Of a stretch of DNA of 53,695 nucleotides, positions 1 to 53,695 are shown piece after piece (position 1 is the first letter of the stretch; each line of letters opens with the position of its first letter). The DNA is taken from positions 1 through 53,695 of the forward strand of contig VXNZ01000047.1 in the NCBI GenBank assembly GCA_009840355.1, given 5' to 3'. This DNA is from Chloroflexota bacterium. GTDB lineage: Bacteria > Chloroflexota > Dehalococcoidia > Lucifugimonadales > JADFKI01. The notes below the pieces were generated by a model that saw nothing but the letters and a program-made list of their open reading frames with translations, had not been told where the DNA came from and ran no database searches. Position numbers and translations under genes: made by a program.

Positions 1-111
1 ATCCTCACTGGGTTCGTGCAGGATGTAGTCCAACTGGTACAATACCATCTCATACCCCTTTCCTACGCTACTTCCGTTACTCACCTGCTGAACGTATTTT
101 AGCAGACGCAT
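1..111 (-). CDS. possible 5' end of an unknown gene, cut by the window edge
   Basis: An open frame on the minus strand begins with ATG at 111-109 and runs for 37 codons without a stop to the window edge. A purine-rich AGGTG lies five bases before the ATG, which is good ribosome-binding spacing. The peptide starts MRLLKYVQQV and contains VGKGYEMVLYQLDYILHEP. I do not recognise it. The call rests only on the open frame and the ribosome site, and the frame is short enough to be chance. If real, it is transcribed divergently from the TPR lipoprotein. Confidence 0.35.
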   Translation of the reverse strand, partial: MRLLKYVQQVSNGSSVGKGYEMVLYQLDYILHEPSED

Positions 112-146
112 ACAATCACCTACTGCCATCGGTGTATAGCAAGACG

Positions 147-174
147 GCGACAGGCTGTCGTGCTGTGGTAATAT
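147..174 (+). promoter_or_regulatory. weak candidate promoter with overlapping palindrome
   Basis: A perfect inverted repeat CGACAG-G-CTGTCG lies at 148-160. It overlaps a weak -35-like GCGACA (147-152), which is 16 bases from a -10-like TAATAT (169-174). The TPR lipoprotein starts at 209. The palindrome could be an operator. This is pattern matching only. Confidence 0.25.
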
Positions 175-208
175 CTTACGGCAATCAGTGGATGCGAAAG
201 AGGTTCTA

Positions 209-724
209 ATGCGTTTGATGTTTCTGTTGGTGGCGGTTGGGCTGATGGCGCTTGCGGCTTGCGGAGAAAATTATGATACATACCTCAATCGGGGAGGCGA
301 ACACCTCGATGAAGGTGAACATGACGCGGCGATAGATGATTATAATGAAGCAATTCGCCTGAACGCAGATCGCGTTGAGGCTTACTTCAATAGAGGACTA
401 GCCTATTCTCGCAAAGGGGATGACAACAGTGCGATTCTTGACCTAGACAGAGCAATTGAATTGCATCCATACGATGCTCGCCTTTACCATTTACGAGGGA
501 TCTTACTTGCCATGAATGGAGATTATGACGGTGCGATTGCCGACCACAACGTACAAATCCATCTGAATCCAGACGACTCTAATGCTTACTATTTGCGAGG
601 ACTCGCCTATGTTGACAAAGGGGATTACAACAGTGCGATTACTGATTTCAACATAGCAATTAAATTTGACCCTAACAACGCAGAAGCCGAGGAAGCCCTC
701 GAACTTGCCGATAAATCTCAATAG
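209..724 (+). CDS. TPR-repeat lipoprotein
   Basis: A 171-residue protein with an N-terminal signal peptide ending in a lipobox (LMALAAC), so probably lipid-anchored outside the cytoplasmic membrane. The mature part is almost entirely four tetratricopeptide repeats of about 34 residues, each with the A-Y/RG-L-A-Y-x-x-K-G-D-Y-x-x-A-I pattern. TPRs are protein-protein interaction scaffolds, and no catalytic domain is visible. ATG 209 is preferred over GTG 188 because AAAGAGG lies five bases upstream of it, and because it puts the charged residues directly before the hydrophobic core. It stands alone, with the CitE-like gene starting about 50 bases later. The partner is unknown. Confidence 0.85.
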   Translation: MRLMFLLVAVGLMALAACGENYDTYLNRGGEHLDEGEHDAAIDDYNEAIRLNADRVEAYFNRGLAYSRKGDDNSAILDLDRAIELHPYDARLYHLRGILLAMNGDYDGAIADHNVQIHLNPDDSNAYYLRGLAYVDKGDYNSAITDFNIAIKFDPNNAEAEEALELADKSQ

Positions 725-775
725 GATTCGAGTTCTCCATCTTGTTAACCCCTACAATAACTTCGGAGTAAATCA

Positions 776-1669
776 ATGAAATACGACGCCAAACCCCTAC
801 GCTCTGTCCTCTTTGTTCCCGGCAACAAGGAGGACTGGATACGCAAAGCGCCTAAGTACGGCGCGGATGCACTTATCCTGGATCTCGAAGATTCGGTGCC
901 GCCGCAGGAGAAGGACGCGGCGCGCGCGATTGTCGGCAGGATGATTGCCGAAATCGGCGCTGAACAGACGCTGTTCGTGCGCGTCAATCCGTTGGAGACC
1001 GGCATTACGGGCTTCGACTTGGAGGCGATTACGCAGCCGAATCTGTACGGCATCACGCTGCCGAAGGTGCAGTGCCCCGCCGATGTGGTGGAGGTGGATG
1101 TGCTGTTGCGATTTTTCGAGCGTAAGGCGGGCGCGGAAGTGGGCAAGATATTCATTGATCCAGGCTTGGAGACGGCGGCGGGCATCCGCAGCGCCTACGA
1201 CATCGCCTGCGCGTCCGACCGCATCGCGCATATGGGCGGCAGCGGCGGCAAAGGCGGCGACACCGCGCGCTCTATCGGCTACCAGTGGACGCCTGAAGGC
1301 ATGGAGACGCTGTTCATCCGATCGAAGGTGCTTGTCGATTCGCGCGCGGCGGGCGTGCAGTTCCCCATATCCGGCGGATGGTTCGACATCCGCGATCTCG
1401 ACGGCTTGCGCACATACGCCGGCGAGCTGAAGCGGCTCGGCTACAACGGGATGAGCCTCATACACCCTTATCATGTGCCCATCGTCAACGAGGTTTTCAC
1501 GCCCACGCCGGATGAAATCGCCGAGTGGCGCGGGCTTGTGGACGCGATGGAGCAGATGCGTGAGACCGGCGGCGCGGCGGTAACTTTCGGCGGCGACATG
1601 GTGGACATCGCGCACGAGCAGACAGCGCGGGCGATGCTGCGAATGGCAGAACAGTTGGGGGTTGCATAA
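776..1669 (+). CDS. CoA ester lyase, HpcH/HpaI aldolase / CitE family
   Basis: A 297-residue protein of the citrate lyase beta-subunit-like family. Members cleave or form C-C bonds in acyl-CoA esters such as malyl-CoA, methylmalyl-CoA or citramalyl-CoA using Mg2+. The family start (RSVLFVPGNKEDW) and the acidic metal-site motif ALILDLEDSV near residue 40 are clear. FVRVNPL and the IDPGLETAAGI segment around residues 125-140 match the substrate and metal region. Length is normal. CGGAG precedes the ATG at good distance. No citrate lyase alpha or gamma subunit is nearby, so a stand-alone lyase is likelier than a citrate lyase complex. The exact substrate cannot be told. The serine hydrolase begins 55 bases downstream. 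Confidence 0.85.
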   Translation: MKYDAKPLRSVLFVPGNKEDWIRKAPKYGADALILDLEDSVPPQEKDAARAIVGRMIAEIGAEQTLFVRVNPLETGITGFDLEAITQPNLYGITLPKVQCPADVVEVDVLLRFFERKAGAEVGKIFIDPGLETAAGIRSAYDIACASDRIAHMGGSGGKGGDTARSIGYQWTPEGMETLFIRSKVLVDSRAAGVQFPISGGWFDIRDLDGLRTYAGELKRLGYNGMSLIHPYHVPIVNEVFTPTPDEIAEWRGLVDAMEQMRETGGAAVTFGGDMVDIAHEQTARAMLRMAEQLGVA

Positions 1670-1673
1670 TTCC

Positions 1674-1710
1674 GTATCCATCCTGTCTATCCTGTACATC
1701 AATGTAAGTT
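1674..1710 (+). repeat. dispersed ATCCTGTCCATC-type repeat copy
   Basis: This is a copy of the short repeat family built on ATCCTGTCCATC(N)ATGTNAGTT. Other copies lie near 9482, 31761, 37875, 38350, 45676, 46522 and 51171. Here it fills the gap between the CitE-like gene and the first serine hydrolase and runs into the latter's ribosome-binding site. Confidence 0.6.
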
Positions 1711-1723
1711 CAAGGAGCAGCAA

Positions 1724-2938
1724 ATGACAAACGGCGTATCATCTCCCGAATCCGTAGGCTTCTCATCCCAGCGCCTCAGCCGCGTCAACAAGATGATGCA
1801 GGGCTACATAGACGACGGCAAGCTCGCCAACGGGCTGACGATGCTTGCGCGGCACGGCGAGACGTTCCACTTCGAGCCGTATGGCATGCTCGACCTTGAA
1901 AGCGGCACGCCTGTGGAGCGCGATACGCTCTTCCGCATCTACTCGATGACGAAGCCCATCACCAGCGCCGCCGTCATGATGCTGTATGAACAAGGGTACT
2001 TCTCGCTCGATGACCCTGTGGGCAAGTTCATCCCCGAACTCGCCAGCCTGAAGGTCTATGACGGCATGGGCGAGACTGGCATGCGCCTCGTTGACCAGAA
2101 GCAGCCCATCACCGTCCGCCACCTGCTCACGCACACATCCGGCCTCAGCTACGGCTTTCACCAGGACAGCCCCATCGAGGAGATGTACCGCGAAGCGAAC
2201 GTCACCGACCCGGACAGCACCCTGAAAGAAATGGCGGAAAAGCTCGGCAAACTGCCCCTCGTAACCCAGCCCGGCACGAAATGGCGGTACAGCAACGCCA
2301 CCGATGTGCTAGGCTACCTCGTCGAGGTCGTCTCCGGCACGCCCTTCGACCGCTACTTACAGGACAATATCCTCGAACCGCTGGGCATGACAGACACGTC
2401 CTTCTATGTGTCCGAGGAGAACCTGGACCGGCTTGCAACGGTGTACGGCGCGGCGACCAACGGCAAAATAACGCCTCTCGACAATCCGATGGTCAACAGG
2501 CAGAGGAGGCCGCACACACTATTCTCAGGCGGCGGCGGACTCGTATCCACCGGGTCCGACTACATGCGCTTCTGCCAGATGCTCCTCAACGGCGGTATCC
2601 TTGGCGACGAACGGCTGCTCGCGCCAAAGACTGTCGAGATGATGCGCTCGAACCACTTGACCGACGACATGCGTCCTTTCGCGGTCGGGCAGAGCAACGC
2701 ATCCGACACGAAGGGCTGCGGCTTCGGGCTGGGCTTCCGCGTTGTGATGGACATCGCGCAGCACGGCATCATCGGCTCCAACGGCATCTACTCGTGGGGC
2801 GGCGCGGCGAGCACCGTATTCTGGATCGACCCGCAGGAAGACCTGGTTGCCATCCTGCTGACGCAGTTCATGCCCAGCTCGCACTACCCCCTGCGGCGCG
2901 AATTCCAGATAGCGACGTATCAAGCGCTCGTCGAGTAG
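1724..2938 (+). CDS. serine hydrolase, beta-lactamase class C / family VIII esterase fold
   Basis: A 404-residue protein of the serine beta-lactamase-like superfamily. It has the SxxK nucleophile motif S74-M-T-K77 and the second motif Y189-S-N191. The region HLLTHTSGLSYG (about 133-144) and the Gly-rich SGGGGLVSTGSDY are typical of this family. No signal peptide is visible, so it is probably a cytoplasmic esterase or amide/peptide hydrolase rather than a secreted antibiotic-inactivating enzyme. AAGGAG precedes the ATG. The next gene is a close paralog in the same orientation, so this is a tandem duplication. The substrate is unknown; the adjacent CitE-like lyase hints at ester catabolism. Confidence 0.85.
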   Translation: MTNGVSSPESVGFSSQRLSRVNKMMQGYIDDGKLANGLTMLARHGETFHFEPYGMLDLESGTPVERDTLFRIYSMTKPITSAAVMMLYEQGYFSLDDPVGKFIPELASLKVYDGMGETGMRLVDQKQPITVRHLLTHTSGLSYGFHQDSPIEEMYREANVTDPDSTLKEMAEKLGKLPLVTQPGTKWRYSNATDVLGYLVEVVSGTPFDRYLQDNILEPLGMTDTSFYVSEENLDRLATVYGAATNGKITPLDNPMVNRQRRPHTLFSGGGGLVSTGSDYMRFCQMLLNGGILGDERLLAPKTVEMMRSNHLTDDMRPFAVGQSNASDTKGCGFGLGFRVVMDIAQHGIIGSNGIYSWGGAASTVFWIDPQEDLVAILLTQFMPSSHYPLRREFQIATYQALVE

Positions 2939-2985
2939 ATGTGTGCCTACCACAATATCTGACATTTCCCGCAAAGAGGCACTTG

Positions 2986-4194
2986 ATGAACTGCGTATCA
3001 CCTGAATCGGTCGGCTTCTCGTCCAAACGCCTGAACCGTGTCAACGAGCGAATGCATAGCTACATAGATAACGGCAAGCTCGCAGGTGCGCTGACCATGC
3101 TCGCGCGGCGCGATGAAGTGTTTCACTTCGAGACCTACGGTGTGCAGGACCTCGAAAGCGGCGCGCCGGTCAGTAGCGACACCATATTCCGCCTATACTC
3201 GATGACCAAACCCATTACCAGCGTCGCCGCCATGATGCTCTACGAAGAAGGGCACTTCTCGCTCGACGACCCTGTGGGCAAGTTCATCCCGGACTTCGCG
3301 AACATGCAGGTCTTCGACGGCATGGGCGAGATCGGCATGCGCCTTGTTGCACAGGACCGTCCGATCACCATACGCCACCTGCTGACACACACATCAGGAC
3401 TGAGCTACGGTCTTCACCGGGACACTCCCATCGACGCGATGTATCACGAGGCAAGAATTGCGGACGCAGATAGCACGCTAAAGGACGTAACGGGTAGGCT
3501 GGGGGAAATTCCCCTTGTCAATCAACCGGGCACCAGGTGGCGGTACAGCATGTCGTCCACCGTTCTTGGTTATCTTGTGGAGGTCGTATCGGGTAAGCCG
3601 TTCGACCGCTTCCTGCGAGAGAGGATATTCACCCCATTGGGAATGGAAGACACATCCTTTTTCGTGCCTGAGGAAAATCTGGACAGGCTGGCGACCGCGT
3701 ATGTGCCTTCACGTGGAGGTGGAATCGCGCCACACGAAGGCTCGGTGACGACGAGGCACAAGAGACCGCACGCGATGCAGTCCGGAGGCGCTGGGCTTGT
3801 ATCGACCGCGCCCGATTACATGCGCTTCTGCCAGATGCTGCTGAACGGCGGCGTCCTCGACGGCGAGCGCCTGCTCGCCCCCAAGACAGTGCAGATGATG
3901 GTGACTGACCATCTCACGGACGATCTCAAGCCGTACATCGTCGAGGATCGCATGGCTGCCTATACGAAAGGCTGCGGATTCGGATTGGGGTTCAGCATGG
4001 TCAACGATATAGCCCAGCACGGCATACCCGGCTCGAACGGCATGTATAGCTGGTTCGGCGCGGCGAGCTGCTACTTCTGGATAGACCCCACAGAGGAACT
4101 CATCGCTATCCTCAAGAGCCAGTTCCTGCCCGTTACGTGGTATCCACTGCACCGCGAATTTCAGACGGCGACGTATCAGGCGATGATAGAGTAG
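2986..4194 (+). CDS. second serine hydrolase, tandem paralog
   Basis: A 402-residue paralog of the preceding hydrolase, similar along its whole length. The frame stays open far upstream into the previous gene, but the real start is ATG 2986: the family N-terminus (MNCVSPESVGFSSKRLNRVN) begins there and AAAGAGG lies just upstream. The nucleophile motif is S72-M-T-K75. The second motif reads Y187-S-M189, so the Asn of YxN in the first copy is Met here. Family VIII esterases tolerate variation at this position, but it suggests divergence in substrate. No signal peptide is seen. The two genes are about 47 bases apart and probably co-transcribed. Confidence 0.85.
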   Translation: MNCVSPESVGFSSKRLNRVNERMHSYIDNGKLAGALTMLARRDEVFHFETYGVQDLESGAPVSSDTIFRLYSMTKPITSVAAMMLYEEGHFSLDDPVGKFIPDFANMQVFDGMGEIGMRLVAQDRPITIRHLLTHTSGLSYGLHRDTPIDAMYHEARIADADSTLKDVTGRLGEIPLVNQPGTRWRYSMSSTVLGYLVEVVSGKPFDRFLRERIFTPLGMEDTSFFVPEENLDRLATAYVPSRGGGIAPHEGSVTTRHKRPHAMQSGGAGLVSTAPDYMRFCQMLLNGGVLDGERLLAPKTVQMMVTDHLTDDLKPYIVEDRMAAYTKGCGFGLGFSMVNDIAQHGIPGSNGMYSWFGAASCYFWIDPTEELIAILKSQFLPVTWYPLHREFQTATYQAMIE

Positions 4195-4303
4195 GGGCAG
4201 ATTGGCGAGTAGCCTTATAAGTCCTGAATAGCGTTGCGGAAAATTCTTGCATCCTATGGTAATGTGATAGTCGGAACTCGATAACAGTGCCCAAGGTAAT
4301 CCA

Positions 4304-5275
4304 ATGCAACACCAACCCTCCCCCTGCTGCGCCGCAGCCCGCATGCCCTCAACACCCTTAACGCCCGCCGCCGCGCCCTCCACGCCGCAAGCCGCCAATG
4401 GCAGCACGGACGGCATGGCGCTCATCCCCGGCGGCGAGTTCCTAATGGGCACGGACGACCCCGGCGGCTTCCCCGCGGACGGCGAAGGTCCCATACGCTC
4501 TGTGCATGTGAACTCCTTCTACATCGACACTTGCGCCATAACCAACCAGCAGTTCGACCAGTTCGCGCGCGAGACAGGCTACAAGACGGACGCCGAGCGT
4601 TTCGGCTGGTCGTTCGTCTTCCACATGTTCCTGAGGTCGAAGGCACGCCGCACGGCAAAGCAAGCCGTTGCCGATGCACCGTGGTGGTGGGTCATCAACG
4701 GCGCGTACTGGCGCAGGCCGGAGGGACCGGGCTCCAATCTCAAGCGGCGCTGGAATCACCCGGTTACGCACATATCTTGGAACGACGCCCTGGAGTACTG
4801 CAAATGGGCGGGCAAGCGCCTTCCTACCGAGGCAGAATGGGAGTACGCGGCGCGGGGCGGCTTGGCGCAAAAGCGCTACGCATGGGGAGACGAGCTGACG
4901 CCCAGCGGCGAGCATCGCTGCAACATCTGGCAAGGCGTGTTTCCCGATGAGAACTCGGCGGACGACGGCTACAAGGGTACTGCGCCGGTTGACGCATACG
5001 AACCCAATGGATTCGGGCTGTACAATGTCGCGGGCAATGTCTGGGAGTGGACGAGCGACTGGTTCAGCCCGACATTTCATGTTGATGCGAGCAGTGTCGA
5101 GGGGACGCGCGATAATCCGCAGGGGCCTCCAAGGGGACAGGCGAAGACGATACGGGGCGGGTCTTATTTATGTCATGACTCGTACTGCAATCGGTATCGG
5201 GTGGCGGCTCGGACATCGAATACGCCGGACAGTTCTACGGGGAATCTGGGGTTTCGGTGCGCGCGGGATGCGTGA
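4304..5275 (+). CDS. formylglycine-generating enzyme (sulfatase activator)
   Basis: A 323-residue FGE/SUMF1-family protein. FGEs oxidise a cysteine in the sulfatase CxPxR motif to C-alpha-formylglycine, using copper and O2. The family start MALIPGGEFLMGTDDPGG (from residue 38) and the segment TGYKTDAERFGWSFVF closely resemble human SUMF1. Both copper-binding cysteines are present in RGGSYLC290HDSYC295, followed by NTPDSSTGNLGFRCA. Most FGE-fold proteins lack these cysteines, so this copy is probably a genuine FGE. Residues 1-37 are an Ala/Pro/Ser-rich lead without a convincing signal peptide. No sulfatase lies in the window, so its clients are elsewhere. An FGE C-terminal remnant is found at 7347-7397. 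Confidence 0.9.
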   Translation: MQHQPSPCCAAARMPSTPLTPAAAPSTPQAANGSTDGMALIPGGEFLMGTDDPGGFPADGEGPIRSVHVNSFYIDTCAITNQQFDQFARETGYKTDAERFGWSFVFHMFLRSKARRTAKQAVADAPWWWVINGAYWRRPEGPGSNLKRRWNHPVTHISWNDALEYCKWAGKRLPTEAEWEYAARGGLAQKRYAWGDELTPSGEHRCNIWQGVFPDENSADDGYKGTAPVDAYEPNGFGLYNVAGNVWEWTSDWFSPTFHVDASSVEGTRDNPQGPPRGQAKTIRGGSYLCHDSYCNRYRVAARTSNTPDSSTGNLGFRCARDA

Positions 5276-5367
5276 CCTGCTGCGCCGACATGGACTTGCG
5301 CATTGCATTCGTTGATACAAATGTTAAATGAATAATGGACATCTTCGCCCTATAAGCCAAATTGGCC

Positions 5368-5395
5368 CTCAAATATCATTCGCATGCTATTTGAG
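5368..5395. promoter_or_regulatory. inverted repeat before the protease gene
   Basis: A perfect 8-bp inverted repeat CTCAAATA / TATTTGAG with a 12-base loop ends 11 bases before the ATG of the HtrA-like gene. It could be an operator or a leader hairpin affecting translation. The role is unproven. Confidence 0.35.
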
Positions 5396-5406
5396 CAGGG
5401 ATTTGA

Positions 5407-7344
5407 ATGCCAGTTAACAGAGTTTTTGCGGGTTTGCTAGTTATTGTAGCGTTGCTGATAGTATCAGCCGCAGTCGCTTGCGGAGATTCCGCGCCTGCGC
5501 CGGATGTTGATGCCACCATCGCAGCAGGCGTGCAGGCGACCGTCGATGCGAACGCCTTGGCAAAAGCGGCGTCAACCTCAACGCCCGTTCCAATCCCTCC
5601 AACGCCAACGCCGGCGGATACTCCTACGCCAGCCCCAACGCAAATGTCTGTGCCAATAAACACGCCCGTACCAAGCGCAACGCCAGTACCCACTCCCACT
5701 CCGGAACCAACAGCGCCGCCGCAACCGACGAACACACCGTTACCGACGCACACGCCTCTGCCAACTGCCACGCCTACGTTGGCACAGATGATAGAAGATA
5801 TAGAACGCAGCCTTGTCTATATTGAAACGGACACGGGCAATGGTACAGGCTTCGTTGTTGAAGAAGATGGTTTGGTTGTTACTAACGAACATGTTATAGA
5901 GGGTTTTAATACCGTAACTATCGTAATGTCTGATGGTAGAGCATACGAGGGTGATGTGCTGGGCACAGACGAGATTGCCGATCTCGCTATCGTGAAATTG
6001 AACACCACCGAAAAGTTTGAGGCTATCCAATTAGGAAACTCCGACGATGTGCGAGTAGGCGATGATGTAATCGCGTTGGGTTTTCCATTGAGTTATGAAC
6101 TTGGCAATTCGTTAACGGTAACCAAGGGCATAATCTCATCCAAGCGGGTATATGGCGGAATTGAGGAATTACAAACGGATGCTGCTATAAATCCGGGCAA
6201 CAGCGGCGGTCCTTTGATGAGCCGTGCCGGAAAAGTAGTGGGTATCAATTACGCCAAATTAGCATTATCAGATGGCAGTCCTGTTGACAACATTGGCTTC
6301 TCCATTGCCATAAACGAGCTTAAGGACAGAATGGATAGCCTCAAGAGAGGCGAACAAGTCCTTCTTCCAATGCCCACTCCCGGTACCTGGGCAACTTACC
6401 GCAACGACGATTACGGCTACAGCCTGGAAATCGCGCCCGGCTGGTATCTGGATGAAGAGTCGGATGAAATCGACCGCGCGTTCTGGCATGAGGACGGGAC
6501 GAGTTTGGTAGAGATTTATACCGACGAACTGGGCAGCGACTGGACGCTTGAAGAGCACGCGCAGTGGGAAAGGGATTTCTGGGAGGAACTAGCGCACGAC
6601 GAAGCCTGGGACGTGTTCGAGATAACCGCATTTGAGAGGCGGCAGGATGATCAATACGACTATTACATCCTCGCATATCGTTGGCAATCGTCTGAAGAGT
6701 ATTGTATCTCTGACGTCGTCAGCCTGATTTTTCTGTCCGACTTCTACCCGTCCAAACCTTACGGATTTGTTATCAATGGTGGCGTGTGCGAAGGCAGCCT
6801 CGACCTACACAGCGAAGAGCGCGACGCAATGCTCGCAAGTTTCGTCGAACATAATACGCTTCCCGCCATGCCTCAGCCGACACCCACTCCAGAACCCACA
6901 AAATACCGCAACGCGGAATACGGCTACCAAATAGAGGTGCCTTACGGATGGCACTTGGATGAGGAATCGGACGAAGGTGACGCATACTTCATACACGGTA
7001 GCGGCTATGCAAGTGTCGATGTGCTCACCTACAACTTGGGGCAGGGTTGGACTCTCAAAGAACATGCTGAGAGCGAACGCGATTTTCTTGAAAACCATTC
7101 CGACGACGAATGGAATATGTTTGAGATAACTGCGTTTGCGGAACAGAACGATAATTACATAATGCGTTACCGCGCACACATCTCGGACGAGTATTGCGTT
7201 GAAGATGTGCTTACTGTGATTTATCTCTCTGACGATTATCCGTCCAAACCTTACGGCTTTGCTGTATATGGCAGCGTGTGCGAAGACAGCCTTGACATTT
7301 ATGACGAACAGCGCGACGCCATGCTCGAAAGTTTCGACCCGTAA
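5407..7344 (+). CDS. lipid-anchored HtrA-like serine protease with two C-terminal repeat domains
   Basis: A 645-residue extracytoplasmic protease. A hydrophobic signal ends at C25 in an atypical lipobox (AAVAC). A Thr/Pro-rich linker (about 55-123) holds the catalytic domain away from the membrane. The trypsin-like domain spans about 125-315 with triad H162 (VVTNEHV), D192 (ADLAIVKL) and S266 (NPGNSGGPL). No PDZ domain follows. Instead there are two similar modules of about 150 residues (about 329-490 and 499-645), each opening with YRNxxYGYxxE and containing GWxLDEESDE and WTLxEHAxxERDF, joined by a second TPTPEPT linker. The repeats may bind substrate or sense damage; I do not recognise them with certainty. 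The gene lies between the FGE gene and an FGE 3' remnant. Confidence 0.88.
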   Translation: MPVNRVFAGLLVIVALLIVSAAVACGDSAPAPDVDATIAAGVQATVDANALAKAASTSTPVPIPPTPTPADTPTPAPTQMSVPINTPVPSATPVPTPTPEPTAPPQPTNTPLPTHTPLPTATPTLAQMIEDIERSLVYIETDTGNGTGFVVEEDGLVVTNEHVIEGFNTVTIVMSDGRAYEGDVLGTDEIADLAIVKLNTTEKFEAIQLGNSDDVRVGDDVIALGFPLSYELGNSLTVTKGIISSKRVYGGIEELQTDAAINPGNSGGPLMSRAGKVVGINYAKLALSDGSPVDNIGFSIAINELKDRMDSLKRGEQVLLPMPTPGTWATYRNDDYGYSLEIAPGWYLDEESDEIDRAFWHEDGTSLVEIYTDELGSDWTLEEHAQWERDFWEELAHDEAWDVFEITAFERRQDDQYDYYILAYRWQSSEEYCISDVVSLIFLSDFYPSKPYGFVINGGVCEGSLDLHSEERDAMLASFVEHNTLPAMPQPTPTPEPTKYRNAEYGYQIEVPYGWHLDEESDEGDAYFIHGSGYASVDVLTYNLGQGWTLKEHAESERDFLENHSDDEWNMFEITAFAEQNDNYIMRYRAHISDEYCVEDVLTVIYLSDDYPSKPYGFAVYGSVCEDSLDIYDEQRDAMLESFDP

Positions 7345-7346
7345 TT

Positions 7347-7397
7347 GTCTCTCAGTCCGAAAGCAACCTAGGCTTCCGCTGCGCGATGGATGCGTGA
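7347..7397 (+). pseudogene. remnant of a second FGE 3' end
   Basis: Directly after the protease stop, one frame reads VSQSESNLGFRCAMDA and then TGA. This matches the C-terminus of the FGE upstream (DSSTGNLGFRCARDA, stop). The following bases (ATGAATAAC...TTCGTCGCCC near 7420-7440) also resemble those after the FGE (ATGAATAATGG...TTCGCCC near 5328-5350). The simplest reading is a duplicated FGE tail left when the protease gene was inserted or the segment was tandemly duplicated. No start or catalytic part remains. Confidence 0.6.
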
Positions 7398-7534
7398 GAT
7401 TTTCATTTGTTTTGGGTATGAATAACTGACCTTCGTCGCCCTTCTCATATCAGATTCGCTGTGATATAGTTGGGCGCACAAATGAGCGTGTCTTGTGCGG
7501 CTTTCCATAGCAGTGAGTTTAGGCGGGCATATCC

Positions 7535-8593
7535 TTGCAGCATTATTTTCACTCCGGCGACAACCTAGAGGGCTTGCAGAGATTAGCGCTGATTGGCATC
7601 TCGGTCGATCTCGTCTATATCGACCCGCCATTCGCCACGAACAACGATTTCCTGATTGACTCGCACCGCGCCAATGCGATAAGCGCGTCCGGCAGTCTGG
7701 CGTATTCGGACAAGACGCGCGGCGTGGACTACCTGCGCGACCTACGGCTGCGCTTGGTGGCCATCCACGATGTGATATCGCCAAGCGGCTCGATATATGT
7801 GCACATCGATGTGAAGATGGAGCACCATGTTCGCCTGCTAATGGACGAAGTTTTTGGCGCGCGGAACTTCCGCAACAGCATCACGCGAATCAAGTGCAAC
7901 CCGAAGAACTTCGACCGCTACTCCTACGGCAACATCAAGGACACCATCTTGTTCTACTCGATGTCGCCCGAGCGCATCACTTGGAATCCGCAGAAAGAGC
8001 CTATGTCGCGCGAAGACATTGAGCGGCTCTACCCGCTAGTGGACGCTGAAGGAAAGCGCTACACGACCACGCCGCTGCACGCGCCCGGCGTAACGCGCAA
8101 TGGAGCGACCGGGCGGCAATGGCGCGGAATGTCGCCGCCGGCGGGCAGACATTGGCGCTATCCACCGCACAAGCTAGACGCACTCGACGCCGCCGGAATG
8201 ATAGCGTGGAGCGCGACCGGCAATCCGCGCAAGATACGATACGCTCACGATCCGCACGGCGATGACGATGCGCCTAGGAAGCTGCCGCAGGATGTATGGG
8301 AATATAAGGACCCGCAGCGCGCCTTATATCCCACACAGAAGAACGAAGATATGCTGCGCCGTATCATCCTCACATCTTCAGACCCGGGCGATACGGTCAT
8401 GGACTGCTACGCGGGCAGCGGGGGCACGTTGTTGCAAGCGCATCGACTGGGACGGCGCTTTGTCGGCATGGACGATTCGGAAGCGGCGCGTCAGGTGATT
8501 GAGCGGCGATTAGGGGACGCAGGCGTGGAATACGCGACGCTGACTGAAGATGGCGTGGCGTTGCAGGCGAATTCCGCAGGAACGGCCGAATAA
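7535..8593 (+). CDS. DNA methyltransferase (N6-adenine/N4-cytosine, beta class)
   Basis: A 352-residue S-adenosylmethionine-dependent DNA methyltransferase. The catalytic motif IV is D30-P-P-F33 near the N-terminus. The SAM-binding motif I (VMDCYAGSGGTLL) follows near residue 290. This IV-before-I order is that of beta-class amino-methyltransferases. PTQKNEDMLRRI just before motif I is also typical. TTG 7535 is the only usable start, because an in-frame TAG lies at 7520-7522; AGGCGGG is just upstream. The stop codon overlaps the next ATG (TAATG), so it is translationally coupled to a probable restriction gene, which is interrupted. This methyltransferase may now act as an orphan. Confidence 0.85.
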   Translation: MQHYFHSGDNLEGLQRLALIGISVDLVYIDPPFATNNDFLIDSHRANAISASGSLAYSDKTRGVDYLRDLRLRLVAIHDVISPSGSIYVHIDVKMEHHVRLLMDEVFGARNFRNSITRIKCNPKNFDRYSYGNIKDTILFYSMSPERITWNPQKEPMSREDIERLYPLVDAEGKRYTTTPLHAPGVTRNGATGRQWRGMSPPAGRHWRYPPHKLDALDAAGMIAWSATGNPRKIRYAHDPHGDDDAPRKLPQDVWEYKDPQRALYPTQKNEDMLRRIILTSSDPGDTVMDCYAGSGGTLLQAHRLGRRFVGMDDSEAARQVIERRLGDAGVEYATLTEDGVALQANSAGTAE

Positions 8594-9279
8594 TGTGCGG
8601 TGAACTACCCCCGTTGGACTTTGAAGCCAATGAGCATCAGAGACGCTTGGAGAACCTATCCGCAATGGAAGCGGAGATTGCAGGGCGTTCCAAGAGGTTG
8701 AGAACTCGCATACTGCACTTCGCAGAGCAATTCGGCATACCGGAATAAGATTTCTGGTGGGACTTGGACGCTAACCCAACAGGTACACTTGCCGCAACAC
8801 TCGCACGAGAAGCGCGCCGCAAGAATATTCATGAAAACGCCGCCGCCGCTTACATTGAAGATATGTCCAATGTCGCCGATTTTCGCAAGTTGCCTTCTTC
8901 GGGAAGCAACGCCCTATATGTAAATAGCGATGGACAAATCCTGTCCGGTCAGCAGCTCGCAGGTGCGCCTCGCCCATTCAAATCCATCGATTTTCAATGG
9001 ACTACCTCTGGAGTCACTTGCTACGCCGCGCAGAAGTACACAAAGGCAGGCGGGGGCAATCAGGATAACCAATTCAACGAACTAGAGCGACTGCTTCGCA
9101 ATTTCCAGGGGCGAACCAACAACGGAGTTGCGTTGATTGTTCTCGTTGATGGCGCATACTACGACCAAGCGCGCTTGGCGCGGCTGCAAGGCTTGGTACG
9201 ATTGCAGAGTCCGCGAAGTTATGTCGCAAGCGTCAACAATCTGCATACACTGCTGGAAGAAATCGCAGGCATGAATTAA
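8593..9279 (+). pseudogene. probable type II restriction endonuclease gene with an in-frame stop
   Basis: ATG 8593 overlaps the methyltransferase stop. The frame runs 51 codons (starting MCGELPPLDFEANEHQ) to TAA at 8746-8748, then continues open in the same frame as DFWWDLDANPTGTLAATLAR through to 9279. Joined, it is a protein of about 228 residues. The second half alone could start at TTG 8764 (171 residues). The part from SIDFQWTTSGVTCYAAQKYT to GGGNQDNQFNELERLLRNF, and ALIVLVDGAYYD after it, looks like the core of a sequence-specific endonuclease, but I cannot name the family. With the coupled methyltransferase, a restriction role is the best inference. The TAA could be a true nonsense mutation, a sequencing error, or a split gene. 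Confidence 0.6.
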
Positions 9280-9282
9280 AGC

Positions 9283-9308
9283 AGCCATTCCCTTCGTAGG
9301 GATGGGCT
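9283..9308 (+). terminator. imperfect hairpin after the restriction gene
   Basis: An 11-base imperfect stem (AGCCATTCCCT / AGGGATGGGCT) closes a TCGT loop just past the stop codon. There is no U-tract, so it is a weak terminator candidate or an RNA-stabilising hairpin. Confidence 0.3.
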
Positions 9309-9406
9309 AATCAGATGATGGCGTTGTGTGACGCTCGGCAATTTTACGCCATTCTTATCCTTCCCACATCTTAGTAGAAGAGAAACTTCTAGCCCATCAG
9401 CCTACC

Positions 9407-9433
9407 TTGACGCACGCATACTCCGCGTATAAT
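9407..9433 (+). promoter_or_regulatory. candidate promoter for the first GMC oxidoreductase
   Basis: TTGACG (9407-9412) and a perfect TATAAT (9428-9433) are separated by 15 bases, shorter than the ideal 17. They lie about 86 bases before the GMC start, in a stretch without genes. Confidence 0.4.
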
Positions 9434-9518
9434 ATCGCCTCATTATTTTAATTGGTATGCGCGTCCGCTCGTCTTGCTGTCCCGCGCATCCTGTGCATCC
9501 TGTTTCGAGGAATTGTCC

Positions 9519-11075
9519 ATGAACTACGACCACATCATCGTTGGCGCAGGCTCGGCGGGGGCTATTATCGCCAGCCGGCTTACCGAAGACCCGAACCGCA
9601 CCGTTCTGCTGCTCGAAGCGGGTCCCGACTACCCGGAACTGGACGAGATGCCGCCGGATGTGAAGTTCGGCTATGGGCATGGCTTGGCGGCGATTGATGT
9701 GCTTGGCACGGAGCATCGCTGGCACTTCGTTGCCAAGTCAACCGACCAGGCAGCTCCTATGCTCGTTCCGCGCGGCAAGACTACGGGCGGCTCTTCCGCC
9801 GTGAACGCGCAGATATTCCTGCGCGGCGTGCCGGAAGACTATGACGACTGGGCGTCTTGGGGCAATGATGAGTGGGGCTTTCAGAAGCTTATCCCGTTTT
9901 TCCGCCGTATGGAGACGGACACGGATTTCGCAGACGACTTCCACGGCGTGGACGGTCCAACTATCGTCCGGCGCTACAAGCCCGACGAGTGGCTGCCCGA
10001 CCAGCAGGCATGGTATCAGGCTGCGCGCGAGTACGGCTTCGCGGAATGTCCGGACCATAACGACCCGGACTCCACGGGCGTGGGACCTTCGCCGTTCAAC
10101 AACCCCAACCGCATCCGATGGAGCACGAACATCGGCTACCTGAGCGAGGCGCGCAGCCGCCCGAATCTGACCATCACGGCGCGCGCGCTTGCTCACCGCA
10201 TCCTGTTCGATGGCGGCAGAGCGGTCGGCGTGGAGTTCGAGGCTGACGGCGAGCTGCAATCGGTCTATGGTGATGAGATTATCCTGTCCGCCGGCGCGAT
10301 CGGCTCGCCGCACTTGCTGCTGCTGTCCGGCGTTGGTCCCGCTGACCATCTGCGCGATATGGGCGTCGCCGTCGTTCATGAATTGCCCGGCGTGGGCAAG
10401 AATCTGCGCGACCATCCGCAGGTGCAGCTCACATGGGAGACCAAGCCCGGTTTCGAGCAGGACAGCCTCGCCCCGCGCATACAGTTCATCGTGCGCTACA
10501 CGGCAGAAGGCTCGAACCTGCGCAACGATATGCTCATTCACCCGTTCTCGTATGCGACGCGCAGCCTCTACTACACGGACCCGAACACAGAACCCATCGG
10601 CATCGGCATGATTGCCGCTATCTATCTGGCGGAATCGGCAGGCGAGATGCTGCTCAGGACGACCGATCCCCACATTCAGCCGTTCCTCAATTACAACCTG
10701 CTGGCGACCGACTTCGACCGCAGACGAATGCGCGAGTCCGTCCGGATATGCCTTGACCTTGCCGAGAAAGACGCGCTGGCGGAGCTGATTGAAAGCAGAC
10801 GGTTCCCCGCAGACGCCGACCTCGAATCAGAGCAGGCACTCGACGACTGGATGATGCGCAATGTCAGGACCAGTCACCACATCTCCGGCACATGCAAGAT
10901 GGGTCCCGCTGATGACACGATGGCTGTCGTTGACCAGTACGCTAGGATGCATGGCATCGAGGGCTTGCGCGTGGCGGACGCGGCGATCATGCCGGACTGC
11001 ATCCGCGCCAACACGAACGCCACCTCGATGGTTATCGGGGAGCGCGTGGCGGAGTTTATCAAGGATGGGAACTAA
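9519..11075 (+). CDS. GMC-family FAD oxidoreductase (choline/alcohol dehydrogenase-like)
   Basis: A 518-residue glucose-methanol-choline oxidoreductase. The N-terminal dinucleotide motif VGAGSAGAIIASRL (about 7-20) binds FAD. GGSSAVNAQIFLRG (about 90-103) is GMC signature 1, and SAGAIGSPHLLLLSGVGP (about 258-275) is signature 2. The C-terminal catalytic His is in SHHISGTCKMGP (near 450), with the partner Asn in ANTNATSM (near 497). It should oxidise an alcohol to an aldehyde; the substrate is not determinable. ATG 9519 is chosen because the fold begins there and CGAGGAA precedes it. A paralog starts at 11714, separated only by a toxin-antitoxin pair. Confidence 0.9.
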   Translation: MNYDHIIVGAGSAGAIIASRLTEDPNRTVLLLEAGPDYPELDEMPPDVKFGYGHGLAAIDVLGTEHRWHFVAKSTDQAAPMLVPRGKTTGGSSAVNAQIFLRGVPEDYDDWASWGNDEWGFQKLIPFFRRMETDTDFADDFHGVDGPTIVRRYKPDEWLPDQQAWYQAAREYGFAECPDHNDPDSTGVGPSPFNNPNRIRWSTNIGYLSEARSRPNLTITARALAHRILFDGGRAVGVEFEADGELQSVYGDEIILSAGAIGSPHLLLLSGVGPADHLRDMGVAVVHELPGVGKNLRDHPQVQLTWETKPGFEQDSLAPRIQFIVRYTAEGSNLRNDMLIHPFSYATRSLYYTDPNTEPIGIGMIAAIYLAESAGEMLLRTTDPHIQPFLNYNLLATDFDRRRMRESVRICLDLAEKDALAELIESRRFPADADLESEQALDDWMMRNVRTSHHISGTCKMGPADDTMAVVDQYARMHGIEGLRVADAAIMPDCIRANTNATSMVIGERVAEFIKDGN

Positions 11076-11206
11076 CAGGATATACAAAGCCTGCCCCTGT
11101 GAAAGCGGAGGATGGATAGGAATGGGATAGGGCGTTGCGGGCGCAAGTCTGGTAAGATGCCGATAGTTTGGCTATGAACAATTCCGTAGGATACGGAGGT
11201 TGCAGA

Positions 11207-11407
11207 ATGGCGACAAAGCCCGATGACAATAGACAAGTCGATGTTGCGACAGACCATGATCCCGTTTGGGAAGCGTTTTTGAATGCCCCATTGGATGATG
11301 AGCCGCTGACTGAGGAAGACATTCAAGCCATCAAAGAGGCTGATGAGGATTTTGCTGCGGGTAGGTTTGTCACCCACGAAGAATTGAAGAAAGAGCTGGG
11401 TCTGTGA
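11207..11407 (+). CDS. RelB/Phd-like antitoxin
   Basis: A 66-residue acidic protein with the pattern of short antitoxins that accompany RelE/ParE toxins: PVWEAFLNAPLDDEPLTEEDIQAI followed by a GRFVTHEELKKELGL tail. ATG 11207 has a strong GGAGGT six bases upstream. The longer frame from TTG 11168 lacks this. Its TGA overlaps the GTG of the toxin (GTGA), typical of a coupled module. It should neutralise the toxin and repress the shared promoter. The N-terminal DNA-binding part is very short. Confidence 0.8.
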   Translation: MATKPDDNRQVDVATDHDPVWEAFLNAPLDDEPLTEEDIQAIKEADEDFAAGRFVTHEELKKELGL

Positions 11408-11661
11408 TCCGCAGGATCATTTACAGTCCTCAATCTCGAAGAGACTTGAGACGGCTTGATAGGGTTTCAGCAACGCGGATACTGAATGCACTGGAGAGAT
11501 TGGCTGCCGACCGCTCGGGAGATATACGTCGGCTACGTGGCTCAGCGAGTGAGTGGAGACTTCGCATCGGTGATTGGCGGGTCATCTTCGAATTCGATAG
11601 CAACGATAGTGAGATTCTTGTAAAGCGAATCAGCCGAAGGGACAGCGCGTACCGGCGATAA
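11404..11661 (+). CDS. RelE/ParE-family toxin
   Basis: An 85-residue basic protein with the RelE/ParE layout: YSPQSRRDLRRLD at the N-terminus, then RLRGSASEWRLRIGDWRVIFEF and the end VKRISRRDSAYR. RelE members cut mRNA at the ribosome, while ParE members poison gyrase. The R-L-R-x-G-x-W-R-V-I-F core is shared, so the target cannot be assigned. It starts at GTG 11404, inside the antitoxin stop. The module sits between two GMC oxidoreductase genes without disturbing either. No truncation is visible. Confidence 0.85.
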   Translation: MIRRIIYSPQSRRDLRRLDRVSATRILNALERLAADRSGDIRRLRGSASEWRLRIGDWRVIFEFDSNDSEILVKRISRRDSAYRR

Positions 11662-11713
11662 ACGCATCTATCTTCCCCTTTCATTCAACGATGTTCACCT
11701 CAAAGGAGCAACT

Positions 11714-13261
11714 ATGAAATACGATTACATCATCATTGGTGCGGGTTCGGCGGGCGCGATTCTCGCCACGCGGCTTACGGAAGATCCGAACACATCGGTG
11801 CTGCTGCTGGAAGCGGGCCCGGATTACGCGGACCTGGACGACCTGCCCGAAGAGGTCAAGTACGGCTACGCCTCAGCGACCGACATCATGACCAGTGACC
11901 ACAACTGGCAGTTCACCGCGCGCGCCACCGAGCAGGCACAGCCTATGCTGGTGCCGCGCGGCAAGGTTACGGGCGGGTCGAGCGCAATCAACGGGCAGAT
12001 TTTCCTGCGCGGCGTGCCGGACGACTATGACCGCTGGGCGAGCTGGGGCAACGACGAATGGACTTTCGAGAACTCGCTGCCGTACTTCCGCAAGCTGGAG
12101 ACAGACACCACATACAGCGATGACTTCCACGGCACAGACGGGCCGATAATCTGCCACCGATTTCCCGAAGATCAGTGGCGCGGCGCGTCCAAGGCGTTCT
12201 ACGAATCCTGCCTAGACTACGGATTCGCAGACTGCCCCGACCACAATGCGCCGGATACGACCGGCGTAGGTCCCTTGCCGCTGAACAATCCGGATGGCAT
12301 ACGCTGGAGCACGAACTTGGGCTATCTCGCCCTGTCGCGGCATCGCCTGAACCTGACGATTCGCCCGAACTGCCTCGTGCATCGCATCGTGATGGATGGC
12401 GACAGAGCGACGGGCGTTGATGTTTCGAGCGGAGGCGAGCGGTTCGTCGTCGAGGGCGACGAGATAATTCTGAGCGCAGGCGCTGTCGGATCGCCGCAGA
12501 TTCTGATGTTGTCGGGCATCGGTCCTGCCGACCATCTGTCGGACATGGGCATCCCCGTCGTCAAGGATGTACCCGGCGTTGGGCAGAACCTGCGCGACCA
12601 TCCTTTGGTGTATGTGACTTGGACGACCAAGCCCGAGTATGAACTTGAGACATTCGGTCCTCGCATCCAGTTCGGGCTACGCTACACGGCGAGCAACTCC
12701 GACCTCGAAAACGATATGATCGTTTATATGAACATCTTCGCCACCGGGCGCATCGACCGCGGCGGCGACCGCATGACGCCCATCGGCATACGCATGATTA
12801 TCGGGCTAGACCTGGCAGTCGGCGCGGGCGAGCTGAAATTGCAGTCGTCCGACCCAAGCGTGCAGCCGATGCTGGACTACAACTACTTCGAGGAAGAGTT
12901 CGACCGCGAGCGGGTGCGCGAGGCGGTGCGGATATGCTCCAAGCTGGGCGACCACGAGGCGTGGAAGGACATCATTGACCGGCGCATCGAGCCGCCGGAC
13001 GAGGCGTTCGAGTCCGACGACACGCTGGACGCGTGGATGATGAGCGAGGTTACGACCGGGCATCACATATCTTGCACGAACAAGATGGGGCCGGCAGACG
13101 ACCCGATGGCTGTCGTTGACCAGTACGGCAAGGTGCACGGAATCGAAGGCTTGCGCGTAGTGGACGCGTCCATCATGCCCGACTGCGTGCGCGCGAACAT
13201 CAATGTAACCACGATGATGATAGGCGAGCGCATCGCCGACTTCGTGAAGGCTGGTAGTTAA
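11714..13261 (+). CDS. second GMC-family FAD oxidoreductase
   Basis: A 515-residue paralog of the 9519-11075 product with the same motifs. The FAD site is IIGAGSAGAILATRL (7-21). Signature 1 is GGSSAINGQIFLRG. Signature 2 is SAGAVGSPQILMLSGIGP. The catalytic His region is GHHISCTNKMGP (near 447) with Asn in ANINVTTM. Likely reaction: FAD-dependent alcohol oxidation. AAAGGAG precedes the ATG. The amidase begins 14 bases after its stop, so the two are probably one transcript. The two GMC genes probably arose by tandem duplication, with the toxin-antitoxin pair inserted between them. Confidence 0.9.
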   Translation: MKYDYIIIGAGSAGAILATRLTEDPNTSVLLLEAGPDYADLDDLPEEVKYGYASATDIMTSDHNWQFTARATEQAQPMLVPRGKVTGGSSAINGQIFLRGVPDDYDRWASWGNDEWTFENSLPYFRKLETDTTYSDDFHGTDGPIICHRFPEDQWRGASKAFYESCLDYGFADCPDHNAPDTTGVGPLPLNNPDGIRWSTNLGYLALSRHRLNLTIRPNCLVHRIVMDGDRATGVDVSSGGERFVVEGDEIILSAGAVGSPQILMLSGIGPADHLSDMGIPVVKDVPGVGQNLRDHPLVYVTWTTKPEYELETFGPRIQFGLRYTASNSDLENDMIVYMNIFATGRIDRGGDRMTPIGIRMIIGLDLAVGAGELKLQSSDPSVQPMLDYNYFEEEFDRERVREAVRICSKLGDHEAWKDIIDRRIEPPDEAFESDDTLDAWMMSEVTTGHHISCTNKMGPADDPMAVVDQYGKVHGIEGLRVVDASIMPDCVRANINVTTMMIGERIADFVKAGS

Positions 13262-13275
13262 AGGAGAGCCAACCG

Positions 13276-14685
13276 ATGGCTGACACGCCACTGCACTACA
13301 AGACCATCACCGAGGTAGCCGCGCTCATCAAGGCGCGCGAAATCTCGCCGGTCGAGGTTACGGAAGCGATGCTCCGCCGCATCGAGCAAATCGACGGCAA
13401 GTACAAGAGCTACGCCATCGTAATGGCAGATCAGGCTCAGGCCGCTGCCAAAGCCGCCGAATCCGAGATTGCCGCAGGTCAGTACCGGGGGCATCTTCAT
13501 GGCGTGCCATTTGCCGTTAAAGACCTCTGCTTCACTGAAGGCGTTCGCACTATGGGCGGCAGCAAGGTGTACATAGACCATGTGCCGAGTTTCGACGCGA
13601 CAGTGGTCGTGAAGCTAAATGCAGCGGGAGCCGTTCCCTTGGGCAAGCTGAACCTCACCGAGGGCGCTATGGGCGGATACAACCCTGCGCTCGACCTGCC
13701 TTTGAACCCGTGGAACATCGATCACTGGTGCGGTTCGTCGTCGAGCGGCTCCGGCGTGGCGACGGCTGCGGGTCTGTGTTTCGGCTCGCTCGGCAGCGAC
13801 ACGGGCGGCTCCATACGCTTCCCCGCCGCAGCCTGCGGCACAGTCGGACTGAAGCCCACCTGGGGGCGCGTCAGCCGCTACGGAGTGTTCGCTCTCGCCG
13901 AATCCCTCGACCATGTTGGTCCTCTCACACGAAGCTCCGCCGACGCCGCCATATCACTCCAAGCAATCGCCGGGCATGACCCCAATGACCCCACATCGCT
14001 GCCCGCGCCCGTCCCCGACATGCTCGATGGCATTGACGGAGGTGTACAGGGCGTCCGCATTGGTCTGGACGAGAAGTATGCCACGGACGGCGTTGACCAG
14101 GAGCTTGCGGCGGCAGTGATTGAGGGTGTGGCAGTGATGAAGGAGCTTGGCGCGGAGATAGTGCAGGTGCAGATGCCGGATGTGGACAGCTACCTGCCCG
14201 CCTGGCCCGTGCTCTGCTCCGCCGAGGCTGTTGCCGCACACAGGGAGAACTACCCTTCGCGTCGCGACGATTATGGTCCTTGGTTCCGGGGCTGGCTCGA
14301 TATGGGCGCAGGCGTAACGGGCGCGGATTACGCAGAGGCAAACAACCGCCGCGCCGAACTCAACGGGCTTATCCGTGATGTGTTCGCGGACATAGACGTG
14401 CTGGCATGTCCCTCGACGATAGGACCAGCCCGTTCCATCACGCGAGAAGAGATGTACGGGCCCTTAAGCGCAGACCGAGGCACATCGTTCCAGCGTTACA
14501 CAGTGCCCTACGACTACAACGGCGCGCCCACGATTTCGCTACCCTGCGGACTAAACTCCGACGGCTTGCCCTTGAGCCTGCAATTCGTGGGCAAGGCTTT
14601 GTCAGAGCCGCTGCTGTGTCGCATCGGCCACGCCTACGAGCAGGCGACAGATTGGCACAATCTGCACCCGCCGATTGATGCCTAG
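13276..14685 (+). CDS. amidase signature family hydrolase
   Basis: A 469-residue amidase of the Ser-cisSer-Lys class, related to GatA. The catalytic Lys is K82 in VPFAVKDLCF. The cis-Ser lies in CGSSSSGSGVATAAGL (about 152-167). The nucleophile is S179 in SLGSDTGGSIRFPAA. No GatB or GatC lies nearby and the C-terminal region differs from true GatA, so it is more likely a catabolic amidase acting on small amides or lactams. GGAG precedes the ATG. It follows the second GMC gene by 14 bases. Its last codons overlap the convergent SDR gene by 4 bases. A distant second amidase is at 51205. Confidence 0.88.
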   Translation: MADTPLHYKTITEVAALIKAREISPVEVTEAMLRRIEQIDGKYKSYAIVMADQAQAAAKAAESEIAAGQYRGHLHGVPFAVKDLCFTEGVRTMGGSKVYIDHVPSFDATVVVKLNAAGAVPLGKLNLTEGAMGGYNPALDLPLNPWNIDHWCGSSSSGSGVATAAGLCFGSLGSDTGGSIRFPAAACGTVGLKPTWGRVSRYGVFALAESLDHVGPLTRSSADAAISLQAIAGHDPNDPTSLPAPVPDMLDGIDGGVQGVRIGLDEKYATDGVDQELAAAVIEGVAVMKELGAEIVQVQMPDVDSYLPAWPVLCSAEAVAAHRENYPSRRDDYGPWFRGWLDMGAGVTGADYAEANNRRAELNGLIRDVFADIDVLACPSTIGPARSITREEMYGPLSADRGTSFQRYTVPYDYNGAPTISLPCGLNSDGLPLSLQFVGKALSEPLLCRIGHAYEQATDWHNLHPPIDA

Positions 14686-15455
14686 AAAGCTACATAGCCA
14701 CCGTCCACGGGGATGGATACGCCCGTAACGTAGTCGGACGCAGACGCGGCGAGGAACACCGCCGTGCCCGCCATGTCGTCCGGCGTTCCCCAGCGACCGT
14801 GCGGAATGCGCGCCGAGATTAGCTCGTAGCGCTCGCGGAAGCCCTCTTCGGTGCGCAGCGGCTCGGTCATATCGGTCTCGATCCAGCCGGGCAGTATGGC
14901 GTTCACCTGAATGTTGTCCTTCGCCCAGGCGGTGGCGAGGCTCTTCGTCAGCTGCACCACTCCGCCCTTGCTCGCCGAGTACGGCATAACCAGGTCGTGC
15001 CCGAATATGGATGTCATCGAGCCGATGTTGATGATTTTGCCGCCGCCTGAGCCTGCCATGTGCGAATACGCCTCTCGGCACGGCAGGAATGTGCCGGTCA
15101 GGTTGATGTCCATAATCAGGTTCCAGTCGTCGAGCGTGTAGTCTTGCGGCGACTTGCGGATGCCGATGCCGGCGTTGTTCACCAGAATGTCCAGCCTGCC
15201 GAACTCGTCGAGCGCCAGCTTCACCATATCGACGACTTCACCTTCGTTCTGCACATTCGTAGTAGTTCCCACTGCGCGCACGCCAAGCGCCCGCAGCTGC
15301 TTGACCGCCGCTTCCGTCTTCTGCACATTGCGCGCCGCGACGAGAATATCCGCGCCAGCCTCCGCCAGCCCAACCGCGATGCCAAGCCCAATGCCGCCAT
15401 TGCCGCCCGTAATAACCGCCGCCCTGCCGCTCAAATCAAACGATGTATTTGCCAT
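14682..15455 (-). CDS. short-chain dehydrogenase/reductase
   Basis: A 257-residue classical SDR, an NAD(P)-dependent oxidoreductase of the 3-oxoacyl-ACP reductase / glucose-1-dehydrogenase type. The cofactor motif TGGNGGIG (16-23) and NNAG (93-96) are present. The catalytic residues are S146, Y159 and K163 (YSASK). The C-terminus (YVTGVSIPVDGGYVAF) is canonical. AGGAGG lies 10 bases before the ATG at 15455. The substrate is unknown. It converges on and overlaps the amidase by 4 bases, so no terminator separates them. Confidence 0.9.
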   Translation of the reverse strand: MANTSFDLSGRAAVITGGNGGIGLGIAVGLAEAGADILVAARNVQKTEAAVKQLRALGVRAVGTTTNVQNEGEVVDMVKLALDEFGRLDILVNNAGIGIRKSPQDYTLDDWNLIMDINLTGTFLPCREAYSHMAGSGGGKIINIGSMTSIFGHDLVMPYSASKGGVVQLTKSLATAWAKDNIQVNAILPGWIETDMTEPLRTEEGFRERYELISARIPHGRWGTPDDMAGTAVFLAASASDYVTGVSIPVDGGYVAF

Positions 15456-15676
15456 GTATGTGGTCCTCCTAGAAACTCATGTGCATACATCGTATCCGCC
15501 AAGCGCCGCGATGTAAAATTGCGACACTTCTGAGTTTGCGAGCTTGCCGAGGATACCCGCTATATGGTTCATTGACAAATGGTTAGGCTTGATGCTAATC
15601 TCAACCAGATAATCTATATTTGGCATGGCAATGGGGGCAGGTCGCCTTCCTGCCGAATCTTACTGGGAGGGTAGAT

Positions 15677-17107
15677 ATGGCAAGATCCGAAGTTTTCTAT
15701 ATGGATGCTCATTCGGAATCCACGGAGACTAGCCTCGTCGCGAAGATGACTACGGTGTTCGACGCTGCAGGGCTTGACAAGATGATCAAGCCCAACGACA
15801 TCGTGGCTATCAAGTTGCACTGCGGCGAGTGGAACAACACGGCTTATCTGCGACCCGTCTATGCGCGGGCGCTGGCAGACCGCATCAAGGAACTGGGTGG
15901 GCGGCCGTTCGTTTGCGACACGACCACCTCCACCTATTCGCCTTGGGGCTCGCGCTCCAGCGAGCTGGACATCTTGCTGACGGCAGAGCGCAACGGTTAC
16001 AACTCGGCGACGCTGGGTTGCCCGTTCATCTGCGCGGACGGCTTTATCGGCACGAGCGACTTCCGCGTGGACATCCCCGAAGGCTACCTGCTGAAGGAAG
16101 CCTATGTCGCGCAGGCTATAGCGGCGGCTGATGTGCTCATCGCGCTGACTCACTTCAAGGGACACGGCATGGGCGTCATCGGCGGCGCGCTCAAGAACCT
16201 CGGTATCGGCGCGCAGTCCAAGCGCGGCAAGCTGAATGTACACATGGGCGGCCACCCGAACTACGGCTACGGCGCAGCGGCGATTTTCCATCCGGAACGC
16301 TTCCAGGGTAAGGAGAATACGCCGGACTGGGAGATTCTCGAGGATTGCTGCCCGTTCGACCTGTATCACATCAATGAGAACGACGAGCTCGAGTGGGATC
16401 GCGACCGCTGCGCGACCTGCCTAGGCTGCTTCGGCGTTATGGGACCGCGCGGTCTCGCCGAAATCCCGCCGGTCAACTTCGATGCGGTCGATGTCGCCAT
16501 CGCAGACGCCTGCTTGGCAGTGGAGAAGGTTGTCGGACGCGACAAGGTCGGTTACATCAACCTGGCTATCGATGTTTCGCCACGCTGCGACTGCGCGAAC
16601 CACGCGGATGTTCCGATTGTTCCGCATCTGGGCGTGTTCGCCAGCACGGACGCCGTCGCCATTGACATGGCGTGCGTTGACAAGGCGAAGGAGTCGCAGG
16701 GCATGCCCGGCTCCGCAGCCGAGATGATGGAAGCGCACCATCCGGGCGACCACAAGTTCGAAGCCGCAGCCGCGACATTCCATGGTCAGAGCGAAGTCGC
16801 AAGCATCAACACCGGTCACGAGATTGGCTTGGGCAGCCGCGACTACACGCTGGTCGAGGTAGAGCCGCAAGACGCCGAAATGCACAAGTTCCCGTACGAC
16901 CGCAGGCCCAGCAGGCAGCGGTTCAAGGAGCGCTTCGCCAAGTTCCAGCCGTTCCCGTATGACAGGCACGACGGCAAGGGCTTCCTCCGCAACGACGTTG
17001 TGGACTTCGAGACTGTGAAGCGGCACTATGACCATTCCACCAATGGCCACCATGCAGAAGAGGAAGTCGAGATCCGCGAGTTGCAGCCTGCGGACGACGA
17101 CGAATAG
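15677..17107 (+). CDS. DUF362-family protein with cysteine motif
   Basis: A 476-residue DUF362 protein. The signatures are VIALTHFKGHGMGVIGGALKN... in the middle and GVFASTDAVAIDMACVDKA toward the end. A CxxCxxC cluster (RCATCLGCFG, about 245-255) suggests an Fe-S site, as in DUF362 proteins fused to ferredoxin-like modules. No signal peptide is seen, so it is probably cytoplasmic. The function of the family is not established. ATG 15677 is chosen because GGGAGGG lies five bases upstream. The last 25 residues are strongly acidic (EEEVEIRELQPADDDE). A clear intrinsic terminator follows. Confidence 0.8.
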   Translation: MARSEVFYMDAHSESTETSLVAKMTTVFDAAGLDKMIKPNDIVAIKLHCGEWNNTAYLRPVYARALADRIKELGGRPFVCDTTTSTYSPWGSRSSELDILLTAERNGYNSATLGCPFICADGFIGTSDFRVDIPEGYLLKEAYVAQAIAAADVLIALTHFKGHGMGVIGGALKNLGIGAQSKRGKLNVHMGGHPNYGYGAAAIFHPERFQGKENTPDWEILEDCCPFDLYHINENDELEWDRDRCATCLGCFGVMGPRGLAEIPPVNFDAVDVAIADACLAVEKVVGRDKVGYINLAIDVSPRCDCANHADVPIVPHLGVFASTDAVAIDMACVDKAKESQGMPGSAAEMMEAHHPGDHKFEAAAATFHGQSEVASINTGHEIGLGSRDYTLVEVEPQDAEMHKFPYDRRPSRQRFKERFAKFQPFPYDRHDGKGFLRNDVVDFETVKRHYDHSTNGHHAEEEVEIRELQPADDDE

Positions 17108-17139
17108 GCTTCAAGCCGCATAGCGGATTGAACAACAGG

Positions 17140-17172
17140 GGACGCCGTTCTTCATGGGCGGCGTCCTTTTTT
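17140..17172 (+). terminator. intrinsic terminator of the DUF362 gene
   Basis: A perfect 8-bp stem GGACGCCG / CGGCGTCC (17140-17147 and 17159-17166) is followed directly by TTTTTT. It lies 33 bases after the DUF362 stop. Confidence 0.85.
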
Positions 17173-17206
17173 CTGTGTGCTCTTGCGAACGGTTGCTGAA
17201 ATCGTT

Positions 17207-17285
17207 GCATGCAAGCCCGTTTTCAACTTCAGGTTTCTCTCTCGCTCGAAATGACAAAGATAGATTGCATTTGTGAAATCGTCTC
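17207..17285 (+). repeat. partial copy of a terminal-inverted-repeat element
   Basis: The end ATTTGTGAAATCGTCTC (17269-17285) is the exact complement of the left terminal repeat of the element at 26051-26211. The preceding CTCGCTCGAAATGACAAAGAT also matches that element's interior. No left terminus is visible here, so this looks like a truncated copy. It lies between the DUF362 terminator and the next gene. Confidence 0.6.
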
Positions 17286-17365
17286 AATATGCGGCGGTTT
17301 GACAGGGACGGGAATGAACGGCAAAATATGAGGCAGCAATACAACAACAACGGAGGTACTTGAAA

Positions 17366-17689
17366 ATGCCAGCATCAGGACAGGAACTTCTGGAACAATC
17401 GATAGACAACTGCCAGCAGATTGCCGACGGACTCGGCACGGTGAACGCATCTTGGGAGACTTCGATAGTCGAGATACTGGAGAAGTTCGACGAGATTAGC
17501 GACACCTTCTTCTTCAAGACTATGCCGAGTGTTCCGGCGGCGCGCGCGGTTGTGCGCGACTCCGAGTCGGTGCTCGCGCTGCGGCAGACCGAAGAGTGGG
17601 ACGAGTTCGGCACGGCGATAACCACGCTCATCGCATCCTCACAGAACCTCATCGAGAAGGCGGGCATGAAGGGGGTAACCCTCACATGA
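17366..17689 (+). CDS. small helical protein of unknown function
   Basis: A 107-residue protein I do not recognise. It appears helical, without signal peptide or membrane segment, and contains ILEKFDEISDTFFFKTMPS and VLALRQTEEWDEFGTAI. ATG 17366 is chosen because GGAGG ends nine bases upstream; a TTG at 17360 is too close to it. Its TGA overlaps the ATG of the epimerase (ATGA), so the two are translationally coupled and probably work together. Whether it is a regulatory subunit or a separate enzyme cannot be told. Confidence 0.7.
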   Translation: MPASGQELLEQSIDNCQQIADGLGTVNASWETSIVEILEKFDEISDTFFFKTMPSVPAARAVVRDSESVLALRQTEEWDEFGTAITTLIASSQNLIEKAGMKGVTLT

Positions 17690-18561
17690 GCGGCGTAGTT
17701 CTCGTTACGGGCGGCGCGGGCAGCGTTGGCCGCATGCTGGTGGAAAAGCTGGCGGCGGACGGACAGCCCGCGCGCATCTTCGACCTGCCCTTTATGGACT
17801 TTTCCGGGCTGGAGGACAGGGACGGCATAGAAATCGTCAAGGGCGACATTACGGACGCGGCGCAGGTGGCAGACGCCATCGATGGCGTGGGTGTCGTGGT
17901 GCATCTGGCGGCGCTGCTGCCACCGAACAGTGAGAGAAACCGCGACCGCACTTTCTCCGTCAATGTCGGCGGCACGGAGAACATCATCAAGGCGATGGAA
18001 GAACGCGCGCCCGACGCCACGCTGATTTTCACATCGTCCATCAGCACTTACGGCACCACTTTCGACGAAGAGCCGCCCGTGCGCGTAGATCATCCGCAGT
18101 CCGCTATCGACATATACGCGGACAGCAAGATTGTCGGCGAGCGAATGGTGCGGGAATCGTCGCTGAATTGGGTCGCAATGCGCATAGCGGGCATTATGGT
18201 GCCCGCGTTCATGGAACCGCCAAGCCCCTGGCCCTTCGTGGCGGAGCAGCGGGTTGAGATGGTGCACCGCGACGACGTTGTCGATGCGCTGTTCGCGTCT
18301 GTGAATGCGCCGGACGCCGCGAACAAGATTCTCAACATCGCAGGCGGTCCGACTTGGCAGATGCACGGCGAAGACTACGCGCGCGACTTCTACGGCTTTA
18401 TGGGCGCGCCCTTCGAGGATGTGGACTACCGGCCGTCGCCCGGCTGGGTGGACTGGTACGATACCGAAGAGTCACAGCGTCTGCTGGGTTATCAGAATAG
18501 GTCGTATCAGCACTACTCGGACGAGATGAATGCTATCATCGAAGAGATGATGGCGGAGTAA
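17686..18561 (+). CDS. NAD-dependent epimerase/dehydratase (extended SDR)
   Basis: A 291-residue extended SDR. The cofactor motif is VTGGAGSVG at the N-terminus. HLAALLPP (near 67) and the catalytic YADSK (near 145) follow the nucleotide-sugar epimerase pattern. It lacks the long C-terminal part of typical UDP-sugar epimerases, so the substrate may be a small molecule. ATG 17686 overlaps the stop of the preceding small gene. It resembles the epimerase at 43577-44500 in N-terminal motifs (both have H-x-A-A-L-L-P-P), so they are family relatives. A CAGTC-type dispersed repeat follows the stop. Confidence 0.85.
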   Translation: MSGVVLVTGGAGSVGRMLVEKLAADGQPARIFDLPFMDFSGLEDRDGIEIVKGDITDAAQVADAIDGVGVVVHLAALLPPNSERNRDRTFSVNVGGTENIIKAMEERAPDATLIFTSSISTYGTTFDEEPPVRVDHPQSAIDIYADSKIVGERMVRESSLNWVAMRIAGIMVPAFMEPPSPWPFVAEQRVEMVHRDDVVDALFASVNAPDAANKILNIAGGPTWQMHGEDYARDFYGFMGAPFEDVDYRPSPGWVDWYDTEESQRLLGYQNRSYQHYSDEMNAIIEEMMAE

Positions 18562-18565
18562 AGTT

Positions 18566-18595
18566 TTCAGTCTGTCAGTAGGTCAGTCTGTCAGG
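18566..18595. repeat. dispersed TCAGTCNGTCAGT repeat
   Basis: Degenerate 8-base units of TCAGTCTG / TCAGTAGG type. Similar tracts occur at 25920-25949, 27297-27328, 46919-46946 and 51136-51170, all just outside gene ends or starts. Confidence 0.6.
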
Positions 18596-18637
18596 TGTGG
18601 TGGTTTTATAAGCTCACCACGAACGGGGGTACAACCC

Positions 18638-19492
18638 ATGGCGACGCAAGTCGAAACAACCAGAACAATCGAAGAGAAGATGGACGCGCTGAAGACCATC
18701 CTCGCGGATATGGGGTCAGTCATTGTGGCGTATTCGGGCGGGACGGACAGCGCGTTTCTCGCCGCCACGGCGCACGATGTGCTGGGCGAAAAGGCGCTCG
18801 CCGTTACCGCGAAGTCGCCGAGCCTCGCGCCTTCCGAGCTTCGTGAAGCCGTCGAGCTTGCGGAACGGCTAGGACTTCAGCATCGCATCGTCGAAACGCA
18901 CGAAGTCGAGCGCGAAGACTACGCGGCGAACAACCCCAACCGCTGCTTCTTCTGCAAGGACGAGCTGTACACCTATCTTAGCGCCTACGCACACGACGAA
19001 GGCTACGACAGCATCGCCAACGGCACGAACACGGACGACTTGGGAGACTTCCGCCCAGGCTTGAACGCCGCGAAGCAGTATGGCGTACGCAGCCCGATGG
19101 TCGAAGCCGACCTGTCAAAAGCAGAAATCCGCGAGCTGTCGAAAGACATGGACTTGCCCACATGGGACAAGCCGGCGCAGGCGTGCCTGTCTTCGCGCAT
19201 TCCATACGGCTCGATGGTCACAGTTGAGGCGCTTACCCGCATCGCGCAGGCGGAAGAATACCTGCGCCACGAAATCGGCATCCGCCAATTGCGCGTGCGC
19301 CATCACGACACGGTCGCGCGCATCGAAGTCGAACCACAGGACTTCATCACGCTGACGGACGAGGCAGTGCGCGAAGAGGTCGTGCGCAAGTTCCGCGAGA
19401 TTGGCTATTCGTATGTAACGCTCGACCTGCAGGGCTTCCGCTCGGGCAGCATGAACGAGGTGCTGGCGGCGCTGCGAGCGCGCTCCGGATAG
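18638..19492 (+). CDS. larE: LarE, sulfur transferase for nickel-pincer cofactor synthesis
   Basis: A 284-residue PP-loop ATPase of the LarE family. LarE adenylates the carboxylates of the pyridinium dicarboxylate precursor and inserts sulfur, usually from its own cysteine, on the way to the nickel-pincer nucleotide of lactate racemase-type enzymes. The PP-loop is SGGTDS (33-38). The sacrificial cysteine is present as C183 in KPAQACLSSRIPYG. RCFFCK (102-107) adds two more cysteines. LarB, LarC and LarA are not in this window, so they must be elsewhere. Residues 1-25 and the ATG at 18638 fit the family length. The NUDIX gene follows after 8 bases. Confidence 0.9.
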   Translation: MATQVETTRTIEEKMDALKTILADMGSVIVAYSGGTDSAFLAATAHDVLGEKALAVTAKSPSLAPSELREAVELAERLGLQHRIVETHEVEREDYAANNPNRCFFCKDELYTYLSAYAHDEGYDSIANGTNTDDLGDFRPGLNAAKQYGVRSPMVEADLSKAEIRELSKDMDLPTWDKPAQACLSSRIPYGSMVTVEALTRIAQAEEYLRHEIGIRQLRVRHHDTVARIEVEPQDFITLTDEAVREEVVRKFREIGYSYVTLDLQGFRSGSMNEVLAALRARSG

Positions 19493-19500
19493 GCGGCGCT

Positions 19501-20013
19501 ATGCCCAACGGCAAAGCCGGCAGCAGGGACAACCCGGAGTTTCGTCCGACGGCGCGCGTGCTGCTCATTGACGAAAGCGGCCGCGTGCTGCTCATGCGTG
19601 TAACCACGCCGAACGACCCTGACATTAGGCTGTGGATTACGCCGGGCGGCGGTCTTGACGCTGGCGAAACGCATGAGGATGCCGCACTGCGCGAGTTGTA
19701 CGAGGAGACCGGGCTAAAGGCTGCGAAGCTGGGGCCGTGTATCTGGACGCGGTGTCACGTGTGGCAGTGGGAAGCACGGTGGATAGGATCCGACGAGCGA
19801 TACTACCTGCTGCGCGTCCCAGCGTTTGATGCTGTGCCAACTGCTCCCGATGAGTGGGAGATGCAGTATGTCCACGAGCAGCGCTGGTGGAGTGTACCGG
19901 AGATGATTGCCGATAGAGATACCGAAGTCTTTGTACCGCGCGGCATGCCGGAGTTGCTGCCGCCGATATTGGCGGGGGAAATACCGGAGCCGCCGATTGA
20001 TGTGGGAATGTAG
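19501..20013 (+). CDS. NUDIX hydrolase
   Basis: A 170-residue NUDIX protein, which hydrolyses a nucleoside diphosphate linked to another moiety. The NUDIX box is complete: GGLDAGE at 50-56, then REL (64-66), E68, E69 and GL. The substrate is not predictable; possibilities include oxidised nucleotides, ADP-ribose or nucleotide sugars. It starts 8 bases after larE, so it is probably co-transcribed. No signal peptide is visible. The C-terminal part (WEMQYVHEQRWWSVPEM) is typical of the superfamily. Confidence 0.88.
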   Translation: MPNGKAGSRDNPEFRPTARVLLIDESGRVLLMRVTTPNDPDIRLWITPGGGLDAGETHEDAALRELYEETGLKAAKLGPCIWTRCHVWQWEARWIGSDERYYLLRVPAFDAVPTAPDEWEMQYVHEQRWWSVPEMIADRDTEVFVPRGMPELLPPILAGEIPEPPIDVGM

Positions 20014-20473
20014 GGGATGATATGCCTTCGCCGTAGTTAGCCTTTCCCCTTCCCAAATTGTGCGTCAGTTTGCCATTGTGCTGCGTGGCTTGGAACTACG
20101 GAAAACTGCGCAGACCGGAGCATCCGCGCGCCGATTGCGCTATTGTGCGCAAAAGTATAGCCTAACAGTAGCCTTTGGGGTATAATACCTGCGGTCAAAC
20201 CGCTAGTTGTTCACCATGCAGTTTTCGTTGTGGTATGATTGTTGCGGCGCGGTCTATTCCGCATTGGGCTGACTCGCCAAGGCTGAATCGCCGCGAAATC
20301 TGAATCATCGAGAAAAGGACGGCTGTTCCCAAGCATCCTTCAACGATGTATTGAACAATTTTAGTAAATATATAGAAAACTGTGCCCGCTAAGGTCTGTT
20401 ATGTTCAAGCGGGTTGTGGTATTGTTCATACTTGAGCAATGAAACTCAAAAGCAAGGAGGAAAGACTCTTAGC
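20014..20473. other. 460-base stretch without a gene
   Basis: No convincing gene on either strand. It contains a TATAAT at 20181-20186 without a good -35, and an imperfect palindrome ATTGTTCA-TACT-TGAGCAAT (20421-20440) shortly before the next gene's ribosome site. It is probably the leader and promoter region of the surface protein gene. Confidence 0.45.
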
Positions 20474-21508
20474 ATGTCTATGTCTAAGCTTCTGATTACA
20501 CTCGGTCTCATACTCTTGATGACTACGCCCATCGCGGTCGCGCACGCAGACGCGCATCCATACAGCGGCTCTGGCACTGCCGTTGTATCGGACGCTGGCG
20601 CAATGAGCGATAAGGTCACATTCTCTATGTCCGGAGTCACAAGGCTCGAATCCGGAATGGCGTACGAAGGCTGGCTGGTCAACAGCGACTCCGATGACAA
20701 GGTCAGCACCGGCGTTATGACCGTACTGCCTGACGGCAGCATCAGCCATTCTTGGACTGATCCGGATGGCGGAAACATACTCGCCATGTACGATACCGTG
20801 GCGATTACGGTTGAGACGGTGCCGGATGACGACCCCGGCCCATCTGCAACTATGGCATTCGCCAATACGCTTCCAAGCAATTTGCTTGGCCCCGTTCGCG
20901 AACTTGTCGTAGGCGAGCAGGCGGTGGCATATATGCTACAGACGCAGGTTGGCGCGGCGATGAGCAAGATTAGCGACGCGCAGGCCGCCGACGACCTGGA
21001 TGCTCTTCACGCCTCTACCCAAGAAGCGGTGGACATAATCGACGCCGATGACGGCGTCATCGCGCTGGCAGCGAAGACCACGGAACTCGGTTCGATTGTG
21101 TATCAAGCCGCAGTTGATGCCGTTGTCAAAGATGCTTGCGAGTGTGTAACGATGTCCGGGGAAAATATACAGAGTTGGGCTGCGTCAGCCAAGGAAGATG
21201 CCGCTGCGGTTATGGCAGAGGATGACCTTGATACCGCCAAGGTCCTGCTAAACATAGTTAACGGCAAGCTGATGGCAGCGGCGGACGGGATTGAAGCCTC
21301 CGACATGGGCGGCGCAAGCGACGCATACATGAGCGCGCAGCGCATGGCGACATTCACACTGCCGCCGCCTACCCCCGCAGCAGCCCCCTCAGTTGGCGAC
21401 AACTATGTGCCGACCACGATGCATCTGATGCTCTTCGCAGCGCTGATGCTCCTAGCCACCGGCGGTGCCCTGCTCTACAGGGAGCGCAGGCTCGGTGCAA
21501 GGGCATAA
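20474..21508 (+). CDS. secreted, C-terminally membrane-anchored protein with an RskA-like domain
   Basis: A 344-residue protein with a signal peptide (LLITLGLILLMTTPIAVAHA) and a C-terminal transmembrane helix (about 316-334) followed by RERRLGARA, so most of it is outside the cell. The N-terminal module (YEGWLVNSDSDDKVSTGVM to VAITVETVPDDDPGPS) resembles the extracytoplasmic domain of anti-sigma-K-type proteins. The middle is Ala/Asp-rich and helical. Before the anchor is a Pro-rich PPPTPAAAP segment. No cytoplasmic sigma-binding domain is present, so it is not a complete anti-sigma factor. GGAGG lies 13 bases before the ATG, a long spacing. The function is unknown. Confidence 0.7.
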   Translation: MSMSKLLITLGLILLMTTPIAVAHADAHPYSGSGTAVVSDAGAMSDKVTFSMSGVTRLESGMAYEGWLVNSDSDDKVSTGVMTVLPDGSISHSWTDPDGGNILAMYDTVAITVETVPDDDPGPSATMAFANTLPSNLLGPVRELVVGEQAVAYMLQTQVGAAMSKISDAQAADDLDALHASTQEAVDIIDADDGVIALAAKTTELGSIVYQAAVDAVVKDACECVTMSGENIQSWAASAKEDAAAVMAEDDLDTAKVLLNIVNGKLMAAADGIEASDMGGASDAYMSAQRMATFTLPPPTPAAAPSVGDNYVPTTMHLMLFAALMLLATGGALLYRERRLGARA

Positions 21509-21587
21509 CCTAAGGCAGGCTAATCGCCCCACCGTTATCCGGGCATCCGCCCAGAGGCGGTACGCAAGACACAATAGGTGTCAACAA

Positions 21588-21623
21588 GAGAGACTCCATC
21601 CGCATAAGTGGATGGAGTCTCTC
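21588..21623. terminator. perfect 14-bp hairpin after the surface protein gene
   Basis: GAGAGACTCCATCC pairs perfectly with GGATGGAGTCTCTC around an 8-base loop (GCATAAGT). There is no U-tract after it (GCGCG follows). It may end transcription, protect the 3' end, or be a binding site. Confidence 0.5.
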
Positions 21624-21739
21624 GCGCGTTCGCTTTGTGCCGTCAAAGGTGGTGTGTATGATTCGCAATGCCAAATTGCCGATGGTAGCGTGTGCCGATT
21701 AAGGACGGTATCAACGGCGACAGCATACACCCTAAGTCT

Positions 21740-22465
21740 ATGAAAATGCACAACATCAAGAGGCCAAAGCCCACCCTCGTTCTAAGCATTATGCCGCTGC
21801 TGCTGGCGACAGCATTGTTCTCGCAGGCATGCGGCAGCGCGTCTGCGCCTGCGACGCCCACGCCAATAAATCCGCAGGCGATACTAGACGACTGCGGTCG
21901 CACGATGGCAGCGCTAAAATCGTATCGATTTCACATCGAACATGAAGGCGGCAGCACTCCGTTGAATCAGGGGATGTCGCTCACGGAGGCGAGCGGGGAA
22001 GTCGCTGTGCCGGACAATCTCGCCCTCGATTTCACTGGCGCGGCGGGCAACTTCGCCGTCAAGGGCAGACTCATCGCCATCGGAGAGGATGTGTATATGA
22101 CCAATCCGCTGACCGGCGAGTGGCACGCGGCGGCGGCCGCGCTCAGTCCGCTGAAGTTTTTCGCGCCGTCGCAGGGCATCGCGGAGATACTGTCGCAAGT
22201 GCGAAACCCTACGCTCATATCGCACGACGACGGCGTATTCCGCATCGGCGGCGCACTGCCCGCATCGGCGCTCGCGCCGCTGTTCGGCGAAACAAAACCC
22301 CAAAGCAGCGTCGATGTAACGCTGACAATCGACAAGGCGCATCTGCACCTCACGCGCGCCGAACTGCAAGGCATCATCACGCCGACCGAACCCGCCGGCA
22401 TCAAGCGCGCCATCACGCTGTCTAACTTCAACGAGCCGACGGGCATAGAAGCGCCGGTGGGTTGA
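21740..22465 (+). CDS. LppX/LprAFG-family lipoprotein (LprG-like)
   Basis: A 241-residue lipoprotein of the LppX_LprAFG family. The signal peptide ends in LFSQAC, followed by a short Pro/Thr spacer (APATPTPINPQAIL). The mature part has the family features: AALKSYRFHIEHEGG, EASGEVAVPDNLALDF, GEDVYMTNPLTGEW, and the end TLSNFNEPTGIEAP. Mycobacterial LprG binds triacylated lipids in a hydrophobic cavity and works with the adjacent P55 MFS pump. Here an MFS exporter resembling P55 follows 185 bases downstream, so a lipid-carrier role is a reasonable inference. ATG 21740 is chosen to give a compact signal peptide; a second ATG lies at 21746. Confidence 0.82.
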   Translation: MKMHNIKRPKPTLVLSIMPLLLATALFSQACGSASAPATPTPINPQAILDDCGRTMAALKSYRFHIEHEGGSTPLNQGMSLTEASGEVAVPDNLALDFTGAAGNFAVKGRLIAIGEDVYMTNPLTGEWHAAAAALSPLKFFAPSQGIAEILSQVRNPTLISHDDGVFRIGGALPASALAPLFGETKPQSSVDVTLTIDKAHLHLTRAELQGIITPTEPAGIKRAITLSNFNEPTGIEAPVG

Positions 22466-22650
22466 TAGTGCAATCACGCGCCATGAACATAGAGATTAGC
22501 TTCTCGCAGACAAGCAAATTGCGCCATCCTAACCTTACTACTGAGGGTGAAGGGACATTTCGTAACTCGACCCAGTGGCAGTATGTACAATAGGCACGTA
22601 ATCACTTGGGATAGTTAGCACAGGACTGTCATGTTGGTTAGGATGGCGCA

Positions 22651-24156
22651 TTGAACACGGATTTGTCGCGCGGTAGGGCTTATCTCGCGCTGGCGGTGGT
22701 GGGCGCCGGGGTGTTTGTGGCGGCGGACGACCAGACGGTCGTTGTCACTGTCCTGCCACAGATGATGCTCGACCTCAACCTGACGGTTGTCGAGCTGGAC
22801 CACACTTCTTGGATTATCACCGGATACCTGCTCGGATATGTAGCGGCGATGCCGTTCATCGGCAGGCTGTCGGACATCTGGGGGCATCGTAGCACGTTCG
22901 TGGCATCGCTGCTGCTGTTCGTGATTGGGTCGGCGGGCGTTGCGCTGGCGACCGACATCAACTGGCTCATCGGACTGCGCGTGTTTCAGGCGCTGGGAGC
23001 GGGCGCGCTCGTGCCAATCGCAATCGCAATCGTCGGCGACCTGTTCCCGCCGGACAAGCGCGGCGCGCCACTTGGACTGGTCGGCGCGTCAGCCGAGGCA
23101 GGCGGCGTCATTGGACCGCTCTGGGGCGGCGCCATCACCAAGTTTTTCGCGTGGCAGTGGGTATTCTGGCTGAATATCCCGCTCTGCGCCGTCATCATTG
23201 CAGGCACGCTAATCCTGCTGCCGAAAAGCCCGCGACATCCGGCAAGGTTTGACTACATCGGCGGCGCACTCGTAACGACGAGCCTTGCCGCGCTAACACT
23301 CGCATTGGCGCGAATCGACGAACTCGACGCGCTGATGGTGTTGTGGTTTGCGCTGGCTGCGGTCTCGCTAGGACTGTTCGTGCTGAGGCAGAGTACGGCG
23401 ACGGACCCGCTGTTGCCGCGAGCGATGTTCCGCGTGCGCGCGTTCGTCGCGGCGAACGCGGCGCACCTGTTCGTCGGCGGCGCACTGATAATCGGCATGG
23501 TAACCTTGCCGTTGATGGCAAACACGCTGCTGGGCGAATCGCCGTTGGGCGGCGGGCTGATGCTGCTGAGAATGACGGCGGCGATACCGGCTGGCGCGGT
23601 GCTGGGCGGCATCGCGTGCCAGCGATACGACTACCGCCTGCCAACCGCACTGGGACTGATGCTTGCGGCGCTGGGCTTCTGGTTGATGAGCGGATGGGAC
23701 TTGGACATCGCGGACCCATGGCTGACCGTGCATCTGGCAACTGCGGGATTCGGCTTTGGGCTACTCATCGCGCCCATCGCGTTGGCGGCAACGAACTCCG
23801 TCTCCGACGATGTGCGCGGCGCGGCGGCGGCGCTGATAACCACGATGCGCGTAGTTGGGATGACGCTCGGAGTCGCCGCGCTGACGGCGTGGGGAACGGG
23901 CAGATTCGACGACCTGGTGAAGGGCGTCGGCGCGCCTTTCGCGCTACCCGGCGAGACGGCGCAACAAGCGCAAGCGCGAATCGGCGAAATACAGCAGCAG
24001 CTCACGGACGCAGGCTTGACGCTGTTCAGCGATTTCTTCGTAGTGGCGGCTGCGCTGTGTGTTGTCGCGCTGGCGCCGGCGGCGTTTATGGGGTGGCGGG
24101 GGAGAACGGGCAAGATGAAAGGCATTGGCAAGGCAAAACGCCGTTACTGCCAATAA
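22651..24156 (+). CDS. MFS transporter, P55/EmrB-type drug or lipid exporter
   Basis: A 501-residue integral membrane protein of the DHA2 branch of the major facilitator superfamily, consistent with 14 membrane segments. D-D-Q-T-V-V-V-T-V-L-P (about 26-36) in TM1 and GRLSDIWGHR (about 71-80, motif A) are clear. The stretch WIITGYLLGYVAAMPFIGRL is very like the mycobacterial P55 pump as I remember it. With the LprG-like lipoprotein upstream, it may move lipids to the outer side of the membrane. It starts at TTG 22651 with AGGA nearby. It converges with brnA across 7 bases. Confidence 0.87.
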   Translation: MNTDLSRGRAYLALAVVGAGVFVAADDQTVVVTVLPQMMLDLNLTVVELDHTSWIITGYLLGYVAAMPFIGRLSDIWGHRSTFVASLLLFVIGSAGVALATDINWLIGLRVFQALGAGALVPIAIAIVGDLFPPDKRGAPLGLVGASAEAGGVIGPLWGGAITKFFAWQWVFWLNIPLCAVIIAGTLILLPKSPRHPARFDYIGGALVTTSLAALTLALARIDELDALMVLWFALAAVSLGLFVLRQSTATDPLLPRAMFRVRAFVAANAAHLFVGGALIIGMVTLPLMANTLLGESPLGGGLMLLRMTAAIPAGAVLGGIACQRYDYRLPTALGLMLAALGFWLMSGWDLDIADPWLTVHLATAGFGFGLLIAPIALAATNSVSDDVRGAAAALITTMRVVGMTLGVAALTAWGTGRFDDLVKGVGAPFALPGETAQQAQARIGEIQQQLTDAGLTLFSDFFVVAAALCVVALAPAAFMGWRGRTGKMKGIGKAKRRYCQ

Positions 24157-24163
24157 TGCCGCT

Positions 24164-24376
24164 CTACCTTCGAGACTGACTCGTGAGATTTTCGCGCGGT
24201 TTCCGAGTTACGCTTCGGGCTTGGGGGTCGTAGAACTTTCCGCGCACACTGCCGGTCCAAGCAGTCTGCTCAGGAATATCGCTGGTATCGATATCCTCGT
24301 CGGACATAGCGTCGATTTGTCGCATAGCCTCTAACTCGACCTCGGACATTTCATCAGTGTTATATTTCTTCTTCAT
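24164..24376 (-). CDS. BrnA-like antitoxin
   Basis: A 70-residue protein with the pattern AMSDEDIDTSDIPE, typical of antitoxins encoded after BrnT toxins. ATG 24376 (MKKKYNTDEMSEVELEAM) lies inside the end of the brnT-like frame, giving the usual overlap; ATG 24391 is an alternative. It should bind BrnT and autorepress the operon. Its C-terminus is basic (VTRKPRENLTSQSRR). The partner toxin frame is interrupted, so it may have lost its original role. Confidence 0.7.
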   Translation of the reverse strand: MKKKYNTDEMSEVELEAMRQIDAMSDEDIDTSDIPEQTAWTGSVRGKFYDPQARSVTRKPRENLTSQSRR

Positions 24377-24632
24377 ACAGTCTTCTCTCATACCTAGTCG
24401 CTTTCCTTGCACTGATGATTCGACCGGGAACTTCGTCTGAGGGAGCGGTGTGTATGACAATCAGTATATGGTGCCGCACCCGTCCAATGGTCTTCCATCG
24501 TTCCTCAGTTTCATTGTCGTCTTCAGTCGTGCTGTGTAGCGGGTCTTGGAACACACGAATTGCGAGTTCAAAGGGGATTTTGTGCTTGCGAATGTTTACG
24601 CGTGCTTTGTCATCATCCTAGTCCCAAAACAA
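24360..24632 (-). pseudogene. BrnT-like toxin with an in-frame amber stop
   Basis: Read on the minus strand from TTG 24632, the frame gives LFWD, then TAG at 24620-24618, then DDDKARVNIRKHKIPFELAI and RVFQDPLHSTTEDDNETEER, ending RIISARKATRYERRLYEEEI. Intact BrnT proteins begin FEWD, followed by K-x-x-x-N-x-x-K-H-G-x-x-F, so the two parts together are one BrnT. The only later start is GTG 24554, which would lose about a third of the fold. The TAG therefore probably inactivates the toxin, unless it is a sequencing error. GAGG precedes the proposed TTG start. Confidence 0.68.
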
Positions 24633-24708
24633 TGGTGATACCTCAAGGTGGAACGGTAATCTATCAGCGCATCATATCATGAATCCGACCTACTAGGGCT
24701 GGGCATAA

Positions 24709-24735
24709 TTGCGAACTCACATGACCTGCTATAAT
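24709..24735 (+). promoter_or_regulatory. candidate promoter of the arylsulfotransferase-like gene
   Basis: TTGCGA (24709-24714) and a perfect TATAAT (24730-24735) are separated by 15 bases. A 10-bp palindrome CGCAATTGCG at 24762-24771 lies downstream, just before the ribosome-binding AAGGGGG, and could be an operator. Confidence 0.4.
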
Positions 24736-24782
24736 CCGCCGTAATTCGACTTGGCTTAACGCGCAATTGCGAAGGGGGATTT

Positions 24783-25919
24783 ATGGGTTGGTCTATTCAT
24801 CATCCGGTCGGGCTGATTCACTATACGCCGGCGGCTTGCTATACGGGCTACACGCTGTTTTCCACCACGCACGGAGGCAAGAACACATACCTCATCGATA
24901 TGGCGGGCAATCTCGTCCACCGCTGGCAATTGGACGAGGGCATAGCCTATGCGTACCTGCTGGACAACGGCAATCTGCTATGCCGCGTCGCCCGTCCGAG
25001 AGACGCCGGCGGCGTGGAGACTTTGGGCGGGTCGGCGGCGGCAATCGTGGAATTGGACTGGGACAGCAACATCGTCTGGGCGTACCGCGACCCGATGCTG
25101 CACCACGACTTCGAGCGCATGCCGAACGGCAACACGCTGCTGCTGCTGTGGGAGGCACTCCCTAAAGAACTCGAAGCGCAGGTGAAGGGCGGTTTCGATG
25201 TCGATTTCGCGCCGGGCATGCTGGGCGATGTCGTGCGCGAGGTTACGCCCGACGGCGAGACCGTATCAGAGTGGCACTCTTGGGAATACTTGGATGTTAA
25301 CGAAGATATAATAAGCCCGCTTAGCCCGCGCCGCGAGTGGACGCATGCCAACTGTGTGAACCTCACGCCCGACGGCGATATGCTGGTGAGCTTTCGCCTG
25401 ACCAGCACGGTGGGCATCGTAGATAGGGCAAGCGGCGAGTACAAGTGGAAGTGGGGCCCGGGCGAAATATACCACCAGCATCATCCGACTTGGGTGGACG
25501 GTGGGCGCGTGCTGCTCTTCGACAACGGAGCGCAGAGGCCGGGCGTGAACTACTCGCGCGTAATAGAAGTGGACCCGGCGACGAATGAAATCCACTGGGA
25601 ATATCGGGGCGCGCCGGCAATATCGTTCTACAGCTACAACATTAGCGGCGCGGATCGACTACCTAACGGCAACACGCTTATCTGCGAAGGTGCGCCGGGG
25701 CGTTTCTTCGAGGTTACGCAGCGCGGCGAAATCGTCTGGGAGTACATCAACCCACACTTCGTTTACGGCAGAATGACGGGCGGCGACGGTATGGAAAACT
25801 CGAACGCCGCATTCCGCTGCCACCGCTACAGCGCGGACCATCCGGCGCTCATCGGGCGAGATCTGGATCCGGGGCGATATGTGAATACGAATAGGTTGAT
25901 GGCGCGGGGCTCGGGGTAA
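24783..25919 (+). CDS. arylsulfotransferase (ASST)-family protein
   Basis: A 378-residue protein of the arylsulfotransferase family, a beta-propeller in which repeated HHDFERMPNGNTLLL- and ADRLPNGNTLICEG-type segments mark blades. Family enzymes move a sulfate group between phenols without PAPS, using a catalytic histidine. Candidate histidines are in MLHHDFERM and YHQHHPTW. Characterised bacterial ASSTs are periplasmic, but no signal peptide is seen here (MGWSIHHPVGLIHYTP), so it may be a cytoplasmic relative with another role. AAGGGGG precedes the ATG. With FGE, rhodanese and the sulfite-oxidase-like gene it adds to a sulfur theme. Confidence 0.8.
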   Translation: MGWSIHHPVGLIHYTPAACYTGYTLFSTTHGGKNTYLIDMAGNLVHRWQLDEGIAYAYLLDNGNLLCRVARPRDAGGVETLGGSAAAIVELDWDSNIVWAYRDPMLHHDFERMPNGNTLLLLWEALPKELEAQVKGGFDVDFAPGMLGDVVREVTPDGETVSEWHSWEYLDVNEDIISPLSPRREWTHANCVNLTPDGDMLVSFRLTSTVGIVDRASGEYKWKWGPGEIYHQHHPTWVDGGRVLLFDNGAQRPGVNYSRVIEVDPATNEIHWEYRGAPAISFYSYNISGADRLPNGNTLICEGAPGRFFEVTQRGEIVWEYINPHFVYGRMTGGDGMENSNAAFRCHRYSADHPALIGRDLDPGRYVNTNRLMARGSG

Positions 25920-25949
25920 TTCAGTCGGTCAGTCTTTCAGTCTGTCAGT
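25920..25949. repeat. dispersed TCAGTCNGTCAGT repeat
   Basis: TCAGTCGGTCAGTCTTTCAG and TCTGTCAGTG run directly after the arylsulfotransferase stop codon. Same family as the tracts at 18566 and 27297. Confidence 0.65.
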
Positions 25950-26050
25950 GAATGCTGTCCAGAGATGGCTTTGCATGTTCGGGATAGGTGTTGTGCAAGG
26001 GTTTGCCCCATTCCTAACCTTATGCCATGTTGTGGGACGGTTATCCAATC

Positions 26051-26211
26051 GAGACGATTTCACAAATCCTTAATGTTGTCATTCCGAACGCAGTGAGGAA
26101 TCTGAAGTCGTCACATGCAAATCTGTTTCCGACTCTAGATTTCTCGCTTCGCTCGAAATGACAAGGATGAATTGCAAATGACAGGAGTAAATTGCATTTG
26201 TGAAATAGTCT
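26051..26211. mobile_element. 160-bp MITE-like element with terminal inverted repeats
   Basis: The left end AGACGATTTCACAAAT (26052-26067) and right end ATTTGTGAAATAGTCT (26196-26211) are inverted with one mismatch in 16. The interior contains an imperfect inverted pair (ATTCCGAACGCAGTGAGGAA and TTTCTCGCTTCGCTCGAAAT). It holds no gene. A partial copy with the same right end lies at 17207-17285. The surrounding 25920-26447 stretch has no other gene. The size and termini suggest a non-autonomous element. Confidence 0.6.
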
Positions 26212-26447
26212 TTCCGATCTGCCTGAATTGGACTAGCAATTGGACATGGTGATAAACTTTACGGTAGCGGGCTATTCACCACTGCCTTGCCCCTATGCGT
26301 CAATGAGAGTGGACGGTGTCGGTTGTACCTTATCCCTGTGCTGGAAGGTTAGGTTAGGGCAAGGTGTCCAAGTAGCGCACGCAGCACAAGACATTCACCT
26401 TCAGAGAATTACATACATATGACAAGCAACACATTAGGAGGCTTTTC

Positions 26448-27287
26448 ATGGCGGAATACGCGCATCCTGAATCACTAGTTAGCACGGAATGGGTCGCTGA
26501 GCACGGCGGCGATGATGGCGTTCGGCTCGTTGAGGTCGATGTGGACACAAGCGCTTACGACCAAGGGCATATCGAAGGCGCAATTGGCTGGGATTGGACG
26601 GAGCAGCTGCAGGACACGCTCAGCCGCGATATTATTTCTAAGTCGGACATGGAGGAGTTGCTCGGCGGCTCCGGCATCAGCAACGCCACGACGGTCGTCC
26701 TCTACGGCGACAACAACAACTGGTTCGCGGCGTGGGCGTTCTGGCAGATGCGGCTGTATGGGCACGAAAATGTCAAGCTGATGAACGGCGGCCGCGTCAA
26801 GTGGGAATCGGAAGGTCGCCCACTCACGACCGATGTTCCCTCCCCCGAGTCGGTCAGATACATGGCGGCAGAGGCGGACAACGACATCCGAGCATTCCGC
26901 GAGGATGTGCTGAATGCCGCAAGCAGCGGCAGCGCCTACTTCGTCGATGTGCGCGCGCCGGAAGAGTTCAGCGGCGAGTTGCTCGCGCCGGCGGCACTGC
27001 CACAGGAAGGCTCACAGCGCGGCGGGCATATCCCCGGCGCGGCAAATGTGCCTTGGGCAACGGCGGTCGCTCCGGACGGCAGCTTCAAGTCTGCGGACGA
27101 GCTCATTGACATCTACGGCGGCAGCGTGGACAACTCCAAGCCCACCATCGCCTACTGCCGCATCGGCGAGCGATCTTCGCACACTTGGTTCGTGCTGACG
27201 CAGCTGCTGGGGCTGGACAATGTGTCCAACTACGACGGTTCTTGGACCGAGTACGGCAGTATCGTGCGCGCGCCAATCGAGCGATAG
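26448..27287 (+). CDS. rhodanese-type sulfurtransferase (tandem domains)
   Basis: A 279-residue thiosulfate or mercaptopyruvate sulfurtransferase with two rhodanese domains. The first (about 8-125) is the non-catalytic one. The second (about 147-277) has the active-site loop YC237RIGERSSH, matching the C-R-x-G-x-R pattern of thiosulfate sulfurtransferases. It moves sulfane sulfur from thiosulfate to a thiophile, releasing sulfite. The neighbour beyond the transposon is a sulfite-oxidase-like gene, a plausible partner. AGGAGG is six bases before the ATG. A strong intrinsic terminator follows, interrupted at its U-tract by the IS element. Confidence 0.9.
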   Translation: MAEYAHPESLVSTEWVAEHGGDDGVRLVEVDVDTSAYDQGHIEGAIGWDWTEQLQDTLSRDIISKSDMEELLGGSGISNATTVVLYGDNNNWFAAWAFWQMRLYGHENVKLMNGGRVKWESEGRPLTTDVPSPESVRYMAAEADNDIRAFREDVLNAASSGSAYFVDVRAPEEFSGELLAPAALPQEGSQRGGHIPGAANVPWATAVAPDGSFKSADELIDIYGGSVDNSKPTIAYCRIGERSSHTWFVLTQLLGLDNVSNYDGSWTEYGSIVRAPIER

Positions 27288-27296
27288 GCGATAGGT

Positions 27297-27328
27297 CGTT
27301 CAGTTCGTCAGTCGATCAGTCTGTCAGA
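27297..27328. repeat. dispersed TCAGTCNGTCAGT repeat
   Basis: GTTCAGTTCGTCAGTCGATC and AGTCTGTCAGA lie between the rhodanese stop and its terminator. Same family as at 18566 and 25920. Confidence 0.6.
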
Positions 27329-27341
27329 CTTGGGATATAGT

Positions 27342-27379
27342 GGGGCGTCCCTGTTAAGCGCCGGGACGTCCCTTTTTTT
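27342..27379 (+). terminator. intrinsic terminator of the rhodanese gene
   Basis: GGGGCGTCCC (27342-27351) pairs with GGGACGTCCC (27363-27372), with one G-U pair, followed by seven Ts. The last Ts are part of the 8-bp target duplication of the IS1595 element, so the element inserted into the U-tract. Confidence 0.85.
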
Positions 27380-27381
27380 AA
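27374..27381. repeat. target site duplication, left copy
   Basis: TTTTTTAA directly before the left inverted repeat. It is identical to 29978-29985. Eight bases is the duplication length known for IS1595-family insertions. Confidence 0.8.
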
Positions 27382-27403
27382 CCCAATGTTAAGTTATGGG
27401 CTT
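27382..27403 (+). repeat. left terminal inverted repeat of the IS element
   Basis: It starts CCCAATGTTAAG and ends TTATGGGCTT. The complement of 29956-29977 differs at only two positions. The inner end overlaps the -35 box of the transposase promoter, so transposase binding could repress its own gene. Confidence 0.85.
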
Positions 27404-27430
27404 GACTTTTCATGAGGGCTGATATACAAT
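27402..27430 (+). promoter_or_regulatory. transposase promoter
   Basis: TTGACT (27402-27407), a 17-base spacer and TACAAT (27425-27430) make a near-consensus housekeeping promoter. It lies between the left inverted repeat and the transposase ribosome site, AGGGAG. Confidence 0.7.
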
Positions 27431-27459
27431 TCTCCCATACTAAGAACAGGGAGATAGAT

Positions 27460-28341
27460 ATGAACCTCGTGCAAGTCTTTCACCGCTTTCCCACTCAAGA
27501 AGCCTGCATTGAGCACCTCGAAAAGGTACGCTGGAATGATAACCCATCCTGCCCGCTATGCCAATCCGAGAATGTGGCGCGCAAGGCTGATGGGGAGCGG
27601 ATAGGACGCTGGAATTGCCATGAGTGCAAGTCCAGTTTCAATGTCCTATCCGGCACGATATTCCAGCAGACGAGACAGCCGTTGCAGAAATGGTTTCTCG
27701 GTATATCGTTGATACTGAACGCCAAGAAAAGCCTCTCAGCGCACCAGTTGGCGCGAGACCTCGACCTAACGGTGCCCACGGCGTGGCGCATGGCTCACCA
27801 GATACGCAAGGCAATGAATGACAGCGATGCCGAGATGTTGAGCGGCATTGTGGAAGCAGACGAGGCGTATATCGGCGGGAAGCCTCGCAAGCACAATCAC
27901 CGCGACAAGAACAATCCCCCCCCCGCAAAGCGCGGTCGTGGAACTCGCAAACTCCCCATAATTGGCGCGGTTGAGCGCGGCGGTCGTGTAGTAGCCAAGC
28001 CGTCCATTAGTGTCAACATGTCGGCTCTCACCGACTTCTTGAGTCGGAATGTCGAGCCTGAAGCACTGCTAATCACAGACGAATATGGCGGCTACAATGC
28101 GATGCACAAGCGCATGCGCCACGCCACTATTGACCATTCAGTGCGCTACGCCGATGGGATTGTTCATACGAACACCATCGAAGGCTTCTGGTCAAATCTC
28201 AAGCGGGCATGGTATGGACAGCATCACCACTATTCCCGCAAGTTCGCTCCCGCCTATGTCATTGAGGCTTGCTACAAGTACAACATCCGCAAGTCCACTG
28301 ACGCCTTCGGCTCGTTCCTTCGGTCGGCGGTGCTGGCATGA
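27460..28341 (+). CDS. IS1595-family transposase
   Basis: A 293-residue ISXO2-type transposase. The N-terminal zinc ribbon is C31-C34 and C53-C56 (PSCPLC ... WNCHEC), followed by a helix-turn-helix region (LSAHQLARDLDLTVPTAWRM). The DDE/N catalytic core has the first Asp in VEADEAYIGG (about 134), the second in LITDEYGGY (about 206), and the third acidic/Asn motif in HTNTIEGFWSNLKR (about 237-240). ATG 27460 follows AGGGAG by six bases; the upstream frame opens inside the promoter and is not used. The frame is intact, so the enzyme is probably active. Its stop overlaps the passenger gene's ATG. Confidence 0.92.
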   Translation: MNLVQVFHRFPTQEACIEHLEKVRWNDNPSCPLCQSENVARKADGERIGRWNCHECKSSFNVLSGTIFQQTRQPLQKWFLGISLILNAKKSLSAHQLARDLDLTVPTAWRMAHQIRKAMNDSDAEMLSGIVEADEAYIGGKPRKHNHRDKNNPPPAKRGRGTRKLPIIGAVERGGRVVAKPSISVNMSALTDFLSRNVEPEALLITDEYGGYNAMHKRMRHATIDHSVRYADGIVHTNTIEGFWSNLKRAWYGQHHHYSRKFAPAYVIEACYKYNIRKSTDAFGSFLRSAVLA

Positions 28342-29957
28342 ACAAACTCTATTACGGCGATTGCCTCACCATCATGATGGAAATGCCCTCAGCAAGCGTT
28401 GATCTGATATACCTAGACCCGCCGTTCAACTCAAATCGTCAGTACAACGCAATCTACAAGGATGAAACAGGGCGACAGCTCCCTGACCAGATAGAGGCGT
28501 TCTGCGATATGTGGGAGCTGGACGCCGAGCGCGATCGCGCTATCCGAGCCATGCCTGTCTTGATGCGCGACGCAGGGATTGACGATGCGATAGCCGAGTT
28601 CTGGAAGCTCTGGATGCGCGCCTTGCGCGACACACAACCGCGTCTGCTTGCCTACCTGTCCTATATGGCGCAACGCCTACTGGTGATGCACAGGCTCTTG
28701 AAGCCGACAGGGAGTATCTACCTTCATTGCGACCCAACGGCAAGCCATTACATCAAGGCTCTCATGGACGCCGTATTCGGGCATGCGAACTTTCGTAATG
28801 AAATTATTTGGCGGCGTACTTCGGCTCACAACAACGCAAAAGGGTATGGGAATGTCACAGATACCATTCTCTATTATCATCGCACAGAACATGCCATATG
28901 GAATCCAATTTATGGGCAAGAGTATTCCGAAGCGCAGTTGTCGAGATATAGAGCAGACGAAAATGGACGCCTCTATCGGGGTGACGACTTAACGGCTCCT
29001 GGTTCGAGCCGTATGTTTGAATGGCGAGGGACTACTCCCCGCACGAGGGGATGGGGGCATTCAGTTGAGGCCCTCGAGCAACTTTGGGGGGAGGGACGGA
29101 TTTTACTGAAGCGCGACGGTACGCCCCGATTGGATGGGCATAAGAGGTATCTTGATGAAATGCCAGGTCCACCAGTACAAAATCTTTGGACGGATATTCC
29201 ACGCATTGGGAACACATCTGGGGAGAGGATGGGTTATGCTACCCAGAAACCCCTCGCCTTATTGGAGCGCATCATTTCCGCGTCCAGCAACCCCGGCGAT
29301 GTTGTACTTGACCCATTCTGTGGCTGCGCTACTACGCTGGAGGCAGCGCACAGCCTCGACAGAAGGTGGATAGGTATAGACATAGCGATTCACGCGGTCA
29401 AGCGCGTTGCGCGTATCAGGCTGAATGAGCGGCTGGGACTGGTGGAGGGTCAGGACTTTGAAATCGAAGGCGTGCCGCGCAATGTCGAGGGCGCGAAAGA
29501 CCTTTGGCAGAAAGACCCCTATCATTTCCAGAAATGGGCGGTGGAACAGGTGGAGGGCTTCGTGACAACTCGCCGCGCGGCGGATGGTGGAGTCGATGGG
29601 CGGCTGTACTTTGCCGTTCCCCACGCTCAGGACTTGCAAAGCATGGTGATAGAGGTCAAGGGCGGTAAGAATGTCAGCATTCGAGACCTACGCGCATTGA
29701 AAGGTGTCCTGGATTATGACGATGGGCTAATGGCGGGCTTGATTATCATGGAGCCTCTGGGCAAAATCAAGGCACGGAACTTTGAGCGATTCTCAGCAGA
29801 CGCCGGAACGCTGGATATACTGGGGATAGAGTATCCGCGCATGCAGATACTGACGGTGGAAGAGATATTCGAGGGTAAGCGATTCGCTACGCCGACAGTG
29901 GCGGGCAGGCATACGCTCGAACCGAGAATGCCGGGTATCCCCGCTGTGGGAGTTTAA
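28338..29957 (+). CDS. DNA methyltransferase fused to a PD-(D/E)XK nuclease domain, IS passenger
   Basis: A 539-residue fusion. The N-terminal two thirds are a beta-class DNA amino-methyltransferase: D27-P-P-F30 (motif IV), YATQKPLALLERII, then motif I VLDPFCGCATTL (about 322-333) and WIGIDI. After a linker, about 400-490 carries a Mrr-like nuclease signature: GGVDGRLYF (near 415), then MVIEVKGGKN (near 436), giving the D...ExK arrangement. It could therefore both modify and cut DNA. ATGA overlap couples its translation to the transposase, and its TAA overlaps the right inverted repeat. It shares family architecture with the methyltransferase at 7535. No separate specificity or restriction subunit lies in the element. 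Confidence 0.87.
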   Translation: MNKLYYGDCLTIMMEMPSASVDLIYLDPPFNSNRQYNAIYKDETGRQLPDQIEAFCDMWELDAERDRAIRAMPVLMRDAGIDDAIAEFWKLWMRALRDTQPRLLAYLSYMAQRLLVMHRLLKPTGSIYLHCDPTASHYIKALMDAVFGHANFRNEIIWRRTSAHNNAKGYGNVTDTILYYHRTEHAIWNPIYGQEYSEAQLSRYRADENGRLYRGDDLTAPGSSRMFEWRGTTPRTRGWGHSVEALEQLWGEGRILLKRDGTPRLDGHKRYLDEMPGPPVQNLWTDIPRIGNTSGERMGYATQKPLALLERIISASSNPGDVVLDPFCGCATTLEAAHSLDRRWIGIDIAIHAVKRVARIRLNERLGLVEGQDFEIEGVPRNVEGAKDLWQKDPYHFQKWAVEQVEGFVTTRRAADGGVDGRLYFAVPHAQDLQSMVIEVKGGKNVSIRDLRALKGVLDYDDGLMAGLIIMEPLGKIKARNFERFSADAGTLDILGIEYPRMQILTVEEIFEGKRFATPTVAGRHTLEPRMPGIPAVGV

Positions 29958-29977
29958 GCCCATAATTTAACATTGCG
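29956..29977 (-). repeat. right terminal inverted repeat of the IS element
   Basis: It reads AAGCCCATAATTT... and ends ATTGCG. It is the complement of the left repeat with two mismatches. It begins within the stop codon of the passenger gene. Confidence 0.85.
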
Positions 29978-29985
29978 TTTTTTAA
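29978..29985. repeat. target site duplication, right copy
   Basis: TTTTTTAA, identical to 27374-27381. It ends 14 bases before the sulfite-oxidase-like ATG, so the insertion has separated that gene from its former upstream DNA. Confidence 0.8.
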
Positions 29986-29999
29986 TGGGCGGAGAGATT

Positions 30000-31112
30000 A
30001 TGACACAGGAAGACCTACGACACCTATTTCGCGCGGTAGGCGATGGCAGCGGACTTAGCCACTCCAATACATACCACGAAGAGGAACTCGCGCTCGCGTT
30101 TCGCAATCGAGGGATGCCTCTTGAAGGACTGCGCTACGACATCACGCCCACAGGCATGCACTACCTGCTGATACATTTCGACATCCCGGCTGCGGACGCA
30201 GATTCGTGGCAACTGGACATAAGCGGGTTGGTATCGAACGCTACCAGCCTGAGCATGGCGGACATTCGGCAACGACCGCGCGTTACGATGCCTGTTACGA
30301 TGGAGTGCGCGGGCAACGGCAGAGCGCGGCTGAATCCCCGTCCCGTCAGCCAGCCATGGCTGCTTGAAGCCATCGGCACGGCGGAGTGGGCAGGCACACC
30401 GTTGCGCGGCATACTCGAAGACGCGGGCGTGGATTCGAGCGCGGTGGAGCTAGTGTTCACGGGCAGCGACGAGGGCGTGCAGGGCGGCGAGGCGCAACTC
30501 TACCAGCGCAGCCTGACCGTCAAGGAGGCGATGCGCGACGAGGTGATGCTCGCCTACGAGATGAACGGCGCGCCGCTCGAACCACAGCACGGCTACCCGC
30601 TGCGGCTGATTGTGCCGGGCTGGTACGGTATGACCAGCGTCAAGTGGCTTAACAACATCGAGGCTGTCGCGGAGCCGTTCACCGGATACCAGATGGACCA
30701 GACATACCGCTACAAAACTTCGCCCGACGACCCAGGCGAGCCGGTGAGCACGATGCGAGTGCGCGCGCTGATGATTCCGCCGGGCATACCCGACTTCATG
30801 ACACGCACGCGCCTGATGGACGCAGGCTCGGTCGCGCTGTCTGGCAAGGCGTGGGCAGGCAGGCTTGAAGTTACGCAGGTTGAAGTCAGCGTGGATGACG
30901 GCATGAGTTGGCAGCAGGCAACACTTGGCGAGCAGGTCGGGCAATTCGCGTGGCGCAACTGGTCGTTCGACTGGGACGCGAAGCCCGGAAGGCACTATCT
31001 ATCCGTGCGCGCCACCGACGAACAGGGCAATGTGCAGCCAATCGCACAGCCTTGGACGCTGCAAGGCATGGGCAACAACCTAGTACAGCGCGTAGAGGTC
31101 ATCGTTCGCTAA
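30000..31112 (+). CDS. sulfite-oxidase-like molybdopterin oxidoreductase
   Basis: A 370-residue protein of the sulfite oxidase family. The molybdenum-ligating Cys is C103 in TMECAGNGR. GYPLRLIVPGWYGMTSVKWL (near 200-220) is the cofactor/substrate motif. The C-terminal Mo-co dimerisation domain (about 240-365) ends with VRATDEQGNVQPIAQPW. No heme domain and no twin-arginine signal are seen, so this is a cytoplasmic relative whose substrate might be sulfite or another oxo compound. ATG 30000 has GGAGAG five to six bases upstream; ATG 29985 lies within the transposon's target duplication. The insertion has probably replaced its promoter. Confidence 0.85.
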   Translation: MTQEDLRHLFRAVGDGSGLSHSNTYHEEELALAFRNRGMPLEGLRYDITPTGMHYLLIHFDIPAADADSWQLDISGLVSNATSLSMADIRQRPRVTMPVTMECAGNGRARLNPRPVSQPWLLEAIGTAEWAGTPLRGILEDAGVDSSAVELVFTGSDEGVQGGEAQLYQRSLTVKEAMRDEVMLAYEMNGAPLEPQHGYPLRLIVPGWYGMTSVKWLNNIEAVAEPFTGYQMDQTYRYKTSPDDPGEPVSTMRVRALMIPPGIPDFMTRTRLMDAGSVALSGKAWAGRLEVTQVEVSVDDGMSWQQATLGEQVGQFAWRNWSFDWDAKPGRHYLSVRATDEQGNVQPIAQPWTLQGMGNNLVQRVEVIVR

Positions 31113-31178
31113 ATCTATTACCCATTCACCGCATGCCAGACACTTGTGAATCGGCACAATCGAAAACAGGAGGGCGCA

Positions 31179-31754
31179 ATGACCACGCTTTTGACCAAGC
31201 GGCGCTTCAGCGTAAAAGAGTTCATCAAGATGGTGGACGCCGGGATATTAACCAAGTATGACCGCGTGGAGCTTGTGGATGGGGAGTTTATCGAGATGGC
31301 GCCTATCGGAGACTATCATGCGGGCTGCGTGGATGAGCTTACTCACACTTTTGTCAGAACTGCGCCTGAAGGTGTGCGTGTTCGAGTGCAGGGGCCTTTA
31401 CAGGTTGATTCACTCACGGAGTTCGAGCCGGACTTGGCGGTTCTGCGTCCGCGCCACGACAACTACACAACCTCGCGCCCCACTCCGCCGGATATTTTGC
31501 TGGTCATTGAAGTCTCCGACAGCACGATCGCGTATGACAGGAATGTGAAGATTCCAAAGTACGCGCAGGCGGGCGTTCCCGAAGTGTGGCAAGTCAACCT
31601 ACAGCACGACCTCGTAGATTCCTACAGCGACCCGGACACCGACACCGGCAGATACCGCAATGTGCGCCGTTTCCTGCGCGGGCAGACAATAACACCAACT
31701 CTGCTGCCCAACGCCACGCTCAATGTTAGCGACATCCTGATGAGCCAGGTTTAG
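31179..31754 (+). CDS. Uma2-family (DUF820) putative nuclease
   Basis: A 191-residue protein of the Uma2/DUF820 family, which has a PD-(D/E)XK nuclease fold but no established substrate. The pattern is clear: RVELVDGEFIEMAPIGDYH near the N-terminus, FEPDLAVLRP (about 79-88), DILLVIEVSDSTIAYDR (about 103-119), then KIPKYAQAGVPEVWQV. These give candidate D, E and K active-site residues. ATG 31179 follows AGGAGGG; the longer frame from 31146 lacks a ribosome site. These proteins are common in multicopy in Chloroflexota and Cyanobacteria. The role in the cell is unknown. Confidence 0.85.
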   Translation: MTTLLTKRRFSVKEFIKMVDAGILTKYDRVELVDGEFIEMAPIGDYHAGCVDELTHTFVRTAPEGVRVRVQGPLQVDSLTEFEPDLAVLRPRHDNYTTSRPTPPDILLVIEVSDSTIAYDRNVKIPKYAQAGVPEVWQVNLQHDLVDSYSDPDTDTGRYRNVRRFLRGQTITPTLLPNATLNVSDILMSQV

Positions 31755-31760
31755 GAGAAG

Positions 31761-34717
<2,957 letters not shown>

Positions 34718-35653
34718 TTGAGGTATGACATTTTGCCCGAGTCGAATGAGTATAAGGATTTCATCGCACAGTATCCTCCGCTGCTGGCGATTGGAAATAC
34801 GCCGTTGGTCAAGGTCGATGCCGATTTCGACATCGGCGACGCGGAGATTTATGTGAAGTACGAGCACCTGAATCCGGGCGGTTCTATCAAGGACAGACCC
34901 GTGCTGCGTATGCTGGTCGAGGCGATTCTCGCGGGCGAGCTGACGAAGGACAAGTCCATCATCGACGCTACTTCGGGCAACGCGGGCATCGCCTACGCGA
35001 TGATTGGCGCGGTGCTGGGCTACGGCGTTACGCTGGTGATGCCGGAGAACGCGAGCGAAGAGCGCAAGAAGCGGCTCATTGCGCACGGTGCGGAGATTAT
35101 CTACACCGATCCGATGCTCGGGTACGACGAGGCGCTGTACGAGGTGAAGCGGCGCTACGAGCAGTCGCCGGAGTCGTACTATTACAGCGACCAGTACAGC
35201 AACCAGAATAACCCGCAAGCGCACTACGACACGACGGCGGAGGAGATCCTGCGACAGATGCCGGATGTTACGCATTTTGTCGGCGGTGTGGGCACGGGCG
35301 GCACGATTTCGGGCGTCGGGCGTCGGCTCAAGGAGCATAATCCGGACATCAAGGTCATCAGCATCGATCCGCCGGAATGGCCCGGCGTCGAAGGGCTGAA
35401 GCCGCTTAGCGCGGGGCACATCATCCCGGACACCTTCGATTCGTCAGTCGTGGACGAGATGCTGGTCATAGATGTGGACGCGTCGTACGCGATGTCACGG
35501 CGGCTGTCGGCTGTCGGCTTGTTCGCAGGGCAATCGTCCGGCGCGTATGTGCAAGGCGCGCACGAAATAGCGCAGCGAGAACGCGCCGGCCGCATCGTAA
35601 CCGTCTTCAACGACATAGGCGAACGCTACTTCAGCACGGGTATGTGGGGGTAA
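34718..35653 (+). CDS. cysteine synthase family PLP enzyme
   Basis: A 311-residue fold-type II PLP enzyme of the O-acetylserine sulfhydrylase / cystathionine beta-synthase group. The PLP lysine is K58 in LNPGGSIKDRP. The substrate loop TSGNAGIA (about 88-95) and the phosphate-binding GVGTGGTISG (about 188-197) are canonical. It likely makes cysteine from an activated serine and sulfide, or uses thiosulfate as CysM does. The length suits a stand-alone synthase without a CBS regulatory domain. The frame is open upstream, but TTG 34718 is chosen since CGGAGA lies at ribosome distance and the fold starts there. It converges with the ABC transporter. Confidence 0.85.
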   Translation: MRYDILPESNEYKDFIAQYPPLLAIGNTPLVKVDADFDIGDAEIYVKYEHLNPGGSIKDRPVLRMLVEAILAGELTKDKSIIDATSGNAGIAYAMIGAVLGYGVTLVMPENASEERKKRLIAHGAEIIYTDPMLGYDEALYEVKRRYEQSPESYYYSDQYSNQNNPQAHYDTTAEEILRQMPDVTHFVGGVGTGGTISGVGRRLKEHNPDIKVISIDPPEWPGVEGLKPLSAGHIIPDTFDSSVVDEMLVIDVDASYAMSRRLSAVGLFAGQSSGAYVQGAHEIAQRERAGRIVTVFNDIGERYFSTGMWG

Positions 35654-35668
35654 GAGACTAAAATGACA

Positions 35669-37741
35669 TCACGCCGACGGCACTGGGTCGTAGTGCGATA
35701 AGATCCTGCCGTTGACCAGCACTATGCCGTCTTCACAGCAGCTTTCTACGCGGCCGCCGTCGTATTGTTCGTAGTACAGGTTCGCGTAGAGACCGTCGTT
35801 TTCTAGCAGTTCGTCGTGCGTGCCTTGTTCCACGATGCGGCCGTCTTCCACCGAGAATATCACATCTGCCGACAGTATCGTGGACAGCCTGTGCGCTATC
35901 GCGATTGTGGTGCGCCCCTTCATCAACGGTTCTAGAGCCGCCTGTACATACCGCTCGCTCGCAGTGTCCAGCGCCGATGTTGCCTCGTCCAGTATCAATA
36001 TGCGCGGGTCGTGCAGTATAACCCGCGCAATGGACAGCCGCTGCCGTTCGCCACCGGACAGCCGGTATCCACGTTCGCCCACGACGGTGTCGTAGCCGTC
36101 CGGGAACTCCAGTATGCGGTCGTGGATGAACGCCGCTTTTGCCGCGGCTATCATCTGCTCTTCGCTCGCGTCCGGCGCGCCGTACAGCAGGTTTTCGCGC
36201 AGTGTCGCGTGGAATAAGTAGCTCTCCTGCGACACATAGCCTATCAGCCGAGCAAGCGATTCCAGCCGTATGTCGCGCACATCGATGTCGTCTATCTTCA
36301 CCGCGCCTTCGGTAACATCGTACAGACGCGGTATCAGGTATGAAATGGTCGTCTTGCCGGAGCCGCTCGGTCCCACGAGCGCCGCAAGCTGTCCCGCCTC
36401 GATCTGCATATTCACGCCGTCCAGCGCGTATCGTCGCGCGCCGCTCACCGATGCACCGCCGCCGGATATGCCGATCGCAGATGCGCCGTTCGATTTGCCA
36501 TCTACACCCGCGCCGTTCCGCGAATGACCATTTACAGAACTGCCATCGCCAACCACATCGCCGTTCGCCGATAATCCTGCCGATACACCTGCTGATGTGC
36601 CCGCGATGCGCTCTTCCGCCGACAGTCCGTACATCAGCCGCACATTCTCGAGCGTAATCTTGCCCGCGACATCCTCGGGGGCGAGCGTTACGGCGTCATC
36701 GGCGTCCACGATTTCCGGCTCTATGTCCAAGTAGCCGAATATGCGCTCGAACAGCGCCATGGATCCCTGAAGTTCGACCGACACTTGCAGCAGACTGCCT
36801 ATTGGCCAGAACAGCCGCGATTGCAGCGTGGTGAACGCGACTATCGTGCCTGCGGACAGCCCTTGCGCCGCGTCGCCGCTCAACAGATAACCCGCGATGA
36901 GGTATATCAGCACCGGCGTAAGCGAGAAGAATATCTGCACAAGCGCGAAGAACGATCGTCCAGTCATCTGCTGCCGCAGCGTCAGGACGGCGAGATGTTC
37001 GTTTTCGTGGTGGAAGCGCTCGATTTCGCGCTCTTGCCTGCCGAACAGCTTGGACAGCATCATGCCGGATATGGACAGCGTTTCCTGCGTAATGGCGGTT
37101 ACTTCTGCGGACGCTTGCTGCGTTTGCGCCGCCGCCACGCGCCGCCTTGCGCCCACGAACTTGGATATGAGCGCGAAGATTGGCACGGAGCACATGGAAA
37201 CGACCGTGAGTTCCCACGACAGCACGAACATCGCCACGAGCGTGCTGATGAATATGACGATGTTGGACAGCACGTTGGACACGGTGCCGGACACGACATT
37301 CTGCACGCCGCCGACATCGTTCGCCACCCGCGACTGAATCTCGCCGGTGCGCGTGTCCGTGAAGAATGAGATGGAGAGTGTTTGCAGGTGTTCGTAGAGT
37401 CTATCGCGCAGGTCGCGCATCACGCGCTGCCCAACTTCGTTCGTGAGGTAGGTCTGCACGATGCCGAGCGCGCCGGTCACCACGGTAATGCCCGCCATAA
37501 CGCCCACGATTATCCACAGCAGATTGAGATCCGGCATGCCGGACGGCGGGAACAGCGCCGAGTCGAACACGACGCGGATGAGGATAGGGTTGACCACGCC
37601 CAGCCCGGCGGTGATAAGAATCAGCGCGCCCACGACCGACACTTTGAACCAGTACGGCTTGAACGCGCCCAGAATACGCCGCCCCAGCCCACGCTTAGCG
37701 GTGTCTCCGATGGTGTTCACCTTGCTATCTTGCATAAGCAC
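35669..37741 (-). CDS. ABC exporter, fused permease-ATPase (MsbA-like)
   Basis: A 690-residue half-transporter. Six membrane helices form the N-terminal permease (about 30-325), followed by one nucleotide-binding domain: Walker A GPSGSGKTT (near 460), signature LSGGERQR (near 561), Walker B ILILDEATSALD (near 581) and H-loop IAIAHRLST. It should work as a homodimer exporting lipids, peptides or drugs. About 60 residues of Gly/Ser/Asn/Ala low complexity (about 374-434) are inserted within the first strands of the nucleotide-binding domain, between MYGLSAEE and ARRYALDGV, a place normally only a short loop. No partner gene is nearby. Confidence 0.9.
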   Translation of the reverse strand: MLMQDSKVNTIGDTAKRGLGRRILGAFKPYWFKVSVVGALILITAGLGVVNPILIRVVFDSALFPPSGMPDLNLLWIIVGVMAGITVVTGALGIVQTYLTNEVGQRVMRDLRDRLYEHLQTLSISFFTDTRTGEIQSRVANDVGGVQNVVSGTVSNVLSNIVIFISTLVAMFVLSWELTVVSMCSVPIFALISKFVGARRRVAAAQTQQASAEVTAITQETLSISGMMLSKLFGRQEREIERFHHENEHLAVLTLRQQMTGRSFFALVQIFFSLTPVLIYLIAGYLLSGDAAQGLSAGTIVAFTTLQSRLFWPIGSLLQVSVELQGSMALFERIFGYLDIEPEIVDADDAVTLAPEDVAGKITLENVRLMYGLSAEERIAGTSAGVSAGLSANGDVVGDGSSVNGHSRNGAGVDGKSNGASAIGISGGGASVSGARRYALDGVNMQIEAGQLAALVGPSGSGKTTISYLIPRLYDVTEGAVKIDDIDVRDIRLESLARLIGYVSQESYLFHATLRENLLYGAPDASEEQMIAAAKAAFIHDRILEFPDGYDTVVGERGYRLSGGERQRLSIARVILHDPRILILDEATSALDTASERYVQAALEPLMKGRTTIAIAHRLSTILSADVIFSVEDGRIVEQGTHDELLENDGLYANLYYEQYDGGRVESCCEDGIVLVNGRILSHYDPVPSA

Positions 37742-37874
37742 ACCCCAGCCTACGGCTCCCAGCTATGGCTCAACGATAACGCGTCCCCGATGCTCCAGTA
37801 TAGCGGAAAATCTGCGGGAGGTATCAATTACCGTGTCAGCCTGACTTGCCCGCAAGCATAGCGCGAGAGATTAA

Positions 37875-37913
37875 CATCGATGGACAGAACATGCAGGATA
37901 GGCAGGATAGGCT
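37875..37913. repeat. dispersed GGATGGACAGGAT-type repeat copy
   Basis: CATCGATGGACAGAACATGC and AGGATAGGCAGGATAGGC lie between the ABC exporter start and the ruvX stop. Degenerate copy of the family. Confidence 0.5.
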
Positions 37914-38337
37914 AGGGCTTGGCGTCTAAGTGGGCTTGGAGCATTATTGCGGCGGCGGCGGCGTCCGTGGTGCCTCGGTCGCGCGCGCGGTCGGCGGCGG
38001 TGATACCCGCTTGCGCCAGCATTCTTTCTGCTTGCACGGACGATAGGCGCTCGTCGATGCGCGTTATGAGGATTTTGGCGCGCGCTGCTAGTTCGTCTGC
38101 GAAGTCTAGCGTGATGCGCGTCTGCGCTCCGATGCGGCCGGACATCAGGTACGGTATGCCGACCAGAATCTCTTCGGCGGCATGCTCGTCCGCGAGCGCC
38201 AGTATGGCGTCAATCGCGGCGGCGATGTCCGGCGTGCGCCGTTCGATGGTCGTGAGCGGTGATGCGAGCATTCCCAGCGGGTCGCTGAGCGCCACGCCTA
38301 TGCGCTTATCGCCTACATCCAGCGCCATTACTCTCAT
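37912..38337 (-). CDS. ruvX: RuvX/YqgF Holliday junction resolvase-like protein
   Basis: A 141-residue RNase H-fold protein of the RuvX/YqgF family, implicated in Holliday junction resolution and in 16S rRNA processing. The first motif ALDVGDKRIGVALSD carries the catalytic Asp, IDERLSS holds the second acidic residue, and the C-terminal Asp is in TTDAAAAAIMLQ. ATG 38337 is preferred over TTG 38343 because GTGAG lies at good distance before it. It follows alaS by about 66 bases on the same strand, an arrangement known in other bacteria. A dispersed hairpin repeat lies in the gap. Confidence 0.9.
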   Translation of the reverse strand: MRVMALDVGDKRIGVALSDPLGMLASPLTTIERRTPDIAAAIDAILALADEHAAEEILVGIPYLMSGRIGAQTRITLDFADELAARAKILITRIDERLSSVQAERMLAQAGITAADRARDRGTTDAAAAAIMLQAHLDAKP

Positions 38338-38349
38338 GAGCAACTCACT

Positions 38350-38406
38350 TGGATAAAGGGGATGGACAGGATATTTCCATCATGTTTATCCCGTCCATCC
38401 ATGTTA
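38350..38406. repeat. dispersed hairpin repeat between alaS and ruvX
   Basis: GGATGGACAGGATA pairs with TTATCCCGTCCATCC (one mismatch), making an inverted repeat. The right edge (ATGTTAGTTT) contains the complement of the alaS TAA stop. Best-formed hairpin copies are here and at 45676. Confidence 0.65.
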
Positions 38407-41058
38407 GTTTCCTGTCTTCTGGCGCACTAGGTCGGTTGCGCCGTCAATCGCGGCGGCGAGCTTGTCCGCGTTGCGGCCACCTGCCTGTGCCATGTCGGGG
38501 CGTCCGCCGCCGCCGCCGCCGATAATCCTGCCGAGCTCACGCGCATACTCGCGGGCGTCCGCGCCGTCATCAACCAAATCTCGCGTGATGCCTACGCTGA
38601 TTGTCGGGCGGTCGTTTACCACCGCGCCCAGCACGACGATACCACTGCCCATCTTGTCGCGCAGCCAGTCGCTTATCTCGCGCATGCCGTCTGAGCTGGA
38701 TACTTCCGTCCGCGCCGCGAGCAACGAAACGCCGTTGATGTCCTGCTTCGTGTCGAGCAGAATCGCCGCCGCTTGGAGCGTGTTTTGTCGTTCTAACGTT
38801 TGGAGCTGCCGTCGAAGTTCGTCGTTTTCGTCTTGGATACGCTGCACGGCGCCGCCGAGTTCGGGCGGGGTAGTATTCAGCGATACTGCGAGATTGTTCT
38901 CGCGGTTGAATCGCTCCCAGACCAGCCGTTCAGCCGCCCTGCCGCTTACTGCTTCGAGGCGGCGCATTCCGGCGCCGATGCTGGATTCGCCGAGAATATA
39001 GACGCATCCGACCTCGCCGGTGTGCTGCACATGCGTGCCGCCGCAGACCTCGAAGCTGAATGTGTCGCCGTTGGCGATTTCTATCAGGCGCACACGCTCA
39101 CCGTAGCGGTCGCCGAAGAACGCCAAAGCGCCGCGCTGTATCGCCGCCGAGTATGTGTCTTCGTCGCGATGGATGCCCGCGTTTTGCCGAATCTGCTCGT
39201 TGACCAGATGCTGCACCTGCCAAAGTTCGTCGTCCGTGACCGGCTGCACGTGCGAGAAGTCGAAGCGCAGTCTGTCCGGGGCGACCAGGGAACCTGCCTG
39301 CCGTACATGCGCGCCCAGGACATCACGCAACGCGGCATGCAGCATGTGCGTCGCAGTGTGGTTGCGCGTAATGTCTTCGCGGCGCACGGGATCGACATCG
39401 GCTTGCACTGTGTCGCCCAAGCGCACAACGCCATCGGCTACCTTGCCGAAGTGCATAATGACATCGGGCATCACTGCCTGCGTATCATGCACTGCGATTC
39501 TGCCGTCCGGCGCGGTGAGTGTGCCGGCGTCGCCCACTTGCCCGCCGCCTTCCGCGTAGAATGGCGTCTGCACCAGTAGAACCTCGACATCCTGCCCTAC
39601 GGTCGCCTCGCTGACTACTTCGTCGTCCGCAATAAGCCCGACGATGGGCGATGACGCGCTGATTTGCTCATAGCCGAGGAACTGCGTTGCGCCGACGCCC
39701 AGACTTTCGTACACGCGGATTTTCGCGCGGGAATCGCCGAACTGAGCGGACGCTCTGCCGCGCTCCCGCTGCGCTTCCATCTCACGCTCGAAGCCTTCCG
39801 AATCGACTTCAACGCCCTGCTCGGAAGCGATTTCGCGTGTCATTTCAACAGGGAAGCCGTAGGTATCCCATAGGCGGAACATCATCGCGCCGTCGAGCGT
39901 TTCCACATCTTCGAGCGCATCGGTCAGCATGTTGTAGCCGTTCTGGAACGCCTGCTGGAAGCGCTCTTCTTCGAGTCGCAGCACTGTCAGGATGAACTCG
40001 CGGTTGTTGACCAGTTCGGGATAGACATGCCCCATTTTTTCGATGGTGGCGTCTGCAATGTCGCCAAGGAAGTTGCCTTCGATGCCGAGCCTGCGGGCAT
40101 ATCGGATGGCGCGGCGGATGACGCGGCGCAGCACATATCCGCGGCCTTCGTTGCCCGGCACAACGCCGTCGGCAATGAGGAAGGTTACGCTGCGTCCGTG
40201 TTCGGCGACGACGCGGATGGCGTATGTGTCGTCAAGGTTGTCGTAGCGCCTGCCGCTGACGCGCTCTACCGCACCGATAATGGGAGTAAACAGGTCGGTT
40301 TCGTAGGCGGTGTCCACATTTTGCAGGATGCGCACGAGGCGCTCGAAGCCCATGCCGGTGTCCACGCTGGGCGCGGGCAGGTTGGTGCGCGTGCCGTCGA
40401 GGTGGTGGTAGTACTGCATAAACACGAGGTTCCACAGCTCGACATATCTGTCGCAGACTACGCCGTTGGACATGACGTTCGTGCAATTGGGTTTGCAGTC
40501 GGATTGTCGGCAGCCGCGCTGTGCGCCGAAGTCGAAGTGCAGTTCGCTGCACGGTCCGCAGGGTCCCTCGTCGCCGGCGGGTCCCCACCAGTTTTCGTCG
40601 TCGCCGTAGCTATAGATGCGGTCGGAGGGGATGCCTTTGGCTTCCCACAGCCCGCGCGTTTCTTCGTCGGTCTCGTGGATGGCGGCGGCGAATTTGTTGA
40701 GCGGTATGCCGTAACCTTCGGTCATCAGCTCGACCGCGAAATCGACGGCGTTCGTTTTGAAGTAGTCTCCGAAGCTGAAGTTGCCGAGCATCTCGAACAG
40801 AGTGTTATGCGTGGCGTCGCCGACTTCTTCGATGTCGGGCGTGCGGAAGCACTTCTGCGAAGTGGTGGCGCGCTTGCTGGGGGGCACCGCCTCGCCGGTG
40901 AAGTAGGGCTTGAACTGCACCATACCCGCGGTGGTGAGCAGCAGCGTAGGGTCGCCGACCGGAATCAGCGACGAACTCGCCTGTCTGCTGTGCCCGTTCG
41001 CCTCGAAGTAGCTGAGGAACTTTTCTCGTATTTCGTCGCCGCTCATGGAATCTGGCAT
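38404..41058 (-). CDS. alaS: alanyl-tRNA synthetase
   Basis: An 884-residue class II synthetase that charges tRNA-Ala and edits mischarged Ser or Gly. The N-terminus MPDSMSGDEIREKFLSYFEANGH, the class II core (PVGDPTLLLTTAGMVQFK, DDENWWGPAGDEGPCGPCSE) and the editing-site motifs HTATH (near 565) and CGGTHV (near 672) are present. A C-terminal DHHA1 region with a Gly-rich GGGGGGRPDMAQAGG ends the protein. The frame stays open upstream to 41256, but the fold starts at ATG 41058, which GGGG precedes; ATG 41046 is an alternative. It heads a probable alaS-ruvX unit. The 41059-41357 region upstream has no gene or recognised T-box. Confidence 0.95.
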   Translation of the reverse strand: MPDSMSGDEIREKFLSYFEANGHSRQASSSLIPVGDPTLLLTTAGMVQFKPYFTGEAVPPSKRATTSQKCFRTPDIEEVGDATHNTLFEMLGNFSFGDYFKTNAVDFAVELMTEGYGIPLNKFAAAIHETDEETRGLWEAKGIPSDRIYSYGDDENWWGPAGDEGPCGPCSELHFDFGAQRGCRQSDCKPNCTNVMSNGVVCDRYVELWNLVFMQYYHHLDGTRTNLPAPSVDTGMGFERLVRILQNVDTAYETDLFTPIIGAVERVSGRRYDNLDDTYAIRVVAEHGRSVTFLIADGVVPGNEGRGYVLRRVIRRAIRYARRLGIEGNFLGDIADATIEKMGHVYPELVNNREFILTVLRLEEERFQQAFQNGYNMLTDALEDVETLDGAMMFRLWDTYGFPVEMTREIASEQGVEVDSEGFEREMEAQRERGRASAQFGDSRAKIRVYESLGVGATQFLGYEQISASSPIVGLIADDEVVSEATVGQDVEVLLVQTPFYAEGGGQVGDAGTLTAPDGRIAVHDTQAVMPDVIMHFGKVADGVVRLGDTVQADVDPVRREDITRNHTATHMLHAALRDVLGAHVRQAGSLVAPDRLRFDFSHVQPVTDDELWQVQHLVNEQIRQNAGIHRDEDTYSAAIQRGALAFFGDRYGERVRLIEIANGDTFSFEVCGGTHVQHTGEVGCVYILGESSIGAGMRRLEAVSGRAAERLVWERFNRENNLAVSLNTTPPELGGAVQRIQDENDELRRQLQTLERQNTLQAAAILLDTKQDINGVSLLAARTEVSSSDGMREISDWLRDKMGSGIVVLGAVVNDRPTISVGITRDLVDDGADAREYARELGRIIGGGGGGRPDMAQAGGRNADKLAAAIDGATDLVRQKTGN

Positions 41059-41357
41059 AGGTGTACCCCGAATGAAAGGATGGCTGTCCGCCCGCTGCCT
41101 GTATACAGTCTGGCTAGATGCTATGCTACCTGCATACGGGACGGAGAAAACCGAATAGTCCGATAATTTTAGCATGCTTGGGCGATGGGTAGTATGGATG
41201 AGATGGATGTCAACGGGGATTCTAATGTCCCTATTCATTACAAAGAATAAAATCAATGAATCAGATAAATGTAGTGTGTATTCATCATCACTCTTATGAT
41301 ACTGTTGTTTTGCAAGATTGATTAGATCAATTGAACCGATTACGTTGACATTGCCCT

Positions 41358-42305
41358 ATGTGCAGCATGAAACCGAAAGGCGATCCTGATGGGAGAAGAT
41401 TAGCAAGACGCAGGGCTTTGCTCTTAGCTGAGGCTGGCAAGGTGGCACGCTTGCTTGAATCTCTTCTTGAGCGCGCGGACTACAACACCGACGATTACAA
41501 GAAGTTGGTGAGAGACCTTGCGGGACATGAGAATTCGCAGTTGGTAAAGACTTATGGCAGACTTGAGTCTAGGAAAAGATATAAGGGTCAATCTTCACAG
41601 CCTCTGTTGGAAGATCGCACCACAAATTCCTTGTATGTCGATGAGAACGGCAAGTCCAAGCCGGAACCATTGGCTACGCCAACATTTTTCTCATTAGGCG
41701 CAATTTCCATGACGCCCGACGATGCCGATTCGTACAGAAATGCGGCGGACGAACTGAAGAACGATTTCTTTGGGCGGTCGGATTTTACATTCCACGAGCC
41801 TTATATGCGAAACCATGACGCTCTGTATTACTTCAATGGCGACAAGTCTAAGCAAAATGCTTTTGATGATGCTCTCAATAATCTGATTGAAGCGACGCCT
41901 TTTGTTGCCTTTGGCGTAGGTGTGAGAAAACACGCATATTTTGAAAGCCAAGGTCCTAAGGAAGACGCCGAGCATCAGTTGGAGTATGCTCGCCTATTAT
42001 TAGATGGAACTCAGTGGGTGCCGTCGTCGGCTTTCCGCAACTGGCTTGAAACAGGGATGCGATTCGCTCCAAAATCCAATTCCCATCCAATGGAACTGTC
42101 GGACATGTTTTCAAGAGACTTATATGAGTGGGTACGCGGCGAATGTGGTATCAAACCGTATAGGTGGGAAGTCTTTGAGAAGAAAATATACTGCCGAGAC
42201 GACGGCATGCGTGGCAAGTTCGGCGTGAAGATATTCCCAGATTCGGACATTCGGGACAAAATCGAAGTGCATCGGGTTCAATGCGGGGCAATCCGAGGGA
42301 ATTAA
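41358..42305 (+). CDS. DUF3800-family protein
   Basis: A 315-residue protein matching the DUF3800 pattern: a YVDENG motif (D95, E96 in NSLYVDENGK; family form YxDESG), FFSLGAISM, LKNDFFGRSDFTFHE, and FVAFGVGVRKHAYFE. MELSDMFSRDLYEWVR near 255 matches the family's LADL...R C-terminal site. The conserved acidic residues suggest a metal-dependent nuclease-like fold, but the function is not established. Residues 1-85 are a charged, helical N-terminal extension. The gene is more AT-rich than its neighbours and has no clear ribosome site, hinting at transfer. Related proteins occur near mobile elements and defence genes. Confidence 0.7.
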   Translation: MCSMKPKGDPDGRRLARRRALLLAEAGKVARLLESLLERADYNTDDYKKLVRDLAGHENSQLVKTYGRLESRKRYKGQSSQPLLEDRTTNSLYVDENGKSKPEPLATPTFFSLGAISMTPDDADSYRNAADELKNDFFGRSDFTFHEPYMRNHDALYYFNGDKSKQNAFDDALNNLIEATPFVAFGVGVRKHAYFESQGPKEDAEHQLEYARLLLDGTQWVPSSAFRNWLETGMRFAPKSNSHPMELSDMFSRDLYEWVRGECGIKPYRWEVFEKKIYCRDDGMRGKFGVKIFPDSDIRDKIEVHRVQCGAIRGN

Positions 42306-42307
42306 AA

Positions 42308-42333
42308 GCGCTCACCTTCTGAAAGATGAGCGC
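42308..42333. terminator. bidirectional hairpin between convergent genes
   Basis: GCGCTCA pairs with TGAGCGC, with an inner CTT/AAG extension. It lies between the DUF3800 stop and the aminotransferase stop. There is no long U-tract. Confidence 0.55.
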
Positions 42334-42380
42334 CGATAACGGGAATCCGCTATCCACTACGGAAATTATAGCATAGTTTG

Positions 42381-43580
42381 TCAAATGTCCCTCAGCGCCT
42401 TATGCGCTTCTGCGATGCGCCTTATGCCTTCTGTCAGGGTGTCCGGTTCGTAGAGGGCGAAGGCTAGGCGGATGGCGTTGGGGAAGGCGCCGGATGCGGA
42501 GAATGCGGTGCCCGGCCGGTAGTTTACGCCGCATTCTTGCGCTATGGGCAGCAAGGCGTCCGCGTTCGTACCATCGTTGAAGGTTAGCCAGAAGAAGTAG
42601 CCGCCGCCGGGCGCGGTGAACTCAACGACATCACCCAGCTGCTCTCGCAGCGCCGCGCTCATCGCGGATACGCGCTCGCCGTATGTGCGCCGCAATAGGG
42701 CGATGTTGTCGGACAGCATGCCCTGCTCTACGACCGCGTGGACTAGCGTGGACGTGAAGTGGTTCAGCCCGCCGCCGCTGATGGTCAAGCCCGCATTGGC
42801 GAATCGCTGAATTATCGCCGGGCGCGCGTGCATCCAGCCGGTGCGCAAGCCCGGACCGAGTATCTTAGAGAACGAACCGAGCGATATGACGCAGCCGTCC
42901 GCAGAATCGTCGAGGGACGCGATTGGCGGCGGTGGGGGCTCGCCGTAGTGCAGCAGGTGATACACTTCGTCCGCGATGACGACGAAGCCGTACCGCTGCG
43001 CCAGTTCGACAAGGCGTTCACGGCGGTCGGCTGGCAGTACGCTGCCGCTCGGATTCTGGTATGTTGGGATGATGTACAGCATCTTGGGACGCGGCACATC
43101 CGGAGATTGCAGCATCGATTCGAGCGCGTCCGGACGCAGTCCGTCGCCGTCCGTCGGCACGCCCACGACATTCAGCCCGTGATCCTCGAAGATGCTCTGA
43201 ATCAGGTAATAGGTCGGCTCTTCGACGAACACGGTGTCGCCGACCTGCGTGAACAGCGTGGTGGCGTGGTCTATCGCCTGCGACGCGCCCGCCGTGAGAA
43301 ACAGCTCGTTCGGCGATACTCCATCGGGATACGAACTCTGCGCAGACAGGAACTCCGTGAGCGAGTGGATGAGCGGTCCATAGCCTTGCGGCGCACCGTA
43401 TTGCAGTGGTACCGGCGAGCCGTCCGCGAGCGCGATTTCAGCGGCACGGCGCAGGGCTTCGATAGGATGCAATCGCGGCGACGGATGCCCCCATCCAAGG
43501 TCGATGATGCCTTCTGGGATGGAGATTAGCAGCGACGGCAGCGCGGGTTTGTTATGAGGCGTAGAAGACATGGACATCAT
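42381..43580 (-). CDS. aminotransferase class I/II (MocR/LysN-type domain)
   Basis: A 399-residue fold-type I PLP aminotransferase like those of 2-aminoadipate/aromatic or valine-pyruvate transaminases. The PLP lysine is K239 in SLGSFSKILGPGLRTGW. YIIPTYQNPSG (169-179) and DEVYHLLHY are hallmark segments. No GntR DNA-binding domain is attached, so it is an enzyme, not a MocR regulator. The frame is open far upstream inside the epimerase; ATG 43580 is chosen since it overlaps that gene's TGA (ATGA) and the fold starts there. Translational coupling suggests one pathway with the epimerase. The amino acid substrate is unknown. Confidence 0.88.
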   Translation of the reverse strand: MMSMSSTPHNKPALPSLLISIPEGIIDLGWGHPSPRLHPIEALRRAAEIALADGSPVPLQYGAPQGYGPLIHSLTEFLSAQSSYPDGVSPNELFLTAGASQAIDHATTLFTQVGDTVFVEEPTYYLIQSIFEDHGLNVVGVPTDGDGLRPDALESMLQSPDVPRPKMLYIIPTYQNPSGSVLPADRRERLVELAQRYGFVVIADEVYHLLHYGEPPPPPIASLDDSADGCVISLGSFSKILGPGLRTGWMHARPAIIQRFANAGLTISGGGLNHFTSTLVHAVVEQGMLSDNIALLRRTYGERVSAMSAALREQLGDVVEFTAPGGGYFFWLTFNDGTNADALLPIAQECGVNYRPGTAFSASGAFPNAIRLAFALYEPDTLTEGIRRIAEAHKALRDI

Positions 43581-44500
43581 ACGGGCGCGAAGCCGGCTTC
43601 GCGGCGGGCGTCGTTGATGTGCTCTCGGATGCGGGCGTCTAGCGGCGCGATTTCGTAGCCGATGTCGGCGAGCATGCGGCTGTTGTCCACGAGGTAGATA
43701 TGCGGCACTCGGCGCTCGCCGGTGGTGATTCGCGCATCCGGGACAATGCCGCGCACGATGTCCGCCATGTCGCCGACGCTGCACAGGTGGCCGCCGCTGA
43801 TATAGACGGGATGGTTGAGCCGTTCGGCAAGTGCGGTGCGGACGAAAATCTGCGCCGCGTCTTCGGCGTGTATCATCGGCGATAGTTCGTCGCGGTGGAA
43901 GGGCAGGTCGATGGGCGCGCCGACTGCGGGCAGCGAGACCATCAGGCCGCCTATCATGCCGGTCATACCTGTAACTCTGCCATGCCCGAACACTGTGCAG
44001 ATGCGGATACCGCGCAGGTCCAGCCCGTACAGGTCGCGGTAACGCGCGGCAGCGAAATCGTTGGCAGCTTTGGTCATGCCGTACACGTTTGCAGGCGCAG
44101 GCAGGTCGTCTTCGTTGACGGGTCGCTCGCCAAAGGTGTCTTGCACACCATAGACCGCGATGGAGCTGGCATAGACCACGCGCTCGATGCCGCACCAACG
44201 CGCCGCCTCGAAGATGTTGTTCGTGCCGATGATGTTCACCTGCATGCCGAAGTGCGGGCGGTCTTCGGTATCGGGCGGCAGCAAAGCCGCCATGTGGATG
44301 ATGCGGCTGACGGCGTGCGAGTTGCAGGCTTCGAGAATCTGCGGCAGCTGCGTTATGTCGCCGCGGTAGTATGTCACGCCGTCAAGTGGAGTCGTAGCCG
44401 GCGCGAGGTCGAAGCTAACGACATCCTCGCCGCGCTCCGCCAACTCGCGCACGATGCGCCTGCCAATAAGTCCGTTGCCGCCGGTGACCATTGTTGACAT
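43577..44500 (-). CDS. NAD-dependent epimerase/dehydratase
   Basis: A 307-residue extended SDR. MVTGGNGLIGRRIV forms the cofactor fold, HMAALLPP and VVYASSIAVYG are the nucleotide-sugar epimerase type, and the catalytic motif is YGMTK. ATG 44500 is preferred over ATG 44509, because AGGAAG lies nine bases before the former and directly abuts the latter. It resembles the epimerase at 17686. It overlaps the aminotransferase start by 4 bases, so the two are coupled. The substrate is unknown: a sugar nucleotide or a small hydroxy acid. Confidence 0.88.
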   Translation of the reverse strand: MSTMVTGGNGLIGRRIVRELAERGEDVVSFDLAPATTPLDGVTYYRGDITQLPQILEACNSHAVSRIIHMAALLPPDTEDRPHFGMQVNIIGTNNIFEAARWCGIERVVYASSIAVYGVQDTFGERPVNEDDLPAPANVYGMTKAANDFAAARYRDLYGLDLRGIRICTVFGHGRVTGMTGMIGGLMVSLPAVGAPIDLPFHRDELSPMIHAEDAAQIFVRTALAERLNHPVYISGGHLCSVGDMADIVRGIVPDARITTGERRVPHIYLVDNSRMLADIGYEIAPLDARIREHINDARREAGFAPV

Positions 44501-44541
44501 TTTTTGCATCTTCCTGTTCGTTTCAGTATCGAGTCAATGGG

Positions 44542-44814
44542 CTATTGTACTCCGACGCCGCGTTGCAGTACGAGTAGCGTCAGATACAACAGCGCTACGG
44601 AAAATATCGAAGCAGCCGTTATAGCCACGGCTTTGGGGTTGTATATCATCCAAAAGATTACGCCGCCGCCAATTAGTCCAAAGATAGCGCCCAGAGTACG
44701 CGCAAGAAGCAACATCGCAAAGCCCTTTATATCCCCCAAAGAGTTACCAGATGCCGCGTTAACGGCGCTCTGAATCATTTCGAGATGCCTTATCTTGGCT
44801 TGTATTTGATTCAC
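44542..44814 (-). CDS. small two-helix membrane protein, unknown
   Basis: A 90-residue protein with two hydrophobic segments (GFAMLLLARTLGAIFGLIGG and AVAITAASIFSVALLYLTLL) separated by a short loop, after a helical polar N-terminus (MNQIQAKIRHLEMIQSAV). I do not recognise it. It starts at GTG 44814 directly after the MBL hydrolase stop (TAA then GTG), so it is probably co-transcribed and translationally linked. A membrane location is clear; function is not. Confidence 0.65.
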   Translation of the reverse strand: MNQIQAKIRHLEMIQSAVNAASGNSLGDIKGFAMLLLARTLGAIFGLIGGGVIFWMIYNPKAVAITAASIFSVALLYLTLLVLQRGVGVQ

Positions 44815-45651
44815 TTACAGTGCTTGCCAGAGACGGCGGCCTTTGGAGCGGATGATTTTGCCGATGTGGTCGTTTGGGTGGAAGTGGCCCGCGGCTATGA
44901 TGTAGCTTTCGTCTTCGGCGCGCTGCAGCAGGGAGTGCCGGCTGCTGCGGCTGTCCGGCTTGCTCGTGTCCACGCCGGCGCACCAGTCCGGCTCTTGTAT
45001 CTGCACTCTGCTGTGTATCGCGTCGCCGACTATCATCGCCCGCTCTCCCTGCGAGCTGATGAGTATGACCTGATGCCCGGGCGTGTGCCCGGGCGTGTCC
45101 AAAGTGGTCATCTCGTCGGTAATCTGATGACCTTCGTCGATGAGGTCCATCAAGCCCAAGTCTTCGAGGGGAATCACACTGTCGCGCACCTGCGGCGAAT
45201 ATGCGAGAGGTTCCGGCTGCGTGAAATGTTCCCAGTCGAGGCGCGGCACGAGGTAGCGCGCATTTGGGAAGTAGGGCTTGGGCGTATCGCCGCTGTGGTC
45301 AATGTTCCAGCCCACATGGTCGGCGTGCAGGTGCGTATGCGCCACGATGTCGATGTCCTCAGGGTTGGCACCTTGCGCACGGATGGCGTTCAGCAGGTCG
45401 CCCCTGACATTACCTCTGTCAGGATGGGGGCCTGGTCCCATGCCGGTGTCAACCATCACGGTCTTGCCCATAGAGCGCACGAAGAAATGCCCGTAGTAGA
45501 GCTGAATCTGCCCGTCTGCAAGTATGTCCTGATACGGCTCCCAGTCGGCGGCGGCGATGCCTTCGAAGAAGGCGTCCGGCGGACGAGCAGGCGGAATCAT
45601 GTCCAACGCGAAGACTATTTCGACGTTGCCAATGCGGATTTTGTCTGCCAT
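44815..45651 (-). CDS. metallo-beta-lactamase-fold hydrolase
   Basis: A 278-residue MBL-fold protein. The zinc motif is H107-L-H109-A-D111-H112 in AHTHLHADHVG. Further ligands are in DTPGHTPGHQV and the metal-bridging Asp in VGDAIHSR. The spacing resembles lactonase/quorum-quenching and aryl-hydrolase members, but the substrate cannot be assigned. No signal peptide is seen. ATG 45651 is chosen because GGAGGG lies just before it; the TTG at 45663 overlaps that site. The small membrane protein follows at once. A dispersed hairpin repeat separates it from the HpaI-like gene upstream. Confidence 0.85.
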   Translation of the reverse strand: MADKIRIGNVEIVFALDMIPPARPPDAFFEGIAAADWEPYQDILADGQIQLYYGHFFVRSMGKTVMVDTGMGPGPHPDRGNVRGDLLNAIRAQGANPEDIDIVAHTHLHADHVGWNIDHSGDTPKPYFPNARYLVPRLDWEHFTQPEPLAYSPQVRDSVIPLEDLGLMDLIDEGHQITDEMTTLDTPGHTPGHQVILISSQGERAMIVGDAIHSRVQIQEPDWCAGVDTSKPDSRSSRHSLLQRAEDESYIIAAGHFHPNDHIGKIIRSKGRRLWQAL

Positions 45652-45675
45652 CAGTCCCTCCAAAAATTTCGCATC

Positions 45676-45735
45676 GATATACAGGATGGACAGGATGATG
45701 CAGGAAAATCCTGATCATCCTGTCCATCGATGTTA
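45676..45735. repeat. dispersed hairpin repeat, best-formed copy
   Basis: AGGATGGACAGGATGAT pairs with ATCATCCTGTCCATC around a GC-AGGAAAATCC loop. It lies between the HpaI-like stop and the MBL start. With the copy at 38350 it defines the family: ACTAACATCGATGGACAGG running away from a stop codon. Confidence 0.65.
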
Positions 45736-45742
45736 GTTCTTG

Positions 45743-46468
45743 TTACGGCTTGGGATTTTCCATCAGAATGGTCACGCCCATGTCGATATACTTGCTGCGC
45801 AGCGCGGGGTCGTAGCTGCGGAACGACACACGCGTCGTGCTGCCCTCGAGCTGCGTCAACACATGCTTCACGCAGTCGTCAACGGTCTGGAATGGGTGCT
45901 TCGGATGCTTCTCGATGTCGCCGAGCAGGTCGTTGGGTCCCCATGTCAGGCAGTCCACACCTTCCATCGCAAGCAGGCGCGCGTTGCTGGTCGCCAGAAT
46001 GGATTCCATCTGCAGGCACAGCCAGCCGTGGTTGTTCCACCATTCGGCGTACTCCAGCCTGTCCTCGCGGCCCTGCACCTTCCAGCGCGCCGCGCCGCCC
46101 CAGCTTCGCTTACCGAACTGCGGATAGTAGAAGTAGTCCACAGACTCCTGCGCTACTGACAGTTCCTCGACCTGCGGCACTTCGATGCCTGCGGGACCCA
46201 GGTCTAGTAGATTGCCGATGAGATAGGCGTGTCGCGTGTGCTTGATGCGGAACTGCGCGGGGATGTCGAGTTCGGCGGCGTATCCGCAGAACTGCACGAG
46301 CGTCTCCTCGTTGAACGGACCGTGCTGGCTGTCAGTGTGTATGAAGGCATAGTCGTCCTTACTGAGGATGTCCTCCATCAGACTCTTGGTCGCATTGAGA
46401 GGCACCGAGACACCGATGAGAATCTCACCGTCGCGTATTCGCTGCTTCATGTCTTCGCTGTTGGGCAT
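45743..46468 (-). CDS. HpcH/HpaI aldolase family protein
   Basis: A 241-residue class II pyruvate aldolase-like protein that cleaves hydroxy-keto acids to pyruvate and an aldehyde, typically with a divalent metal. The family features are HTDSQHGPFNEETLVQF (near 44-60), GPAGIEVPQVEE (metal-ligand Glu, near 91-102), and LTWGPNDLLGDI near 178. The ligand Asp and Glu residues are in place. It differs from the CitE-like enzyme at 776 by size and family branch. Substrate unknown. The ATG at 46468 is preceded by a GGAGGATA site. Confidence 0.83.
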   Translation of the reverse strand: MPNSEDMKQRIRDGEILIGVSVPLNATKSLMEDILSKDDYAFIHTDSQHGPFNEETLVQFCGYAAELDIPAQFRIKHTRHAYLIGNLLDLGPAGIEVPQVEELSVAQESVDYFYYPQFGKRSWGGAARWKVQGREDRLEYAEWWNNHGWLCLQMESILATSNARLLAMEGVDCLTWGPNDLLGDIEKHPKHPFQTVDDCVKHVLTQLEGSTTRVSFRSYDPALRSKYIDMGVTILMENPKP

Positions 46469-46521
46469 GTATCTATCCTCCGTCCTTCTGATTTTTGATT
46501 TGGCATATCATATCAGAATTG

Positions 46522-46545
46522 GCATGGATGGACAGGATAGAAGGG
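46522..46545. repeat. dispersed GGATGGACAGGAT-type repeat copy
   Basis: CATGGATGGACAGGATAGAA lies between the HpaI-like start and the DUF423 stop. Single-arm copy. Confidence 0.5.
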
Positions 46546-46546
46546 A

Positions 46547-46918
46547 TTATTTTGGGCGAAGCGTGGCGACGATAAGCGAAGCCCAGCCCGCCATAAGGCA
46601 CAGACCGCCCACCGGAGCGACCGCGCCGAAGATGCCGATGCCGGACAGCGCGAGTATGTACAGGCTGCCGCTGAATAGTATCGTGCCTAGCGTGAAGAGC
46701 GCTGCGGATATGGTGAGCGCGCGCGTCTGCCAGCGCAGCGCCAGCAGCCCGGCGGCAAGCAGCGCGAGGGCATGGTACATCTGAAAGCGCGCCGCAGTCT
46801 CGAAGGTGCGGAGCGCGTCCGCATCAAACGTGTCGCGCAGCGCATGCGTTCCCGCCGCGCCCGCTATGACGGCGAGCAGCCCAAAGATGGCGGCGATTGC
46901 GATTATAGTGCGAGGCAT
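46547..46918 (-). CDS. DUF423 membrane protein
   Basis: A 123-residue DUF423 protein with four hydrophobic helices. The family start IIAIAAIFGLLAVIAGAAGTHALR, the middle FQMYHALALLAAG and the end SLYILALSGIGIFGAVAPVGG are diagnostic. The function is not known. Length is normal. It is probably a small transmembrane protein with both ends inside. Its neighbours offer no clue: it sits alone between the HpaI-like gene and the divergently transcribed sugar dehydrogenase, with a dispersed CAGTC-like repeat upstream. Confidence 0.85.
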   Translation of the reverse strand: MPRTIIAIAAIFGLLAVIAGAAGTHALRDTFDADALRTFETAARFQMYHALALLAAGLLALRWQTRALTISAALFTLGTILFSGSLYILALSGIGIFGAVAPVGGLCLMAGWASLIVATLRPK

Positions 46919-46946
46919 AGTCTGTCAGCAGGTTAAGTTGTCAGGT
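46919..46946. repeat. degenerate TCAGTCNGTCAGT-type repeat
   Basis: AGTCTGTCAGCAGGTTAAGT and TGTCAGG lie directly upstream of the DUF423 start. Weaker match to the family than those at 18566, 25920 and 27297. Confidence 0.4.
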
Positions 46947-47058
46947 GATTGTCGTTGGTAGAATCGTCGTTGGTAGATACGATTATCGAGTCCGGTTAAT
47001 TGTAGCATTGCCGACTAAGCTGACAAAACGCATTTGGATGGATTGACCGACGAATTGG

Positions 47059-47064
47059 TATAAT
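47059..47064 (+). promoter_or_regulatory. TATAAT seven bases before an ATG (possible leaderless start)
   Basis: A perfect TATAAT ends 7 bases before ATG 47072, and there is no ribosome-binding purine run. Transcription would begin at or next to the ATG, as in leaderless genes. The -35 is poor: TTGGAT at 47034-47039 is 19 bases away. Confidence 0.4.
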
Positions 47065-47071
47065 TCATTGT

Positions 47072-48433
47072 ATGAGATTGTGGATTGCTTTGCTGGCTCT
47101 GTTGGCGCTTCCGGCGGCGGTCGGGTGCGCGAATACAGGGGCAACATCCGTTCAGCAAACAACGGAGACGTCTGCTGTTTTACCCTCGCCGACTGCAACG
47201 ACTCCGCTTCTTGTTTTCGTATCGACGCCGACGCCTGTACAGGCTTTGGATTCTATCAACACTGCTGACGCAATAACTGCCACGGCGTCTCCCACTTTTG
47301 CGTCCTCAAAAATTCAGGATAGCTTGTCACTGTCAATCCTGCCTGAGCCGCTGCAAAAGATGAGAGTCGAGCGAGTTTTTCCGAATCTGTCCTTCAAGCG
47401 CGCGGTCGGGATGGCTTACCCAGACGACGGCGGCAATCAACTGTTCGTCTTGCTTCAGCCCGGAATTATAATGACATTTGCCAACGACCAGAATGTGGAA
47501 ACGGCAAGCATCTTCTTGGATATCCGCGAGCGCGTAAGCGACAGGGGCAATGAGGAAGGGCTGCTCGGGCTTGCGTTCGACCCGGACTTCAACGCCAACG
47601 GTTATTTCTATGTGTATTACTCGGCGACGAATCCCCGGAGGTCTGTGCTATCTCGATTTACGGCGCACTCCATCGGCAGCATTGCGAATGCGGACAGCGA
47701 GCGCATCATTATGGAAATTGAGCAGCCTTATTCCAATCACAACGGAGGACAAATAGCGTTCGGTCCCGAGGGATACCTTTACATCGGTCTTGGCGACGGC
47801 GGCAGTCGGGGCGACCCACAAGGCAACGGTCAGAGCTTGTCCACACTGCTCGGCTCCATTCTTCGCATAGATGTGAGCATGCTAGACGAAAGCGGTTCGT
47901 ACTCCATTCCGGCGGACAATCCGTTTATCGGCAGCGAGGGGGTGAAGAGAGAGATATGGGCGTATGGGATCAGGAATCCGTGGCGTTTCTCGTTCGACAG
48001 GGAGAGCGGCGAGTTATGGATGGCGGATGTGGGGCAGAATAGACTCGAGGAGGTGAACATCGTCAGTCGTGGGCTGAACTACGGCTGGAACACGATGGAA
48101 GGCAGTTCGTGCTTCAAGCCCAGTCGTGGCTGCGATGTTCAAGGGCTTGAAATGCCCATAGCCGAATATGGCAGAGAGGATGGATGCTCAGTAACGGGCG
48201 GATATGTCTATCGTGGCAAGAGGCTGCCTTCGCTGTATGGCGCTTACATCTACGGAGACTTCTGCAGCGGGAAGATTTGGGCGCTGCGATACGACGGCGC
48301 GAAAATCACCGAGCATCTCGAAATTGTGGACAGCAGGCTGGAAATATCATCATTTGGCGAAGAGCAGGCTGGAGAAATTTTTATCCTGTCTTTCGACGGC
48401 GGCATCTATCGACTAATTCCACCTGACTCATAG
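47072..48433 (+). CDS. PQQ-type glucose/sorbosone dehydrogenase lipoprotein
   Basis: A 453-residue secreted protein of the soluble glucose dehydrogenase (GSDH) beta-propeller family. The signal ends in the lipobox LPAAVGC (C19). A Ser/Thr-rich spacer (about 20-85) follows, then the propeller: RERVSDRGNEEGLLGLAFDP, YSNHNGGQIAFGPEGYLYIGLGDGG, EIWAYGIRNPWRFSFDRESGELWMADVGQN. NHNGGQ and GIRNPWR are family hallmarks for PQQ and Ca2+ binding. Likely reaction: oxidation of sugars or related aldehydes outside the cell. No PQQ biosynthesis genes are in the window. A TATAAT just before the ATG suggests a leaderless transcript. Confidence 0.87.
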   Translation: MRLWIALLALLALPAAVGCANTGATSVQQTTETSAVLPSPTATTPLLVFVSTPTPVQALDSINTADAITATASPTFASSKIQDSLSLSILPEPLQKMRVERVFPNLSFKRAVGMAYPDDGGNQLFVLLQPGIIMTFANDQNVETASIFLDIRERVSDRGNEEGLLGLAFDPDFNANGYFYVYYSATNPRRSVLSRFTAHSIGSIANADSERIIMEIEQPYSNHNGGQIAFGPEGYLYIGLGDGGSRGDPQGNGQSLSTLLGSILRIDVSMLDESGSYSIPADNPFIGSEGVKREIWAYGIRNPWRFSFDRESGELWMADVGQNRLEEVNIVSRGLNYGWNTMEGSSCFKPSRGCDVQGLEMPIAEYGREDGCSVTGGYVYRGKRLPSLYGAYIYGDFCSGKIWALRYDGAKITEHLEIVDSRLEISSFGEEQAGEIFILSFDGGIYRLIPPDS

Positions 48434-48490
48434 TATCGGCAAGCGGCGTCCGAGCCTCTGCCAATTGCAGTTAGCGCTCGCGCCACTTCC

Positions 48491-48519
48491 TTGACACCGC
48501 TACGCCGTCGGTTCACAAT
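48491..48519 (+). promoter_or_regulatory. candidate promoter of the alcohol dehydrogenase
   Basis: A perfect TTGACA (48491-48496), a 17-base spacer and CACAAT (48514-48519), about 70 bases before the ATG. Confidence 0.5.
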
Positions 48520-48591
48520 CTCTGGCAGTATTACACGGCAACAACGATTGTATCAGACGCTTGATTTGACGGAGCGGAAAGGAATAACAAC

Positions 48592-49569
48592 ATGGCTATG
48601 ATGCCGGCGGCGATTGCGACCGGATTGCGGGAATTGCGCTGCGAGGATGTGCCGATTCCCGCGCTTGAGCCGGGCCACGCGCTCGTGCGGACTATGCTCG
48701 GCTCTATCTGCGGCAGCGACTTGCACATCGTCTATATGGGCTGGAATGCCTACGAGTTCCCGCTGCCGCCGGGCTACCCCGGTCACGAAGGCGTGGGCGA
48801 GGTGGTCGATCCGGGCGATACCTCGCTGAACGAGGGCGACATCGTGCTGACCGCGCCGAACATCTGGAAATCGAAGGTGTTCGCCGGCTTTCAGATGGTC
48901 GAAGAGCAGTTTTTGCTGAAGCTGCCGACCGATGTGCCGCCCGCGCACCTGCTGATGGCGCAGCAACTCGGCACGGTGGTGTTCGGCGCGCGCAAGCTGC
49001 CGCCGCTGCTGGGCAAGACGGTCGCCGTGCTGGGACAAGGTTCCGTCGGGCTGTTCCACGACTTTATGCTGCGGCGGCTTGGCGCGCATAAGATTATCGC
49101 GGTGGAGCCGGTGGAAGCGCGGCGCGAACACGGCACACGCATGGGCGTTGACCACGCGATCGACGTTACGGGCAACCGCGCTACGGACGCGGTGCTAGAC
49201 CTGACGGACGGAGAAGGCGCGGATGTGGTCATAGAGGCGTGCGGCAGCGTCGAAACACTGAACCAGACGCTGCAAATAGTCAAGCCGCTCGGCACGGTCG
49301 CCGTGTTCGGGCTGCCGCCCACAATGGAGCGCGTCCCGTTTGACTGGGACACATTTTTCCGAAAGCGCCTTGACATGTACACGACATTCGGCGCGCAGGA
49401 CGAGCCGGGCTTGCCTGCGTTCCAGCTCGCTGCGGATTACATCACGAATGGTGAAATCGACATGGCACCGTTCGTAACGCACCAATTCCCGGTCGAGCGC
49501 GTGCAAGAGGCGTTCGATCTCGCGGAGTCGCGAGAGGACGGCGCGCTGAAAGTGTCGCTGACATTCTAG
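48592..49569 (+). CDS. medium-chain alcohol dehydrogenase
   Basis: A 325-residue zinc-dependent MDR enzyme. Catalytic zinc ligands fit C40 in SICGSDLH and H65-E66 in GHEGVGEVV. The NAD(P) fold has VAVLGQGSVGLFHDFML (about 142-158) and ADVVIEACGS. The structural-zinc lobe with four cysteines is missing, and this segment reads GDIVLTAPNIWKSKVF, so it belongs to the branch with a catalytic zinc only. It oxidises or reduces an alcohol/polyol of unknown identity. A perfect TTGACA lies upstream. It converges on the paired membrane protein genes, 16 bases apart. Confidence 0.85.
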   Translation: MAMMPAAIATGLRELRCEDVPIPALEPGHALVRTMLGSICGSDLHIVYMGWNAYEFPLPPGYPGHEGVGEVVDPGDTSLNEGDIVLTAPNIWKSKVFAGFQMVEEQFLLKLPTDVPPAHLLMAQQLGTVVFGARKLPPLLGKTVAVLGQGSVGLFHDFMLRRLGAHKIIAVEPVEARREHGTRMGVDHAIDVTGNRATDAVLDLTDGEGADVVIEACGSVETLNQTLQIVKPLGTVAVFGLPPTMERVPFDWDTFFRKRLDMYTTFGAQDEPGLPAFQLAADYITNGEIDMAPFVTHQFPVERVQEAFDLAESREDGALKVSLTF

Positions 49570-49585
49570 CAGGCAGGGACTTTGT

Positions 49586-50029
49586 CTAGCCGTCCGCGCC
49601 ATCAAGCAGCAGGTGTATGCCCAGCGCACCCGTTAGAAGGGGCAGCGCGGCATCTATGACAATCCATGTCAGCGAAATGGCGTCCGGCCCTATGGCGTTG
49701 TAAGCTGCACTGAGCAGGTTGAACCAGTTCCAGAAGAACAGGATGCCGATGAACAACAAGCCGTAGAACACGACATTTGCCGTCAGGAACTCACGCGTAA
49801 CCGTGTCATCGCCCGCGCCGCCAACATCGCGCTTGCGGAAGTATGCGAATATCGCGCCCAGTATCACGGCAAGCGCCATCAGCGGATTGAGTATCGCCCA
49901 AATAGATTCGTTGTATCCGCTTTCGGACAGCCTGCTGTCGAAGTACAGCGGCTCCACTATGGTATGAACTGCGACCGCGACCGCAACTATCAAGAGGAAT
50001 ATCCCTACGATTCGCCTGATGATGTCCAT
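49586..50029 (-). CDS. small four-helix membrane protein, paralog 1
   Basis: A 147-residue integral membrane protein with four hydrophobic segments: RRIVGIFLLIVAVAVAV, IWAILNPLMALAVILGAIFA, FLTANVVFYGLLFIGILFFW and LTWIVIDAALPLLTGALGIH. I do not recognise a named family. It is clearly related to the next gene upstream (50066-50506), sharing LFFWNWF, the ANV-FY segment and the D-A-x-x-P-L-x-x-G-A-x-G ending. ATG 50029 is chosen: AAAGGAG lies at the right distance, though GTG 50035 is also possible. The pair is on one strand, probably one transcript. Confidence 0.75.
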   Translation of the reverse strand: MDIIRRIVGIFLLIVAVAVAVHTIVEPLYFDSRLSESGYNESIWAILNPLMALAVILGAIFAYFRKRDVGGAGDDTVTREFLTANVVFYGLLFIGILFFWNWFNLLSAAYNAIGPDAISLTWIVIDAALPLLTGALGIHLLLDGADG

Positions 50030-50065
50030 GCTCACTGCTCCTTTCATCGCTCACTTTCAGCTAGT

Positions 50066-50506
50066 CTAACTATCGTTGCCGCCGCGCCACAAGTACATGC
50101 CCATTGCGCCCGAAATCAGCGGGAATATCGCATCCAGCATAATCCACGCCAGACGCCTCGTAACGCTTTCTTGGAATACATCGCCGCCCGCAAGCCTGTC
50201 GAACCAGTTCCAGAAGAAGAGCAGCGCGGTGAACATGAAGGCGTAGAAAAGGACATTGGCTTCAAGGTACGGGCGCGTGATGCTATTGGACAGTCCTTCG
50301 GCTTCGACGGCGCGCTTGCGAATCCATGCGAACACAACTCCAAGCACGATGCCAATCGCCATAAGGTAGTTCAGCACGCTCCAGCTCAATCTCGCCAGCG
50401 CGAACGAACTGGAGACGACATCGTACTCCGTAGCGACGAAATAGACTGCCACAAGCACTGCCAGCAGGATGAGGACGGCTCCGATAATCCGTCGGGCTAT
50501 GTGCAT
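50066..50506 (-). CDS. small four-helix membrane protein, paralog 2
   Basis: A 146-residue paralog of the neighbouring gene with four hydrophobic segments: RRIIGAVLILLAVLVAVYFV, SVLNYLMAIGIVLGVVFAWI, LEANVLFYAFMFTALLFFW and LAWIMLDAIFPLISGAMGMY. The frame stays open upstream, but ATG 50506 is chosen since AAGGAG precedes it and the membrane fold begins there. Function unknown. The two paralogs keep FFWNWF and the last helix, suggesting a heterodimer or recent duplication. Confidence 0.75.
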   Translation of the reverse strand: MHIARRIIGAVLILLAVLVAVYFVATEYDVVSSSFALARLSWSVLNYLMAIGIVLGVVFAWIRKRAVEAEGLSNSITRPYLEANVLFYAFMFTALLFFWNWFDRLAGGDVFQESVTRRLAWIMLDAIFPLISGAMGMYLWRGGNDS

Positions 50507-50681
50507 TAGACATTCTCCTTTCATCCTAAAGATAGACGGAACGCGAATCGCCGCGACCTTGCGCGGATTATATCCTGTGGCGGGCAGGCGTATAAGAACG
50601 ATTCGTCTTTCACCCATCCCTATCTTCGCAAGGGCAGGCTCTAACCTTCCTCTAGGGGGGAAGGGACATGTTAAACTTGCC

Positions 50682-51119
50682 CTACTCCTGATAGCGTGGA
50701 TGCCAGCCCGGTCCTGCCCAAGTCGTTATCTTGCGCGGCGTGATGCGGATGTAGGCGCGGGGCATGTGTTTGGTCTCTTCGTAGTATTGTGTACCCTCTT
50801 CCTCGCCGCGATAGCGCACCGCCCAGTGCTTCCAATCGCCCATCCACGCGGGATCGACAATCTCCGCCGTGCCTTCTACGACCACGCGGACATACGGAGC
50901 GTCGCAGGTGTCGATGCAGAACGACACGCGCTCGTCGTCGCGGAGGTGCGCCACCCAGTTCGCGGTACGTCTGCCGGCGACATAGAACGCCTCGCCGTCG
51001 TAGTCGTACCATACGGGCGCGACATAGGGCCAGCCTTCGGGCGTGAGCGTCGCCAGCTTCATCAGGTGCGCGCCGCCGGTCAGAAAGTCGATCATTTGCT
51101 CATTAGTGAGTCTGGGCAT
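50682..51119 (-). CDS. FMN-binding split-barrel protein (PNPOx family)
   Basis: A 145-residue protein of the pyridoxamine 5'-phosphate oxidase-like fold. The pattern MKLATLTPEGWPYVAPVWYDYDGEAFYV near the N-terminus and RVVVEGTAEIVDP in the middle are typical of the family; some members are F420- or flavin-dependent reductases. A flavin or F420 cofactor is likely, but not distinguishable from sequence. No signal peptide. It is short, and the C-terminus (RITPRKITTWAGPGWHPRY) resembles actinobacterial and Chloroflexota members. It lies divergent from the amidase at 51205. Confidence 0.83.
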   Translation of the reverse strand: MPRLTNEQMIDFLTGGAHLMKLATLTPEGWPYVAPVWYDYDGEAFYVAGRRTANWVAHLRDDERVSFCIDTCDAPYVRVVVEGTAEIVDPAWMGDWKHWAVRYRGEEEGTQYYEETKHMPRAYIRITPRKITTWAGPGWHPRYQE

Positions 51120-51135
51120 AATATACTCCGTGAAT

Positions 51136-51170
51136 AGTCTTTCAGTTCGTCAGTATATCAGTTAGACAGA
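51136..51170. repeat. TCAGT-type dispersed repeat
   Basis: AGTCTTTCAGTTCGTCAGTA and TATCAGTTAGACAG lie between the divergent split-barrel and amidase genes, next to a GGATGGACATGAT copy at 51171-51203. Confidence 0.55.
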
Positions 51171-51203
51171 CGACATGGATGGACATGATAAAGGGGATGA
51201 CGC
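51171..51203. repeat. dispersed GGATGGACAGGAT-type repeat copy
   Basis: GACATGGATGGACATGATAA and AGGGGATGAC supply the AAGGGG ribosome site for the amidase ATG at 51205. Confidence 0.5.
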
Positions 51204-51204
51204 T

Positions 51205-52566
51205 ATGAATGATTTGCATGAGCTTGGCGTAGTGGAGATTGCCGAAGGGATACATGGCGGGAAATTTTCTGCGGTGGAGCTGATGGAGGCGCTGCTTGCG
51301 CGGTGCGATGCGCTCGATGACGCTCTGAAGGTTTGGGTTACGCTAGACGGCGCTGCCGCCCTTGCATCGGCGCGGCAGCGAGACGCGGAACTCGCGGCGG
51401 AAGGCGTTCGTGGCGCGCTGCACGGCGTTCCGGTGGGCATCAAGGATATATACTTTACGCGCGGCGTGTTGACGACCAGCGGTTCGAAGATATTCGCGGA
51501 TTTCGTGCCGAATTACGACGCCACCACGGTCGCGCTGCTGCGGCAGGCAGGCGCGATTATCATGGGCAAGACGATTACGACCGAGTTCGCGTGCGGCGAT
51601 CCATCGCCCACCATCAGCCCGTGGAACGCGGCGCACACGCCCGGCGGCTCTAGCAGCGGTTCTGCCGTGGGCGCGGCTGTTGGCATGTTCCCCGCATCAC
51701 TCGGCTCGCAGACGGGCGGCTCAATCGTGCGCCCGGCATCGTACAACGGCGTCGTCGGGCTGAAGCCGACATTCGGGCGCGTCAGCAGGTATGGCGTGTA
51801 TCCGGTCGCGGAGTCTTTGGACACGATGGGGCCCATCACCCGCAGCGTGGCGGACGCGGCGCTGATGCTGAACGCGCTCGCCGGGCACGACATCGCCGAT
51901 CCGGATTCGTCGGAGCGTGCAACCGAAGACTACTTGCAGGCGGCGCAGTCGCAGGTCAAGCCGCCGCGCTTGGGCATCGTGCTGCAGTTCTTCATGGAGC
52001 AGTGCGACGACGAGACGCGCGCGAACACGCTCGCCGCCGCAGACAAGCTGCGAGACGCCGGCGCGAATGTCGAAGAGGTTACGCTGAACACGGACTTCGA
52101 CGCCGCGCTCGCCGCACAGCGCACTCTGATGGATGTCGAAGGCGCACAGGTGCACGAGAACAACTTCGCCACTCGCGCGGACGACTATTCGGCGAATGTG
52201 CGCGAGTTGGTAGCGCGTGGTCTTGCCACATCCGGCTTGGAATACCTGAAGGCGAAGCACTTCCAGCGCAAGTTCGCGCGCGCCGTGCACGCGGGCATGC
52301 CGGGCTATGACGCACTGCTGATGCCGACCACGCCCGCGCCCGCGCCGCCAAGCCGCGAGACCACCGGCGACCCAAAGTTCCAAGCCACATGGACGCTCGG
52401 CGGCTTCCCGGAGATAACGCTGCCGTCCGGATTGAGCGAAGGCGGCATGCCGATGGGCGTGCAGCTCGTCGCCGCCCATTTCGCCGAAGCGCGCCTGTTA
52501 GCCACAGCCGCCTGGTGCGAGCGGGCACTGGATGAGCATCTAACACCGATGGACAAGATTTTTTAG
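51205..52566 (+). CDS. amidase signature family hydrolase (second)
   Basis: A 453-residue Ser-cisSer-Lys amidase. The catalytic Lys is K80 in GVPVGIKDIYF, the cis-Ser lies in PGGSSSGSAVGAA (about 147-159), and the nucleophile is S173 in SLGSQTGGSIVRPA. The substrate is unknown; no GatB or GatC is nearby. ATG 51205 is preferred, since AAGGGG from the dispersed repeat lies nine bases upstream. The earlier ATG 51175 is inside the repeat itself. It differs from the amidase at 13276, which has GSDTGG instead of GSQTGG. It overlaps the convergent next gene by 4 bases. Confidence 0.87.
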   Translation: MNDLHELGVVEIAEGIHGGKFSAVELMEALLARCDALDDALKVWVTLDGAAALASARQRDAELAAEGVRGALHGVPVGIKDIYFTRGVLTTSGSKIFADFVPNYDATTVALLRQAGAIIMGKTITTEFACGDPSPTISPWNAAHTPGGSSSGSAVGAAVGMFPASLGSQTGGSIVRPASYNGVVGLKPTFGRVSRYGVYPVAESLDTMGPITRSVADAALMLNALAGHDIADPDSSERATEDYLQAAQSQVKPPRLGIVLQFFMEQCDDETRANTLAAADKLRDAGANVEEVTLNTDFDAALAAQRTLMDVEGAQVHENNFATRADDYSANVRELVARGLATSGLEYLKAKHFQRKFARAVHAGMPGYDALLMPTTPAPAPPSRETTGDPKFQATWTLGGFPEITLPSGLSEGGMPMGVQLVAAHFAEARLLATAAWCERALDEHLTPMDKIF

Positions 52567-53678
52567 GGGCTGCGGTTGTTGATGGGGATGGTTAGCCTGG
52601 GAGTGGGGATTTGGGCTGCTGCGGTGTGGGACGACCGGCCGGTCGCCCCTACGAGGTTGTAGCGGGTCAGATTGCCGTCGTGCATTCCCTGCTCGTCTTC
52701 AGGGTCGGGGTCGTTGGGGCCACAGGTGGCGAATGCCATTGCGTCTTCGGGACTTTTGCCTTCCGTGATGTAGCGGTTGTAGGCGTTGTACCTATCTTCG
52801 GCTTCTTGCGCTGCCTCTTCGTCGCCGGACTCGTATGCTTCGTTGAATTCGCGGAGCAGCGCGTTGCGTCCGGCTTGGATGCGGGCGTGTTCAAGGGTCG
52901 CGCCTTCATCTGCGAAGTCGGTGGCTTGCTTGTATGCCTGCACATGCTCCCAGCTTACGGCTTCGTAGTTGAGGTCGTAGGCGCGGTGGAGCAGTTCACG
53001 CGCGGCTGCTACGCGGTGCGCGGCTGTCCAGTCACCATCGCTGCGGTCGTCTTCGGCTATGCGTATGAGGAGTTCTGCGGCTTCCGTGCCGCCGTTTGTC
53101 TTGTCTCGGACTAGCTTTGCCAAGTGTCCGTTGATGGGGGCTGCGTCGTCTAAGTCCGCTTCGGGGTCGTAGGATGCGGACCTGCGGCGTTTGGCGGACT
53201 CGCCGAATGCGCGGCGCAGGAGTTCGCTTGCTGCTGCGAGCTTGTGGTGTGGCTTTGCGGGCGGGCGGACTCCACCGTATCCGAAGCCCTGCGCTGCTTG
53301 ACTGTCGTATTCTCCGTCGTCGTGGATTATGTCGCAGAGGGCTTCGACTAGGGTTTCGCCTTCGTTTGTGCGGTCTCGGATGTATCGGGCAATGGGGTAG
53401 GCTACGATGTCTCTGAGCGTGGGTGTCAGTTTAGAGTTATCAGTTATCAGTTCAGAGTTGTCGGTTGATGGTTCGTCGCCGGTTGGGTCGAAGGGTATGA
53501 CTTTGCCTTCGACTTGCGCGAAGCCGTACTTGGATAGCAGGCGTGCGGCGTCCAACTTGTGGCAGTGCTTGATGGCATAGCTGTCGCTTTGCAAGGTGTC
53601 TGCCAAGAACATGGCTATGGTCTCACCGTCGTTGGTGAGGTTGGCTATTTTCTGTTGTAAGGTGTTTTGGATGCACAT
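52563..53678 (-). CDS. three-repeat protein of unknown function
   Basis: A 371-residue protein, unrecognised. Three copies of a unit of about 60 residues are visible: IANLTNDGETIAMFLADTL...HKLDAARLLSKYGF; IARYIRDRTNEGETLVEAL...HKLAAASELLRRAFG; LAKLVRDKTNGGTEAAELL...HRVAAARELLHRAYD. Each has a T-N-x-G-x-E turn and a final H-K/R-x-A-A-A-x-E-L-L helix. Between the first two units is a short STDNSELITDNSKLT stretch encoded by the TCAGTTATCAG repeat, so a dispersed repeat has been read through in frame. After the third unit is a charged helical region, then DPDPEDEQG. ATG 53678 is the first in-frame start; a TAA lies just upstream. Confidence 0.72.
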   Translation of the reverse strand: MCIQNTLQQKIANLTNDGETIAMFLADTLQSDSYAIKHCHKLDAARLLSKYGFAQVEGKVIPFDPTGDEPSTDNSELITDNSKLTPTLRDIVAYPIARYIRDRTNEGETLVEALCDIIHDDGEYDSQAAQGFGYGGVRPPAKPHHKLAAASELLRRAFGESAKRRRSASYDPEADLDDAAPINGHLAKLVRDKTNGGTEAAELLIRIAEDDRSDGDWTAAHRVAAARELLHRAYDLNYEAVSWEHVQAYKQATDFADEGATLEHARIQAGRNALLREFNEAYESGDEEAAQEAEDRYNAYNRYITEGKSPEDAMAFATCGPNDPDPEDEQGMHDGNLTRYNLVGATGRSSHTAAAQIPTPRLTIPINNRSP

Positions 53679-53695
53679 GGGAGTGAGTTATCAGT

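Follow-up and report, generated by a model that had tools for sequence, protein, structure and literature searches.

An intact methyltransferase gene beside a stop-interrupted endonuclease-like frame in a Chloroflexota genome

Introduction

In a stretch of 53,695 nucleotides from a Chloroflexota bacterium (GenBank assembly GCA_009840355.1, contig VXNZ01000047.1, positions 1 to 53,695 of the forward strand; hereafter the window), a DNA methyltransferase gene is followed by a reading frame that meets an in-frame TAA after 51 codons and then stays open for another 176. Does this arrangement represent a Type II restriction system whose endonuclease was inactivated, leaving an orphan methyltransferase, or a nuclease made of two chains? 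Both readings had been proposed in an earlier note on this DNA.

Degraded restriction systems have been described elsewhere. Some orphan methyltransferases adjoin degraded endonuclease genes, as stated in a section of PMC6471742 (citing Seshasayee et al., 2012) in which it is also argued that stepwise loss starts with the endonuclease. For Helicobacter pylori, an excerpt of PMC8706393 gives the partner of M.Hpy99III (jhp1049 system) as present in 61 of 459 strains and predicted to be functional in 15, the remaining partners carrying premature stops or frameshifts.

Layout of the Locus and Reality of the Frames

The methyltransferase gene (7535-8593, + strand) has a TTG start, encodes 352 aa and ends, intact, at TAA 8591-8593. 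Direct reading of the sequence confirmed that a TAATG stop/start overlap (8591-8595, + strand) joins it to the next frame, whose ATG at 8593 shares one base with the preceding stop codon. The 51-codon frame (8593-8748, + strand), likely the N-terminal part of the endonuclease, closes with the TAA at 8746-8748 (+ strand), and a profile search also reported one TAA inside its match. The claim that the same frame remains open for 176 codons past this TAA, 171 of them translatable from a TTG at 8764, held on the same reading: the continuation (8749-9279, + strand), putatively the catalytic part of a PD-(D/E)XK-like endonuclease, is open from 8749 to 9276 and ends with TAA 9277-9279, and the TTG (8764-8766, + strand) is a possible restart recognized from the letters alone. 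An altered genetic code with TAA as a sense codon was rejected, as TAA also terminates the methyltransferase and the endonuclease frame, and programmed readthrough was considered and rejected, nothing having been seen in its favor.

At least 51 open codons, a stop and at least 170 open codons in the same frame occur in 24 of 2845 neighboring pairs over the six frames of the window, and therefore the layout by itself is no evidence. A first-order Markov model of the region, simulated 20,000 times, gave P = 0.0014 for the 176 open codons in the given frame, and each of the other five frames contains 2-8 stops across this stretch. According to a codon-usage model trained on 21 other ORFs of the window, the named frame is the best of six in the 51-codon and 176-codon stretches alike, the score of the longer one being reached by 0/2000 random open frames and that of the shorter one by 17/2000. 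The reality of the gene is carried by this codon usage together with the homology described below.

The Methyltransferase

Residues 24-322 of the methyltransferase match PF01555 (N6_N4_Mtase) with E 2.8e-37 and 129.3 bits (curated cut-off 26.7), covering positions 1-219 of the 221 of the profile, and CcrM, MboIIA, and RsrI are among the solved structures that match it. Its sequence has DPPF towards the N-terminus and DCYAGSGGT towards the C-terminus, which is the beta-type motif order. The protein is an intact beta-type N6_N4_Mtase.

Matches to this methyltransferase at E<=1e-40 were found in 27 of 301 Chloroflexota genomes. The corresponding loci (L010-L036) were all searched with three endonuclease queries, gene neighbors having been inspected first for the seven best loci beyond the window itself (L010-L016); in the other 20 (L017-L036) none of the three queries matched. 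Elsewhere in the window, a 539-aa ORF (28338-29957) that begins a few bases before the end of a transposase-like ORF (27412-28341) resembles a DNA methyltransferase extended at its C-terminus by a nuclease-like domain, and its methyltransferase part is 38% identical to the one studied here.

Relatives of the Protein Encoded After the TAA

In a search of 50,697 phage records the post-TAA protein had a single match (E 8e-5), an ORF of 226 aa encoded as one chain (L037, 2698-3378) in the 636-kb phage LR756504.1, which lies 99 bases before an ORF weakly matching the Eco57I methylase family (E 2e-4, below the cut-off). PHROG 18366, named "restriction endonuclease II," also matches the post-TAA part (E 4e-4). 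Among the methyltransferase loci, L010 carries a Tsp45I-family endonuclease beside the methyltransferase (PF06300, E 2.1e-122), and L011-L014 and L016 carry an endonuclease-like protein of about 300 aa that belongs to another group. When the joined frame was aligned with the endonuclease of L016 or L011, the scores (72 and 51, respectively) were reached by 0/500 shuffles in both cases; for L081 and L014 the counts were 4/500 and 45/500, and for the Tsp45I proteins of L010 and L044 they were 15/500 and 182/500. The endonuclease neighbors in L046 (79/500) and L045 (268/500) show no similarity to the window protein; L012, L013, and L043 were left out of the shuffle test. Profile-profile comparison with Tsp45I-family members gave E 3.3e-4 over a D...K..GG.Q..QF...DG stretch, and E 6e-4 with a second Tsp45I-family set, vs just 0.035 with the L011 group. 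Based on these matches, the frame after the TAA is a real gene body coding for an endonuclease-like protein, and this protein has a remote likeness to Tsp45I-type enzymes in their catalytic half. The earlier note had held that the proposal would suffer if no homolog was linked to a methyltransferase; the L011 and L016 ORFs adjoin methyltransferases, and the phage ORF adjoins a methylase-like ORF.

PF06300 (curated cut-off 25 bits) matched neither the joined nor the post-TAA protein, Pfam and NCBIfam as a whole gave nothing for either, and the 51 residues produced weak rows below the cut-offs. A sequence search of the PDB with the endonuclease returned three chains, all with E>=1.1, and tblastn against 72,556 plasmid records found nothing with the post-TAA protein (E<=1), the phage protein (E<=0.1) or the joined frame (E<=10). 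Genome contigs yielded no relatives with the endonuclease protein alone, and with the endonuclease alignment only L088, identical to L042 of a congeneric genome discussed below (G372). Viral contigs gave nothing in a first scan and one contig in further scans (IMGVR_UViG_3300012582_000005), its ORF being identical to that of LR756504.1. In phylum-wide scans of 301 and of 400 Chloroflexota genomes (overlapping draws), the endonuclease search recovered the window itself and nothing else, and the literature searches brought up no publication title on this locus.

Tsp45I recognizes GTSAC. The likeness of the locus to Tsp45I-type systems lies in the methyltransferase, which shares 52%, 43.5%, and 46.6% identity with those of L010, L043, and L044, respectively, and in the remote profile match of the catalytic stretch; unlike Tsp45I, the window endonuclease has no PF06300 match, shows A for the E of GEAK, and its gene comes after the methyltransferase. 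The ORFs of L011-L014, L016, and L081, which belong to no Pfam family, adjoin methyltransferases 44-51% identical to that of the window; they differ in being about 300 aa long, upstream of the methyltransferase and uninterrupted. The phage ORF shares 33% identity over 136 columns, the same single-chain length and a methylase-like ORF nearby, but its gene is uninterrupted and the adjoining methylase-like ORF is of another type (Eco57I family).

Catalytic Residues and Fold

The putative catalytic stretch (8989-9075, + strand) was delimited by alignment and contains D133, K148, and GG.QD.QF. D133 and K148 align with D173 and K188 of Tsp45I, ungapped from the aspartate to the lysine, and the glutamate of the Tsp45I GEAK is replaced by alanine in the window and by threonine in the phage relative. 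Since the uninterrupted phage gene also lacks it, the missing glutamate would seem to be characteristic of the group rather than damage suffered in the window.

The fold model of the endonuclease is poor (pLDDT 51.7, pTM 0.35). The top rows of its structural neighbors are largely nucleases, with Z scores up to 7.2 that fall within the common range, and G proteins and others appear among the lower rows. The PD-(D/E)XK proteins Bax1, Can2, Cdn1, McrC, and MunI are among the best of these neighbors. A Foldseek comparison of the model with the PDB gave no match at E<=0.001.

Are the Two Parts One Gene?

The joined frame encodes 228 aa vs 226 aa in the phage relative. Aligned with the L016 protein, it matches from residue 17 to residue 187 and so across the TAA, where F-GIPE-stop faces FRSIPEV; the score is 64 when the post-TAA part is aligned alone and 72 when the joined frame is used. 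The 51 residues by themselves showed no significant similarity to L016 or the phage protein (scores reached by 70/500 and 79/500 shuffles, respectively), nor to the N end of the phage protein (164/2000). Because these residues find nothing significant, the continuity of the two parts rests on codon usage, length and the alignment across the TAA. The phage protein is the closest known relative with an intact endonuclease, so that codon 52 is not closely comparable. After the TAA the frame contains no second stop and no frameshift, and therefore the break would have to be recent. These points, like the lack of homology for the 51 residues, speak against inactivation of the nuclease.

State of the System in the Genus

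A trace of the system was detected in three of the five searched genomes of the genus, and an intact endonuclease in none. The endonuclease profile matched two of these five genomes and two of 147 in an order-wide draw, namely the window's own and G372, whose contig is identical to JAGGDZ010000016.1 (Chloroflexi bacterium isolate TM_07). G372 keeps a remnant of the methyltransferase, from about residue 251, and one of the endonuclease, from about residue 158, with 76 bases between them; all else of the two genes has been lost. In the endonuclease piece 54 of 64 residues agree with the window protein; over these 64 codons the differences at codon positions 1/2/3 are 13/4/28 (chi-square P 5.5e-5), with dN 0.110 and dS 1.334. 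This ratio and the codon-position pattern show that past purifying selection on this piece was strong, the post-TAA part having been selected as a protein during most of the interval since the two lineages diverged.

A full-length methyltransferase, 76% identical to that of the window, is present in G356, and no endonuclease similarity was found beside it. Between the two methyltransferases dN is 0.176 and dS 1.436, which shows the methyltransferase kept under purifying selection, as in an orphan from a decayed system, with the endonuclease absent in G356 and stopped in the window. A second methyltransferase of G356 (L080, 53% identical) adjoins an endonuclease piece corresponding only to residues 163-258 of the L010 protein, and this piece adjoins a transposase-like ORF. 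G384 and G396 contain nothing closer to the methyltransferase than proteins of 36% and 41% identity, respectively, and therefore neither genome has this methyltransferase; the endonuclease profile also found no match in them. Absences carry less certainty in G384, G396, and G372, whose assemblies are fragmented. In the place of the endonuclease in G356 (L079, 2920-6500), several unrelated methyltransferase-like and nuclease-like ORFs are crowded together, and the region looks like a hot spot for genes of these kinds.

The position of the system differs as well. The two genes that flank the window copy (4304-5275 and 9519-11075) are neighbors in G384, G372, and G356, separated by about 60-90 bases with the system absent between them, and in G396 the protease-like ORF adjoins the first flank up to the contig end. 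The copies of G356 and G372 are located between FG-GAP-like and MFS-like genes (named by eye), and at the equivalent site in G000 only 140 bases separate the matched stretches (C23). Given these differing places, either the window copy was inserted or transferred to its site or the system was gained twice; the locus thus seems to move.

Parallel endonuclease losses are seen beside related methyltransferases in L080, described above, and in L015. In L015 (G061) the endonuclease is cut to its first 20 residues (2628-2687) beside an intact methyltransferase, and in L014 (G246), from the same genus as G061, the endonuclease gene is whole. In L016 (1440-1600, G238) a frameshift near an A run splits a related methyltransferase, and the endonuclease frame remains open; loss in this order was not expected, and a sequencing error or a switchable run may account for it.

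Alternative Explanations

The methyltransferase and endonuclease genes stand side by side, as in a Type II system, and the endonuclease gene is not uninterrupted. Taken together, the homologs linked to methyltransferases, the losses in congeners, the single-chain phage protein and the L016 alignment across the TAA argue for ordinary decay of a Type II system, in which the nuclease was inactivated and the methyltransferase stayed behind as an orphan, and this is probably the correct explanation. The first of the two readings in the earlier note is in this way supported; it presumes a genuine TAA, a nuclease that no longer cuts and an active methyltransferase. If the TAA were instead a base-call or assembly error, or a variant of a minority population, the endonuclease would be intact and the system a working one. 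The remaining 176 codons, open and with gene-like codon usage, would fit such an error, and the assembly consists of 57 contigs and has an estimated contamination of 4.27%, so that the consensus may carry errors. On the other hand, two congeners independently lack an intact endonuclease, which makes loss a trend in the genus, and the other long ORFs of the window appeared unbroken on inspection by eye; we regard an error or variant as rather unlikely.

That a 51-aa chain (from ATG 8593, coupled) and a 171-aa chain (from TTG 8764) cooperate as a split nuclease is very improbable. The in-frame TTG lies 15 bases past the TAA and the frame downstream of it was under selection, but the phage and L011-L016 relatives are single chains, no strong ribosome-binding site was seen by eye upstream of the TTG, and the G372 remnant has no split arrangement, although its deletion spans the place; beyond the available TTG, nothing was found for this second proposal of the earlier note. 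It is scarcely credible, in turn, that the 51-codon frame stands apart, as a small gene of its own or a frame open by chance, and that the endonuclease proper begins past the TAA: this idea would agree with the absence of significant homology for the 51 residues, and it is opposed by the equal codon-usage level in both halves, by a joined length equal to that of the phage relative and by the higher L016 score of the joined frame. There is also a very slim chance that the 171-residue protein is still made from the TTG and is able to cut DNA, either by itself or together with the 51-residue peptide. It would then represent a nuclease branch not described so far, to which the jumbo-phage protein also belongs and whose members have another residue for the usual catalytic glutamate. 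In that case the catalytic residues must sit elsewhere, given the replaced glutamate.

Concluding Remarks

With inactivation of the nuclease as the preferred explanation, a plausible course is that a pair formed by a beta-type methyltransferase and a PD-(D/E)XK-like nuclease, distant kin of the Tsp45I type, was acquired by a Chloroflexota lineage, and that a nonsense change at codon 52 then truncated the nuclease. As the truncation would fall before the catalytic half, no restriction is expected, and the upstream methyltransferase would stay intact as an orphan, marking sites without a cutting partner. It is safe for the host to lose the nuclease before the methyltransferase, whereas the reverse order would expose its DNA to an unpaired nuclease.

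An intact methyltransferase beside a degraded endonuclease, broken or absent in relatives, resembles the decayed-system orphans in the portions of PMC6471742 and PMC8706393 that describe them; the window methyltransferase is of another type and from another phylum than the examples given there, and few genomes were compared here. The decay process is thus already known, and it is found here in a little-known nuclease group. The locus links an unnamed group of Chloroflexota endonucleases with a protein of a jumbo phage. Within one genus, the nuclease of the same system appears stopped, deleted, or eroded together with its methyltransferase, which offers a snapshot of the death of a restriction system.

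Follow-up and report, generated by a model that had tools for sequence, protein, structure and literature searches.

Work on the LprG-Rv1410 pair (Rv1411c-Rv1410c) has treated it as a locus of virulence and drug tolerance in mycobacteria, with a role in sealing the mycomembrane. Loss of the pair in mycobacteria leads to a build-up of triacylglyceride (TAG) in the cells, and its overexpression to more TAG in the medium (PMC4709180). The Rv1410 (P55) homologue of Mycobacterium hassiacum, MHAS2168 (8pnl), carries an ion lock, E157-R426, that mycobacterial homologues share and 46 other MFS proteins lack; it has been termed a hallmark of Rv1410, and mutating it inactivates Rv1410 (PMC10576003). MHAS2168 also has a D35-R118 pair, and long extensions of TM11 and TM12 are required for transfer to LprG (PMC10576003). 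A 10-residue insertion between TM9 and TM10 forms a β-hairpin in MHAS2168.

We analysed a window of 53,695 nt from a Chloroflexota bacterium (contig VXNZ01000047.1 of assembly GCA_009840355.1), in which a lipoprotein gene (21740-22465) is followed by an MFS transporter gene (22651-24156). Translation of the window placed both ORFs on the + strand at the coordinates first assigned to them, and their order and orientation are, as the first-pass annotation had it, those of the mycobacterial locus. Like LprG-Rv1410 (8pnl; LprG 3mh8, 3mha and 4zra), the pair consists of a PF07161 lipoprotein and a P55-clade MFS protein with the ion-lock Glu and Arg, an N-domain Asp/Arg pair and long TM11 and TM12. 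Unlike mycobacterial P55, the transporter lacks the TM9-TM10 hairpin insertion, and only about a third of the residues are identical. The locus also differs in its host, a Chloroflexota genome without Omp85 and WS/DGAT, in an RskA_C-like gene upstream and in an intergenic gap of 185 nt. The lipoprotein has its fold in common with LprF and LppX, two further PF07161 lipoproteins of Mycobacterium, as the transporter has its DHA2-type MFS fold in common with EfpA, EmrB and QacA. The nearest named genome is the Chloroflexi bacterium MAG SB0664_bin_29 (L127; 94% identity over the MFS protein), followed, in a scan of named genomes, by Chloroflexi and Dehalococcoidia MAGs. No paper on LprG or LppX in Chloroflexi was found in the open-licence literature, subscription papers being outside the scope of the search.

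Features of the lipoprotein and the transporter

The lipoprotein ORF starts with ATG at 21740 and stops with TGA at 22463-22465. Its product has an N-terminal signal peptide with the lipobox LFSQA/C (Cys at 21830), which is PROSITE-compatible yet non-canonical, followed by a Pro/Thr linker and a single PF07161 domain. In Pfam, PF07161 scored 47.9 bits (E 1.9e-12, positions 2-189 of 192) against a curated cut-off of 24 bits, and the lipoprotein is the sole PF07161 match of its genome. It is a member of the PF07161 (LppX_LprAFG) family, and the LppX/LprAFG features which had been read from the letters were borne out by profile and fold matches alike. An earlier lipoprotein profile included two actinobacterial LprG sequences and was biased to LprG, and the search was rerun with Chloroflexota rows only; the order of the matches was unchanged and the scores were weaker. 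This Chloroflexota-only profile matched LprG in the PDB at 1.4e-6 and LprF at 7e-4, while the value for LppX, 0.65, was not significant.

The AlphaFold model of the lipoprotein (pLDDT 93.6) has the half-barrel lipid-carrier fold of LprG and LppX. LprF (Z 21.7) and LprG (21.6 to 20.9) were tied as its fold matches, the latter including PIM- and TAG-bound forms (TAG-bound 4zra, Z 20.9); LppX followed at 15.8, and LolA- and RseB-like proteins did not exceed 12.6. The LprG label of this protein rests on its linkage to P55 and on the profile scores.

The transporter ORF starts with TTG at 22651, preceded by an AGGA Shine-Dalgarno-like sequence that is conserved in relatives, and stops at 24154-24156. 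Its top PDB match was 8pnl/MHAS2168, with 233 bits (E 4e-68), the next being EfpA (111 bits) and QacA and EmrB (about 90 bits). TIGR00711 scored 189.9 bits, under its cut-off of 230.2, and the protein is of DHA2 type. The AlphaFold model (pLDDT 93.6) matched 8pnl with a Z of 50.2 over 466 residues, EfpA being second with 42.0. In the model the last two helices span 37 and 36 residues (382-418 and 433-468), so that the transporter has the extended TM11/TM12 of P55/Rv1410, and the TM11-TM12 stretch measures 58 residues against 52-60 in actinobacterial P55. Alignment showed that the protein carries the ion lock as E149/R400 (E157/R426 in MHAS2168 numbering) as well as D27, R110, Q113 and N175, and that M283 occupies the hydrophobic cavity-lining position of MHAS2168 L299. 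The TM9-TM10 stretch is 10 residues shorter than in MHAS2168, and no strand is predicted there in the model. The remaining rows shown for Chloroflexota and Thermoleophilia are likewise short in this stretch, so that the hairpin appears to have been added later in Actinobacteria and not to define the P55 clade.

The ion lock was found in all three actinobacterial P55 proteins, in 48 of 71 Chloroflexota P55-clade proteins and in 0 of 23 other DHA2 proteins. In the remaining 23 of the 71, all from a Chloroflexia/Thermomicrobia-like branch, Thr replaces the Glu. This branch retains the Arg and the pairing with a lipoprotein (L033, L043, L050, L057, L058, L176 and L197). Across 80 named loci, the lock was present in 68 of 71 MFS proteins with a lipoprotein upstream versus one of nine without, the lone unpaired case (L137) being truncated by a contig end.

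Conservation and ancestry of the pair

A gene-order survey of Chloroflexota had been proposed along with the original observation, and it supported the linkage. PF07161 was present in 29 of 60 relatives and, in a sample drawn from the whole phylum, in 157 of 400 genomes. A P55-like gene, on the same strand and within 1.5 kb, lay next downstream of the PF07161 gene in at least 93 of the 141 PF07161-bearing Chloroflexota genomes listed, with a median gap of 86 nt among the listed genomes of the phylum sample. In the independent scan of named genomes a lipoprotein was encoded upstream of the MFS gene in 71 of 80 loci, which include Chloroflexota, Thermomicrobiales, Thermoleophilia, mycobacteria and the non-mycolate Actinomycetota Actinoplanes, Glycomyces, Actinomadura and Planotetraspora; the other nine comprise eight low-scoring non-P55 DHA2 proteins and L137, which starts at a contig end. 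By both counts, the same-strand order of lipoprotein and transporter is far from chance. The pair is widespread in Chloroflexota, and its linkage is conserved in both Chloroflexota and Actinomycetota.

In two rooted maximum-likelihood trees the transporter fell inside one P55 clade (support 100/99), separate from EfpA, EmrB, other DHA2 proteins and the paralogues of its own genome. Together with the best PDB match and the retained ion lock, this upheld the proposed resemblance to P55. A generic DHA2 pump was excluded as a reading by the trees and by the ion lock, the comparison set being DHA2 paralogues from five genomes, EfpA and EmrB; the latter two lie outside the P55 clade and are without the E+R lock, and the comparison with QacA was limited to score and fold. 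Actinobacterial P55 proteins are surrounded by Chloroflexota ones. Constraining Chloroflexota to one clade was rejected (p-AU 0.025), and constraining Actinomycetota to one clade was not (p-AU 0.37). This topology fits an origin that would predate mycobacteria, whether by vertical descent or with transfer towards Actinomycetota.

The lipoprotein tree gave a different answer on the naming of the first gene. Mycobacterium tuberculosis LprF and LppX lie inside the actinobacterial branch with LprG, and the Chloroflexota lipoproteins lie outside this branch, as far as one LprF and one LppX row on long branches can place them. They thus form no clade with LprG that excludes LppX and LprF, and a place outside the LprG clade, which the first-pass annotation had named as refuting its reading, is formally what the tree shows. 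Since LprF and LppX are nested there beside LprG, the lipoprotein is, by this tree, a putative co-orthologue of LprG, LprF and LppX together. It is encoded next to P55, as LprG proper is, and this linkage looks ancestral in a tree with single LprF and LppX rows and long branches. We also observed that the pair of a Thermoleophilia MAG (L148) groups with those of two Chloroflexota MAGs (L147 and L150) in both trees, which means that either the two genes were transferred together or the MAG was mis-binned.

Chloroflexota are without the mycobacterial outer layer. Because the pair is nevertheless widespread in this phylum, the textbook role of the LprG-P55 system looks too narrow, and the system itself older than that role. 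Its presence, with the essential residues, in Chloroflexota and in non-mycolate Actinomycetota means that its basic job cannot be the sealing of a mycomembrane, and the textbook account, in which TAG seals this layer, cannot hold as it stands for the Chloroflexota pair. The Chloroflexota pairs are natural variants in which the parts of a general mechanism (ion lock, TM11/TM12) can be set against actinobacterial additions (TM9-TM10 hairpin).

Proposed mechanism, cargo and destination

Homology, clade membership, key residues, predicted folds and conserved linkage were all observed for the pair. We consider it to be a lipid-extraction unit which works like mycobacterial LprG-Rv1410 (P55), with a probability of roughly two in three. 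Since the mechanism-defining residues and the fold are conserved, we infer a lipid substrate, along with the direction and coupling of its transport. The transporter would draw a highly hydrophobic lipid out of the membrane into its own cavity and turn outward upon formation of the E149-R400 ion lock, with proton coupling via D27/R110. The lipid would then travel along the extended TM11/TM12 into the pocket of the lipoprotein, itself anchored in the membrane, for delivery by this protein to the surface or wall of the cell.

Common residues and a common fold are no proof that the transporter acts on a lipid. Some DHA2 relatives export drugs, QacA too has an element between TM11 and TM12, and P55 itself was originally described as a drug efflux pump (PMC10576003). 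Alternatively, the transporter could be a DHA2 efflux pump for drugs or secondary metabolites, acting on small amphiphilic compounds, with a lipoprotein that merely aids capture or stability. EfpA, EmrB and QacA are indeed among the better solved matches, and the nearest Chloroflexota MAGs may meet many toxic metabolites. However, EfpA has less than half the sequence score of P55 and is not part of the P55 clade, and the ion lock, which other DHA2 proteins lack, accompanies the lipid-carrier lipoprotein; such a pump is therefore unlikely.

Lipid extraction by the pair raises the question of which lipid is exported, and where to. The WS/DGAT C-terminal domain PF06974 gave no match in the host genome against 11 in the Mycobacterium control, and was likewise absent from another pair-bearing genome of the phylum (G173), the sister MAG and a Thermoleophilia MAG. 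PF06974 was run with this positive control because PF03007 alone gave no match anywhere, controls included. Omp85 was not found in six Chloroflexota genomes including the host, with seven positive controls. As a marker for PIM/LAM-type lipids, inositol-phosphate synthase was not informative, as even the Mycobacterium genome had no match. Since there is no WS/DGAT domain and no Omp85, neither the known mycobacterial cargo nor the known destination is evident in the host.

The idea of a shared, older lipid-export route, to which such a pair would point according to the first-pass annotation, survives in part. The pair does occur outside Actinobacteria and, from the rooted trees and the rejected constraint, appears to predate mycobacteria; the triacylglyceride route, in contrast, is unsupported, with neither the WS/DGAT C-terminal domain nor Omp85 in the host. 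We do not claim that TAG is exported to an outer layer, which is not proven and is less to be expected given the absence of WS/DGAT. A triacylglyceride made by WS/DGAT is probably not the cargo, and some other apolar lipid, or TAG from a different route, is more likely. That the pair moves TAG as in mycobacteria, with the TAG coming from an acyltransferase unrelated to WS/DGAT, would be consistent with the conserved ion lock, M283 cavity-lining position and TM11/TM12 extension and with the match of the lipoprotein model to TAG-bound LprG, but PF03007 (silent in controls too) and PF06974 are without a match in the host and several pair-bearing genomes are also without WS/DGAT, and we rate this version as improbable.

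Genomic setting and intergenic repeats

Directly upstream of the pair, at 20414-21508 on the + strand, lies a gene for an RskA_C-like exported protein with a C-terminal membrane helix. PF10099 matched its product with 32.4 bits (cut-off 29.4), and this was the only PF10099 match in the host genome. At least 17 related loci have a homologue of this gene immediately before the lipoprotein-P55 genes. In Dehalococcoidia the pair is often last in an ECF sigma/RskA-type anti-sigma locus: in 11 related loci (L128 214-5372, L129 1052-6479, L130 496-5952, L212, L214, L215, L219, L134, L136, L138 and L186) ECF sigma, RskA-type anti-sigma, RskA_C-like gene and lipoprotein stand in a row with P55 at the end, the separate RskA_C-like gene being missing from L134, L136, L138 and L186. 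The window's genus has no sigma and anti-sigma genes beside the pair and retains only the RskA_C-like gene. Neither the more distant Chloroflexota that were examined (Chloroflexia and Thermomicrobia) nor Actinomycetota showed a sigma row near the pair.

The sigma row suggests envelope-stress control of the pair in part of Dehalococcoidia. We tentatively raise a wider possibility, to which we give less than even odds: the LprG-P55-type exporter of Dehalococcoidia may be the output arm of an ECF sigma/RskA envelope circuit and serve cells without a mycomembrane or an Omp85 outer membrane, the mycobacterial TAG exporter being a specialised branch of an older system. RseB and MucB have a LolA-like fold. 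In view of the 11 loci and of RseB and MucB among the fold matches of the lipoprotein (Z 8.3-9.6), this protein could instead be mainly a sensor of the RseB/MucB kind, reporting the lipid state of the envelope to an RskA-type anti-sigma factor, with the transporter as one output of the ECF regulon; this is very unlikely, as LprG and LprF, with Z 21-22, are much closer fold matches than RseB with 9.6, the host keeps the pair without any other PF10099 protein, and the pair occurs without a sigma locus in Chloroflexia, Thermomicrobia and Actinomycetota.

Downstream of the pair, the window contains an arylsulfotransferase-like gene, an IS1595-type transposase-like gene and a DNA methylase-like gene (24783-25919 and 27412-29957), the last two labels coming from translations. 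No link is visible between the pair and these genes.

Between the RskA_C-like and lipoprotein genes we noted a perfect 14-nt inverted repeat with an 8-nt loop (21588-21623, + strand). No T run follows it, and it is possibly an attenuator or a repeat. The stretch between lipoprotein and transporter genes (22520-22650, + strand) is bounded by a perfect 15-nt inverted repeat with arms at 22520-22534 and 22636-22650. The 3' arm overlaps the Shine-Dalgarno-like sequence of the transporter gene, and the repeat could hide this ribosome-binding site in the transcript. The 3' arm is conserved in the sister species (L127) but the 5' arm is not. We considered this stretch of about 132 nt as a MITE and dropped the idea, as the 3' arm is native and common to the sister species and there is no second full copy. 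Differing palindromic repeat-like insertions were observed in the same gap of relatives (L127 2034-2472; L012 about 2100-2340), and this gap seems prone to insertions.
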